64,000 nucleotides of DNA, taken from assembly GCA_029339195.1 (NCBI GenBank), contig JAPTJF010000115.1:62001-126000 (forward strand). The letters run 5' to 3'. Positions 1 to 64,000 of this stretch are shown here, piece by piece. Position numbers and translations under genes: made by a program. Under the pieces are notes generated by a model. The model saw only the letters and a list, made by a program, of their open reading frames with translations. It did no database searches and was not told the origin of the DNA. How positions within the stretch are numbered: position 1 is the stretch's first letter; the number at the start of each line of letters is the position of its first letter. The DNA comes from Micractinium sp. NFX-FRZ (lineage: Eukaryota; Chlorophyta; Trebouxiophyceae; Chlorellales; Chlorellaceae).

Positions 1-397
1 TAAGGGGGTCAAACATGCGGAGCATGAAGGGCCCGGGAGCGCCAAAGCCGTGCCAGTACTTCGCAGGCAGGAGTGGGGCGAGGCATGACGGCTCCATCAT
101 TGTTCAGTTGGCACCAGCTGTGCCAAGAAGGGAGGATGGGAGCACCCCCCCGCCGATTCTTGTCACGTCAGCCCTCGCCTGCCCACTCACCACCAGCGGC
201 GGCGCGCGCTCATCCCCGCACACAAGCACGTGCGCTGTGCCAAAGCTGGCAGTGGGCACCAGGCGCTCTTTGTAAGCGTAGGGCAGGCTGGCCAGGGCCC
301 GGGAGTAGAGGTCTTGCATTTCCTGCTCATCGGCAGGGGAGCGGTAGAGCGGCGGCGGCGGCGGGCGCCGCTCAATCCGCTCAACAGCGTTCGCCAT
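1..397 (-). CDS. Alpha/beta hydrolase fold protein, 5' exons only (truncated by window edge)
   Basis: Two exons are visible, 397-191 and 58 down to the window edge. Exon 1 starts with ATG at 397 and encodes 69 residues, with FGTAHVLVCGDERAPPLV near its end. That matches the strand leading into the oxyanion loop of alpha/beta hydrolases. The GTGAGT donor at 190 is followed by an AG acceptor at 60/59, and the next exon reads YWHGFGAPGPFMLRMFDPL in phase, supplying the HGFGAP oxyanion-hole motif. The catalytic Ser, Asp and His lie outside the window, so substrate and activity cannot be judged. The nearest families by this motif are ABHD-type lipases and esterases. An upstream in-frame GTG exists, but ATG 397 is the first ATG. 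No obvious signal peptide is seen. Confidence 0.75.
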
Positions 398-491
398 CCT
401 GCGAAGCTGTGGCAGCGCGCCTCGGGCGGCTGCAAGAGTGTGCGAGGGCGCCTCGAGGAGCGCCAAGGCTGGGTTCACGGACCACTTGGCG

Positions 492-1234
492 CGGTAAAGT
501 GTGTATCGATGCCAGCGGCTGCCCGGAGGGTCTCAAACTACCTCCTATATACTGTAGAGAAGGTCCGACCTCCAAACTTCCCCCCTAGAGCCTTCTTGGG
601 CCCGTAGTGTGGGGTGCCAGCGTGGCTTTTCGCGATAGTCCGATGCGGCTAGAAAGCACGTGGCCCCAAATTGTATGGAGGGGGCGCTGCGGCCTGGCGG
701 GGTGCTGTGGCATTGTTGCGTGTGCCAAACATGCCAGGTGTGCAAGGTAGGGGCCGGCCGGCTGTCAGTTGGCTGGCAGTTGGTTGGTGACTGTACTGCA
801 AGGTTGGGCCGGGGCGCCGCGCCCAGCCTGCCTGGGCGGCGGCTGGCGACCCACCCGCTGCTGCCCACGGGCGAAGTCTCCGCCCGAAAAGCAGGGTGAG
901 AGTGCCAGCTAGCTGCTGAGAGCTGGCTGGCATGGGTGCCACCCTCAAACCCCTTAACAACTGAGTGTTTGAAAGGGGGTGACATGAGGCACCAATCTCT
1001 CAGCAGTATGGGTAGGGACAAGGGGACCCTTTTTGGCAGCCCATTCTGCCTCTTGTCAAGGGAAGACACACTTGGGCTGGCAGGGTAGGGCTGACTCTCA
1101 GCTGCAGGGCTGCCAGCCCACCCTTCCACCACCAAACTTGCCACCTGAATACCTGTGCCTGGGGGCAGAGAGGTGGGCTGAAAGCTGCAGCACTAAATGG
1201 TGGGAGGGCGGCAAAGTCGATACACACTTTACCG
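492..1234. repeat. Element bounded by an 18-bp inverted repeat (possible MITE-like remnant)
   Basis: CGGTAAAGTGTGTATCGA occurs at 492-509, and its exact reverse complement occurs at 1217-1234, enclosing about 740 bp with no coding content. Similarity fades just inside the repeats, and I see no clear target-site duplication outside them. A short non-autonomous transposon relic is possible. A promoter motif shared in inverted orientation is the alternative. Confidence 0.3.
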
Positions 1235-1462
1235 AAACCAGTGGACGCTCGAGCGGTGCGCGCTGGCGCGGGCAAAGAAACCCCACCTGGCCTCCTTGTG
1301 CACACTGAAGACCGCAGAGAATACGGCAGCGCTAAATCAAGGCGGAGGCGTGCCGAAGAGGCCACTGCAGTACCAGAGCCATGTCATCCAGCCAGCTTCC
1401 CAGCGGCGCTGGTCACAGAGAGGCAGCCTCAAGCTCCTCACGTAGAGAGTAGTATGCAATGC

Positions 1463-1467
1463 TTACA
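1463..1467 (-). terminator. TGTAA poly(A) signal of B3T-B
   Basis: TTACA on the + strand reads TGTAA on the coding strand, about 65 nt after the B3T-B stop. TGTAA is the normal chlorophyte polyadenylation signal. Confidence 0.55.
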
Positions 1468-1532
1468 AATCCAGTCTGTATCAAATCGACACGTTAATTG
1501 TTTGTCAGGTACAAGAGCATTCTAGGCACCTC

Positions 1533-2356
1533 TCAGTTGGACGCTGCCAGCGCGTCCAGAGCCAGGCGCAGCCGCCCGTCCAGCTCGCCCCAGGCGCCCT
1601 GCCCCACCGCCACCAGAGCAACATCAAACAGATCCTGCTGCTGACCTGGCGAGTAGGCGCCCCAGCTGGCCACCACCTCCTGCACCAGGGTAATGGTTAG
1701 GTTGGAGAAGGACAGGCAGGTTGGAGTGCGGGTGGGCAAGTTGGAGTGCGGGTTGGCAGGCAGGCATCAGGGAGCGGGTGGGAGGCAGGCAGGGGCTGCT
1801 GGCCACGCGCCTAGCAGCCCAGCCACCCAATCTGATTCATGCCACCTCAGTCCGCTTCATGCTGACGCAAGACCAGCACGCAGATTCAAGCATCACTGGT
1901 AGCAACGGCAGACCTCGCACTCTCACCTGCAGCGCCGCCCCGCCACGCCCAACCGACGCCAGCAGCTGCAGCGGGAGCAGCGAGCATGGCCCGCCGGGAG
2001 CTGCGGCAGCAAAAGCAGCCACTGCCTGGTCCAGCTTGCGCTGCACCACTGCCTCAGCTTGCTGAGCCAGCACGGCGCTGCCGCTGCTGGCTGCTGGCTG
2101 CACAGCTGGCCCACCTCCTTGAGCTAACACTGCGCTGCTGTGGTGGGCTGCTGGCTGCACCGCTGCGCAGGAGGACTGCGGCGGCTCCTGCTTGGGTAGC
2201 GCCTCTGAAAGGAGCATGTGGGCAGATGGCAGCTGGGGGCAGCCTCCCGGCTGCTGTGTCTGCTGTGTCTGCTGCTGCTGCTGCTGAGCTGTCTGCTGCT
2301 GCTGCTGCTGCTGCGCTGTCGGCTGCTGCTGCTCCTGCTGCTCCTGCTGCTGTTTC

Positions 2357-2392
<36 letters not shown>

Positions 2393-5300
2393 GTCGGCTG
2401 CTGCTGCTGCTGCTGTGTGGCCGGCACTGTGCTTGCCTCTGTGGGCTGCTCAGGGCCGTGTGATGGAGCCGGCACAAGCAACTGCTTGCCGCGCTTGCTA
2501 GACACTGCCTCAGCACTGGGAGCTGCCCCAGCTGCTGCTGCTGCTGGTGCCCCTGTTGCTGCTGCTGCTGCTGCTGCACTGCCGGCTGCTACTGCCGCTC
2601 CTTCCGGCCAGCGCTGAGGATGAGTTTGCTTGCGCTTGAGGCCACGCTGCGCCGGCTGCTGCAGCTGTTGATGCTGCTGTTCGGGCTGCACCTGCTGGCC
2701 CGTCTGTCCACCCTGCCTGCCCAGCAGCACAGCAGCCAAGAACTGCTTCATCTGCTGCGCTGTGCTGACCCGCCTGCAGAGGAGCCAAATCAGGGTGAAG
2801 CCAAACGCTGTGCACTTCAACAGGACGCTGCGTGCTTTCAATCTAAACAGCAGCGCCTCTCCACAGTCTATACAGGTGGTCCACGGCTCCCTCGGCATGC
2901 ATGGTGCACTTTTCTCATGCGCTCAGCGTGGCCATGTGCCCGTCACCTTAGCTGGGATGTCAGTGCCTCATCCTCGGCGTACCCGCCCTGCAGGTTGAGC
3001 TGCGCAGGCTGCCCCTGCACAGCAAAACGAGTGGGCGCGGGCCGGACAGCAGCAGGCGGCAAGGTGGAGCGTGAAGGCAGGACCGCACGGACTTGCTGCC
3101 GGGGTCTCTCCAGGCCTGCCACTTTCATGAGGCTTAAGGCTTAAACCATGCTTGGCTCCACACATGCATGTACCCATCGGCTCTTGTGAGCTCCGGCAAG
3201 GCATTTTGGCCCCAAGCCCAACCAGCTAACACACACCCAAATGCATTTCCTTTCTGCCAACCATTCTCACTTTGGACGGGCCGCAGACGAGGCGCCGGGT
3301 GGCCACGAGGTCAGTGGCTACCACGGCCTGCTGCCGCGTCAGCTGTGCCAGGGAGAACTCCGTGCGCCCCAGCTTGCACTGCGGCACAGCATTTAGAGGG
3401 CAAAGACAACGAACGGGTGAAGTGAGCAGATGCGGGCGGCTGCAGCCCAGCCCAACTGCTGACTTACTGATTAGCTCATGCCTGCCGCATGCCTGCCTCC
3501 AAACCCACCTCCCCTGCCTGCCTCTTACCCTGACAGTCCACGCCGCTGAAGAAGTCTGCCGGGCGTTGCACAGCTTGATGCCGGGGCCAAGGTTGGAGGC
3601 AAGAGCCAGCGCGTGCGCCACGCTGGCAGTGGGGTGCGGATGGAAAGGCAGCGCCGACGACGCCTCAGCCTCCTCTTTAACCACCTCTTCGGCCGCCTCA
3701 TTTGCCGCAGGCGCCCAGCCTGATGCTGGATCTGCCTCATCCTGCACGCGGAGAACACCGCGCAGGCCCACAACCAAAATTGCACTGGACACGTGCATAC
3801 ATCGGATGCACTTGGCACGCCAGAACAACTGCCTTCTAGTGAAGGGCACTCTGGGGGACCCAAAATTCAGGCTTTACCTGGGCATTATTGCGCTGGCGCC
3901 CCCCGAACCGCTGGATCGCCTGCTCAGAGCCGCCCTGCCTGCAGCCAAGAACCACAGGCAACCACAGGAGGCACAGCGCGGGTAGGTCAGACGCGCCGCC
4001 GCGCGCAGACATGCTGCTGCATACTGCCACTGAAGGGGAAGTAGAAGAACACGCTCTTTGGCGTGGGTTGAGGAATTCAGCTGAGGTGGTACCGCCGCTG
4101 CATTGCTGCACTTTGCGCATCGTGGGGAGGCAGATCTGGGGCCGGCAGGCGCTTGCCTGTCCGCTTCGGGGATAAGACGTATCATGAGCTGGCTTCCCAC
4201 ACGTTTAAACGCCAGGGTGTCGCCCGGCTGAGCGCCGGAGTCTCCCACCCAGGCGTGCAGGGCACGGCCCTGCAGGGAGCAGGCGGGCCAATGCCACGGC
4301 AGTGAGAGAGGAGGAGGAGAGGAACACTGCACAACCGCAAAGCTGAGGTGCTGCAGAGGAGCAGAATACACGGACTGCTGCCGTGTGTGCTCCTTACCGC
4401 CACGTAGCTGTAGCACCTCCCCTTCTCGTTCCTGCTGGCACGCCAGTCGAAGCAGTAAGTCCGCCGCAGCTCCTCTGCCAGGGAAGCCTCTACTGCCTCC
4501 AGAGCGTCTACTGGCTCGGTCGGCGGCCTGCCAGCCAGCTCTTCAAACACATGGGCTGCAGCAGAAGAGGTTCACACCAACAAAGGGGGAGCTAGGCCTG
4601 ACTGATGGGTCAGCAAGGCAGTGCTGACAGCAGGCATGACCTGTCATTGACACACTGGTATGGGTGCCCTTGCAGCGCCGCAGCAAATCTGTAGACCCCC
4701 AGGCTGCTGCCCTGCCCTCACGTTTTCACTGGGCCCCAACGACCCGCCTAGGGAGCCTACAAGGCAGTTGCGCCTCCCGGCGGGGTGCCCACACTTACTT
4801 ATCTAACTGACTTCACTGCTGATGCCAGCAACCTGTTCAGCCCGCAACTTGCCCTCTCACCGCTCATCGACAGCATGTTGCGGCTGGTGGTGGCAGTGCC
4901 GCAGGCCGTGGGGGAAAGGGCGATGCGCCACCAGCCGTCGCCGTCCTGCCACCAGCCCCTGGGCCTGTGAGAGCCCTTGGCTGGCCGCTGGGGCGGCCCC
5001 TCTTCTTCTTCTGCCAGCAGCCAGGCCTCCCGCCCCAGATCTGCCTCCAGCTCTTCGCCGTCGTCGTACACCAGGGTGTGCTTCCCAGACCTGCACGGGG
5101 TGCATCCACAACAGGAGGTCACAGCCATTTGGGAAAAGCATGGCCCAGGGAGCGACATAGAGAGCAGACGTCTTGGGCAGGCCTGCACAGCCGAGGTAAT
5201 CAAGGTACAGGAGGTGCCATGGCAGGGGGAAAGGGTAGGAGGATGGGCTCAGTGGGACATCTCCTGAGGGCAGAGCAGGCTGCCCGCTCCCACCTGCGGT

Positions 5301-6845
5301 CGTAGCGCCCGACTGTGCAGGGGTACCACGTGCAATCGCCGGGCCAGAAGTGCTGCAGGCGCATGCCCTGCCCTTGCTGCAGTGACTTGGCGGGCAGGCA
5401 GTGAGCTGTGCGCTGTGCCTGCTGCGCTGCCGCCACTGCCGCAGGCTCCAGCGGCAGCGGCCAGGCGGCTGGGAACAGGCCTGCAGCCAGGATGAAGGAG
5501 GCGAGGCAGAGGCACCGTGGTTTGTGTTGCAGGCGGCAGCATTCCGACCAGCCAGCAGTGCTCAGAGAGCACAGAAAGGCGCTGCCCCAGCTGGGAGCAC
5601 ATCCTTGGTCCTGCGCTGTGCTATACGTAATTATGTCGATGTGATGATGCTGCGCTGCCCACAGGCCGGGCACACGCTGCCCACAGGCAGCCGAGCGTGC
5701 ACGGGCTGTGGGCCAGCAGAAGCAGCAGCAGCAGCCTGACAGCAGCAGCAGCAGCAGCCTGACAGCACCAGCAGCAGCAGCAGCATCCTGACAGCACCAT
5801 CAACAGCAGGCTGCACACGTACCCAGTTGGTGCATCCCCAGGAAGTTGGGGCCTCCCGGGCGGCCAGGCTTGCTCGGGGTGCCGGGGCAGGGAAGCACGA
5901 AGAGATCTGCTTCCGCGCTGTGCACGCTGAGGGCGGCGCCTGTGGCGTAAGAAAGCACGTCAGCCAGACGCTCCCACTCGTCCCTGCCATCCTGCGCTCC
6001 AGGACGAAGGATAGCAGGGCGGGATGCAGGGCGTCAGGATGCTGGGGGTGGCAGGCAGGCATGCAAGCAGTCAGAAAGCAGACGCAGCTGCAAGCGGCCC
6101 CGTCACCGGCATAGGAAGCTGTGTGGCGGTAGCGTGGGTGGCAGGGCAGTTTGCTTATTGTTCACTTTTGGATGGCCTCTCACATGGAGGTCTCCCAGGG
6201 CTGCGCCTCCCAGCTGCTCCCGCAGGGCTGCTTCCAGCTCAGCAAATGAGGCGGAGATGAGGCGCTCTGCGGGCAGCGCCGGCCGGCCAAACAGCGCAGC
6301 GCAGCAGGCCGCGAAGCGGCGCAGCCGCGCCAGCTGTCTAGGGCCGGCAGAGGCAGCGGCAGCAGGCTGGGCGGGGCCGGTGGGCTGAGCGCGGCTGCCT
6401 TGGTGCGCCACTGCTGGCCTGGCGGCCACGCTGCACAGCTCAAGTGTGAGGGAAAGGATAAAGGAGCCAACAAAATCAAATATCTTACCAGCGAATGGTG
6501 AGAAAAGCTAGCAGGTGCACACAGCCTCACCTCGGCTGCAGATTATTGGAGAGCGCACCTGTTGGCCGGCTGCACCGCCTGCCCCCCTGTCGTCACGCGC
6601 CGCCAGGCCAGCTTGGCTGGGAGCCCGCCGCCCCGCAGGAGCACTGGTTTCCGCTCATTCGGCGGCGCTTGAAGCGCACCGCTGCCAGCTGGCACGGCAT
6701 TGCTTCTTAGGTCTAGCGGCGTGGCGCTGCCCGCAGGGCTGCTGCCGCTGGGCACGGGGGCGGCGGCGGGGGCTGGGTGAGAAGCGGGCCGCGCTGCGCA
6801 GAGGGCCTCAGCTATGCTCGTTTCCTCGCATGTTTCCCGATCCAT
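1533..6845 (-). CDS. B3T-B: Tudor/Agenet + single B3-like domain regulatory protein (944 aa)
   Basis: Thirteen exons: 6845-6559, 6430-6184, 5991-5823, 5480-5294, 5090-4861, 4555-4398, 4269-4157, 3938-3878, 3741-3529, 3378-3271, 3014-2947, 2773-1927, 1679-1533. All phases agree and sum to 945 codons. Residues 130-178 form a helical block (LRRFAACCAALFGRPALP). Residues 179-234 start DGRDEWERLADVLSYATG. A Tudor/Agenet domain spans about 270-325 (FWPGDCTWYPCTV, then GKHTLVYDDGEELEADL). One B3-like domain spans about 345-463 (DGWWRIALSPTAC, FEELAGRPP, LHAWVGDSGAQPGDTLAFK). An acidic linker, a QLRRVSTAQQMKQFLAAVL segment with RGLKRKQ basic cluster, a polyQ tract (670-790) and a conserved last 48 residues follow. 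It is a paralogue of B3T-A, downstream on the same strand. Intron 7 uses a GC donor. A nuclear DNA/chromatin-binding regulator is inferred. The start ATG is the least certain point. Confidence 0.8.
2265..2420 (-). repeat. CAG tract coding polyQ in B3T-B
   Basis: Interrupted CTG repeats on the + strand encode runs of six to ten glutamines separated by T, P, E and K in exon 12 of B3T-B. The reading frame of the gene model makes them Gln. B3T-A has a Q/P/H-rich tract at the same place (about 8380-8490), so the feature is shared but its sequence is not conserved. Confidence 0.85.
5715..5800. repeat. Intronic AGC-rich minisatellite in B3T-B
   Basis: Blocks of four to six AGC triplets are separated by CCTGACAGC, repeated about three times inside the intron between exons 3 and 4 of B3T-B. 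It is non-coding in the gene model. On the transcribed strand the sequence is CTG-rich. Confidence 0.7.
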
Positions 6846-7674
6846 CGCCCCCCTGAGGGCACCGGAGAGGCGCGGAGCCGACAGGTCGAAAAGTCGACAC
6901 AACCCCGAGGGGCCCTGCAAAAGCCTCACGGCTCTAGCACGACGTGCAGAGTACACTACGACTGAAATGAAAACTGCTCGAAGACGAGACAGCGGCGTGC
7001 AGGTGGACTGTTGGCAATGTCCCCCGCCCTGCCGCTGGCATGGCACGACGGCGGGCCTCCCTGGCAGCACATCAGCCCCTGCCTCAATGGCAGGCAAACA
7101 GTTCACGCCGCCCGCAGTTGGTTGGCGTGGCAGGTTCATATTCTCTAGTTCGCCAGCATGTTTAAATTTGCACACATTTTTGCACACCTTGCAGCGTCTT
7201 TACACCCATGATTGTGCAGCAGCAGGCACAGCACCCGCAAGTGGTAAAGCACGCAAGACGCATCAAGGAAATGCAGGAGAACTCAGGGAGGCGACTGTGC
7301 AATGCATTGTATTGTAATCACACGAGCACAGGGTATGTCTTTACACGTACAAGTGGCGGGGCAGCCGCCCGGCGTCGCTGCCCCTGCAGCAGCCGTTGTA
7401 CGCTGGCTGGCAGGCTGGCTGGATGCCCGGAGACGACTTGCTGACTGACAAGCAGGCTGGCCGCAGTTTTCACTCGTGTCCCTCCCGGCTCAGCTCCAGG
7501 CGCACCAGCTGGCATTATGGTGGTGCTGCAGCCCTGCTCGCGCTGGCCCTGCTCCATTCGGCATCGCAACGTTTGGCACCTGCCCAGCTGGATGCCAGGC
7601 CCGGCTCTGTGCACGCAGGCAGGCAGGCTGGCAGGCTGCCCCTGCTGAAGCCTGCTTGGCTGCTCTGCTGGTCC
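6846..7674. promoter_or_regulatory. Spacer between B3T-A and B3T-B (3' flank of A, promoter of B)
   Basis: An 829-bp gap lies between the stop of B3T-A and the start ATG of B3T-B. I find no coding exon in it. It must hold the poly(A) site of A and the promoter of B if the two are separate genes. A TTACA at 7341-7345 would serve as the TGTAA signal of A. Confidence 0.5.
7341..7345 (-). terminator. Candidate TGTAA poly(A) signal of B3T-A
   Basis: Reads TGTAA on the coding strand, 330 nt after the stop of B3T-A. The distance is typical of long chlorophyte 3' UTRs. Its presence supports separate transcription of A and B. Confidence 0.4.
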
Positions 7675-10600
7675 TCACTCCATGGCGTCCAGTTCCCGCC
7701 TCAGCAGCTCCTCTAGCTCCCCCCAGGCCTCCTCAGCCACCACTGTGATGGCCACGTCAAACAGGATCTGCTGCTGCTCTGCCGTGTAGGTGCCCCACCC
7801 AGCAAGCACTTCCTGAAGCAAGGTGAGTGGGGAGTGCTGTGGGGTGTGAGTGTGCGGGAGTGGATCGTCAGATGCTGCGCTGCCATTTGCGGCGGGTGCA
7901 GGAGTGGGGGAGCGAAATGTGGGGATTAGGCTACTGGGAGCTGGGCAGGGTGGTCGTTTGCAGCTACTTGCCACAAAGAAGCTGCATTGCGACTTCAGGA
8001 ACCTCCCTGCAACATGCGATGCTGCACCGGCCCGGCCCTCACCTTGAGCGCGGGGCCGCCGCAGTGCCTGACCGATGCCAGCATGCGCAGCGGTTTCAGC
8101 GATGGTGTGCTGGCATCAGGGCTTGCAAAGCATTGCTTCACCCGCTCCCTCTGCCGCCGAGTGGCTGCCTCCAGCTGCTGAGCAAGCGCGTGCTTGATGC
8201 CTGCGCCCGCAAGCGGCGGAGCCGGCGCTTTGACTGGGGCGGGAGCAGCAGGTGCCCCTGTGGGGGCAGCCTGCGCCTGGCGCTCCTGCTGCTCCGCGGG
8301 AGCTAGGGGTGCCGCCACGCGCTGCTGCGGAGCAAGCACGTCGCCCTGGAGTGCCCCCGACTCCTCCTGCTGCAGCTGCGGCTGCTGCTGCTGCTGCTGG
8401 TGGTGCTGCTGCTGCTGCTGCGGCGGCGGCGACGGCTGCGGCGGCGGCGACGGCGGCGGCGGCGGGGGCGGCGGTGCGCGAGTTGCTGTGGGGCTGGACA
8501 AAGCTACTGCTGCCAGCATAGCCCCTGCTGCCAGCATGATGGGGTTATGCTGGTGCTGACTGGCGCCCTGGGCGTGCTGTGCTTGCGGCGGCACTGGCGG
8601 GGCAGCAGGCGTGGCCTGGCCTGGCGGGCGGTCCTCGGCGCTGGGTGGGGCCATATGCGCAAGTGCCTGCTTGCTGCGCTTGGCAGCACCCGGCCCGGCG
8701 GCTGCCTCTGCTGCTGTTGAGGGGGTGGAGGCAGGCAGCGGTTGCAGCACACGCTCTGGCTCCGCCTGCTTGCGCTTGCGGCCGCGGGGCGCAGGCTCCT
8801 GCTGTGCCTGCTGTGCCTGCTGAGCCTGCCGCGCACCCTGTGCACCCGGCAGCACGGCAGCCAGGAACTGCTTCATCTGCTGCGCTGTGCCAATCTGCCT
8901 GCAGCGGAGTTGGGGCAATTTGGCGGCAAGCACAGCAGGAAAAGCATGCATTACACTCAGCAGGCAGTCCACGAAGTGTTTGTATATCCTTTGCCTGCCA
9001 AAGCCTTGAAAGGCACGCAGCAACCTCAGTCAGTGCCCCGGTGTGGACAAGAGGCATCTGGCACTGTTACCACACACGCATGCCTGTTTGCACATCCCCA
9101 CCTGAGCTGGGCCATCAGGGCTGCATCTTGGGAGTAGGCCACCCCGTTCAGGTTCTGCTTGGTGCCCCGCAGCTGCAGTCAAGAGCAGGAAAACATGTCT
9201 GACAGCTTGCTTGGGCACATGCGCTCCAAAACAAGTGCACAGCAGTGCACTCGCTTCACAAAGGCAACCGGAGGCGCTCAGGATTGTGGGCCCACACCTG
9301 AAGCAAGCCGTCATGGGGGCACTCGCTCCTCCAGGTCAGCACCAGATCAGCGCCGACAGCCGCCTGCTGCCGATCCAGCCTGCCCACGTAGGCTCGCCTG
9401 TTGTACTGCGAGACCTGCAGGTATGTGGCACCAGTTAGGCACAGACGTGATGCAGCAGTGGAGGTTGCTGAGATGCCAGAGAGAGTACAAGCAGGCTGCT
9501 ACCACCGCGCCCCATCTCAGGCACGCGTCATGCTGGCACCCCACCTACCCATGTCTGCCAGCTGGGGCCGCGTGCCCCCTTCCTAGGGCGGCAGCCATGC
9601 AGTGGGGCATCCAGCGGCAGGTGTGCGCCCAGGGCCTGGTCTATGCTGGCTGTGCGTTTTGGTTGAAACGGCAGCGCCGCCTGCCCCGCACCCTCCTCCT
9701 CCTCCTCCCCTAAATCCTCCTCGCCCTCCTCCTCTTCATATTCCATCTCTGTGCCTGCCCCTAGCTCTCCATCACGCTCTCCCTCCCCCTCCTGTGCGTC
9801 CATCCTCTCGTCAGCATCAGTGTCCATGCCGCCCGCCTCATCCTCCTGTTTCAAAGGGTGTGCATAGCTGGCTCGGCAGTGTCCTCACAACGTGAACTGC
9901 TCGAGCGATCTCCCCACCATAACTGAGAGTGCATGAAAGGGAGCCCCCGTGCCCTTGAAGAAGGAAAGGCAGAGATGCACACTGCTGCTGCATGAAGCTG
10001 GATGTCTGCCACTTTAGAGATTGAGCCCAGTTGCTCACCAGAAAGTCTGAGTCATCTGGTGCATTTGGCTCCTCTTCTGCAGGCTTCCCAGCAGGCTGCC
10101 CAGTGGCGCCTAGCCTGCAGCACAGCACGCAGAGGTCAGAAACACGGCAGGCAGCACTGCCTGGCAGGCTCAACTATGCATGCAGTGCCTGGTCTTCAGC
10201 GCAGAGAACGAACAGAGAAGGGTGGTGCAGCACCAGTGGAAATGCATTCAAGGCATGGCAGCGCAGCGTGGCCCTTCACAAAGCCAAGCCGCCGGGCATG
10301 CTGCTGGGTGCACACGTCCAGCTCAGCCCAGGCCACCTATCCAGAGGTGCGGAGATGCGCTTGACCAGCAGCCGCCTGCCCTGCCTCTTGATGGCCATCG
10401 TGTCACCGGGCTGGGCGTGCGTGTCATCCACCCAGGCTGCCAGCTGCTGTCCCTGCAGTGGGCCGCACCGGAGGAACCCAAAGATCAGCCAATACGGTAC
10501 GCCAAACACGTTGAGAATGTAACTCCAGGCTCATCTCTCAGCGAGTCACAATGCTGCAGCCACGCCCTTCTTACCCGGAGGCAGCTGTATCTTGAGAACT

Positions 10601-13600
10601 GATGCCACTCTATCGTGTATGCCTGCTGCCCATCGGTCGAGGTGAGCTCCAGAGCATCATCCGGGACCTCTGGCACCTTGCCCGTCAGCTGCTCAAAGAT
10701 ATTGGCTGCAGCAAGGACAGTATGCACATGTGAGTGTGAGCGAGTGTGAATGCCACACGACAGCACATGCACGCCTAGCTACTCTGTCGGCAGGACGAGT
10801 TGGTCAGCACAGGGCTGGGCAAGTGGGCGTAGATTAGGGACAGCTCCAAAACGCTTCAGAAGGCCAGAACGTACCGCTCATTCCCTGCTCCGGATTGCGC
10901 CAACTCGAGAGACGCTTGTTGCACGCAGTCGCTGAGAGTGCCACATGCCACCAGCCGTCGCTGCCTTGCGCCCAGCGGTTACCCCTGCCAGGAAGGTGCC
11001 CGCTGCTTGCAGCAACAGGCACTGCTGGTGTGGGAACCACGGGTGATGCGCGTGGGGAGCGAATGCACTGGGGTGGGCCCGAAGCTGGTGCTGAGGTGAG
11101 GCCTGGTTCTGCGAGCTGCCGTGTGATTGCAGCTGCGGCCGCCGTGGCAGCGGCACGCAGAGGGCGTGGGATGCCAGCAGGCCGGCTGCCAGCTGGGCTG
11201 CCAGCTGCCAGCGCCACCAGGCGGCGGGGCGAGCTGCTGCCAGCTGGGCTGGCAGGGGTGCGCTTCACCAGCAGGCGGCCGCCCTCCGGCTTGAATGCGA
11301 TGATGTCGCCTGGGCTTGCTCCGCTGTCTGCCACCCACGCCCTGTACACATCGCCCTGCAGGGGCACAGATACATATAACGTGAGGGGCTGGGTTTGATA
11401 GAACAGCATGTGCAAGGGCAGTGTACGTAGCACACCCAACTCAGGGAGCATCAAGGGGAGGTGCTGTTTTTGCTGAAGCGGACGGCCATATGCACATATA
11501 TACATGTGCAGTCTTCTGATAATCAAGTTAAAGGTCAGACTGGTCTGTGTGGCATGCTTGGCTCAGACAGATGACTGCCGTGCTGGCGCTCACATTCAGG
11601 TACGAGTGGCGAGAGCCGGGGCTGTGGAAGTAGCGCATGGCGTACATCTTGCCACTGTCCGCGTCAGTGGCCTGCAGCACGTCCTCACGCCCGGCTGGCA
11701 GATGGCCAGCAAGTTCCCGGTAGAGATGGACTGCAGCATGAGAAGGGCAGGGAGCTTGGCAGGCCTGAAGCGGTGGATCACTGTTTGAGAGACAGACGCA
11801 GTTGAGCAGCGCACGGGCCAGGCACATGTCCGAAGTGAGGGCAGTTAGGCATGCAACTTGCACGGCCGTCCTGTGGCAGGAACACAGGTCCCCTTGTGGC
11901 GCCTGGTTTGCCACACTTAGGCACGCATGAAAGCTGGCTGTTAATGCAGGCACCGTGGCGCTCTTACCATTTATGCTGAGATGCTCGCTGCATGCAGAAA
12001 TGGTGAGCCGTCGCTGCCACCAACCATCGCTGCTGTGCTCCCAATTGGTCCGCTGAGCCACAATGACTGGCAGGCCCTGCGCTGCTGGCGGAGCCGCATG
12101 TGATCGACCAGCAAGTGCAGGCTGCCCTGCTGGCGCTGCATGCAGCTTCTGCCGGTGTCCGCCTCCATCTGCCTGCTCCTCAACATCCACATCCATGCCA
12201 CCAGCCTCTCCCTCCTCTTCCTCAGCCACCGCCTCATCCTGCAGATGTGTGGAGGGTGCACAAGGGTGTCGAACAACAAGCAGCAAGCACGATATGAGCT
12301 GTTGCCTGGATGGGGTTGAACGGTGCATGGAGCGGCAGCCCACTCTGTTGCTGCGGCTGCTTAAAGGGCACCTCACTGTGCCACGGCCTCCTCCCCACCT
12401 GATTAATCCCCTCCCACTCCTCCTCCTCCTCGGGTCTGCCAGCTGGAGGCTCCCTGTTGCCTCCCCTGCACCATGGCCAGCAGCAGACCGGGGTGGGTGG
12501 GTGGGTGGGCTGTTTGATGTGGCACACATGTTGATCGGTAAAGCAGGAACCTGCCCGTGGACAGCTGTGTTTGGCAGGCGCGGCAGTCCTGCCCACCTGT
12601 CCGGCGCGGGAATGTGCTTCACCAGCAGCTGGCTGCCCTGCCGCCTGATGGCCATAACGTCACCGGCCTGAGCTCCGGTGTCAGCCACCCATGCCGCCAG
12701 CCCCTCCCCCTGCAGGACCAAGTGCACAAACCAGGGGGCATCTTGAGATGTGTGGCCCAGCCACCGTGCCCTCATTTCACCTCTTCGACAGCCACCCCGC
12801 TGCATGCATGTGCTTCTCGCATGCCAGTGCATCCTGTCCATCAAAACCGGCCGCTCTTTCCTCACCCGCAGGTAGCTCCTGTCGCCCAACGTGTAGTGCC
12901 GCAGCGTGATGCTGTACCGCTGCTGTCCCTCTGCAGCAAAGAGCTCCAGAGTGTCGTCGGGCACCGCTGGCGCCCTGCCCACCAGCTGCTCAAACACCTT
13001 GGCTGCAGCAGCGCAAGGCGTGTGGCAGGCAGAGTTTCATAGTAGCAAGCGGTGGTAACAGCAGCCAAGCAGAGCAGGGGTGAGAGGCATTCCCACATCA
13101 GCCGCAATGTGGCGGCTCTAAAACCGTGCCCACCCAGCAACCAGGCACGCACCTCTCATGCTTTGCCCTTTTGCCTTCCCAGTCCGGCTGCACGCTGTAG
13201 CCGACAGCGCCACCCGCAACCAGCCATCGCTGCCCCGCGTCCAGCGGCTGGGCGCCTTGCGGGGCGGCGGGCTGCTTGGCTTTGCAGCCGGTGCTGGGCG
13301 TGGGGTGCGCGCTGGTGCAGCTGGCTGTGCTGCGCTGTCGCCCGCCTGGCTGGCAGGGATGCGCTTCACCAGCAGGCGGCCGCCCTGCCTTTTGAAAGCA
13401 ATCAGGTCTCCGGGCTGTGCGCCGTTGTCCGCCACCCAGGCCCTGTACTCATCGAGCTGCAGCAACACGCAAGGCGGCAGCATGCCAGGCCGCCACTCAA
13501 ACTCCCCTGCCTGAGGCGGAAGCCAAGCAGTTGCTCGCATGCATGCCAGCCTGGCAGCGTGGCGACAGGTGTGGTGAGAGGTGGGACATGAGCAGTCGGC

Positions 13601-16600
13601 AGCAGCAGCAGCAGCAGCAGCAGCTGAGTTGTTGGCCACCTCACACTCACATTCAGATAAGAGGAACGGGTGGGGTTGTGGCAGTAGCGCATGGTGTAGG
13701 TCACGCCGCTGTCTGCATCAGTTGCCGTCAATTCATCCTCCTCCCCGGAAGGCGGCTGGCCAGTCAGCTCCTGGAAGGTTTCAGCTGCAGGCACGGAGGG
13801 CACAGGCAGGCCTCCCAGCGATCGGCACAGGCATGTGCACGCACTGCGCATGTGCTGTCCGCCACGGTAGTGCTTGACTTCAACAAGGGAGGAAAATCGA
13901 GGCATTCACTGTTGACAATGCGGGGCAGGGCAGGCGTGTTCTGCTGAGCACACCTGGCAGGATCAAGTGACGGCTCCGGCCGGCGCATGAAGTGTGGCTG
14001 AGGCGTCGCTGCCACCAACCATCGTCGCCCTGAACCCAACGGTTGGGCTGGGCGGCTGGCGAAGCTGCCTGCAGCACGGCCCTGGCTGCATGCTGCTGGA
14101 CTGGGGCAGGCGACAAGTGCCCTGGCGCCAATCCCCCTGCTGGCGGCACGACCGCTGCTGCCGCTGCCGCTCTGCCCGCCGCCGCCCGCTGGTTGGCCGT
14201 GTGCACCCCCGCTGCTGACAAAGGCACCGGCCAGTGCTCAGGGAAGCAGCCGGCCGCATGCAGCACCACCATGTCTGCTGTGAGGGGCTTGCCTGCACCC
14301 CCTTCCCTGATGCAGGCCGCTAGGCTGGCGCCAGCTGGCGTGCCCCACTGCAGCAGGCGCAGCAGGTGCTCAGCAGGGCTCGTCTCGCTTGCTGAGTACA
14401 CTGGCGCCTCTCCCAGTATGATCGACAGGTCTTGCTCAATCTGTGCCGAGCTCTTTGCAGCCGGTCCAGAAACCGTCGTCCTGCAGAGCACGCAGGACGT
14501 GGCAGCAGGCAGGTGGGGGTTGCAGGGTGGTGATAACAGCAGGTAAGCGCGAAGCACAGGCATTCGGGCCGCACGAGGTGGAAATTGCATCGCGTCGCCT
14601 TATCGCCAGATGCCCAGACCGGGCGGACTCTGGGCACTGACTGAGTGCACAGAGCACTGCACACCTGGCATTGGGGATCAGCCATCTCAGGCAGCCCAGC
14701 AGGCAGCGCAGGCGCTCGGAGGGCCCATCGCCATGCTGCCGTGCCAGCTGCAGCAGCTCGCGGGGGGCTGCACTGGCAGCACCGCGCTGTGCCGCCGCAG
14801 CCGCATCCTCTGGAGGGGAAGTACCGGGGGCGCTGCGCTGCCGAGGGTTGCGCCTGTGTACAGCTGCCGGTGCCTCTTGGCTGGCTGCAGCGCCACCGGC
14901 AAGTGCATCACTGCCAGCGGCAGCAGTGGCGGCAGCTACGTGCTGCTGGACGGGGGCCTGTTGCTCACGCGCTCCGTGTGCAGCAGGCGCCTGTACCTGC
15001 TGCTGCCGCGGCGGCGGCGGCAGCGGCGGCGCCTGAGCTCCCAGCTGCGCCGGCGCATGCAGCTGCTGCGGTGAATGCGGCTGTGGGCCTGCCTGCTCTG
15101 CCTCCTCACCCAGGCCTTCTGGCTCAGGGCCTCCCTGCTCCACGCCCATCTCATCTTCATCTAGCAAGGCTGCCACGCGCGGCACCAGGCTGCCGCCAGC
15201 CTGGCGTGCCGGGGGGCGCTTCACAAGCACTGCTTGTGGCACACGCCGCCGTTGCCGCCTGACTTCATGCTCTGCTGCTGCCGGCGCTCCGCCCGTCGCT
15301 GCCCGCTGGTTGGCCGCCTGCACCCCTGCTGCTGACAGCGGCACTGCCCAGTGCTCAGGGAAGCACCCGGCTGCGTGCAGCACGTCTTTGTGGACCAAGA
15401 GTCGCGCCTCAAACGGGTGTGGGCTGATGGCGCCTGCCAGGCTGGCGCCAGCTGGCGAGCCCCACTGCAGCAGCTGCTGCAGGTAGTCAAACGGGCTCTG
15501 TTCATCTGCTGAGTAGGGCGGCGCCTCACCCAGCACAGCATGCAGACCCCGCTGCATCTCTTCATAGCTCTGGCTCCGTGGCCGGGTGACAACACTCCTG
15601 CAGGGTTTGGGTGCAGGGTTGGGGGACGTAGTTGGCGGCAGCGAGCTGGGAAGCTCGCTGCATGGACAGCATGGGCAGCAGCCAGGGCTGTACTTTGGGT
15701 GTCCTCAGGGCGAGAAGCAGCAGCCAGCCCTCCTCTGAGGCAGCATGGCTTCACTCGACAGCTGGGCAAGTGAGCATCACAGTGGGCTAGCTCACCTGGC
15801 ACTGGGGACCAGCCGCCTCAGACCACCCAGCAGGCAGCGCAGGCGGTCAGAGGGCTCATCACCGTCCTGCCGTGGCAGCTTCAGACGCTCGCTCTCTGGC
15901 GGCACTGCAGCAGCATCTGCTGCTGTCGGGCGCCTGGCGGCAGGCAGGGTGGGGACAGTGGCAGCGCTCCCCGGCCGTGCGGTGCGCCTGGGCACGCCTG
16001 CACCGCCCTCCCCCAGTGCCCATTGCTTGGCTGGAGCACTCCCAGATGCCCCGCTGCTGCCAGCTGCAGCGGCGGCGGCGGCCGCCTCCGCGGCAGGCGC
16101 GCGCTGTGCGGGCGCAGCGCGCTGCTCAGGCGCGCCCTCTGCAGCCGGCAGCTGCGCCTGCGCCTCAGCCTGCGGCTGTGGCTGCGGCTGTGGCTGCGGC
16201 GGCAGTTGCGGCGGCAGCTCTGGCTCTGGCACAGGCTCGTGGCCTGCCTGTTCCGCCTCTTCCTCCAGGCCATCTTGCTCCGGCCCTGCCTGCCCCATCA
16301 CTACATCCACGCCGCCTGGCTGAGGAAGATCATGAAACAGCACCGCCTCCTCTGCCAGCGGTACCTCCATGCGTCGCCCATCAAAGTACCTCAGCCAGTG
16401 CATGCCCGACCTGCATGGGGCAATGCCTCAAGCAGCCGTGAGACCACCTGGGCAAAGCAACGCAGGGCAGGAGGGGCGGGGCACTTGCTGCCTCACAAGT
16501 CACGGCAGGGCAAGGCTCGGCAGTTTCCGGGTGTCAAGCGCCCTGGCTGTGGGCCCTGCCCGCGATGCCAGCAGTACCCCACCCCACCCTCTCTGCCCAA

Positions 16601-18491
16601 GCCTCACCCCGGGTCGAAGCTTTCCACTGTGCAGGGGCACCAGGCGCAGCCGCCCCTCCGGAGGTGCAGCAGCCGCACGCCGACCTGGGCGGCCCCAAAG
16701 CCGCCAAGCGGGGACAGCGCCACCTCCTGCGCCTCCTGCACCGCCGCCACGGCTGCTGGGTCCAGCGGCAGTGGCCAGGCGGCGGGGAAGAGGCCTGCAG
16801 AAGCGGGCCGGGCAGGGGAGACGAGCGGGCCGGGCTGCATGCTTCATGGCCTTGCGTACCAGTACAGCGGCAAGCACGTACATGGCAGTGTCGTGCTCGC
16901 CGGCCTGCCAAGGGCCAGCCTGGCACGGGGCCTCACCAGAGGCGTGCATGTTCAGGAGGTCGGGGTGGTGCACGGAACCCAGGAAGGCTTCCGTGTGCTG
17001 CACCCCAAACTCTGCGATGCCCGTGGCAAACGACAGCAAGCCTGCCATGCGCTGCCACTCGTCCCGCCCATCCTGCACACATTGGGAGGAAGGTATAGGG
17101 GTGAGACGGCAACTCGCAGGGAGGGCGGGCGGAGTGGCTCTGTAGGCGGGTATGGCAGGCATAGTATCAGGGTGGGCACATGCGGCAGGGCACATGCCAG
17201 ATCAACACCAGCACAGGCAGCAGGGCACGCAGGTCGGATTGGCAGCATCACGGGCAGGCAGGGAGCATGTAGGGAGCAGGCAGCAGAGGTCGCTTGCCGT
17301 GGGGTCGCCCAGGGCAGCCGCCCCCAGCTGCTGCGTGAGAGCCGCTGCCAGCTCGTCAAATGAGGCAGCGGCGAGCTGCTCTAGTGGCAGCGCCGCCCGG
17401 CCAAACAGCAAGGCGCAGCAGCCGGCAAAGCTGCGCAGCTGGGCCAGCCTGCTGTCTGGCGCCTGCGCAGGTACGGCGCCCTGAGCCTCGGCTGCCGGAG
17501 CTGGCTGCTGAGCCCAGGAGGGATGTGACCCGGCAGACGCATTCGCACCAGCCGCAGCTGCCGCCACCGCAGCCGCAGCAATGGCGGCTGCAGTGGCGGA
17601 GGCGCCCTGGGAGGCGGCTCCCTCGGGAGAAGCCGCTGCCACTGCTGCTGCTGACGGGGCGGGCGGAGCTGGCGGTACCGCCGTTGCCAGCGTGGCGGCT
17701 GCTGCCCCTGCATCATCATCTCCCACCTCTAGGGGTGCCCACCCAGCTGCCTCCATGCCATGCTGCGCCTGCTGGCTTCCCTCCCTTCCACCGCCCTCAA
17801 TCAGCCAGTCCTGGCACAGTGCCTCCCCAACTTCTGCGCCAGCTGTGCCAGGCTCCCACTGCCATGCCGCTGGCACTAGCACGCCCGGCTGCTCTGCTGC
17901 CGCCAGCTCAGCTGCTGCCGCCACCTCATCTGCCGTCAAAGGAGCATCCAACAGCAGCCCCCCATCTGGCTGGGATCCCCCCAGGCTGCTGGTGCTGTGC
18001 TCATGAGCTGGCACCGCGCCTGATGATGCCTGGGCAGGCAAGCCTTCCGATGGGGCCCGCCCAAAGCCGCCCTGTCTGCCAAGAGAATGGACATTGCTGC
18101 CTGCTGTGTCCTCAGCCCACCCAAAGCCGCCTTCCCCTCGGAAAGAGCTGCCCTCGCCTCCAGCTGCGCTGCCAGTCCACCCAAAGCCGCCCTTGCTGGC
18201 GAAAGCATCGCCCCCGCTGCCTGCCCTGCCGCCGCAGCCCTCCAGAGGGTCTGCCACCTGCCCTGCTTCCTCTCCAGCTGCTGTGGCGCTGCGGCGGCCC
18301 ATGGCAGGCGAGCCCTGCTCCAGCAGCGTGGCTGGCTGCATGCCGGTCTGTGCAGCGGGCCGCCCGGCAGCGCTGCTGTTCACACGGGGGGCGGCGCCAG
18401 GACCGGCAGCGCCGGCAGCGCAGGCAGCGCCAGCGGCAGCCTCGGCAGGGCCTCCAGGGCAGGGGTCGGGCGGCTCATTGGCCGCCTGCAT
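7675..18491 (-). CDS. B3T-A: giant Tudor + four-B3 modular regulatory protein (2345 aa)
   Basis: Twenty-two exons: 18491-17298, 17072-16937, 16794-16608, 16410-15796, 15597-14665, 14480-13954, 13784-13651, 13456-13153, 13002-12866, 12709-12597, 12465-12399, 12238-11968, 11730-11594, 11355-10875, 10705-10575, 10452-10337, 10114-10039, 9845-9549, 9414-9298, 9172-9102, 8898-8043, 7812-7675. Phases agree throughout. Order: Ala/Gly-rich N-terminus; LRSFAGCCALLFGRAALP block (345-390); DGRDEWQRMAGLLSFATG block; degenerate Tudor (FDGRRMEVPLAEE); two copies of an unknown LGEAP..YSA..LLQWG..AGASLA module and two of DRLRCLLGGLRRLVPSAR; four B3-like domains (about 1165-1827); acidic stretch; AQLRQIGTAQQMKQFLAAVL plus RGRKRKQ; Q/P-rich tract; conserved last 46 residues. 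Exon 1 ends at a GC donor. A nuclear DNA-binding regulator is inferred from B3, Tudor and basic clusters. Confidence 0.8.
10337..13784 (-). repeat. Amplified exon units coding four B3-like domains
   Basis: Each unit begins in phase 1 with an exon reading F.(E/R)L.G..P....D.L......Y......S.L (13784, 13002, 11730, 10705), then a phase-0 junction. The next exon carries AWV.D.GA.PGD..A.K..G..LLVK(R/H) (13456, 12709, 11355, 10452). In units 1 and 3 that same exon runs on through a spacer into DGW(W/L)...LS.(T)AC, the first strand of the following B3, ending again in phase 1. Unit 2 has two extra exons (12465-12399, 12238-11968) before its DGWW. The pattern is what tandem duplication of phase 1-1 exon sets produces. 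Confidence 0.8.
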
Positions 18492-19007
18492 TGCAATCGG
18501 GGCAGATGAGTGCGCACACGGTCTGCTGAGAGCCAGCCTTGAAGGGTTTGCACACTGCAAAGGCCTGGGGTTGCCTTGCTGTGCCTTGTTCGGAGCCGTC
18601 AGGACAGCACACGCGAATGCAGTAGATCCGACGTGAATGAGCAGCAAGAAACACACGTCTTCAGCCTGGGTCGCCAGCGGAAGCCGCCCAGTCACCGCCG
18701 CTCGTGCGCCGCCGGTGCCGTCATGCCTACGACGTCACTTCAGACACACACAGACAACGTGCAGCCTTAAACTCAACATGTGTGGCACTAGTTATTGATT
18801 TCCTTTCAACTTGTAAGGACATACTGCCGCTGCCTTGCCACTGCCCCTGTGCATCACTTTGTGTTGTGCATGCGGCGGCAGCTGTGGCACACACGACCGT
18901 CGTGGGATCTTCTTCCTCCCACGCTTCCTGAGAGCTCTTGTCCGATCCTCTTCCCGCTTTGTCGACTCTTCTTTGCCCGTAAACCCTCAGTCCCAGCAGC
19001 TGCAGCC
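18492..19007. promoter_or_regulatory. Divergent promoter between B3T-A and the MYND gene
   Basis: A 516-bp interval separates two genes transcribed away from each other. A GACGTCAC element lies at 18731-18738, a palindromic ACGT core of the kind bound by bZIP factors. No TATA box is convincing. The open frame of B3T-A continues upstream of its ATG without a stop, so a longer N-terminus is possible. Confidence 0.5.
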
Positions 19008-20498
19008 ATGGCAGACCGTCTCGCGGGAGCAGACTTCCTTCTGAGGCACCTGCGGCGCGCACAGGCGTTGCCAGCAGCTGAGCGCACCCCCGAGGTTTCG
19101 GCGTTCGTGGAGTCGGTGCAGCTGCTGCGGGAGCTGTGCGACCTGCTGCCGCTGACGGCCGACGGCCAGCGGCCAGTGGCGCCCCACTCGCCTGCGCAGC
19201 GGCAGCGCGTGCTGCTGGCGGTGCTCTTGGACGCGCGTGCGCACTACATCTGCCCTTTGCTGCCCGTGTGCGACCGAGACAACAAGCTGCACCTGGGCAA
19301 GTACATCTCCTATCTTACTCACGAGCTCCCCGGGCCGCCAACTGGGCGGGTGCTGCGCCCCGACGAATTCTCACACCTGGAGCATGCAGCCATCATGCAC
19401 GCCCTTCTTGCCTCACCCGCTTGCAACGCTGGGTTGTTGCGGCCAGCCACAAAGACTCTGATGAAGCTGGCGCGCCCGGCAGCATACCCCACCATGCAGC
19501 GTGAGATAGCAGAGCTGGCAGGCAGCCTGGGCCAGCCGCCGCCGCTGACTGCAAGCCAGCTCAAACACGCGCTGCTGTGCGCGTTTATTGTTGCAGCGAC
19601 ACGCGAACTAGCAGCGGCACCTGACGCGGGCGGGCGGCAGAGCCGGCCCACGGGGGCAGCAGCAGCAGACGGCGGCGTTCCCGACTTGCGCTCTGCAGTA
19701 GAGGGTGCCATTGATACGCTGCTGGCTCTGGAGCCGCTCAACCCCAAATCTTATGGTGTGGCAGCCAAAGCAGCTTTCATGGGGTTGGGCCAGGGAGCAC
19801 GAGCAGCACAGCTGGGCATGCGGGCACTGCAGCTGGCAGAGCAGCAGGGCAGTGACTACTGGGCAGTGATGGGTGCGGCCCATGCCACGCTTTCGCCAGC
19901 ACCCAGCACGTGGCGGGCAACAGCTGAGGCCTGGCAGCGCATACAGCCTGCACTTGAGCGCTCCAAAAGGCTGCTGCCTGCGATGTGGATAATAGAGCGG
20001 GACTTTTATGCCAGCAACACCCAGAAAACTCTCTCCGCCCACCCAGCAGCTCAGGCAGCGCAGCGTCAGCCGCCCGCTCAGGCTGCTGCGAGTGGCAGCC
20101 AGGGCGGCAGCGGCAGCGGTGCTAGCAGCTGCTCCACACCCCAGTTCCCCATGCCAGAGGCAGCACTGCCAGCCAGGGAGGCTCAGGAGCAGGCCATCCT
20201 TGCTGGCCTCGACCCTTTGGAGTGCAGCGGGTGCGGGCTAAGCGCTTTGGGCGTCCGCCGCTGCTCCCGGTGCCGCAAGGCACAGTACTGCAGGTGCGCG
20301 TGCCAGCAAGGCCTGGGAGACGTGTGCTAAACTCTTGGCAGTGGTCTGGATTTGCTGCCTCTACTGATGTGTCCACCCGCCCTAACCTTGCTGCCTGCCT
20401 GCCTGGCTGCTTGCCCCCCGGGCCTGCGCTGCAGCAAGGAGTGCCAGACGGCTCACTGGCGCGCCCACAAGCCTGACTGCCACCCAGCGGCATCCTAG
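19008..20498 (+). CDS. MYND zinc-finger protein (449 aa)
   Basis: Two exons, 19008-20293 and 20435-20498. The C-terminus forms a MYND finger: CSGCG..ALGVRRCSRCRKAQYC, completed across the intron by SKECQTAHWRAHKPDC. All eight Cys/His ligands are present, and the intron splits the finger right after the fourth ligand pair. The preceding 400 residues are mostly alpha-helical with no domain I can name. LNPKSYGVAAKAAF and ARAAQLGMRALQLAEQQG look like a tetratricopeptide-type helix pair. An S/G-rich linker precedes the finger. MYND fingers bind proline-rich peptides, so an adaptor role is inferred. Without the second exon the reading frame would stop in the intron and lose half the finger. Confidence 0.9.
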
Positions 20499-21013
20499 CA
20501 TGAGCGTCAGGCAGACAGCCGCCCAGCCCAGCAGTGCTAGTGTTTGTCTAGCGGCTGTCTCAAGCTTTGCAGCCCAGTCGCCCTGCTTCATCGCTCTTGG
20601 GCTTGGGAGCGGCTCGCACCACGCGCATGCCAACAGTTCCCAAATTTCCTGCATGCACAATGGTTCCTGATGTGCCTGTGACCCCATCCTGCCCTCTGCC
20701 CTCCTTGAGTCAACTGTCTGCTGTCATTGGAAACAAACTTGCAAGCTTGCAAGGAGCCAGCATATGACGACAGGCGTCATGCCACCCTGTTCAAGGTCTC
20801 AGGCTTCAACCGCTCTTGGTGGCACACAGGCTGTGTCATCATGAAGGATGCAAGAGCTACTTACAGCCCAGGCACGTGCCTGCCTGCTGAACCACCAAAG
20901 CTGAGAGTGACTTCAAAAGCGGGCACTTTGCAACTTGGGCTCCCTTCTGCTAACCAGCTCGACGCCAGTGCCAGCCCGCTGGAAAGCTGCGGAATCAAAT
21001 CGCTGGCTGAGAG

Positions 21014-21018
21014 TTACA
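21014..21018 (-). terminator. TGTAA poly(A) signal of SEC20
   Basis: TTACA on the + strand, about 75 nt past the SEC20 stop. Confidence 0.5.
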
Positions 21019-21042
21019 CGATCAATGAAAGTCTCAAGGTAT

Positions 21043-21047
21043 TGTAA
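21043..21047 (+). terminator. Candidate TGTAA poly(A) signal of the MYND gene
   Basis: This is the first TGTAA after the MYND stop that I find, about 545 nt downstream, and it overlaps the SEC20 3' UTR. Confidence 0.35.
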
Positions 21048-21092
21048 GCAGCGGGAAAGGCAGTGCATGCCACCCTGTGCAGTCAGGCACGT

Positions 21093-24088
21093 TCAGAGCT
21101 CATCCCGTGCCGCCTCCTGCTGCTGCTCCTGCTGCCCTGCGGCTGCCTCCTCCGGCTGATCAACTGCCGCCTCCTCCCGCTGCTCCTCCTGCAACTCTGC
21201 TGGCGGCGAGGGCAGCGCCTCCTCCTGCCCCTCTCGCCCCTCCACTGGCCTGGCCGGGGCCGGCTGGGTGCGCACAAAGTCGGGCCCATCCACCGCAATG
21301 CGCCGCCCGTGAGGGTCCAACATGAAGCTGCCCTGCGGTGCCTGCTGCGCCTGCTGAGCTGGCGCTGCGTCGCCGCCAGCTGCGCCGTCGCCATGGGGCT
21401 CTGGTGCACCCCCTGGCCCCACAGCTGACGCCTCCGCATCCGCCTCGGCGGCAGCGGCGGCCTCAATGGCAGCCTGTGCCTGGGCAGCAGCCTCTGCCTC
21501 AGCAGCAGCACGTGCCCGGGCAGCTGCCTCTGCCTCAGCAGCCAGCTCCTCATCCACGGCAGGCAGCGGGGGGTCCTCCAAGTACGGCTCCCCATCTGCC
21601 AACTCCTGCTCCCATCCCGCCGCCTGCTGCTCCTCGTCTGTCACCTCCTGCTCCCATTCCTCCGCCTGCTGCTCCTCAGCTGCGGCAGGCTCCTCACCCT
21701 CCTGGGCAGGCAGGGGGCTCTCCACCAGGTAAGGCTCCCCATCTGTCACCTCCTGCTCCCAAGCCCCCGCCTGCTGCTGCTCCTCAGCTGCGGCCGGATG
21801 ATCCTCTGCAGCGGCAGGCCACTCCTCGACTGCTGCATGCTGCCCCTCAGGCACTGCCGCAGGCTGCTCCTCTTTGGCTGCCGCATGCTGGTGCTGCTCC
21901 TCCTCCTGCTCAGCGACCGCGCCTGCTTCGCCCTGCTGCTGCTCCTGCTGCCGCCCGTGGGGCTCTGGCGACCCTGCCGGCCACTCTGCTGGCTCATGCT
22001 CTGCATGCTGTGCCCCGTGCTCTGCATGCTGTGCATCAACAAGCTCCTGAGGCTGCCCCTCTGGCACCGCCTGCTGCGCTGGCGGCTGATGGGGCGGCGG
22101 CTGATGTTGCTCCACCTGCTGTGCAGGCTGCTGCTCTGCTGGCTGCTGGGGAGGTGGCTTCTGCTGAGGTGGCGGCTGGTACTGCTGCTCTGCCAAGTCG
22201 GAGGCATAAGGTGCAGCTGCTGGCCAGCCCCCCAGGTCCTCCTCCGTCTCGCCCAGAATGGCGTCGTCATAAGGTGGCAGGTGCTGCTGCTGCTGCTGCT
22301 GATGTGGCAGCGGCGGCGGCGCACGCCCACGTGGCACCTCAGGCCGCACGCCATCGCCGTCCTGCTGCCCCTGCCCCGGCTCATGCACGCGGTGAGGCGG
22401 CGCATCGGAGCGCAGCCGGGCCGACGGGGGAGGCGCCTGCAGCGGCCGGCGGCCCACCCGGGCGCCCCCGCCGCCTCCAGTCAGCGCTCCCAGCAGCGCC
22501 GAGGGCTTCAGCTTGTCGGGAACAAAGTGCCCTGCCCGCTTCTGGAAGACATAGGCGCAGACGGCCAGGAAGACGGTCAGCCCCATCCACAGCATGTACG
22601 TCTCCTGCACGCCAGGCAGGTAAGAGCAGGCAAGGGGGAGGCAGGCAGGGTGCAGGGCGGGGTGAGAGAAGTGGTGACCAAGAGTGGGGATGGGCAGAGG
22701 TGCAGCAGCAGGCGGCAACACGCGGGGCAGCAGCGGGCAGCGTGGCGACACTGTGTGCCCCAGGGCGAGCCGCTCATGCCAGCCAGGCACCCGTCTTCCC
22801 GCCCAGCCTGCCAGTCGAGCAGGTGTGGCTCCTAGAGCAGCATCCAGCCCAGACCAGCCCAGCCACCCTGCACGCACACACACACCATCTCACTCCCCCT
22901 GCATGCCACACCCTCATCCCCCCTGCGTGAAACGCCCTCAACACACTAACACATTTCTGGGGTCCTCCCCTGCCTCAGCTCACCGACTTGGCCTGCCAGT
23001 TGAGCGTGCCCAGCAGCCCCCTGCTCTGCCGCAGCTTGCGGTGCTGCCCCTGGTACTCGTCCCGCGTGCGCCCCAGGGAGGTGTGCGACGCCTCCATGGC
23101 CGCCAGCGTGGCGCTCGTGTGCTCCAGCTCCTCAGCCAGCACCTGCAGGGAACAGAGGCAAATCATACTCAGAAGGCTCAATAGCACTGAAGCCAGGCAA
23201 GGTAGGCAAGGAGGCAAGCGAGAAGGGGCTGGAATGCAGTTGATGACTGGCAGGCTGCTGGAGGAGTGTGGGTGTGGGGGTTGGGGCGGGCAAGCAGGCA
23301 GGCAGGCTAATCAATTACGCAGCAGGCCAGCCTAAACATGCGGCCAGATGTGCCGGGATTCGTGGTTCCCCACCACACCTTAAAGCACTGCTTCCGCAAC
23401 AGACCCAGCCAGCACCATAGACGAGCCTCGCCTCCCCACGCCTGCCCGGCCCAACCCTAATCGCAACCCGCGTTGCCCCGCACCTGGCGTGTGCGGCGCA
23501 GCCCGCCGGTCACGTCCTCTGCCATGGACACAGTGTCCCCCTCGGCCTGCATCTTGCGCTGCCGCAGCCCCACGTCGCCGCCCGCAAGCAGCTCCTTGCG
23601 ATCCTCTGCCGCGCTCTTCAGCGCTGCACTGCGCTGTGCCAGGGCTGCGTCGCGCAGCGCCGCCTGCAGGCGTGCGTACTCGCTCTTGTGCTGAGCCAGC
23701 TGCGTGGCGGCCTCCACGCGCTCATCATCCTCGCTGCAGGCAGAGGCAGTGGGGGCAGGCGGCAAGGCCGTGATGAGTGGGGTGCGCAGCTGGCACGGGC
23801 GGAAGGAAGGGGCGGCAGAGGGGCGGCAGGCAGCGGCAAGCGACTGCAGGGCGCAGCTTTGCTCTGCCCCACATCCAGCGGCGCCCACCTGTCCAGCTCC
23901 TCCACCTCCAGCTCCAGATCGCGCGTCAGGGCCCTGATTTTGGCAAACTTGTCTTGGATGGCGGCCGAAAGCTTTTGAGTGCGGGCCTTGTCGGCCAGCG
24001 GCACCTTGGCCAGCTGATCCACATCCTGGAGAGCCGCAATCTCCAGGGAGAGCAGTGCCATATGCTCCCCAGACCCGTCTGCGGCCAT
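21093..24088 (-). CDS. SEC20: SEC20-type Golgi-ER SNARE with long lumenal tail ending in RDEL (706 aa)
   Basis: Four exons: 24088-23889, 23733-23484, 23142-22984, 22604-21093. The family signature is clear: RKELLAGGDVGLRQRKMQ..D, then a SNARE helix (EDVTGGLRRTRQ.LAEELEHTSATLAAMEASHTSLGRTRDEY) and GLLGTLNW, followed by a transmembrane helix at about 206-224 (LWMGLTVFLAVCAYVFQ). SEC20 (BNIP1 in animals) is a Q/b-type SNARE for retrograde Golgi-to-ER transport. After the membrane anchor, about 480 residues rich in Gln, Glu, Ala and Pro follow, with internal repeats around WEQEVTDGEPYL, and the last residues are RDEL. Yeast Sec20 also ends in an HDEL retrieval signal, so the tail is expected in the ER lumen. 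The tail is far longer than in family members I know. It shares a 277-bp divergent promoter with SEPSECS. Confidence 0.93.
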
Positions 24089-24365
24089 CGCGGCCCTGCC
24101 CCCGTGCGCTGGGACTAGCAGCCGTGTTTGGACGAACCAACAACGTGATCGCCGATTGATGGAGGTGGCAGACGGGTGACTGGCGGCAATATGCCGGGTG
24201 GGGACGGTGACAAGCCTGCTGCGCTTTGCACTGCGCCCCGCCGCACGCATTCCGCTCTTTGATGCTCAATTGATGTTAGGTAGCAACTGGAAAATCGCCC
24301 CAGCCACCAAACAGGCTGCCACCCCTCCCGCTGTCGGGGCCCGCTCACCTCTCGGCGCGGGCAGT
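24089..24365. promoter_or_regulatory. Divergent promoter of SEC20 and SEPSECS
   Basis: A 277-bp gap lies between two start codons pointing away from each other. No TATA box is evident. No other gene fits. Confidence 0.55.
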
Positions 24366-27300
24366 ATGGACGCGCCCAATTGCGAGCTGGCCTGCGGCTT
24401 GGTGTCGCGCACATACATCACACAAGGCTCGCAAGCGCTGGGGGCCCGACGCAAGCTCATCAAGACGCTGCTGAGCCAGCGGCGGCTGCCGCCACGCGGC
24501 TGGGACGACGCCACCATCGAGCTGTTCCTGCAGGTGGGGAATAGTAAGGCAAAGAGAGGCAGGGCCTTTCAGAGTGTGTGATTTCTGAAGTGCATCTGCA
24601 GGCAGACCAGCAGCTTTGCGTGCTCGCTGGCCCACCTACATCTGAGCGCTCGCTCCCTCTCCGCCGCCGGCCGCCAACACTGCCGCGCCCTCCGCCCGAA
24701 CCGTGCACCTGCTATGACTTCCCTCAGTCTATTATACCAGCCCACACAATGCACTGCGGCTCTATGTTCCCAGGACACGGCTCTGATGGACAGCAACAAC
24801 TTTCCAGACAATGTGGGAGTGGGGGAGCGGGAGGCGCGGCTGGCCAGCGACTTGGTGGCACGCCGCCACTACCGCTTAGCTCATGGCATCGGCAGGTGAG
24901 GGTCCCACTTTCATCCAGTGCTGGGTGCTGTTGCTGGGTGCTGAAGGTTACCGAATGGCGCAGTGGCAGGGGGCCTCGACCTCTGGCGGGTGTTGCTAAA
25001 TGCTGGGCGCTGGCTGCTTGTGTGGCTGGTTTGTTTCAAGTCGGAACCAGGGGTGGGATGCAGGCAAGTGAGGCTCCTGCCCATGTAGATCGCGCCACAG
25101 AAGAGCAGCACATGGATCGCACCTGCTACATGGCACTTCCCAACACCGAGTGCACAGCACGCTAGCCCTGCATGTACCCAGCCATGCACTTTCCCATGTG
25201 TTTCCATGTGTTCCCATGTGTTTCCATCCGCCACTGCTGCCTCTTTCCTATCGCTCTACCCTTCTCCGCAGGTCTGGTGACATTGCAGCCGAGCAGCCCA
25301 AGGCGGCTGGATCCTCCCTGCTGGCACAGCTCACCCACCTGCTGGCCGCTGATGCGCTGGACACCGCTGGCATGAAAGAGGTGGGGGCGGCGCTGGTGGT
25401 GCCTCTGGCAACGGGCATGGCGCTGACCACCGTGCTGCTGGCGCTGCGCGGCACGCTGCCGCCCACCGCCAGGTGGGTGGGCGGGCGGGTGGCTGGGGCA
25501 CTGGGTGTGGGGCCAGGGTGTCGGAGCGCTGCTCAGCTTTCAAAACAGCCGCCAGGCGACCTGCAGCATGCCAGCCCCGCATGCCGCCCCACCCCATGGC
25601 CCACTTGCCGTCCTGTTCCCCTCCCCTCCCGCAGGTATGTGCTGTGGCCGCGCATCGACCAGAAGACCTGCCTCAAGGCGATCCAGGCTTCTGGGTTTCA
25701 GCCCATTGTGCTGCCCATGCGGTTGGAAGGCGACCAGCTTGTGACGGATCTCCCGCTGCTGCGGCAGCAGGTGGCGCGGCTGGGGCGGGAGAGCATTGCT
25801 GCTGTTGTGACCACTACCAGCTGCTTTGCTCCCCGGGCCGCAGACGATGTGGTGGCAGGTGAGGGTGTGGCACTGATTTGACGAGCACACAGCGGGTCTG
25901 GTGGCAGCCGAAGTGCGTACGTGTGTGCATGGTTGAGGGGCGGGGGTGGGCAGGGAGGGGATGCCAGGCTGGCAGGAATGGCCTGCTCAGTGCATGCCGG
26001 AGGGGGTGACATATCACGCCGATGTTGGCACCATGCGCGTTGGGGGGACGTGCCGCCTGAAACAAGAAGGTGATGGCTTCCTGCGCCCCGCCCTGCCCTG
26101 CCCTGCCCCGCCCGCCTCGTCCTCTGCTGCAGTGGCCAAGCTTTGCCAGCAGGAGCGCATTGCCCACATCATCAACAACGCCTATGGCGTCCAGTCGGCA
26201 GCGCTGTGTGCGCAGGTGCGTGCCTGCAGCCGCCTTGTGTATGCAGCATGCAACGAATGTGCCCTCACCACTCGCTCGCCACCACCTCCACACAGACTGG
26301 ACGCCTGCCTGACCCATTCCTGCACTGCTGCCCAGCCGGGCCCCTCCGCTGCCCCAACAGGCACCAGGCACCAACAACTTGTCGTCAGTATTCTTGCACC
26401 ACCACACCAACACACCCCTCACCCTGCCGCCGCAGGTGTGCTCCGCCTGGCGCAAGGGGCGTGTGGATGCAGTGGTGCAAAGCACCGACAAAAACTTCAT
26501 GGTGCCGGTTGGGGGGGCGGTCATCGCGGCACGCCGAGGCGCCACTCAGCTGGTGAGCTCAGCAAGGGGGCTGGCGGGTTGGCTGAGGGTTACAGCAAGG
26601 GTGATCACGCTAGGAGTTGTGGTCAGGAGCCGGTGTGCAGGCAAGGAGGGCAGCTGCTCAAGCCCAAAGAGGCGAGGAGGGCGGGTGCTTGACCCCAAAG
26701 ATGGGCAGAGGGGGAGCAAGGGGGCAGCCGGTCTGTGCTTGGGGCCGGTGCACAGGCGGCGACTGCGTCTGGTTGGCCCACAAGGGCTCCCTTGCTAGCC
26801 ATGGCTGCTGCTCTGCCGGGGCCGGAGTGCGGTTGGTTGCGGGATGTCCTGTCCTTTGCTGGCCTGTGCTCAGCGTCTCCCGTCCCCGGCCCGGATCGCA
26901 ACTATTCTCTGGCACATTGCACCACACCCAGGTCCCGTGCCACACGCCATACTTGGGCTCACTGGATCGCTCCCATTGCCTGCCAAGCAGCCAGCCATCC
27001 CCACCCTGTGTCGTGCCCCCTCGCCTCCCTACGCCCTTGGCAGGTGGACCGCGTGGCCCGCCTCTACCCCGGCCGCGCCTGCATGTCCCCCCTCCTCGAC
27101 CTCCTCATCACTCTGCTGCACTGGGGCGCCGATGGCTGGCGGGCGGTGCTGGAGCAGCGCGAGCGGGTGTATGTGTATGCACGGCAGCGGCTGGGAGAGT
27201 TTGCTGCGCAGCATGGAGAGCGGGTCTTAGAGACGCCTGGCAACCCCATCTCTCTGGGCCTGACTCTGGCCAGCTTTGAAGCCAAGGGGGAGCAGCAGCA

Positions 27301-27847
27301 GGGGCAGCAGGGGCAGCAGGCACAGCAGCAGGAAGCGGGGCAGCAGGGGCAGCAGGCTCAGCGGCGGGAGGGGGGGCAGCAGGGGCAGCAGCAGGACCTG
27401 AGGCGGCCTTCACCTGCGCCCCATTCACCGCGGCAGGAGCAGCAGCAGCCACTGCAGCAAGAGCCGCCGCAGGTGCAGCAGCAGCACCCACCACAGCAGC
27501 ACCCAACTCCGCCACTGGAGCAGCAGCAGCTGCCGCCGCCGGAGCAGCAGCCCTTGCCAGCCGCCGCCCCCGCCAGCAAGGCGCCACCTGGCATCACCTT
27601 CCTTGGCTCCATGCTCTTCAACCGCTGCATCTCCGGCACACGAGTGGTGGCACGCGGCAAGCGCCAAGAGGTGGGCGGCCTGCCCTTCACCGGCTACGGA
27701 GCCCACACCGACGCATACCCTTGTGACTATCTCACGGTGGCGGCAGCCCTGGGCACCAGTGAGGGCGACATAGATGAGTTCCTGCGCCGCCTGGCCCTCT
27801 GTTTTGCCGAGTTCAGGCAGCGCCGCGCGCGGGCCGGTGCTGCCTGA
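24366..27847 (+). CDS. SEPSECS: O-phosphoseryl-tRNA(Sec) selenium transferase (572 aa)
   Basis: Seven exons: 24366-24533, 24774-24895, 25272-25472, 25635-25858, 26133-26215, 26436-26552, 27044-27847. The enzyme converts phosphoseryl-tRNA(Sec) to selenocysteinyl-tRNA(Sec) with selenophosphate and PLP. Diagnostic blocks are [57 protein letters not shown] and [14 protein letters not shown], with Lys285 in DKN as the PLP lysine, then [28 protein letters not shown] and [16 protein letters not shown]. The fold-type I core is complete. The last exon carries a Q/P-rich insertion of about 90 residues between TLASFEAKG and [13 protein letters not shown], where other family members have a short loop. 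Its presence implies the alga makes selenoproteins. Confidence 0.97.
27290..27580 (+). repeat. CAG-rich insertion in SEPSECS
   Basis: Repeated CAGCAGGGG-type units code for a Gln/Gly/Pro-rich low-complexity insert inside the last exon. It interrupts a conserved part of the enzyme at a surface loop. No splice sites at its borders would remove it in frame with good consensus. Confidence 0.7.
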
Positions 27848-28152
27848 CGCGCGCTGTCGGTGGCATTCGCTTTGGCTGGCCGGTTGTAACAAAGTGTCGC
27901 ACGCACAGGTATTGAAAAAGCTATTCAGCGCAAGCCACAGGTTGAGTGCCAGGAGTGGAGTCTTTGACGAAATGGATGAAAGGGAAACGCATGAATAGGG
28001 CAGGCCAATAAACTCCCTCAGTCGCACAAGGGTGCTGCCAGCTCTTGGACCAGGCCGGACCTAGCTGTATTGAACGGCCAACAGCTGGCCGAGCATCATT
28101 AATCTTCGAGCCAGAGGAGCGTGCCCTGCTCTTCTGCCGCAGTTGCACGCGC
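27848..28152. other. Convergent 3' flanks of SEPSECS and the helical-repeat gene
   Basis: A TGTAA at 27885-27889, 38 nt after the SEPSECS stop, is the likely poly(A) signal of that gene. I see no further gene. Confidence 0.55.
27885..27889 (+). terminator. TGTAA poly(A) signal of SEPSECS
   Basis: TGTAA 38 nt after the stop codon. Confidence 0.55.
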
Positions 28153-30181
28153 TCAGTCATAGAAGGCCCCATACTCGTCGTCATCTGGCTCAATCTCGGG
28201 GCCGGGCGGGTCGTAAGGGATCAGCTGGTTGCCGCGCTGGAAAGAGAAGATGAGGGAGGGGTCCGTGGCCATGGCTTTCTGCACATCCAAGTGCGGCATG
28301 ATGCGTGCCGCCTCGGCAATGGCCGCCCGCAGGCCCGGCACGTCCAGCATGGCGGGGTTCTCCTCCACCAGACGGTCTGCGAGAACATTGGATGGAAGAC
28401 AAGAAGACACCAGGTGTTGGGGCGGACAGAATGGCACACGTCACACACATCCTTTTGTCTGCAGAGCATTTGACACTTGGGTGCACACTAGTCAGAAGTC
28501 GACGGGGCACACAGACGCACAGAGCGCTTGGCTGCCCTGCCCCCCTGCAGGCAGACCAAGTGCCTCATGGCTGCCACCCACCAATGTTGAGGTTGGGCAG
28601 CAGGGCACGCAGATCTTGAGCGATGCTTTCCAGCCGAGCCATGTCAAACCCTAGCACCAGCTCTGGCTGCCGCATGGCCAGCAGGCCGGTGTTGGCCCCC
28701 GGGAAAATCAGCTTCAGCTGCAGCAGGCGGGCTGCAGAGGAGGGGGCAGGAGGAGGAGCAGCAGGGAAGGGGGCTCGCCTGGTGAGCGGTACCACTCTGG
28801 CCGGCCCAGAGAGCTGTCAGCCTGCCCAAGCACCTCGCCACGCCACGTGCCTTGGTGCGCCGCCTAGCACTGCCAAGGCGGCGCACTGCCACAGTAAACA
28901 TGCTGAAACCGGCGGCCCCCGCCCTCTACCAACCTGGCAGGTGCTCCACCTGTGCCGCCAGCCGTGCCACTAGCTTTGGCCGCATGCTGGCCAGCTTCTG
29001 CCGGATGTCGGGCAGCAGCAACTGCAAGTGGGTGGGGAGATTTAAGGACCGGGGGATGTGTGAACAGCATCGATCCTGGGCAGCGGGCGCAGCAGGGAGG
29101 CACTCCTGAAGCATACCCTGCCCTGCGTGCTGGCACCACGCAGGGCCACGCATTAGGCGGGTTTGAAGGCGGCAGGGCATGCCCCCACCAAGGCAGCCCA
29201 CCTGCACGCCCACTGTATGCACGCCTCACCCGCATGCCCAACTGTGCCCGCTGTGCACACACAAGTGCAACGCATGCCCACCTGCACCCGCTGCAGCCGC
29301 GCCTCCAGCTCCTCGTCGGGTATGCCCAGCTCATCTGCCGCTACACGCTGCAGACAGGCAGTGGGCGGGTAAATCGGCAAGTGAGTGGATCCGGCGGGTG
29401 GCGCCGGCGGGTGGGGAACGCAGATGAGCGGGCAGGCAGGCAGGGCAAGCAGGGTGCCGGCAATTGGTCTGGCACACTACTTAAAGGGTAGAGCACCTGA
29501 GGCTGACTGCGTGTCTAACTGGCACCCCGGCATCGCACCAACCACTGCCACAGGGGGCAGGAGCACCGCAGGCACAACGCCTCAAGCGCGCGCAGCCATA
29601 CTGCGGGCACAGGGCGGGCGTGAGGCATGCGGCAGCAAAGGTGCAGTTGTGGTAGTGCTCCCACCTTGAGCATGCGCGCTTTGAGGTCGTCGTTCCACAG
29701 CAGGCTGTACCGCTCGCTCATCTGGTAGCTCAGCGCCCAGGGAGCTTGCGAACTGCTGCTGCTGCTGCTGCTGTCGGCATCGCCACTGCTGCTTCCGGCC
29801 ACCCGGTTTTTGAAGGCCTGCTCAAAGGTGGCCTTCAGCCGTCCATCGCTGCCCTGCACGGGCGCATCCAGACGAGCGTCGGCAGGTCGGCGTGGGCACC
29901 AAGTGCGCTTTGCAGTTACGGACTCCACCAACCCTGGTACTCCCACTCACCTTGTAAGTGAACTCATAAGTGTCTGAGTTGGTGTTGTTGCTGCTGCTGC
30001 TGGGTCCAGGCTGCTCCTGCTGCTGCTGCTGACCAGCGCTGGCACGGCACAGCGGTGGGCGCAGCGCGTGCGGCCGCCGCGGCTGCTGCCACCGTGACCG
30101 TCGCGGCTGTTGCTGCTGCCGATCACAGGTGCTCGATCCTGTGCTGCAATGTGCCAGCCAGGCAGACTGGCACAGGGACAT
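28153..30181 (-). CDS. Predicted organelle-targeted helical-repeat protein, mTERF-like pattern (315 aa)
   Basis: Six exons: 30181-29951, 29853-29665, 29347-29282, 29021-28934, 28731-28582, 28376-28153. Phases agree. The N-terminus is rich in Arg, Ser, Gln and Pro with few acids and looks like a chloroplast or mitochondrial transit peptide. A helical region follows: ELGIPDEELEARLQRVQ, LPDIRQKLASMRPKLVARL, LIFPGANTGLLAMRQPELVL, LRALLPNLNI.RLVEENPAMLD and IMPHLDVQKAMATDPSLIF. The spacing of LP..(D/N)....L....P..L motifs recalls mTERF repeats. The C-terminus is acidic (EIEPDDDEYGAFYD). A conserved plastid protein of green plants is likely. I cannot assign a biochemical role. Divergent from RPA2. 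Confidence 0.75.
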
Positions 30182-30523
30182 GGCTGAGAATTGGCGCAAG
30201 GGTGGCGGGGAGTGCCTGAATACGCCCCGTGCGCTGTCTCAATGCACTTATGAGCAGCAGAGAAGTGCTGCCATCTGCGGCAGCGGCGCATTTGTCGGCT
30301 ACCAGCCGTCCACAGCAGGGGCCCAGCATGGCGCGCGCAGCAGGGGGCCTGTTTGCTGGTCTGCATCGTCAACTGTGCCATCCAGCACCCCTACACACCC
30401 TGCCAGACACTTCATAGCACCCGCCGAGCCTCCCACTCGCCCCACTTTTGAACGCACCCCGTTGGCAGCCCCGATCGCCTCGGTCGGCAGGCCCGCTTGT
30501 GATCACAGACCGCAGACGCCAGT
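30182..30523. promoter_or_regulatory. Divergent promoter of the helical-repeat gene and RPA2
   Basis: A 342-bp gap lies between two outward-facing start codons. No coding signal. No TATA box recognised. Confidence 0.5.
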
Positions 30524-33080
30524 ATGTACGGCGGTGGCGGTGGCTTCGAGACGGGCGCCAGCCAGTTCAATGGCGCAGGCTTTATGCCGACGTGAGCGCG
30601 CGCTGCTGCTGGCCGTTGCCTGCGCCCATCGTTGGCATCTTCCTGTGACCTACATACAGCTGACACTGCCTGCTGCTGCGCCCTGCAGGCAAGGCAACGC
30701 TGGCGGTGGCGGCGGGAGCGCCAAGGTGCGGGGGTGGCGCAAAGCTGCGGTGCCACATTATGCCTGCTGTGCGGGGCACACTGCTGCGCCCTGCACGGCT
30801 GGCTGTCTAAAGTGTTGGTATCTCTGCAGCCTGTGCTTGTGCCAGCCAGGAAAGCTGCTATTTTGTCGAGCCCAACTGCTGCCAGGCCCTGCAAGGCCCC
30901 GCGTGCCCGGCCGTCGCCCAGCGCTGCCGCCGGCTGCCGTCACCCGGCTCACCCCAGCCTGCCCCCTCCTCCCTTGTCTTTCTGCTATCTTTCTTCAGAA
31001 GAACTTTGACTCCAAGCAGCAGACCCTGCGCGCGGTGACCATCAAGCAGCTGTTTGACGCCAGCGCCAACCGGGCGGACGACTCCCTGGTCATCGACGGC
31101 AAGGAGATCACAAACGTGGGTGCTGGGTGCTGGGACTGGACGTGGGTGCTGACTGCCCGGCTGGGCGCTGGTTCGGCAGACGGTCGGGGGCCAGGGGGAG
31201 GGTCGGGAGGGCGCTGTGGCCTGACGTGCACCGCCTGCATTGGTGGGAGAACCACAGCACGCGCTCGCTGTGGTTGCACGCGCTCGCTGTGGTTGCACGC
31301 GGCCCTCCAACCCCACACGCCCGCGCCCGTGCCTGCTACCATTCCTATCTCCTCTTGTTCTGTGCAGGTCACGATTGTGGGCAGGGTGCTTTCCACCCAG
31401 GAGTCTGGCCTCACCTATGGGCTCACCATTGACGACGGCACCGGCCAGGCGGCGGTCAAGATCTGGATCAGCGATGACGGTGAGTAAGACAAGCCAGTGT
31501 TGCATTCCCCTGGCAGGCGCCGGACAGGGGGGCGGCCAGAGCGGTGAGGAGCGGTGTTGCATTGCCACACGGATAAGGCTTGGATCGGTGGTGGCAGTGG
31601 GCGGGGGGCTGGCGGGACGTTGCATTACCTTGGGCAGGGAGCGGCGGCGTTGCATTACGCGTGACAGCGCTGCGCTGCACCATGACATGCGTTTGCAGCC
31701 TGCCTTGCACCCCCAACCCTAGGCCCTGCCATGCCCTCACACCCTGCCTTGCTCTGCTTATCCCACACCTGTACGTCCGCCCGCCATTCACACGCGCCCC
31801 TCCCCCCGCAGAGAGCGACACCGACCGGCAGCGGCGCGCAGAGTGGCGGCAGGGCGTGTATGTGCGCGTGCACGGCCACGTCTCCAGCTTTGGCAAGTCA
31901 CAGGAGGTCATTGCCTTCAACATCCGCCCGGTTGCAGACTTCAACGAGGTGAGGCAATGAATGGGTGGGTGACAGCTGTACCGGAGGAGCAACAGCGCCT
32001 GTAGTGCTGAGTGGCAGGTGGGCAGGAGGGAGGTGAGCAAGTAAAGGCACGTCCACCCAGTTGCAGAGCTGATCGACGTGAGCTACTGCCCGCAGGTTAC
32101 CGCCCACTGCGCGCCCTTCCCCACACCTGCCCACTAACTATCTTCCCCCAGACATGCCCCCTCCCTCCCTGCAGGTCACCTACCACTTCCTGCAGTGCAT
32201 CTTCCAGCACGTCCACCTCACAAAGGGAGGCGGCGCGGCGCTGGGCACGGGCGGCGGCGCGGCGGCACCCGCGGGCGGCGTGAAGCAGGAGGCAGCGGGC
32301 GGCTACGGCGCCCCCGCCGGCGGCTACGGCGCCGCGCCAGCGGCAGGTGCGCGGCAGCGCGGGGCGGCCGGGGTTTGTGTGGGCGTCAGCCCGACTTGTA
32401 TGCGGCGTGCCGGCGCATATCACGGTGCTGCCAACCTGGCTGCCTCCCTCCTCGCACCCTGTCCCCTTGTCACCTGCCATTTATTCCGATAAGCAACTTG
32501 ATAATCAACCTGCCTTAAAAACTCAGCTGTTGTAGAGCACTGCTGTGCTCCTCTGTCTGCTGCAGGCTACAACCCCAACTCTGGGCTGACCGCCATCCAG
32601 AACGACGTGATGACCTTCTTCAACGCGCCAGAGGCGCAGCAGGGCGACGCCGGCATCAGCATTGAGGACGTGAGCTGGCCTTCTAGACCCTGGCTTGGGG
32701 AAGGGCCACTGGGGTTGCTGCTGGAAAGGGCTAATGGAGGGGAGCAGGGCGATGCGGGCATCACCGGCGTCAATTGCGGCAGGGGGCAGCTGTGGGGCGG
32801 GGGGGCGGCAACCGCCGTGCTGCAGGACATAGCATTGGGGTGGATTAAGGTCTGGGGGAGGGCTAGAGAGGGCTGGGAGGCCTTTAGCCCACCTGCCCGC
32901 ATACCACTGAAACCAACACTCACGTGTGCTTGGACTGCTGCTGTGCTGCAGGTGCTGGCGCGCGCGGGCGGGCGGTACAGCCTGGTGCAGGTGCGTGAGG
33001 CGGTGGATGCGCTGCAGAACGAGGGGCACCTGTACTCCACGATTGACGAGAACCACTTCAAGAGCTGCAACGCCATCTGA
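30524..33080 (+). CDS. RPA2: Replication protein A 32-kDa subunit (291 aa)
   Basis: Eight exons: 30524-30591, 30689-30725, 30999-31115, 31368-31479, 31812-31948, 32175-32346, 32566-32669, 32952-33080. RPA2 is the middle subunit of the single-stranded DNA-binding complex in replication and repair. The Gly-rich N-terminus (MYGGGGGFETG) is followed by the OB fold: LRAVTIKQLFDA, TIVGRVLSTQESGLTYGLTI and DDGTGQAAVKIWI, then VYVRVHGHVSSFGKSQEVIA and FNIRPV.DFNEVTYHFL. A Gly/Ala linker leads to the C-terminal winged helix (GLTAIQNDVMTFF, YSLVQVREAVDALQNEGHLYSTID). The acidic, Ser-rich phosphorylation stretch found at the animal N-terminus is reduced here to one or two candidates. The length is typical. 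Confidence 0.96.
31255..31305. repeat. Short tandem repeat in RPA2 intron 3
   Basis: CGCTCGCTGTGGTTGCACG occurs twice back to back. The next intron holds four copies of GTTGCATT spread over about 150 bp (31498-31660). Confidence 0.6.
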
Positions 33081-33281
33081 GCTGGCGGCGCGCTGAGCTG
33101 GCAAGCGGTTGAGCTGGCAAGCAGCGTGCGCCGCAGGCACTCGCCAAGCCCTTGCGCGGGTGCTGTGAAGAGCGCGCGCGCTGCACAGGCCCACAGCGCC
33201 GGCGCAGCCCGGCACTGCATTGCATTGCACCCAGGCCAAGGTGACTATATGACCCTCCTTTCTTCTGCTCAGTTTTCTTGC

Positions 33282-33286
33282 TGTAA
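33282..33286 (+). terminator. Candidate TGTAA poly(A) signal of RPA2
   Basis: First TGTAA, about 200 nt after the stop. Confidence 0.45.
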
Positions 33287-33351
33287 TGCAACACTCAAGT
33301 GCCGTCGCCAGAGCCAGCGAAGCTGTTCCTCATGATCCCCAGTCAGCCACT

Positions 33352-33402
33352 TGCAGTCACTCCATTACTGCAGTCACTCCATTACTGCAGTCACTCCATT
33401 AC
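33352..33402. repeat. 17-bp tandem repeat, three perfect copies
   Basis: The unit TGCAGTCACTCCATTAC is repeated three times without mismatch. It sits at the far end of the BUD23 3' flank and creates part of a TTACA (TGTAA on the other strand). Confidence 0.9.
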
Positions 33403-33403
33403 A
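33399..33403 (-). terminator. Candidate TGTAA poly(A) signal of BUD23
   Basis: Reads TGTAA on the coding strand, about 225 nt after the stop, at the edge of the 17-bp repeat. Confidence 0.4.
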
Positions 33404-33628
33404 GAAAGTGGGGAGTCAAGGTTAGATGAGAATTGGCAGGTAGAGCGGAGCAGAGAGCAGCACGGAGAAGCAGGAGAGCAAGGGAGCAGCAGAGCAAGGG
33501 AGCACCCGCAGTCAATCGTGATGGATGGGTGTAGAGAGAACAGCAAACAGCAGCAGTTGTAGCAGGGATATGTTTGAAGAGCAGGTGGCAGATGTTGAAA
33601 GGGCAGGCCCTTCCTGTTCAAGCGCTGA

Positions 33629-35668
33629 TCAGAAGCGGTCCTTCCGCTTGCGCCCCGTGTACTTGCTGTCTGGCTTGATATTTGTGTAGCCACGCGACCG
33701 CTGCTGCGACTTCTTCCGCACAATCCAGTCCCGTGCCGCTTCCTGCAGCAACCGGGAGATCATGGAAGTGCACCGGGCAGGGCGGGCCAGATGTGAGGCA
33801 GCATGCGTACGAAAGTGGAGCAGAGGTGGGGTGGGGTGACGGCACCGCCAGCCGTCACCACAACCAGCCCTCCCGCTGCTGCTGCCGGCCATTGCAACAG
33901 CAAGTCTGGGCTGGTTTGTGCCCCAGGGAAGACCCCGTGACCTGAAGAGGCACCCAAACAACAACCCACTCCATCCGTGCACACCCCTGCCCCGCCAACC
34001 CTGCCCCCGTACTCCGCCCGTCCGCGCGCCCAGCACCCACCTTGTCCCCGTGCCCGTGCTTCCGCCGCTTGGTCTTGCGGTGCCCCACATACACCTCCTC
34101 ATCGTCCTCGTCAGGGTCCTGCCCATCCATCCCCTTGGCCTGGGGCAGCGCCGCTGTACCTCCCACCATGAGCACCAGAAAGTACTTCTTGGCACGCGTA
34201 CTGCAGGCGGGGGGGAAGGAGAGCAGTGTGGGGGCAGCAGGCAGTAGGTTGGTGGGAGCAAGAGAGCAGGGCGGCAAGGGCCGGCGGCAGGGATGACGGT
34301 GGAGAGCGACCACAGCGCAGCACAGCGTAACAGCGCAGCGTCGCACCTGTGGGGAAAGTCCACCACCAGTCCGCCGCTGAAGCCGGCCCGCATGGCGGCA
34401 TTGGTCATCATCGCTGCCTGCTCCGTGTTGGCGGGGTACACCTGCACAGAGGGGTGGGAGCGGGGCGGGGTGTCAGCAAGGAGGGGTAGGAGAGCGGGAC
34501 AGGTGGGAAAGTAAGCCCGGGGTCAGAAGCTGATGCAGACACTGCTTGGCACAGCGCGGCTGCATCGCAGTTTCAAGAGCAAGCGGGAAGGCAGGCAACG
34601 AGGCAGGCAAGGCAGGGTTGGCCCCACACCTGCAGCACGGCGCGCGCCCCCTTGGCCAGGCATGAGTAGAGCGTCTCAAAGAAGCGGCGCAGCCTCTTCT
34701 TGGGCTCGTTCTTGCTGGTGTCCTGCAGGGTGGCAGAGGCGAGTAGAAAGAAGGGATGCTGTTGGCGGGGCAGGGTTAGGAGGGGGCGAAGCAGGAGGGG
34801 AAGGGGGGAAAGTCTTGTCCGGGCCATTCCCGCGGGTGTCGTGTTGGTACAGATGCGCAGGTGGATGGGGTGGGCTACCGTATGGATGGGGAGGCGTTGT
34901 CTGATTAACAGGCGTGCACGTGAGCAGCGGCCACACAGGTGGCAGTCTAGGCAAACACGTGCCAAGGGCAGGGTGTGCTGGAAGGTACACAGCCGCTGGC
35001 GGCAGCAGTGGGCAGCCTGCTACCCGGGCAGTGCCCTGCGCACACTACACCCCCGCTCACCGCATTGCAGAGCCACTGCACAGCAGAGATGCTGATGGCT
35101 CCATCCACCGTGCCCGGCCTGATGGGCAGGCCGTGCCCCAGGTCGTGCAGGCACAGGTCCCCATCCACCTCGCGTTCGGCGGCCACATCCAGCATGGCTT
35201 GGCTGATGTCCAGGCCCTGCAGCACGCCAGGTGGGGTCAGGAGGCCAGCAAAAAGGGCCAGCGGCGAGGGCAAAGAGTGAGGGGCCAGTGGCGGTGTCCC
35301 CGCTCGGCTCCCTGGGCTGCTGAACCGGGGCAGGCAGCACACAGGGCGCCTCCTCCACAGCAGCAGACATTGCACCCACTCAGCACGCGCCATGCGTGCA
35401 TCACCTGCGGCTGCGCTCATGCGGCACTCACCATCCAGATGTGCCCCTTCTCTGTGAGCGCCTCGCCGCTCAGCCCCGACCCGCAGCCCAGGTCCAGCAG
35501 CAGCTTGGGCTCGCCGTCGTCCGGCAGCGCCAACAGCTCCAGGGCGCGCTCCGTCAGCTGCGCCTGGATGTTGACAATTCGGCTGTTCTCCGTGTACTTG
35601 CGGGCCTCGTCCTCATTGTAGAAAATCTCGGGGGGCGCTGAGTTTTCGGGCCTGTCGTTGCGCCCCAT
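33629..35668 (-). CDS. BUD23: 18S rRNA (guanine-N7) methyltransferase (284 aa)
   Basis: Six exons: 35668-35432, 35216-35061, 34722-34630, 34441-34347, 34200-34041, 33742-33629. BUD23 (WBSCR22 in humans) methylates a guanine of 18S rRNA during small-subunit maturation, with TRM112 as partner. The start [20 protein letters not shown] fits the family. SAM motif I is [14 protein letters not shown], followed by [12 protein letters not shown], the family block [18 protein letters not shown] and [21 protein letters not shown], and [13 protein letters not shown]. The basic tail with [12 protein letters not shown] is the usual C-terminal signature. The length matches the family. Convergent with RPA2. 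Confidence 0.96.
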
Positions 35669-36500
35669 GGCTAGCTTGGGTCACTATGACAATGCTGAAC
35701 CCGCGTGCAGATCGGCAGAGGCTCCGGGCAGAGCGAAGGGGCGGCGGCGGTGTGTCTAGCAGCGCGCAAAGTGCTGCATGCAGCCCAGTTGGGTCGGTGA
35801 CAAGACGCTGCCCCAGAGCGCAGTGCGCTGGCGACCCGGCAAGCCGCCAATTTGCCGCGGGCGCAATGCATGCAGCGCCGCCAGGCTGGCTGGCGGCGGC
35901 GGCGGCAGCCGGCGTCCGACTTTTTACTTTAACAACTGAGAAGTAAGGCTTCCTTATGAAGTGCTGCTGTTGTAACCACACCTCCAACCCATCAGTGGCC
36001 AGCAGATCAGTGCTGTTACAGTCTTCAGTTGGGGAAGGGCAGGAGCAGGCAACATGTATTGGCACAGAAGGGAGTGGAGGAAGCAAAGAAAGCTGGCTAC
36101 TGTACACCAAGGCAGGGGAGCTAAGAAACACAAGCGGCCGGCAGGGCGCCGGGTGAGCAGGCTGGGTAGGCAGGGGCCAGCGGCAGGGGCGGCAGGGCGC
36201 AGCATAGTAGCCTGGCCAGGTGCCTGCCATTAGCGTGCCCTGCTCTCATGATGATGCCTCCCGGGTGGCCAGCAATGGGGGGGCGTGGGCTACCTAGCGG
36301 CTGCTGCACCACACGAGTAGGTGGCAGTGGCGGCGCAGAAGCAGCTGGCCAGGCCAGGGGAGGCAACAGCGGGCGGCCATGTGGCAACGAGCAGCCGCTC
36401 CCGCAGCTGCACGCGCCCGCCGCGCCTCGGCACAAATGCTTCCCACCGCTGCCGCACACGCCGAAGGAGATGGTTGTTGCGGCGGCACTGCCTGCCTGCC
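35669..36500. other. Intergenic: BUD23 promoter and SNF7 3' flank
   Basis: About 830 bp without a coding region I can support. Both flanking genes read leftward, so this is the 3' flank of SNF7 followed by the promoter of BUD23. A TTACA at 36016-36020 could be the SNF7 poly(A) signal, though distant. Confidence 0.5.
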
Positions 36501-38908
36501 TCACAACGCCATCTCCGCCTGCAGCGCCTCCAGCTCCAGCTCCTCGGGGCTCTTTGCCGGCTTGGCCGCCTGCGGCCGCGAGGTGGGCGCCGACGGCATC
36601 GCGGGCAGCGCCTCCCCGGCAATCCTGTGCCCAGGCGCAGCCCCCGCATCGATGAGCGCCTCGTCCAGCTGCGCAGCCTCCATCTCCTGCGGCGGCGGGT
36701 TGTGAAAGAGCAGGAGGCACGAATAGCATGGTGAGGGCGTTGGCCAAACTCCCCTAGCAACTCGCCCTCGTCGCTTCCCCACGCACCTCCCTGTACCCAT
36801 TCACCACCCCACACATGCCCAGATGCGTCTCGCCCACCCCCTCTACCTCAGCAGCTGTGTCGCTCTACAACAGTGTCCCCCTCCTCTGTACCCCACCAAC
36901 CAGCCAATCCTACTCTAAGCAACCAGTATGCTTACGTCGCGCCCTCCTCCCACGGCACGCCAGGCAATGGCCTGCCTGTGGCTCATCCCCCAATTTGGCA
37001 GCCTTACTAACCAACTCCAAGGGGCCCCACCCACCCACCTCCAGCTCCCCCATCAGCTCGTCCTCGTCAATGTCCGCCGCCGCGCCAATGGGCTGCGCCA
37101 TGGCATCCTGGATCTGCCGCATCTGGTCCGTCTGGTCGTTGATCTCGTCCCACACCTTGTCCACGTCGTCAATCTTCATCTCCTGCAGCAACCCGCGGGT
37201 GAGGCAAGGTGAGGAACAAGTGGGTGGGCGGCGCACGGGTGGGAGCAACGAGCAGGAGCAAGCGGAGCAGAACAGGGCCAGCGCGGGAGTGGAGAGCATC
37301 AGCAGCTGTTAGTGGCGGGGCGCCGGAGTGGCACAGGGACAGATGTGTGGGCAACCCCTGAAACAGCCAAATGCTGCGCCGCCCCGCCTCCACCAGTGCG
37401 CACCGTCATGGTCGCCTTGCCGGCGTGCGCTCCATGGCGCAGCGCGTCCACCGTCTCCACCGTGGCACGCAGGTTCTCAAGCCCCACCTGCACACACAGT
37501 ACAGGGTCGAGAAGGAGGTTGGGTACTTTGGTAGCAGCGCAGCATGTTCCGGAGCGCCCTGCAGCCCATCCTTTTGGCTCCGGGCCACATCTCTAGGCCA
37601 ATGGTCCTGCCAACCCCGCCTTCCTGCAACACCACTCTCTTGCCCACCCTGCGCACCCTGCTCCCCACCCCACTGCTCGTCCACGCATGGTTTGCTGGCA
37701 CACCCTGCTGCCCCACATTCTGGCGCCGCCGCCCTGCCCTGCCCGCACCCCCATCCTCACCTGCTGCTCGTTCACGCGCAGGATGTTGTTCTCCACCTGC
37801 TCCAGCTGCGACTCATACAGCTTCTTCTTCTTCAGGGCCATCAGCGCCGCTGCAGGGAGGAGGTGGGTGAGGTGTACAGAGGATGGATGCAGCAAAGGCC
37901 ACGGTGAAGGGGCCGTTCAGCCCCTCCCCGCGTCCCAGCAACTTGCTGACCCTCCTCCTGTGCTCTAGCTAGGTCGCCCAACATGCCCCCCTCCTGTGGC
38001 ATCCCCACAACTCCTTCTTACCCACCCCTACTCCCTGCCCCTTCATGCTACACTCCCAGTCTGTGCCCCTCCTTCCCAACGTAAACGGAGAGGCTCACCC
38101 CGCTTGTTCCCCTGCTTCAGCAGCTCCTTGGACCGCTGCAGCTCGTGGGCAATCTTCTTCTCTAGCAGGTCACGCCGCTTGGTCAGCAGCTCCTCAGTCT
38201 GCAGGACGTGACAGCACGGCGCTGCGTGAATAAAGTGTGATGCCAGCACCACTGGCAAGTAAGCAGCCCCCAGGAGAGAGAGCAGGCCCACACTGTTCCT
38301 CAGCCTGCCAGGGAGACGGATGCAGGGGGTGGTGCCAGCACCGGAAAGCAGCAAGACGGGAGTGGAGGGTGAGCAGGACAGGCAACCGCAGCAGGCACAG
38401 CAGCGCATCAGCAGCAGCGAGGCGGGCACACAGCGCCGCGCCCCTGTCGCTGCCCCCATTGGCCATGCGCTCCAACGGCCCTCGTTCCTCTCTGCCTCTG
38501 TGCCACCCCTGCCAGGCTGCCACCTCATTCCACAGCTGCCCAGCTGGTGGGCGCACCTCTCCCAGCTTCTGGATGGCATCAACAGTGGACTCTGCCGATC
38601 GCTTGGCCACCGGCGGCGGCGGCTTGCTGGAGCCAGCGCCATCGCCGCCGCCAAAGAGCTGCACAGGGATGGCAGGCAGGGAGGCGGGCAGGCAGGCAGC
38701 TAGCGTGAGTGGCATGGCGGCATGGATGCATTCTTCAAAATCAGCGGCGCTGAAGTTCGCGTAGATAGACCACGGAGGTAAGGCAGCACTGCCAGCAGAG
38801 GGGAGCTGCAAAAAGCAGCAGGGGCGGGTTGATAGGGAGGCCGAGGCTTGGCGCTGCAGGCGGCCCCGCCCAGAGCCCCATGTCCAGCCCACCGACCTTC
38901 TTGAACAT
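36501..38908 (-). CDS. SNF7: ESCRT-III subunit SNF7/VPS32/CHMP4 (238 aa)
   Basis: Seven exons: 38908-38897, 38658-38557, 38198-38099, 37849-37761, 37487-37404, 37182-37039, 36686-36501. SNF7 is the main filament-forming subunit of ESCRT-III in endosomal sorting and membrane scission. It begins MFKKLFGGG, and the first exon encodes only MFKK. Helices alpha1-alpha2 carry TEELLTKRRDLLEKKIAHEL and NKRAALMALKKKKLYE, and a later helix has DDVDKVWDEINDQTDQMRQI. The acidic C-terminal part has DIDEDELMGELEEMEAAQLD and a final LELEALQAEMAL MIM-type helix that autoinhibits the core and binds VPS4. Length is normal for the family. The 12-nt first coding exon is unusual. Confidence 0.94.
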
Positions 38909-39584
38909 CCAGGCGGGCGGCAGGGCTGCAGCTGACGCGGGCTGGCTGAAGGCCTGCTGTTTGTGCTTCCTGCAGGCGCAGTCGTGAAGGGTGCGAGCGG
39001 TCGGGGGCGGCAGTGGCGGGGGGCGGCAGTGGCAGAGGAAGCGCCTGCGGCCACTACAGCGGTGGGGGCGCTGCAGGGGCCCTTGCGGCGTCCCGAGATT
39101 CAGCGCAGCCTCAAGGGGCAGCCCCAGCAGCCAGAGGCGACGACAACAAGACACGCGGGACTGGCAGCGGACTGCCTTGGAGCCAGGAAGCTCGCGGCGT
39201 TCAACCAACATCCCGAAAGCATCAATGAAAGCTGGAGCAGCGGCCAGCGCACCTCGGTAGGCGGCTGGTGCGCGAGGGCGAAGACTGGCTCGCTTCGGGG
39301 GCCGCTCTACGTGCCCTGCTGCATAAACAACCCGGATCACTTCGAGTGAGTCTGAATGGCGCCAGGAGACTGATCTGCCGCAGTTGGAAGCTCCATCGCC
39401 ACGCGGCGCCACCTTCTAGCGGGAACGCAATGCCTGCTTGTGCCCCATTGCAGCCTCACTTCCATCCTCTACCTCAGCCAGTGGGTTGCCAGCCCATCGC
39501 ATAAAGGAGCCCGTTTCGTTGGGCCGGTCGTTTGGCGCCTGCCCGCCTCCTGCTCTTCCGCCGGCCACTCTGCAGCCTGTGCAC
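38909..39584. promoter_or_regulatory. Divergent promoter of SNF7 and the TBC gene
   Basis: 676 bp between outward-facing start codons. Short open frames on both strands lack coding features. No TATA box is convincing. Confidence 0.5.
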
Positions 39585-42500
39585 ATGGCAGGTGGCGGCT
39601 GGCAGCACCTGGCTGGCGCCGCCAAGGAGCTGGCGGGAGGGGCACGGGCGGCGCTGGGCAAGGCAGTGGTACGTGCCGCCGCCTTGCTGTGGGCGCGCTT
39701 GTGCAGTGCTGGGCACCCAGCGTGGGATTCGTTGGTGGCAGCAGCAGATGACTGGCTTTGTTATGTTCTGGCATTGGCAGCCAGCGGATCCTGCGTGTAC
39801 CGGTCATTCAGCTGTGGTACCACACTGCTGGCGGTTCCTGCGTCGGTTGTGCCCGCCAGCCACTGCTTTCCGATGGCACAGGCTGCCTGCCCCCGCCTGC
39901 ACCTGCCTCTCATGCTCTTCCCCCGCCCGCTGCAGGCGGTGACTGGCAGGGAGGTGCGGCACATTGTGGCAAGAGAGGAGTCGCCGCCGCCTCCAGCTGG
40001 CGCTGACGGGCAGCACGTGCAGGGGCCGCAGGGCGGTGCGCAGCAGGCGGAGCAGGCACAACAGGCATTGCCACCTCAGCGCGTTGAGGACGCTTACGGC
40101 TTCAGCCTAGAGGTCACGTCAGAGCAGCTGGCCATTCTAGAGCGCTGCCGTGCGCGCGAGGAGGCCGCGCGGGCGCGGTGGCAGGCGGCACCGCGCGGAG
40201 AGGGGGGCCTGCCGGCGCCCGAGGCGCTGAAAAAGCTGTGCAGAAAGGTGGGCAGGCAGGTTGGTAGTGGATGCCGCGGGAACTGCATTGGTGCTTACTA
40301 TTATCCAGGCTCTGCGGTGCAAATGCGAGCACCAAAGCAGCAGTGTGCTGTCAGCTCTCATCCGGCTGCCAGCTCAGCATTCATGCCACGATGCTGTGGA
40401 GTTGTGACACCATGCCCTCCCTCCCACCCACCCCTACCCGGACTGCTCGCCCCACCCCATGTCCCCCACCCTGCAGGGCGTGCCGCCCGACATGCGGCGC
40501 CAGGTGTGGCTGGAGATGTCTGGAGCCAACGCGCGGCGTCAGCGCCGGCCGCCGCACCACTACGCCTCAAGCGCGCTGCAGGGCCGGGACTCGCAGTATG
40601 CACACCAAATCGAGCTGGTGTGTGTGGGAGGGACCGGGGAGGGAGCAGGGAGGGGTGTGGGCTCTGCATGTGTGTTGCAGGGGTTGGCATCAGGGGCCCG
40701 CGCGTGCCCAACAGGAGCAGAGCAGTGGGGCCAGAGCGCTAGCGAGCAGGAGCGGCAACCAAGCAGCCGGTGCAGCGCAGGTGCGCAAATTGCATTTAGA
40801 ATGGCTTTGGCAACATATCCCATGTGTGCTCAGCACCCGGACATACACGGGGTCACCACCGCCCACCTCCGTGACCGCTCCCCTCCTCTGCTGTGCGCGC
40901 CGTGCATGCAGGACGTGCCGCGCACCTTCCCCAACAACGCGTGGGTGCAGAGCCAGGCGGGGCAGGGTGCGGTGCGCAACGTGCTGCTGGCGTGCGCGCA
41001 CCACAACCCGCGGGTCGGCTAGTGAGTGGCGCAGCCAGTGCTGGCCTGCCTTGCCTGCCTGCCTGCCAGCCAACAAGCCAGCCAGCACCGTGCATGCCTG
41101 GAAGGAAGGCAGAACTTTCACCAGAAACGACCAGAGGGCAAGTGGTGTGGGTTTCCGCTGCCTGCCCACAACAGGCAGCAGGAGTAAGGGCAACATTCAT
41201 CACCCTGCCCTGCCCCTGCCCGCCATTGTGCACCTGCTATTGCCACCGACTGTTGCCTCGCCGTCCGCATTGCCTCCCCCTCGCCTGCAGCTGCCAGTCC
41301 ATGAACTATCTGGCCGCCATGCTGCTGCTGGCGCTGGGGCGGGATGAGGAGGATGCCTTCTGGGTGATGGCCTCGCTCATCGATGACGACGACGACGGTG
41401 AGGGGCGGGCGGGTGGGGAGGAATGGGGTGGGACAGCGGGCTGGCGGGCAGCGCACGCTGCGGGGTGCGCATTGGTGTTGTGCGTGCTGGGCATGCATCT
41501 GGCATGCCTGAGTGAAGAAAGGAAGTCCGCGAATCACACCCTAGCACAGTGAACCGCCATGTGTGCTTGCATGCCCACACTGCCTGTGCCCCCCCACGCC
41601 TCATCTTGAAACTCGCTCACGCCTTTGCCTGCCTGCGCCCCAGGCATCCTGTACCGCGACATGTATGCCTGCGACCTGACGGGCACCCACGTCGAGATGC
41701 GCTGCCTGCGGGAGCTGGTGGGCCACAAGCTGCCGCGGCTGGGCAGCCACATGGACGCGCTGGGGTGCGACATGTCCATCCTGGCAACAGGTGGGCAAAT
41801 GATGTCACTCTGACGACAGCTTGGGGTTGAGGGAGCCAGGCCGGCACTGCAAAGCCGGCTGCCTTCCGCCCATCCCTGCCCTGCCCTAGACCCTTGTTGA
41901 TGGTTCCTTCCGCCTCTCCTGCCCTTGCACCCAGCACGCCATGTCGTGCCTCTGCGCTGTTCCCGGTGCCATCTTCACCCCGCCCCTGCATGTTTTCCTG
42001 CCCCATCTGACTTTGCGAAATCTAAGAACACTCTGCGCTGTCCCTGCCGCCTGCAGACTGGTTCCTCTGCCTGTTCTGCACCAGCCTGCCCTCTGAGACA
42101 GCGGCGCGCGTGTGGGATGCGCTGCTGAACGAGGGCACCAAGGTGGGGCCCCGCAGTCAGGGAGGGGGCTCTTGGAGGTCTGTTGCGGTTGTGCCTCGCC
42201 GCCTGGCTGGCCAGCTGGCTTGGCTTGGCAGGGGCCCACCTGGGGCTGAAGGAAGGCACCAGGGCGGTACCCCCTGGGGCAGGCTCCAAGCGGTAGCCGC
42301 TGCACCCGGCTGGCCGACCCTCCATTCCACATTCAGATCGTGCAAGTAATTCCCACCCTCTTCGTATCTGCCTTTGCCGCAGGTGCTCTTCCGCACCGCG
42401 CTGGCCCTGCTGAAGCTGCACGAGCCGCTGCTGCTGGCGCAGGACAACCCGGGGGAGCTGCTGCGCGCGGCACGACGCGTGGCCAGCGAGGCGTATGACA

Positions 42501-43129
42501 GGGACGCGCTCATGAAGGTGGGGCGGGCACACCGTGTGCTGGACGGCCTTGAAGCACTGGTGCCTGCTGCACTCCATGCCTTGTACTACATGCCTTGTAA
42601 CAGGCTCGCACCAAACTAATTGTTTCATGGAACAGTCCAACGCACGCTCCCCATCATCTGCACCTGCCCGCAGGTGGCCTTTGAGGGGGTGGGGTCTATG
42701 CCCATGGAGCGCATCAACAACTACCGGGAGCGCAAGCAGCGGGAGGTTGACAAGGAGATGGCGGCGCGGGAGACGCGGGTGAACCTGCAGGCGGCGGTGC
42801 AGCAGCAGGGCTTTGTGCTGACGGAGCACGAGGCAGCGCTGCTGGCACGGGATGCTGGCACAGCAGCAGCAGCAGCGGAGGCGGCGGCGGCGGGAGACGC
42901 GGTGGAGCGGTCTGTGGGGGGCAGCGCCAGCAGCGGCAATGGCGGAGCGGCGCCTCGGGGCAGCAGTGCGCCCGCAGGTGTGGGCGCCAACGGCCCGCGC
43001 TGGCTGCATGCCCTGGGTGAGCGGGCAAAGGACAGCATTGACCGCGGGCGCATGAGGATTGCGCACCGGCGGGGGCAGAGCCTGGGTGCCTCGGCAGCGG
43101 CGTTTGAGGGAGCGGAGTCGGCAGCATGA
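39585..43129 (+). CDS. TBC-domain Rab GTPase-activating protein (525 aa)
   Basis: Nine exons: 39585-39668, 39936-40247, 40477-40617, 40912-41021, 41291-41397, 41644-41790, 42057-42142, 42383-42517, 42674-43129. TBC proteins speed GTP hydrolysis by Rab GTPases in membrane traffic. The domain starts GVPPDMRRQVWLEMSGA (motif A). Motif B is DVPRTFPNN with the arginine finger (Arg183), and motif C, spliced in phase, reads GYCQSMNYLAAMLLL with the glutamine finger (Gln218). ILATDWFLCLF and VWDALLNEG.KVLFRTALALL follow. Both catalytic fingers are intact, so an active GAP is expected. The C-terminal 150 residues form a charged helix (NYRERKQREVDKEMAARE) and Ala/Gly/Ser-rich sequence. The target Rab cannot be told from sequence. 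Confidence 0.93.
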
Positions 43130-43723
43130 GCGTGACCCATGACCCTCAGCGGGCCTGGCGTCTGTAGCGGCCGGCTGTGTCCCGCCCCGGGTCGCCACCG
43201 CTGCCTGTTTTGCTGTCTGTTGATCTCACGTGAGCCACTGATACTGAATCACTGTTGTGGGTTGTCATCAATCCTTTTAAGCACCGAGAAAATGGGGTAT
43301 GATGCCAGACAATGCAGGCATTCCCCCTTGGCAACTTTTGACATAAATGCATGCATGACATGCCACTGATGTCTTGCATGGGCTCATAGTTTTCTGGCAA
43401 AGGCGTGGACAGAAGGAGGCCGTGAAATGGGCCTGACATGGACAGCTAGTATTGGTCTGTATACTACTGACATGTGGGATTCCAAGCGTGCCCTGGATTT
43501 GTGCAGGATGCTGATGGAAGCAATGTGTTTATCATAAGTTGCTGCCAATCTTGTTTCAATCCTCACAGGCAGGGAAGGTGGTACAGCCGGCCCCACCCCG
43601 CCTGGCACCGGTGGCTGCCCTCTGCCAGCGTGGCCAGCAGGCCCTTGCTCACCACGGGCTTTGCACTTCCTGAATTTCGGTCTCAGACCGTCACATTGAT
43701 CGGTAGGCGGGAAGGAGGGCAGC
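43130..43723. promoter_or_regulatory. TBC gene 3' flank and promoter of the E4-E2 fusion gene
   Basis: 594 bp between two genes in the same direction. No TGTAA close to the TBC stop and no coding region found. Confidence 0.45.
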
Positions 43724-46700
43724 ATGGCCGACGAAGAGCCGCCCCCTCCAGAAGACTTCGACATGGATTGGGATGAGGACCAGGAGCTGCAGATGGCATT
43801 GATGGCGTCAATGATGGAGGTAGGTGCGAGAGCGCCCTCATTGCCCGCAGTCTACCGATCACGGGTCGTCTGATCGCCGCTCTCTGCTTTGGTGCTGCAG
43901 GCTCAGCCAGGAGAGGCGCAGCAGGAGCCTCTGCAACATGCCGGTGAGACGGGGGTGCCGAGAGCGACGCGTGAGGCCTTCGCCTTGCCTGCCTGCCGTT
44001 GCCTGCCGCCACCACCGCTCCTGCCGGGCCTGGAGCCGCTCTTGCCCGCTGTTGCGCCACGACCTGCCTGTTGCCCGCACTTTCCCTGCAGGAGCGGCTG
44101 CATCTCCGGCGCCCCAGGCACAAGCGGCAGGAGGTGCACACCTCAGCAGCAACATGCTGCAGCAGGCGCTGCAAGGCCTCCAGGCACCGGCGGGCCCAGC
44201 GCCGGCGCCGGCGCCGGCGGCAGCAGCCGTGCCGCCCGTGCAGCAGCAGCAGCAGCAGGCGGCAGTAGGTGGAGCTGTATCTGGTGCTGCGCTGCTGCAG
44301 GCGCTGCAGGGTGTGCTGGCTGCTGCGGGCGGGGCTGCAGGTGGCGGCTTTGGCGCCCCAGCGCCCGCAGCGGCCCCTGCCCCTGCACCGCAACTGGCGG
44401 CGGCAGCCGCCCCAGCACCCGCTAGGCACGGCGCAGAGCGCCACGTCATGGCCCCCAAGCCCTCCAGCCCTCCCCCATCCTGGATGAAGCAGGCCGACTG
44501 CTGGACGCTGCCGTCTAGTGCGCAGCCCACCGGCGCGCTGCTTTCCAGCGTGGCAGCCGCCGCACAGGGCGGCGCAGTGCAGGCCGCTTGCAGCAAGGTG
44601 GCGGGGCAGGCGGTGTCGCTGGGGGTGGCAGGCACACCCGCGGCTGCCAGCCTGCACCTGCCGCTGTCCCCTGCCGAGCCAGCAGGCAGCCTGCAGCTGT
44701 CGTCCGCGGCAGTGGATGCAGCCATCGGGCGGATCCCAGCTGGCGCCAGTCTGGCGCTGACGATGCAGGCCGCCTGGCTTCGTGCCGCCGAGGTGCTGGC
44801 GTCGCCAGAGGGGCAGGGTGCTGACGTGGCGGGCTGCATGCGGCTGTGGCAGGCGCGGCTGGCCAAGAGGGCGGCAGCAGTGCTGGCCACAGATGAGGAT
44901 GACGACCTGTTCTTTGCTGGGGGGAAGCACCGGGGCGCCTTCCTGCAGGCGCTGGTGAGGGTAGTGTGGGAGCGTGGTGTGCTGTTGGGGGGATGTGCGG
45001 GGGAAGGAGCGTTGGCTCCAGGAATCGTTACACCGAGGGCAGGCACTGGTGTGCCATCTTGCAGGCGCTTGGGGGCAGGAGGGACAAGTGGCGGTTGTGG
45101 AAGTGTGAGCGGGTGTGTGGGCAGTGCCCAGGCGGGGGCAGGGCACGGCGGCAGCTCAGGAGGGCGGGTGCATGGGGGCATGCATTTGTATGCGGCGGGC
45201 AAATCGCACTCCCTCCCACCTCACTGCTTCCCATCCGCGTCACTGCCCCCTCACTGCTCCCTTCACCCTCTCTCCCCCTCCCCCCGTTCGGATTCCCTCC
45301 ATTCTGTGCATTCAAACACATCCCCGCACCCACGCCCATCATTGGCACCCACACGTGCAGGAGGCCGCCTCTGTGGCCCCCGCCTTCCTCGACGCAATGC
45401 TCTCCTGCGCTGCTAGCCCAGCGGAGGTGGCCCTGTGGGAGGGGGTGCTGCGCGACTCATTTGCCGCCCTCAAGGCATTCTCCTTCCTGGCGGCCGAGAA
45501 GAGCGAGGGGGCGATGAAGAGGTGAGTCGGTGGGTGGTGTCCCGAGTGGGGGCCAGCTGGGCAGGAGGGTGGCTGGGCGGGCATACTGAGGTGCTGTTGG
45601 GCCCATCACAAGCTGCCTGGCCTCACTTGGCATCTCCATTCCCAGCCATGCCCCCAACCGCAACCCTGCATGCTCAACTTCCCTGCCCGGCAGGCTAGAC
45701 GTCGTCACGCAGTGCCCCGGCATGCGGCGCTGCCTGGCGGCGCTGCTGGCGCGTGAAGCGGCGGGCGCAGCAGGCGCACGCGGGCGTGATTTTGAGTCCC
45801 GCTCCATCCTGGCGCCCCTGCTGGCTGTCGGCACTCTGGCCACCTTTGGGCAGCGCAGCGTGCTGCCGCTCACCTTCCCGGCAAGGGAGTGCTTCATGCA
45901 GCTCAGGTGAGTGCGTGGGTGAAGTGGTGGGGACGGGGCACGCTGTGCTGTGCTGTGCTGTGCTGTGCATGCTGTGCTGGGCCCGTCTCCCTCGCTGGCG
46001 TAACGTCGTCCCGCCACTGGCCTCGCATGTAGCAAGCCTGTGAGCTGGCACTGCCGCCAGAACCACCCTCGCAAGCGCAGGCTGAATACTCCGCCATGTG
46101 GCACTCTGCACAGCCTCCACTCTGCCTTGGCACAAATTTTGCTGTCCACTGTTTGTGCTGCAGGAACTACCCCCGCAACCGCGGCGCCCAGGTGGAGTCC
46201 GAGTACTCCAGCATCCGCCGCTCCCTGCAGCGCCTGGCCACCGCGGCACACGAGATCCTGAAGCGAGTGGTCACAATGAAGGCTGGGGAGGGGCCGCTGA
46301 AGGGGCGCGAGGTGGTGCCCGCCTGGCTGGCGGCGGCGGCGGGCTCCAATGTGGCGCGGGCAGAGGCTGGGAGCTACATTGAGCGGGTGCTGAGCAACAG
46401 AACCGCCACATTCTACTCGGCCTCGTGAGTGGGACACATCGGGGTGGGGGCTGGGCGCAGAGGCAGGGCATGAGCAAGCAGGTGGGGTGCCTGCCTGCCT
46501 TCCGCCCTGCCCGCCTGTCCAACCTACCTGTCTGCCTGCCTGCACCAAACTCATCACTCCACCCCGACTCCTGTGCCTTACCTGCCCCCGTCCCGGACTG
46601 CACCCCGCCTCTCCCTTCCCTCTTCCCCCTCCCTCTTTTGCAGTGATGGATTCATGGTGGGCTGCCTGGCGGTGTGCCTGCGCTTCTGCCGCCCCTTCCT

Positions 46701-49700
46701 GGACAAGCCGGAGAAGAAGCAGGGGGCGCTGCAGGTGGGGAGAGGGGCGGGGTGTCAGCACGGGGTGACAGTGTCGGGCCGAGCGGCGGGGAGGGGCGTG
46801 AAGGGCCCGCAGGTGGGGGGCTGGCAGGTGGGGATGGTGTTACGGTGGGGACGCGGTGAGGATCCTGTACTGCTATAGATGGGGACGGAACCATCCTCCA
46901 GCTCCCCCGTGCGGTGTGCTTCCCTGCTCCTTGGCCCCTGGTGCTCCAGGGCCTGCCCTTGAGCAGAATGTGGGCCCTTCATGCTTTGTGAACACCTCTT
47001 CATTCACTTGTGCACCGTCTTGCCCCCTACCTCTGCGCAGCACCTCGACCCCACCTTCTACCTCAAGCAGCACCACCGCCTGGCAGGGGGCGCCCGCGAG
47101 CGCAGCCTGGCGGGGACCATGCTTCCGCCGGCGCCTGCAGGCAGGTTTCCCCCTCCTTCTGGGCAGTGGATCATGCAATGTCAGGCCCAGCCACGCCAAG
47201 CATATGCACTCCCCCCTACCAGGAAGATGCGTGGCAACTGCATGCTTCCGTCTTCTCCATTAAACCCTGGATCCATAAATCTGCGACATCCCCTTCCTTC
47301 GCCCTCTCTGCAGGACAGTACCCCTTCCTCTCCCCCGACCGCCCAGACAGCGAGGCGCCACACTTTGTGGCCGAGATGTTCTTTGCTACACAGGTGAGTG
47401 GTGCGCCGTGTTGCTGCTCCTTGCAGCATGGCAGGGGCCCACTGCCGACCTGACACCCTGCCTCCATCTGTCTGCCCACTTCACGTTTGCGTGCAGCACA
47501 TGTGGTGCATGTGCGCCTGCTGCCTACTGTCACTGCTGCCGCTTCATTCGCTGCCTAATGTTCCTTGCCCTCCGCTACCTGCCCCCCTGCCTGCAGCGCA
47601 TGGTGCGTGTGGGCCTGCTGCCGGCAGTGCACCGCTACCAGGCCCTGGCCAAGACTCTGAGCAGGAGCGCGGGGGAGGAGGATGAGGACATACCTTTGGA
47701 GGAGAAGGCGTGAGTGGGACGCTTGTCAACCAAGAGAGCATAGCTTTTTGTGGCAGAGGGATGTGGTTGTTTGTGGTTCTGACAGTGTTGCAGTGCCCAG
47801 AAGGGGAGGGGCACATCGACCCTGTGGAGGCGAAGGTGTGAAGCGGGGGTTGGGGTCTCGGTGCAACGACGGGCCGCCGGCCTTGGCAGCTCTGATGCGC
47901 CTGCCCGCCCCAACCTCAGCCTTCCCCTCTAAATTGTCACCCGCACCCGTCCCCTCTTCACTTTCATGATTGCCCCCGCAGCCCCACCGTGGACCAGTGG
48001 CTGCTGTTCGACGGCACCACAGCAAGTGTTGCCTACCTACGTCCCTTGAGCTCACCCCTCCTTCTCGCCCCTTCTGTGCCCTGTGTCGTCCCCGCCCGCA
48101 GCTCCACCGTGGACCAGTGGCTGCTGTACGACGGCATGAAGGCGCAGCTGCTGGACCCCGAGTTTGCCAACGACACCGTGCATCTCATGGAGCTACAGGT
48201 GGGCGCAATGTGTGGTGTCTGGCACGTCTGAAGATGATGTAGGGCGAAGTGAGTGGGGAGTATGCCAACGCCACGCACGGAGCTGCAGGTGGGTGCAGGG
48301 AAGTGGTGTTGTTGGGGCACAAATGTTTGGTTTAGCACCACTGGTGGCGGGGTGAGGTGAGTGGGGAGCTGTCAGCAAGCCTGGAGTTGACGGAGCTGCA
48401 GCCGGAGGTTGCGACACCAGTGTGTGCTTTGCACAGCACAGGCTGTTGCCGTGTCTGTTACTTGAGGGTAAGACCCAGGGAGCCCCATGCACTTCAGCCG
48501 CAGGGCTGCGCAACAGAAGCTGCCCCCATTTTCCCGATACTGTATACACCACATGCGGGTGTCCCCACCCTGCCTCCATCCCGCAGGCGCGCTGGCTGGT
48601 GGGCCTGCTTGCACGTGGGCCCGCGGCCGCCAAGGAGGCCTTCTCCCTCATCCCGGAGAGCGTGGTGCGGGACATGATGGCGTGGCTGAGGTGGGCGTGG
48701 CATCAACTTGCCTGTGGGACTGATGCAGCTGCCTGTTGAGCGTCACCAGGGGCGCTGCCCTAGGATGCACTAGGGTGAGGGTGTAGGGTTCTGGAGCCCA
48801 AGTGTGCAAGGGATGGTTGCATGGATCAGGTGGGTGTTGTGCCTCCTTGTGGGTCCCGCTGGGGCACGAGGCCCCCATCAAGGTCCTCCTGCCGTGGCCC
48901 CCTCAAGGTCCTCCTGTCGTGGGGCCCCAAGTGTTTCTGCCGCGGCCTTGCCGCACCCATGACCCTTCTGCCCTCGCCGCTTCTCCTGTCCCTCCCACAT
49001 GTGCCTCTCATGCTGCATGACTTCGCAACCTGAGCGCGTCGCCTGATCCCCATCCCACCTCATTCTTCGCAGCTTCCTGATTTACAACCAGAGCACCGAG
49101 CTGCTGGGCGGCATGGACATCAGCATCGTGGTGGCCTGCCTCACCGGCCTGCTCAAGCACACCGACATCGTCACCTCTCCACCCGTGCACAACTCGATCG
49201 TGCAGCTGCTGCTGGCCATGCTGTCGCCTCAGCTGGGCGCCCGGGGGGTGGCAGGGCGGGGCGCGCTGCGCCCGCGCCACGTGTCGCCTGCTGAGGCCGC
49301 TCTGGTCACGGCCGTGCTGGGCACCGGCGCAGCACAGGTGGGAAGGGAGGGGAGGTATCTGAGATGGCAGGGTGTGTTGCCAAGCTGCGACTGGCTCAGA
49401 TGGCAGGGGAGGGATGCTGGGCCTGGCTTGAGCGCTGCCAGATTGCCTCTTCTCGGTGATGCAAGCAAGCTGTGGAGCCCAAGCTTTGCGCCCCCAGCCC
49501 GCGTCGCCATCTGCCCGACCAGTACGCCACCCCATCCTGCCCTGCCCGCAGACCGACCTGCTGCCCGCCCTGATGGCGGCCTACAGCCATGCCGACCACG
49601 TGGTGGGGCTGGACGTGGACAAAGACCAGGTGCGCTGCGCTGCGCTGCGCTGGGCTGCGCTGTGCTGTGCTGTGCTGTGCTGTGCTGCGTTGAGCAGATC

Positions 49701-52700
49701 ATCTGCAGGCATGGACATGTCCGGGGTGCTGTGTTGTGCTGTGTTCTGTGCTGTGAACATGCACATCGACCTTTGCCATTTGGCTGCCCAATCCTCGCAT
49801 CCCCCCTTTACCCCTTTCCCTCTGCTTCCACCTCACTACGACGAATCCCAATGTGGCACACGCCAACGTTGTGCAATCCTTATCCTGCTCTCTGCATCGC
49901 AATGCTCTCAGTTGCAGTCTGACAAGCTCCACCTGCGGGGCTGCCCTGCTCAGGCAGCTGTAGCGCAAGCTAACCTAGCGCAATTGCACACCTGTCTCCA
50001 CTAATCCCCCTGCATTGTACTGCACTCTGTTGCAGTACGACAAGTTCCACCTGCGGGGCTGCATCGATGCGCTGCTCATGGAGCTGTGGAGGGACCCCGC
50101 CTGCGCCGCCTCCCTCACCGCGGCCGCCCAGGCGGGGGGCACCCTGTTTGGCGGCTTTGTGGGGGCCGTGCTCAACGACCTCATGTACCTCCTCAAGGAC
50201 TCGCTGCAGGTGGGGCAAACAATGCAACAGATCCTGCATGGGAAAGGAAGGAAAGGGAACAGGAGTGCCGTGGGCTTACGTGCCTGCCGCTTTGCTCACA
50301 CTCTGGGGTTGTGGGGGGGGCTGTGCTCCCCGGCCTTGATGCTCAGAGCCTCGCTGCAGATGGTTCAAGTACAAGTGCAAGCAGGGTGGCCTGCAGGCCG
50401 GCAGGCAGGCATGCGTACCGCCAGGCTCAGATTCCAACTTGCTGCTCTTACCTGCCTACCCTCCTGCAGCGCCTGGAGGACATCCACGCCCTGGAGGTCA
50501 GCAAGGCTGACAAGGCGCGGTGGGAGCGCGTGCCACCAAAGGAGCGGGAGGAGAAGCAGGTATGGTGGCCAACAGCAACGGACACTGTCCTCTCGTGTGT
50601 GCGTGCTTGAGGGCACGCACGCTGGCTGCCTGCTTTATGGGCATTTGCCACTCGCACTACGGGCTTCTGCACTTGAGGCCTCCTGGCCCAACCGTCATCC
50701 TGTTCTGCCCACAGCTGCCTCTCCTTCCGACCGCTTCCCCTTCCCCGCCACGCCTCAATGTGATGTGCAGGCATTCTACGAGAGCCAGCAGTCGACTACC
50801 CGCGGCTTCATGCGCATGGCGGTCTCCACCCTGGCCATGCTCAACACACTGGTGGAGAACAGCGCTGTGCGGGCGGGGTTCATGAGCGAAGGGGTGGTGG
50901 GCAAGGCGGCGGCGGCGGTGAGTCAAATCCCAACTGGATGAGAGAGGGGGGCGGGGCTTCTGCAGGAGAGGTTTCAGGAGGCAATACTGCTTACCGGGCG
51001 AGAGGGGAGGGTGGAGAAGAGCAAAACAGGGGCCAGGTTTGCGAGCGAACAACAGAGGGCCATTGGCCACGGGGCACATCCGGACTGCTGACCTGGGCTC
51101 CATGCCTTCCAGCCTGCCCTGCCCACCCTGGCTTCACCTGCCTACCCTGCACTGCCCCTCACCTTTCTATCACCCACCCTGCCCACCCCTGCTCCAGGCG
51201 GTGCACTTCATTGAGATCCTGGTGGGGCCCAAGTGCGCAGAGCTGCAGGTGCGCATCTCTGAGGTTAACAGTGTTTCAACGCCAGGGCTGGGGGAAAAGG
51301 AGGCAATTCGTTCACGCTGGAAGGCAGACGGGGGCAGGCAGTACCGCTTGCGCCTTGGCCGCCCGCTTCGTAGGTACCGCCTCGTCTGCCCGTGTGTGCG
51401 GCGCCCTGAGTAGCACCTGTTTCATGTTCTGCACTTCCCTCCAGTTTTTCACTGTTTTGCTGTGCGTATGCCCGCAGGTGGAGAACCCCGAGCAGTACCA
51501 CTTCAACCCGGACCAGCTCCTTGTCTCCATCGTCTACTTCACCGCACGCCTGGCGGAGCAGCCCGCATTCGTGCAGGCAGTCAGCGCGGTGCGTGCGTGG
51601 GGTCTGGGGCAGGGTTGGGGCAGTGTGTGTGTCACATGCAGGTGTCCAAAGGTGAACAGACAGGTGGGAGGGCGAGCTGGATGTGGGTGTGCCGTGTCCC
51701 CCCCTTCCTGTGCCACATACCTTGCAAGCTTTTTGCCGTACCATGTTCTGCCTTGGGCAGGTGCCCGACTATGATGCGAGCATCATCCAGCGGGCGGTGG
51801 ACCGCATGGCCTCCAAGCAGCTGGGAGAGTACGAGCACCGGCGGCGCCTGGAGGCACTGGCTGCAGGTGGGCACGACTGACTGATTGCAGAGGGGCAGGC
51901 TAGGCTGCTCTTGACAGCCTTCCGAAGCCTGAGGGATGATTTCAACTTCAGGACGAATTGGATGCGCTAGGTGGTAGGAGTCACGCGGGCACTGCCATGG
52001 CTGACCTGCAGCGAGGGAGTGACAGTGAGTTGATAGACTACTGACATCAGGAGGGTGCAGTGGGGGAGAGCAGGGCTTTGGGTCCCCACCAAGCAGTGGC
52101 TATGGGCATTGACACGGCGTGCACCAAGAAGGGCTGGGTGAGCCTGCATGGTCGGAGCATCCGTGTCAAGCAGGGCAGGGTCAGAGCATCAGTGCCAAGT
52201 GGCGGCAGCAGTACCGGCAAGCGGGGGGGGAGCTGGCAAGGCGCCCTGCAATGACTCCTAGCATGCCCCTGCTCCTCCCACCCCACAATCTTCCCCGCCC
52301 ATGCTGGCTCCACTCCCAACCCTGCCCCCCTGGCTGCAGCTGTGCGCCAGCTGCGTGGCGAGGGCGGCGCGGACGTGGCGGACGCTGGGGCAGACGGCGC
52401 GCGCGCGCCCCCCGACCTCTCTTTCCCCCAGGTGAGAGCAAGGCCCTGCTTTCCTAGAGGGCCAGCGGACTGTAGCCTGTACCCTGTACCCTGTACCCTG
52501 TAGCCTTAGCCTGTATCCTTTAGCCTTTCGCCGGCAGCCCAGCCTCGGCACCAGCTATTCATCCAAGTACCAGCTTGCTGCTGACCCTGGGTTCCGTCTC
52601 ATGCTGCCAAAGGTCCTCAAAACCTCGAATCCGAGTCATGAACGTGTCTTTACAGGAGGAGCCCGCTGACCTGGAGGGCGCCTATGTGGCAGCCCTGGAT

Positions 52701-55340
52701 GAGCTGGCGGTGGGCGACTTTGACTCGGAGGCGCCGCGTGCCTACAACAGGAGCTTTGCCGCCAAGGCGGAGCGGCAGGAGGGGGACACGGCAGGTGGGT
52801 GGGGTAGGTGGGTGGGGTGGAGGGGTGGACAAGGCGGTGAGAGGCAGGTGGGAGGGCGGCAAGAGTGGCGCACAGTGGGTAGCGGGAGCATGTGGTCACA
52901 GGCAAGGAGGCGTGAGCAGGCAGGAGTCGGGGGCACATTAGCAACAAGGCACGGAACTGCCTGGCAACCTCTGCCCTGAGGTGCTGTACACTGCGTCGAC
53001 CTGAAGTGCGCCCCTCCCCGCACCAGACCAACATATGCATGCGCACACTTACACCACCGCCACCGTGCAGGCAAGATGAAGGCTTTGAGCAGGGAGGTGC
53101 GCGGCTTTTCGGGGCGCACGCGGCTGCCCATCTACGCAGCCAGCTCCATCTGTGTGCGCTACGACCAGAGTGAGTGTGCCCGAGTGGACTCATGGGCACC
53201 CACTCTGTGCCCACACGCGGCTGTCTCTCCCGATGTGGCACTGTGCTGCCCACATCGGTACTCCCCCTCCCTGCCCTACATGCCCATGTCCACCACCCCA
53301 CCCCCACCCACACCTCCCCTTACCTGCCTCTGCTCCCTCCCCTCCTGCCTCCCTTCAGACCGCATGGACAAGATGCGTGCGCTGATCACAGGCCCCGAGG
53401 ACACACCCTACTACGGCGGCTGCTTCATCTTCGACGTCTACTTCCCGGGTAAGGGGCACGGACTAGCACGCAGGCTGGGGGCCGTGGGGGTGTGCATGCC
53501 GGAGGTGCGGGGCGCGCATCACTCCTCAATGGGCGCTGCATCATGTGCAATGCCTGGAGGTTCAAGTGTTGTCGCCACCAAGCAGGGCACACCACCGCCC
53601 CGCCCTCTCTTCTGCCCCTCCCTCCCGCAGGGGTACCCCAACGTGCCGCTGCTCATGCAAGTTTCGTCACAAAGAAACTCGAATCTACTCTACTCTCTTC
53701 CTGCCCCCCCCCTTCCCGCAGATGACTACCCCAATGTGCCGCCGCTCATGGAGCTGGAGACCACGGGGGGAGGGGTGGCGCGCTTCAACCCAAACCTCTA
53801 CGCAGGTGGGTGGGTGGGTGGGTGGGGGGGTGGGGGTCGAAGAGGGAGATACAGGCGCGGAGGGGGGCGGCAGTTCTGGTGGCCTGGGAGGCGGAGAAGG
53901 AGTTGGCCCGGATGTGACCTTGCGCAGTGGCCTGCGCAGGCAGGCCGTCGGCGTTGCCCTTGCCCGCCTGCCGCCTTTGCCCCCCTGACTGCGTATGTTC
54001 CGCTTTGCATGCTGCCCTTTACAGAAGAAACAAGTGCTGCCCCTAGTGGTCGAGTGAAGTCGTTGACTGAAAGGACTGAAAGTTTATATTTACAAGTTGC
54101 TTGCCCCGTGTGCCCGGCCCCGCAGACGGCAAGGTCTGCCTGTCCCTGCTGGGCACCTGGCACGGCGGCGACGAGAGCGAGAAGTGGCGCCCAGGCAGCT
54201 CCAACCTCTTCCAAGTGCTGCTCTCGCTCCAGGTTGGTGGGCGGGGGGTGCCAGCTGGCACGGGCTGCCCTGCCCTGCCGCCTGCCCTGCCGCCTGCCTG
54301 CCGCCTGCTTGTGCTGCTTGCCACACCAAACTCGAAGGGCATGGTGTATCAGCCCAGGTGTATCAGTCCACGGCAGTGTTGCCACACAACACCCGGCCTC
54401 CACAGCCTGCCCTTCTCAACTACTACATTGCCCCACATGTCTTTACTGTGCTGCTGTCTTCCCCATTCACATGTATCATTGCAGGGCATGATTTTCATCA
54501 CGGACCCTTACTTCAACGAGCCTGCATACGAGGGCATGCGGGGCACCCAGGAGGGGTCGACATCAAGCCTCAAGTACAACTCGGGTGAGAGGAAAGAGAG
54601 GGAGAGGAAGGAGGAACGGAGAGTGGGGCGGGGCGTGCGGCACGCCGCCAGAGGGGTCAACATAGAGCATAGGATCTGGCTCTGACCCGCATCTCCTGCC
54701 CTCCTGACACCTCCCCCTCGGCCCTCCTCCCCCTTCCCTCCGTCTCCGCAGAGATCTGGCTCAACTCCATCCGCTACGCCATGATCGACCAGCTGCGCCG
54801 CCCGCGGCCCGGCTTCGAGGCCGCCACGCGCGCGCACTTCCGCCTGCTGAGGTGGCGCATCATGGCGCAGTGCGGCAAGTGGCTGGAGCAGGCAACGGCG
54901 CTGGACCCGCTGTTCCAGGTACGGGGGAGGGGTGTTTTGGGGGGCTCAAGGACATGGGTTCTGCCCAGGCGAGGGAGGGAGGGAGGGAGGGGGAAGGGGA
55001 AGAGGCAGGCAGCTCTTGGGGTGAGGAGGAGGGAGGCAAAGGAGGGTGAGGTGAGGGGAGGGGTGGCAGGGAGGTTGGCTGCTCCTAGCGCCTTGAGATT
55101 TGAAGTGGGTGCTGCTGGCCGGCCGGCTGTGTAGGCAGGCGGGCGGCCGCCTTGTGTTGCAACAGGCTGTCTAGGACGTCTGCCGCACCATGCAGCAGGG
55201 CCCCAGCGCCCTCTAGCTTGCTCATTATCAACCGCCTCCCTGTTGCTGCACTGGTGGCCTCCCACGTTTCATTCTATGTGCTGCAGAAGCGCCTGCGTGA
55301 CGCTGTGGTGGAGCTGCACGGCTTGCTGGCCGCCCTGTGA
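43724..55340 (+). CDS. UIM + Ufd2/E4 core + E2 (UBC) fusion protein lacking a U-box (1391 aa)
   Basis: Twenty-nine exons, first 43724-43819, last 55287-55340; frame is kept across every junction. Residues 17-34 ([18 protein letters not shown]) fit a ubiquitin-interacting motif (Ala25, Ser29). An Ala/Pro/Gln-rich region follows. From about 335 to 1080 is the Ufd2P core of ubiquitin elongation factor E4 ([57 protein letters not shown], [13 protein letters not shown]). Where Ufd2 has its U-box there is instead a linker (52340-52794) and a UBC domain (about 1160-1330) of the BIRC6/UBE2O type: [51 protein letters not shown]. Catalytic Cys1254 is present. The linker exons 51761-51866 / 52340-52431 / 52656-52794 / 53071-53169 join in phase, which argues for one protein. 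Exon 8 uses a GC donor. Confidence 0.88.
45945..45972. repeat. Intronic (CTGTG)n repeat
   Basis: Five or so tandem CTGTG units, about 40 nt after the donor of exon 5 of the E4-E2 gene. Confidence 0.75.
47974..48015 (+). repeat. Duplicated exon head with its own 3' splice site (copy of exon 11 start)
   Basis: CCGCAG followed by a copy of CCACCGTGGACCAGTGGCTG lies exactly 120 bp before the true exon 11 start (48102). The copy drifts after about 40 nt. No stop lies between the two acceptors, so use of the upstream one would add 40 residues in frame. Confidence 0.85.
48258..48295 (+). repeat. Duplicated exon tail with donor site (copy of exon 11 end)
   Basis: GAGTATGCCAACGCCACG...GAGCTGCAG|GTGGGTGCA copies the end of exon 11 and its donor, GAGTTTGCCAACGACACC...GAGCTACAG|GTGGGCGCA, about 90 bp downstream. 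A weaker third trace (GGAGCTGCAG) is near 48393. Confidence 0.75.
49625..49690. repeat. Intronic (CTGCG/CTGTG)n repeat at a donor site
   Basis: About a dozen pentamer units begin directly at the donor of exon 14. Confidence 0.8.
49905..49955 (+). repeat. Duplicated exon head with 3' splice site (copy of exon 15 start)
   Basis: GTTGCAG, then TCTGACAAGCTCCACCTGCG copies the true exon 15 start TACGACAAGTTCCACCTGCG, 119 bp downstream. The copy soon meets a stop. Confidence 0.85.
52470..52528. repeat. Degenerate heptamer repeat (CCCTGTA-type)
   Basis: Three to four tandem copies of CCCTGTA decay into CCTTAGC and CCTTTAG units within the intron after exon 21. Confidence 0.7.
53610..53665 (+). repeat. 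Duplicated exon head with 3' splice site (copy of exon 25 start)
   Basis: CTCCCGCAG then TACCCCAACGTGCCGCTGCT copies the pyrimidine tract, acceptor and first codons of exon 25 (TACCCCAATGTGCCGCCGCT, 53722), 91 bp upstream. Using it would shift the frame in the UBC domain. Confidence 0.85.
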
Positions 55341-56122
55341 GCAGCGGATGTGCCAGCTTAGCAGGCAGGCCTGCTGGACGCGCCGGAAGCAGCAGAGGGG
55401 CGGGCTGGGGTGCCCGCAATAGCACACTGCGGCGGCGGCGCTGCCACAGCGACCTACAGCCGCTGCCGGCATGGCCCTTGCACCTGATTCCGCATCAAAC
55501 CTGTATACAATCTCCTGTGAACACACTGCATGCCTCCTCACAGCTATAGGTACGTTAGAACTGATAGCGACGCTGGGAAGCAGTACGGCGGTCGAACAAA
55601 CGTGTTGCACAGTGTGTGGGCGTGGGCTGTTGGCCGACAGGCGGCAGCGTGCATGGCGGCGGCGGCATGCCAGCTACTCCTCGCTCTCTCTTGCTGCCTC
55701 TCGCTACTCCTCGGTATTCGTCCCGCTAGCCCGCATCTCATTCAGTCGTAACGGTGATACAGGCGGGCTTTTGAACGCCTCGACGCCACTGTCGAGCGAG
55801 GTTCGCAACCAGCCGCTCGTGCACCAGGTGCGCTCTAGACAGATCATACAGCGCGGCAGCCTCCGCTTCCCGCCTGCTCACCGGCTGCCGGTCCACCTGC
55901 TGCCTCCCCCGGCTCCGCCCAGGCGCCCCCGCCAGTCCGCCCTCCCGCCTGGTCGTGTCACACCTTGCAACTCGCAACTTGCACCTTACCAGGCCACCGC
56001 TTTCCGTCTCTGAGAGTGCCTTTCGCCTCTTATCAACTGCTGCCCATCCATCCCAACTGCCCTCCTACCTTCCCTTGCACCCTGCCCGTGCGCTACTTGC
56101 GCACCGCCTCCCCGCAGGCGCC
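55341..56122. promoter_or_regulatory. E4-E2 gene 3' flank and promoter of the SAP gene
   Basis: 782 bp without a supported gene. A CCCCGCAG just before ATG 56123 may be the acceptor of a 5'-UTR intron. Confidence 0.45.
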
Positions 56123-59100
56123 ATGAGCAGCGGCAGCAGGGACGCGCCGGCTGCTGCAGCCCGGCTGGATGACCTCCCTCCAGATGTCGTGGACAGCATA
56201 GCTGAGATCCTGATTCAGCAGTGCTCCCCTCTGTTTGACCGGCACGACACGCTTCAGCTGGCGAGCACGCTCTGCATCGCTGGCGGCGCGACGTGCGCGC
56301 ACCTCGCACAGACCCTCTTTGCCTTCCTCTCGCCCCGCCTGGGTGGGTGGGTGCCTGCTGTTCCGCAGGCTTTTAATCGGGAGTTAAGGGGGCTTGGGGG
56401 CTCGCACTTGCGATGCAGGCATGCAAGGCAGGCCAACTGCGGCGACAGCTGATCCTGGACGGGCCCGGCTTGCCTTGCACCGTCCAGCGCTTCCCGCCAC
56501 ATTCTGGAAGTGCTCTGCCCTTCTGGTTTGCTGCCGCCGCTCTGCAGGCCAGGAGTTGCAGGTGTGTGAGGGGAGCAGTGTGGCAGAGCTGAAGGCCGCC
56601 TGCAAGGCCTGGGGCCTGCCTGTGGGGGGCAACAAGCAGGCGCTGCTGCGGCGGCTGACGGACCAGGTGGGGTGGGGAGGCCGCGGGGCGGTCTTGCAGA
56701 ATGACGGACTGCAAAGCAAACTCACCTGCAAGTGCTCCATGGGCGGGTGGTGAAAAGATACGGCGGTGGCGGCATATTGTGCAGGAGGACGGGCGCTCAG
56801 CATGCTTCACATGCCTGTGCTGCCAGGGGCATTCCACACTTCACGTTGCATTTGACCCAACTTCCACCTGCACGCCCGTCTCCCCTTCCCACGCCTGCCT
56901 TACTGCCTGCTTGCCCGCCCGCAGGTGCAGGACAGCGAGGTGGACGAGGAAGGCGCCCCGCCGGTGCACTGCCTTGTCAGCGGCGCCACGCGGGCGGAGC
57001 TGTCCGGCTGGCGCCAGCAGCGCATCAGCCAGAGCAAGGCCAAGGTAGCTCAGAGGGGGGGGGGGGGGGCAGGAGGGCGGGGCGCCAGAGGGCTTGAGAG
57101 CCAGTCCTACAACAAGTGGCAGAGGGGGAAATGATGCCAGGACGATGGCGCTGAGGGCACGGGAGGCACACGTGGCTGAGCGGGCGGGCGCCTCCCCGGC
57201 CGCACCCTGCCATGTGCATGTCATGTGCATGTCAGTGCTTCAGGGACACTTGGTCGACGTGCTTCCCTCGAGCTTTGACTCGGCTGTGTATTGTGTGTTC
57301 TGTCCCCCCCAGGCCTGCTGCCGCTCCCGCGCTTCCGGCCACCTGGAGCTTTTGAAACCAAGTTTCCCGCGTGGATTCCCCCCGCTGTGCGCAGGAGGTG
57401 TTTGGGCTGACAAAGGGCTGCCTGACGGGCCTGTCCCACGAGTGGCTTCACTCGGGCGGCCTGCCCACCAAGTCCTTCCTGCTGTCGGACGTCAAGCGGG
57501 AGGCGCTGCGCCGCTTCAAGTCGTGGGAGGCCATCCTGAGGAGCCGGCAGCACTCGCAGGACTTCTGCAACGAGTGAGCGGGGCGGGCTGCAAGGGGGAA
57601 AGCTGCTGGTGCTGCGTGTGCGGCAGGCATGGTGGAGTGGGAGGGCGTTTGCTGCGTGGCAGTGGCGCCTCGAGGGGATGCCATTATGTCAAGGCTGCAG
57701 TCACAGGGATGCACGCGCAGGCTTGTTCTTTGATCGGTCAGCGAGGCCTCTGGAGAGTTGAGCTAGCGGCGGTGCGGGGTGCCTGCAGCGTGGTGTCTGG
57801 TGTATTGCCGTGGCGTGCTTTCATCACGCCAGGGTGTGCATCGTGGGTGGCGTTCTTGGGCAGGCATGGTGCGCTGGTGCCTGGGCGCAACGAAATATGC
57901 GTGCATGTGCTGTGCTGCGCTGAGCCATGCTGCGTCGTGACGTGCTGTGCTGCGCTGCGCTGCCCTGCTCATGAATGAATCTTCCCGGCCGCAGGTGGCA
58001 GGCGCGCACCGACGCTCGGCGCCTGGAGCTGCGGCAGGCGCTGCTGGCGCGTGGGCACGCTGCCAGCCGGGTGGAGGCGCTCCTGGAGGCAGGGGACTCT
58101 GGCATTTTTGTGTGGTGAGCTCTCCATGGTTTGGGGGAGTGACAGGAAGAGAGGGGGGGCAGGCACTGCCAGTTCAGTGGTCGGCGCTTGCAAGGGGGCT
58201 CGGACTAGCTTGTGTGGTGAGCTTTGAATGAAGCCTCAACGGTTCACTCTGGTTGGAACTGGCCTGTGTGCAACCTGCGCTTCACATCCTTTGGAAGAAG
58301 AGTGTCAAGCAGTAGAGGAGAGCGGGGCGCCAAGCAGCCAGGTGCCGCCCCCTGCCCACACCAGCCAGCCAGCCCGCTGCCTGCCCGCCCCCCTGCCTGG
58401 CTGCACACCTTTGCTCTCTCCCTGGGCACCCATGCACGCCCCCTGCCTGCAGGGGCAACAAGAGTGACCAGCCGGTGGGCGCGGCCTGCGACAGCATTGA
58501 GCTGCACGAGTTCTCACGCTCCCAAGCCCCCGCCGACTACAGCCTGGCCCTGCGCACCGACACGTGGCAGCCGGGGCGCAGGTGGGGGGTTTTGAGTGGG
58601 AGCACAGCGTTGGAGGGCGGTGTCTTGAGGTGTGAGGCGGAAAGGAGGCGCTTGGCTGATGCTGCCGGCTGGTGCTGCCGGCAGGCCAGGCCTGTGAAAT
58701 GCTGTTACATCCAACGCCCTTGCATGGCACGTCCTGCTCACACAACACATGCCTCTGGCCCCGCGCCTTGCCCCCCGCTGCTCCCTCCCCCCACCGCCCT
58801 CCCCGGCAGCATGTCACAATACAAGGCTCAGTGGACGCTGCGTGACCGGGCGGCACGGGCAGCGCTGCCGCACTGGGCGGCCGCGCAGCCCACCCTGCAG
58901 GTCAGACGAGTGGGCCTGGTGGCTGGCTGGCTTACTGGTTGGCGGGCGGGCTGGGTGCACTGAATTTGGTGCTTGCAGTCGTCACTAACGACGCAGACCT
59001 GGCTGCGGGTGCTTGATTTCATGGGCTGTCACGCCACTCTGACGTTCCCCCGCCCGCCCTTGCATCCGGCCCGCAGGCCATCCTTGGAAACCCCCGCGTG

Positions 59101-59181
59101 CCTCGCTCGCTGCTGCCCTCGCTGGAGCAGATGTGGCAGCGGCACCAGGCGGAGGCGCAGCAGCAGCAGCAGCAGCAGTAG
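56123..59181 (+). CDS. F-box-like / SAP-domain protein (360 aa)
   Basis: Eight exons: 56123-56342, 56548-56666, 56925-57044, 57395-57573, 57995-58114, 58453-58581, 58810-58900, 59077-59181. All phases agree. The N-terminus has an F-box-like helix (LDDLPPDVVDSIAEILIQQC) and a Cys/His-containing helical region. Residues 75-112 form a SAP motif (VAELKAACKAWGLPVGGNKQALLRRL), a two-helix nucleic-acid-binding element common in chromatin and repair proteins. The rest has EVFGLTKGCLTGLSHEW, a charged helix (WQARTDARRLELRQALLARG) and an aromatic-rich stretch with no family I recognise. It ends in a Gln run from CAG repeats. A ubiquitin-ligase adaptor on DNA is one reading, but the F-box is weak and no substrate domain is identifiable. 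Confidence 0.78.
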
Positions 59182-59477
59182 GCGGGGGCATAGTAGCAGC
59201 AGCAGCAACAGCAGCCTCAAAGCTGGTAGCTCTAGCTGGTGTGTAGCAGCTGGTGTTGGAGGAGCACCGCTGTACAAGAGCTAGCTTCAGCAAGAGCCAG
59301 GAACCAGGGCACCTTGTACATTTGAAGGATTTCATTCTCTACTTCTAGCTGTGTGCCATGCTTCCGCGCTTTGTCGGCAAGAGCCACGCAACCTTGCCTG
59401 CCTGTCATGGTCTCATGCCGCACTTGCGAGGGCAGAAGGCGAGCGGGCGCCTGCGCTGAGCGCACAACCAGTCCGGG

Positions 59478-59488
59478 TGTAAATTACA
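59478..59488. terminator. Bidirectional TGTAA signal (TGTAAATTACA)
   Basis: TGTAA on + at 59478-59482 serves the SAP gene (about 300 nt after its stop). TTACA at 59484-59488 gives TGTAA on the minus strand, about 100 nt after the end of a small minus-strand frame. Confidence 0.45.
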
Positions 59489-59589
59489 CTGGTCAATGCA
59501 AAGAACGAAAGGATTCACATACTGCCATCAGATAAAGCATACATGGTAAGACATGCGATAAAGCAACGCTAGAGGCCGCCTGCCTGTGC

Positions 59590-59748
59590 TCAGTAAGAGC
59601 CCAGGCCCATCAGAAGGACTCGCGCAAAGGCCTGCCGGGCGTCCGCCGCAGCTCGCGCCGCCCGCTGCTGGAGCTGGGCCGAGAGCCGCGCCGCGCGGCC
59701 ACGACAGTCTTGAACGGTGGTGCAAATCTTGGGGAGCGGCAGCGTGGG
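59590..59748 (-). CDS. Possible small minus-strand gene or terminal exon (about 52 aa)
   Basis: From an ATG at 59748 the frame reads MPTLPLPKICTTVQDCRGRA, then an Arg/Ala-rich amphipathic helix ending VLLMGLGSY and a stop. The frame is open further upstream, so this may be the last exon of a longer gene divergent from the BAR gene. Support is indirect: helix-like composition and a TGTAA signal about 100 nt after the stop. I do not recognise the product. Confidence 0.25.
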   Translation of the reverse strand, partial: PTLPLPKICTTVQDCRGRAARLSAQLQQRAARAAADARQAFARVLLMGLGSY

Positions 59749-60286
59749 CATTTCGTGAAGCTCCAAGCCGCGATGTCCCCAATGGCGCGCGCGCTGTTGA
59801 CTGGGCGCTGGCTTGTGCAAGCCGGAAATTGACTTCGCCCCGGGGAGTGGATGTAGAATTGAACGAAAGAAAGGGGCTGCGTCTCCGTGAGCGGTATGCC
59901 CCTGCCACACGTGCTACAGGTCAGCGCGGCGGCGGCGCTGTTTGAGGCGGTGCTGAGTGGCAGCCTGTACAGCCTCTTCACGCTCTACTCGTGCCCAATC
60001 GTCCCTGTATCAATCCGACAGCCTCGCTAAGAAGAAGAGCATTCGAGGAAGGCACTCTACTGGCGCCGTGCTTCAGTCGAGTGTGCTCCTGCTAGCACAC
60101 TTTCCCACCCAAGGCCAGAACCAGCAAACTGTGCTGAGACTCTGCACAGCGCCTCGAATCGCCAGCCAGCAACCTCGCCGCCACCTCCCACACAACCTCG
60201 TCAGCTGCCAACCCGCGTCCCCTCCAAAGGGCCGGCCACAAACCCCCGCTTACTTTGAGCGCCCCAGGCCGCCTCGCCAAGCAACC

Positions 60287-63272
60287 ATGGGCGTCGGCTG
60301 GCGGCGCTTCACCGAGCGCATGCACCAAGGCATGCCGCTCACCTCCAGCGGCGCCCTGAAGCCCACTAGCAACGCGCGGTGCAGCACGATGCTCCAGGAA
60401 GCCACGACGTTCACAGCGCACCTGAAGCGCTGTGAGAAAGCCATCCGCAGCATGGCGTCCGCCAATTCTGACTCTGTAAGTGGGGGCAGGGGTGAGTGCC
60501 GGCGGGGTGCCCGTTGGTCTGCCCGGCAGCAACAGGCCCCTACTGGCAGCTGCGGAAGGGTCCCTGCGCCCCTCGTTTAATTGCGCACCTAGCAGTTTTC
60601 TCTCACAACGGGGGCCCGGCCTGCATGCCTAGCGGCATGCAGCCGCAGCCCGCCTCTGCCGCTCCTGTCACTTCTGCATTACACAACCCCTGGCAGCTCT
60701 GACTGCTGGCACACTTGCAGGCCCCGCTTGCCTGCCTGCCTGCGCCCAGCACCACTGGTGCCCCAACCTTTTTAAGACACACTGAACCCAGACCACCCAA
60801 AACGTTGCCGCCGCTTCCAGGCCACCACCATCGCACTGGTCATGTCTGCGCCGCTGCCTCGCCAGTGGGAGGAGACGGCGGCGGCGGCGGGTGGCGCGGC
60901 AAGCCCGGGAGTGAGGCCCATCGGCAGCGCCGCCTTCAACGCTGAAGCCCTGGCCCGAGCCTTCCAGGTGTGTTGCCTCCTGCTTCGCCCTTTCCCCTCT
61001 TCCATGTGCCCCAGCCAGTCTAGTGCTTGATAGCAGGCCTATGCTGCACCATGAGATGCATGCCTTTTGTCCCGGTGCTCAGGTCTCAGCACTCTGCTTT
61101 GCCCCTCTCATCAGGCAGCGCGGAGAAAGCTTCGGAGGCTGGTATCTTCTGGCTGCACACACAGGGTGGTCAGAGTGTACTGAGCCGACTGGCAGCGCCC
61201 GCCTGCATGGCCCGTTAACGTGCGAGCTTGCTCCACCCGCTCCTTGGCGGCACCCCTGCAGGAGGCGGGGCACAAGACGGAGACGGAGGTGCTGGCCCCG
61301 CTCACGCGCTGGCATGATGTGTACCTGCAGCTGGAGGTGGGTGCTGTGCTGTGCTGTGCTGTGCTGTGCTGCTTGCTGGCCTGCCCTCTGGCCTGCCCTG
61401 CGCAGCCACCATTCATGGCTTCCCTTGACAGGCTTTTGTGCCGCCAGATTGTTTTCCAATGCTCGACCCCTCCCCCCTTGCACATGCTTGCGCCCCCCCG
61501 TCAGACGCGGTTCCGGGACCTGGAGGGCATCCGATACGAGGTTGACTCACGCAGGCGCACGGTGGCAGACCTGACCCGCAAGTGAGCCCTTGATGGTTTT
61601 TGTACAAGAACTCAAGAGTTGAACGCGATAATTGTCCGAGTGTTACTCGGGGATTGTGGGGGCGGACATCCTGGGAGTGTTGGCGCCGTGCATGTTGGTG
61701 GCGCGGCGTGCAGTGCGTACCCCGATGCCCCCATGCCAGGAGCCTGCTGTTTCGGGCTTCGGAAAAGGAGGGACAGCACCAGATTGCACCGCTGGCCGGA
61801 GCAAGCTGGCGCCCGTCTCTCATCCTTGACAGCGCCTGCTGGCCATCCATGCCTGTTTGCGTCCTGGCGCAGAGTGGAGAGCATGCGTGCGCGGCTGTCC
61901 CAGGGCGGGGACGCCAAGAAGGAGGCAGGGCTGCAGGACTGCACCAAGCTGCTGCAGCACAAGGAGGGCAAGCTGCAAGGTGGGCCCCCCTCGCTGTGTC
62001 GTATCCAAGTAGTAGGACTTGAGCAAGGCTGTGGGGGTGTGATGGAGGCAGGCAGGGCGTGAAGCTTCGTCCACCTTCAATGCTGGCTGAAGACGGCGGG
62101 GTGGTGGATTGTTGGTGGAGCATGTGTGGGCGCTGCTGCTGCTCCGGCTTGCCTTGGGAGGAGTGCAGGGCAGGAAGCGGTGGCCTTCAAGGCAGGGAAG
62201 CTTCCGACTGTTTGCTGCCTCACGCTGCGGCTGCCCATTCCTGCTGCCCCTGCCATGCTGCCGTGTGACCCCTACCCACCTTGCGCACCCCTCCCCTCCC
62301 TCTGCCCTGCCCGCAGTGGCCAGCCAGATGTTTGAGGAGAGCGAGCGCCTCCTGCACCGCGACCTGTCCACCCTGATCAGGGATGCAGCTTACCTGCGCC
62401 TCTACGGTGAGAACAGCAGCCCTTGCTGTTGGAATTTGAGGCTCGGTGTAGGGGGGGAGACACTGCCAATTGTTTTCGGGAAAGCCGGGGGCGCCGAAAG
62501 CGGTTAGAAGGTCTTCCTGCCGGCATGTGAGGCTTATATTGCGGGAGACATGCTGCCAGCAAGGTCACGTGAAGCGAGCTCTGAGCTGGCTTAGAGTCTT
62601 CCCCAGTGTGGAAGACTAAAAAGCCAGCCATGCACCGTGTGGTGAGAGAGGGAGCACGAGTTTCGTGTCGGTGACTGGATTGTGGACAGCCAATGCAGCG
62701 ACCCCAGCGAGAGCGACACATCGGCAGGAGGCAACCTGCGTGCACCGCAGGAAGGCTCACTTTAAACTTTCCACTACAGCTGATCATGAACCCCCTCCCC
62801 CCCCCGCATTGCCTGCTCCCCCGCTGCAGCCGCGGCGGCCATGCGCCTGCAGGGGCACGCGCTGCTCACCGGCGCCGAGGCGTTTGGCCCGCTGCCTGCC
62901 GGCTCTCCCCCGCCCGCCAGCAAGGTCGCTGCCACAGTCGGCCTGCCAGCCACCACGCCCGCCATGCACACCCCAGACAGCGCTGCCTACAAGCCAGGCA
63001 CGGGCCTGCACACCCCAGGCAGTGCACCCCCCGCCACCATTGCCGCCTCCCACGCCTTGCACACTCCTGCCACTGCCAGCATGGCCAGCCACGTCAGCTC
63101 CGAGGCGCCGCCCCCTGTGGTTGCCGAGCGGTACAGCCTGGCCAGGAACCCCAGCGCCGGCAGCCTGCCACCGGTGACCCCGGCCGCCGGCGGGCAGCCG
63201 CCTCCCATGGCGCGCTTCCCTGTGACGAACGGGCAGCAGTTTGCGGACGCCAGCCCTTACGCAGTCGCGTGA
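60287..63272 (+). CDS. BAR-domain-like membrane-curvature protein (375 aa)
   Basis: Seven exons: 60287-60475, 60821-60967, 61262-61336, 61505-61581, 61873-61979, 62317-62406, 62830-63272. Phases agree. Residues 1-230 are almost wholly alpha-helical with charged heptads: RRFTERMHQGMPLTSSGALK, FTAHLKRCEKAIRSM, EVLAPLTRWHDVYLQLETRF, RDLEGIRYEVDSRRRTVADL, then KLLQHKEGKLQVASQMFEES and LLHRDLSTLIRDAAYLRLY. The order and the LEGIRYEVDSRRRTVADL block match the three-helix bundle of classical BAR proteins such as amphiphysin/RVS167. The tail is Pro/Ala/Ser-rich with four HTP or TPG motifs that could be Ser/Thr-Pro phosphorylation sites, and no SH3 domain is seen. A role in membrane bending during endocytosis or vesicle traffic is inferred. 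Confidence 0.75.
61340..61372. repeat. Intronic (CTGTG)n repeat at a donor site
   Basis: Six CTGTG units start within five bases of the exon 3 donor of the BAR gene. Confidence 0.8.
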
Positions 63273-64000
63273 GGCAGCTCTGTATATACTCCGCCGCTTG
63301 CTGATGTGTGAAGGGGGCACTTGCTGCACGACCTCTGCTGTGCCTGCGCGCCTCCTCTGATCTGATGTGAGCTGGCGCGGCGATGGCACACGGTTCAGGA
63401 TGTTTTCTGACTCAGCCTTGATCAAGCCTAGTTGGATCGCTCTTCCCTTTGCCAATGACGGCTAAACCATGTTCCCCGGCCTCTCTCTCTCCTTTAGAAG
63501 CTGTTTGGAAGTATGCATGCACACACAGCAACTAATGCCCCAGTTTGCATGTGCTCCGGTAACCTGCTTCATTGGACGTGGCATGGCCTACTTGGACATC
63601 TGCATGCCGACAGATCAGGCCCCAATTGTAGCATTTGCAGCGCTATAAAGAGAGGCATCAGTGTCACGCTGGGGCGGCAGGCCGGGTGGGCAGGTGGGTG
63701 CGTTTGCACGTGTGCAGGCACGTGCCGGCTGCAGCTCATGGATACAAATAGCCCATTTTAGTGTCAACTGTGTGCGGGCTATGCTTATTGGCCAATAGAT
63801 GCAGCACGCCTCGACTTGAGGCTTGCCAACAGGCAGAAAACGCTTCCGCCACCCGCCCGCCTCCAGCCTGCCGCCAGTTCAGGTCCTCCGCCCTGCCGGC
63901 ATGCGCCCCCGGTGCGCGACATGTCGTTTTACACCCGCATTGCCACTTCAGTTTCCCAGCCCGCGATATTGAATGGCTTTGTGCGGTCTGCGCCTCGCGC
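63273..64000. other. 3' flank of the BAR gene and right window edge
   Basis: No gene supported. ATTGGCCAAT at 63787-63796 is a perfect palindrome containing CCAAT in both directions, which might belong to the promoter of a gene beyond the edge. The last 200 bp are pyrimidine- and GC-rich without a clear frame. Confidence 0.4.

Follow-up and report, generated by a model that had tools for sequence, protein, structure and literature searches.

The window (the whole 64,000-nt stretch of Micractinium sp. NFX-FRZ DNA that was analysed, from a 66-Mb assembly of 838 contigs) carries on its plus strand a gene in which the scaffold of a Ufd2-type E4 and a BIRC6-type ubiquitin-conjugating (E2) domain are encoded in one reading frame. 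The frame runs from the ATG at 43724 to the TGA at 55338-55340 and its features, in plus-strand coordinates of the window, are the following.

43724..55340, plus strand: E4-E2 fusion gene, 29 exons spliced by hand into one frame, 1391 amino acids
43772..43819, plus strand: UIM-like motif, residues 17-32 (16 residues), by pattern match
45854..52344, plus strand: Ufd2P core, residues 442-1083, exons 5-21 (Pfam PF10408, E 1.1e-101)
51867..52339, plus strand: intron 20 (473 nt), separating the last core exon from the linker exon
52340..52431, plus strand: linker exon 21 (VRQLRGEGG...PPDLSFPQ), matched in the relatives P0001 and P0002
52656..55340, plus strand: BIRC6-type E2 (extended UBC) region, residues 1113-1391, exons 22-29
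53157-54529, plus strand: UQ_con core within the E2 region
54137..54139, plus strand: codon of the catalytic Cys1254, located by alignment with relatives

Twenty-seven introns are GT-AG and one, after 47140, is GC-AG; this GC-AG donor, at exon 8, agrees with the sequences of the relatives. In a Pfam scan of the full spliced protein UQ_con falls at residues 1188-1300 (E 8.1e-22) and Ufd2P_core is the only domain above the cut-off N-terminal to the E2. The catalytic cysteine lies in DGKVCLSLL and is Cys1254, just as a sequence-only reading of this DNA had stated. Introns 10 and 14 contain near-copies of the acceptor site and the first bases of the following exon (47975-48016 and 48095-48136, 95%; 49892-49944 and 50010-50062, 85%), which resemble duplicated exon starts, either decayed or alternative. 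The green-algal poly(A) signal TGTAA has just two plus-strand occurrences from 41000 to 60000, at 42596 and 59478, and is uninformative here.

That the E4, linker and E2 parts form a single in-frame product, as first proposed from the sequence alone, is borne out by two relatives. P0001 is a 932-aa protein from a contig of 3076 nt and P0002 a 1004-aa protein from a contig of 3270 nt. P0001 aligns with the fusion protein over 932 residues (884 identical, 4 gap columns) and P0002 over 1003 residues (821 identical, 4 gap columns). We infer that both contigs derive from spliced RNA, because they leave no space for the 24 or 25 introns of the gene. Both proteins run from core through linker to E2 over the junctions 51866/52340, 52431/52656 and 52794/53071, in agreement with the modelled exons 21 (the linker), 22 and 23; they support the exon junctions from exon 5 onwards, exons 1-4 with the UIM-like motif being outside their coverage. 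It might be argued that the gene model alone has merged an E4 gene lacking a U-box with an adjacent E2 gene, since intron 20 has an in-frame stop ending 14 nt from its start and, as read by eye, exon 22 is preceded at a distance of 18 nt by an in-frame ATG. The intron-free contigs of P0001 and P0002, however, continue across the same junctions, the open reading frame of an MMETSP transcript (P0050) holds both the Ufd2P core and the E2, and most homologues (see below) have both domains. We have rejected the two-gene reading, which is scarcely credible. Intron 20 is the longest intron of the gene, and its in-frame stop (51878-51880) would terminate an unspliced, E4-only form, exon 20 read-through stopping after GGHD at 51880. 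The locus might on these grounds yield two products, the fusion and an intron-20-retaining E4-only form that acts as a regulator or client trap; the relatives P0001 and P0002 are spliced, however, and we hold this to be very improbable.

The Ufd2 similarity of the single-gene product extends beyond the Pfam core. In a profile-profile alignment it spans columns 86-949 of the 1071 columns of the canonical Ufd2 profile, so that the N-terminal Ufd2 region upstream of the core is present and the similarity ends before the U-box. The predicted structure of P0001 aligns to residues 232-879 of yeast Ufd2 (PDB code: 3m62_A). The AlphaFold2 pTM values, 0.90 for P0001 and 0.79 for P0048, suggest that the E2 has a defined placing on the scaffold, pTM being an indirect guide to docking. 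In yeast Ufd2, N-terminal loops bind K29-linked chains and K48 branches are added (PMC5303827); by analogy, the scaffold half of the fusion may itself contribute to binding the acceptor. PDB entries 9khs and 9kht are Ufd2/Ubc4/K29 structures.

The U-box is the part of Ufd2 that recruits a separate E2. None was found between the core and the C-terminal end, in line with the earlier claim. Pfam detects no U-box in the spliced fusion protein, and a canonical algal Ufd2 profile that matches the U-boxes on contigs C452 and C92 has no U-box match in the window, although its sensitivity at the fusion gene is limited, as it recognises only three stretches of the gene's own core. With the same profile, and the same limited sensitivity, the interval from 51866 to 53071 was searched for an overlooked U-box exon, and none was found. 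A genome-wide U-box search returned none on contig C115; the same search also overlooked the U-box on C452, because introns split it. The absence is more strongly supported by P0001 and P0002, since these proteins go from core to E2 without a U-box. Among the 79 proteins fetched, none combines a U-box with an E2 (by Pfam and an E2 profile).

The E2 half is nearest to that of BIRC6 and then to that of UBE2O. The label "BIRC6/UBE2O-type" given to it earlier is thus to be corrected towards BIRC6: this likeness stands, while that to UBE2O is lower. It has the extended UBC fold with the catalytic cysteine in NPNLY-x-DGKVC that marks the BIRC6 type. In an alignment of 63 E2 sequences (P0010, P0013, P0015, P0017 and P0054, with short or partial E2 matches, were omitted) the cysteine and the oxyanion asparagine are present in all 41 chlorophyte-type fusions (window protein included), all nine other fusions and all 13 non-fusion E2s. 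A separate alignment, A2, has the cysteine in 50 of 51 sequences; only P0010 lacks it, apparently through a frame error. The catalytic residues are in themselves no proof of chain extension, because non-fusion BIRC6-type E2s share them. A search for the ThiF domain (E1-type) gave 13 matches.

A separate U-box Ufd2, which had been suggested as a thing to look for, is present in the same genome. It lies on the minus strand of C452, in pieces that match canonical profile columns 4 to 981, some weakly, and are spread over loci L029, L028 and L034, the last of which contains the U-box. Its exons are 38-92% identical to Micractinium conductrix, most of them above 60%. A further Ufd2-type U-box was seen at C92:5414-5626 on the minus strand (locus L030); in the 9.9 kb examined around it, the only trace of a Ufd2 core is a weak match to columns 872-952. 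This U-box is not part of the C452 gene, which has its own. The canonical protein raises the alternative that the fused E2 cooperates with the separate U-box Ufd2, for instance by scaffold pairing, and delivers its ubiquitin under the other protein's U-box. The title of 9kht refers to a dimeric conformation of yeast Ufd2, which would suit such pairing. The principal contact of UBE2D with RING and U-box domains is Phe62; the aligned position is Asn in the window protein and Phe in none of the 63 E2s, so a normal U-box contact is unlikely. In Chlamydomonas, Ufd2 is listed as Cre09.g398350, and at high lead the fusion gene and Ufd2 are both up (last-column values 3.62 and 4.55; PMC7838096), as cooperating partners might be. 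On balance, we regard such cooperation as distinctly unlikely.

The N-terminal UIM of the sequence-only reading is retained in weakened form, as a UIM-like motif. Residues 17-32 match the UIM consensus and a UIM search pattern, and a similar N-terminal motif occurs in full-length relatives; the Pfam UIM model, however, has no match in the fusion protein at E <= 1. Within the first 200 residues the pattern is found in 15 of the 45 chlorophyte-type fusions (window protein included), in none of 13 canonical Ufd2s and in 7 of 1100 shuffled 200-residue N-termini (N-termini only, not whole chains, were shuffled). It is present in 14 of the 17 fusions that match the core profile from position 5 or before, a choice that is partly circular because the core profile itself contains the motif. 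The 30 chlorophyte-type members in which it is missing include the Chlamydomonas protein P0040; some are fragments or perhaps have a misplaced start. In a second group of fusions the pattern occurs elsewhere in the chain in seven of ten members (P0045, P0047, P0048, P0049, P0052, P0053 and P0054). In P0048 it falls within a low-confidence stretch of the model, 277-337, ahead of a long helix. P0053 (1454 aa) has, besides the Ufd2P core and the E2, an N-terminal UBA-like domain, which is a possible further ubiquitin-binding addition.

The architecture is not peculiar to Micractinium. A homologue search gave 66 proteins at E <= 0.001 among the 7988 candidates sharing most words with the query; the query held the E2, and the result is not a census. 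Both Pfam domains, Ufd2P_core and UQ_con, occur in 51 of the 66; four have the core alone and 11 the E2 alone. Three of the four core-only proteins have a partial E2 by the E2 profile, which brings the count to 54 when partial E2s are included. A profile search with 18 fusions yielded at least nine matches. Fusions occur in Myrmecia, Nannochloris, Trebouxia, Bryopsis, Elliptochloris, Scenedesmus, Haematococcus, Sanguina, Pleodorina, Volvox, Chlamydomonas and Astrephomene, and the codes Botrbrau1 and Ulvmu1 point to members from Botryococcus and Ulva. They occur also in Aureococcus and Chrysophaeum, both pelagophytes. A search with canonical Ufd2 returned 13 proteins, 12 of them with a U-box and none with an E2. 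One Micractinium conductrix protein, P0072 (1535 aa), combines Ufd2 core, U-box and kinase domains, possibly because its gene model has joined two neighbouring genes.

In a tree of the 63 E2 rows the 41 chlorophyte-type fusion E2s lie on one side of a branch (91/97, not starred); in the best tree the second group stands apart from them, while a clade of all fusions is still allowed (p-AU 0.272). The core tree was built from 41 rows selected from the set (30 fusions and 11 canonical Ufd2s), was rooted at the midpoint and held no canonical Ufd2s from the second group's own lineages. One branch (100) separates the 30 fusions from the 11 canonical Ufd2s, with SH-aLRT values of 100 for the canonical algal Ufd2s and 99 for the chlorophyte fusions. 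The second group appears in two places in this tree, four of its rows adjoining the canonical side of the midpoint root. The fusions of green algae and some ochrophytes possibly stem from one ancient fusion.

The structural side of the original proposal is upheld: one gene encodes a UIM-like motif, a Ufd2 scaffold and an E2 at the place of the U-box, and a separate Ufd2 exists. By sequence, the fusion is conserved and its catalytic centre intact, and no U-box was found. We propose, with a probability of roughly 55%, that the protein is a single-chain E4-E2 hybrid, a Ufd2/UBE4 paralogue that has a BIRC6-type E2 in place of the U-box and extends ubiquitin chains. E1 would load ubiquitin onto Cys1254; the N-terminal UIM, and probably also the Ufd2 scaffold, would grip a client that already bears ubiquitin; the docked E2 would then hand its ubiquitin to a lysine of the client's ubiquitin. 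The chain would in this way be extended or branched without another E2 or a U-box, and the fusion would work alongside the cell's U-box Ufd2 rather than replace it. Client binding with chain extension by the protein's own E2 fits the catalytic residues and the partly recurring UIM-like motif. Charging, docking, ubiquitin binding and chain building are activities that we infer, as are the linkage type and independence from other ligases.

The affinities of the E2 would also suit an E3-independent E2 of the UBE2O or BIRC6 kind, in which the scaffold binds the client or Cdc48-type partners and the client receives mono- or multi-monoubiquitination with no chain extension; PDB entry names describe BIRC6 as a dual E2/E3 and UBE2O as an E3-independent E2. 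The core has also diverged more than the E2, which is the more similar part to the window protein in all 18 relatives compared (chosen from the set), a higher similarity that is expected of a working domain. Set against this are the retention of most of the Ufd2 body and the UIM-like patterns, which lie at two positions in the two fusion groups and are missing from the canonical Ufd2s, and which fit ubiquitin-bearing clients better. We consider this alternative rather unlikely. There is also a broader and tentative view, to which we would give somewhat less than even odds. The Ufd2 scaffold would be an independent clamp that grips ubiquitin-bearing clients and accepts any donor module; green algae and some ochrophytes would have joined it, possibly in one ancient fusion and with UIMs at two places, to a BIRC6-type E2. 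The result would be a single protein that extends or branches chains without an E3.

The claim that no enzyme with the order UIM-E4-E2 has been described holds in the literature searched. Some of the homologues that share the architecture are named "UBC core domain-containing protein". We found no description of a fusion of a Ufd2 core with an E2 in the full texts searched (supplements and most subscription papers fell outside the search), nor in the available parts of PMC6548493, PMC7838096, PMC4378952, PMC4327156, PMC10959754 and PMC5303827. As far as searched, the parts are known and their order is new to print. The fusion allows one to ask whether the acceptor chain is held by the scaffold itself or whether the scaffold does no more than position an E2 bound to the U-box.

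Among known systems, the Chlamydomonas reinhardtii protein CHLRE_12g510300v5 (P0040; Cre12.g510300, "Ubc21") has the same two domains in the same order; it differs from the window protein in lacking the UIM by pattern, although its start may be misplaced. In the accessible part of PMC7838096 it is given only as a PF00179 E2. The presence of the gene in Chlamydomonas makes genetics and biochemistry feasible. With the E4 ligases Ufd2, UBE4A, UBE4B and plant PUB1-type proteins (PF10408 and PF04564), of which Ufd2 is the founding E4, the fusion shares the Ufd2P core; it differs from them in having no detected U-box, an E2 domain instead and an N-terminal UIM-like motif. UBE2O belongs to the same wider group of E2s and is less similar to the fusion E2 than is BIRC6; the UBE2O-type models PF23043/44/46, which the UBE2O-like P0066 carries, are absent N-terminal to the UBC in the Pfam scan of the fusion protein. 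BIRC6 (BRUCE/Apollon) has a similar UBC domain, and the same scan lists no BIR domain in the fusion, whose E2 sits on a Ufd2 scaffold. With the fusion, the self-sufficient E2s, such as BIRC6 and UBE2O, gain one more kind of scaffold.
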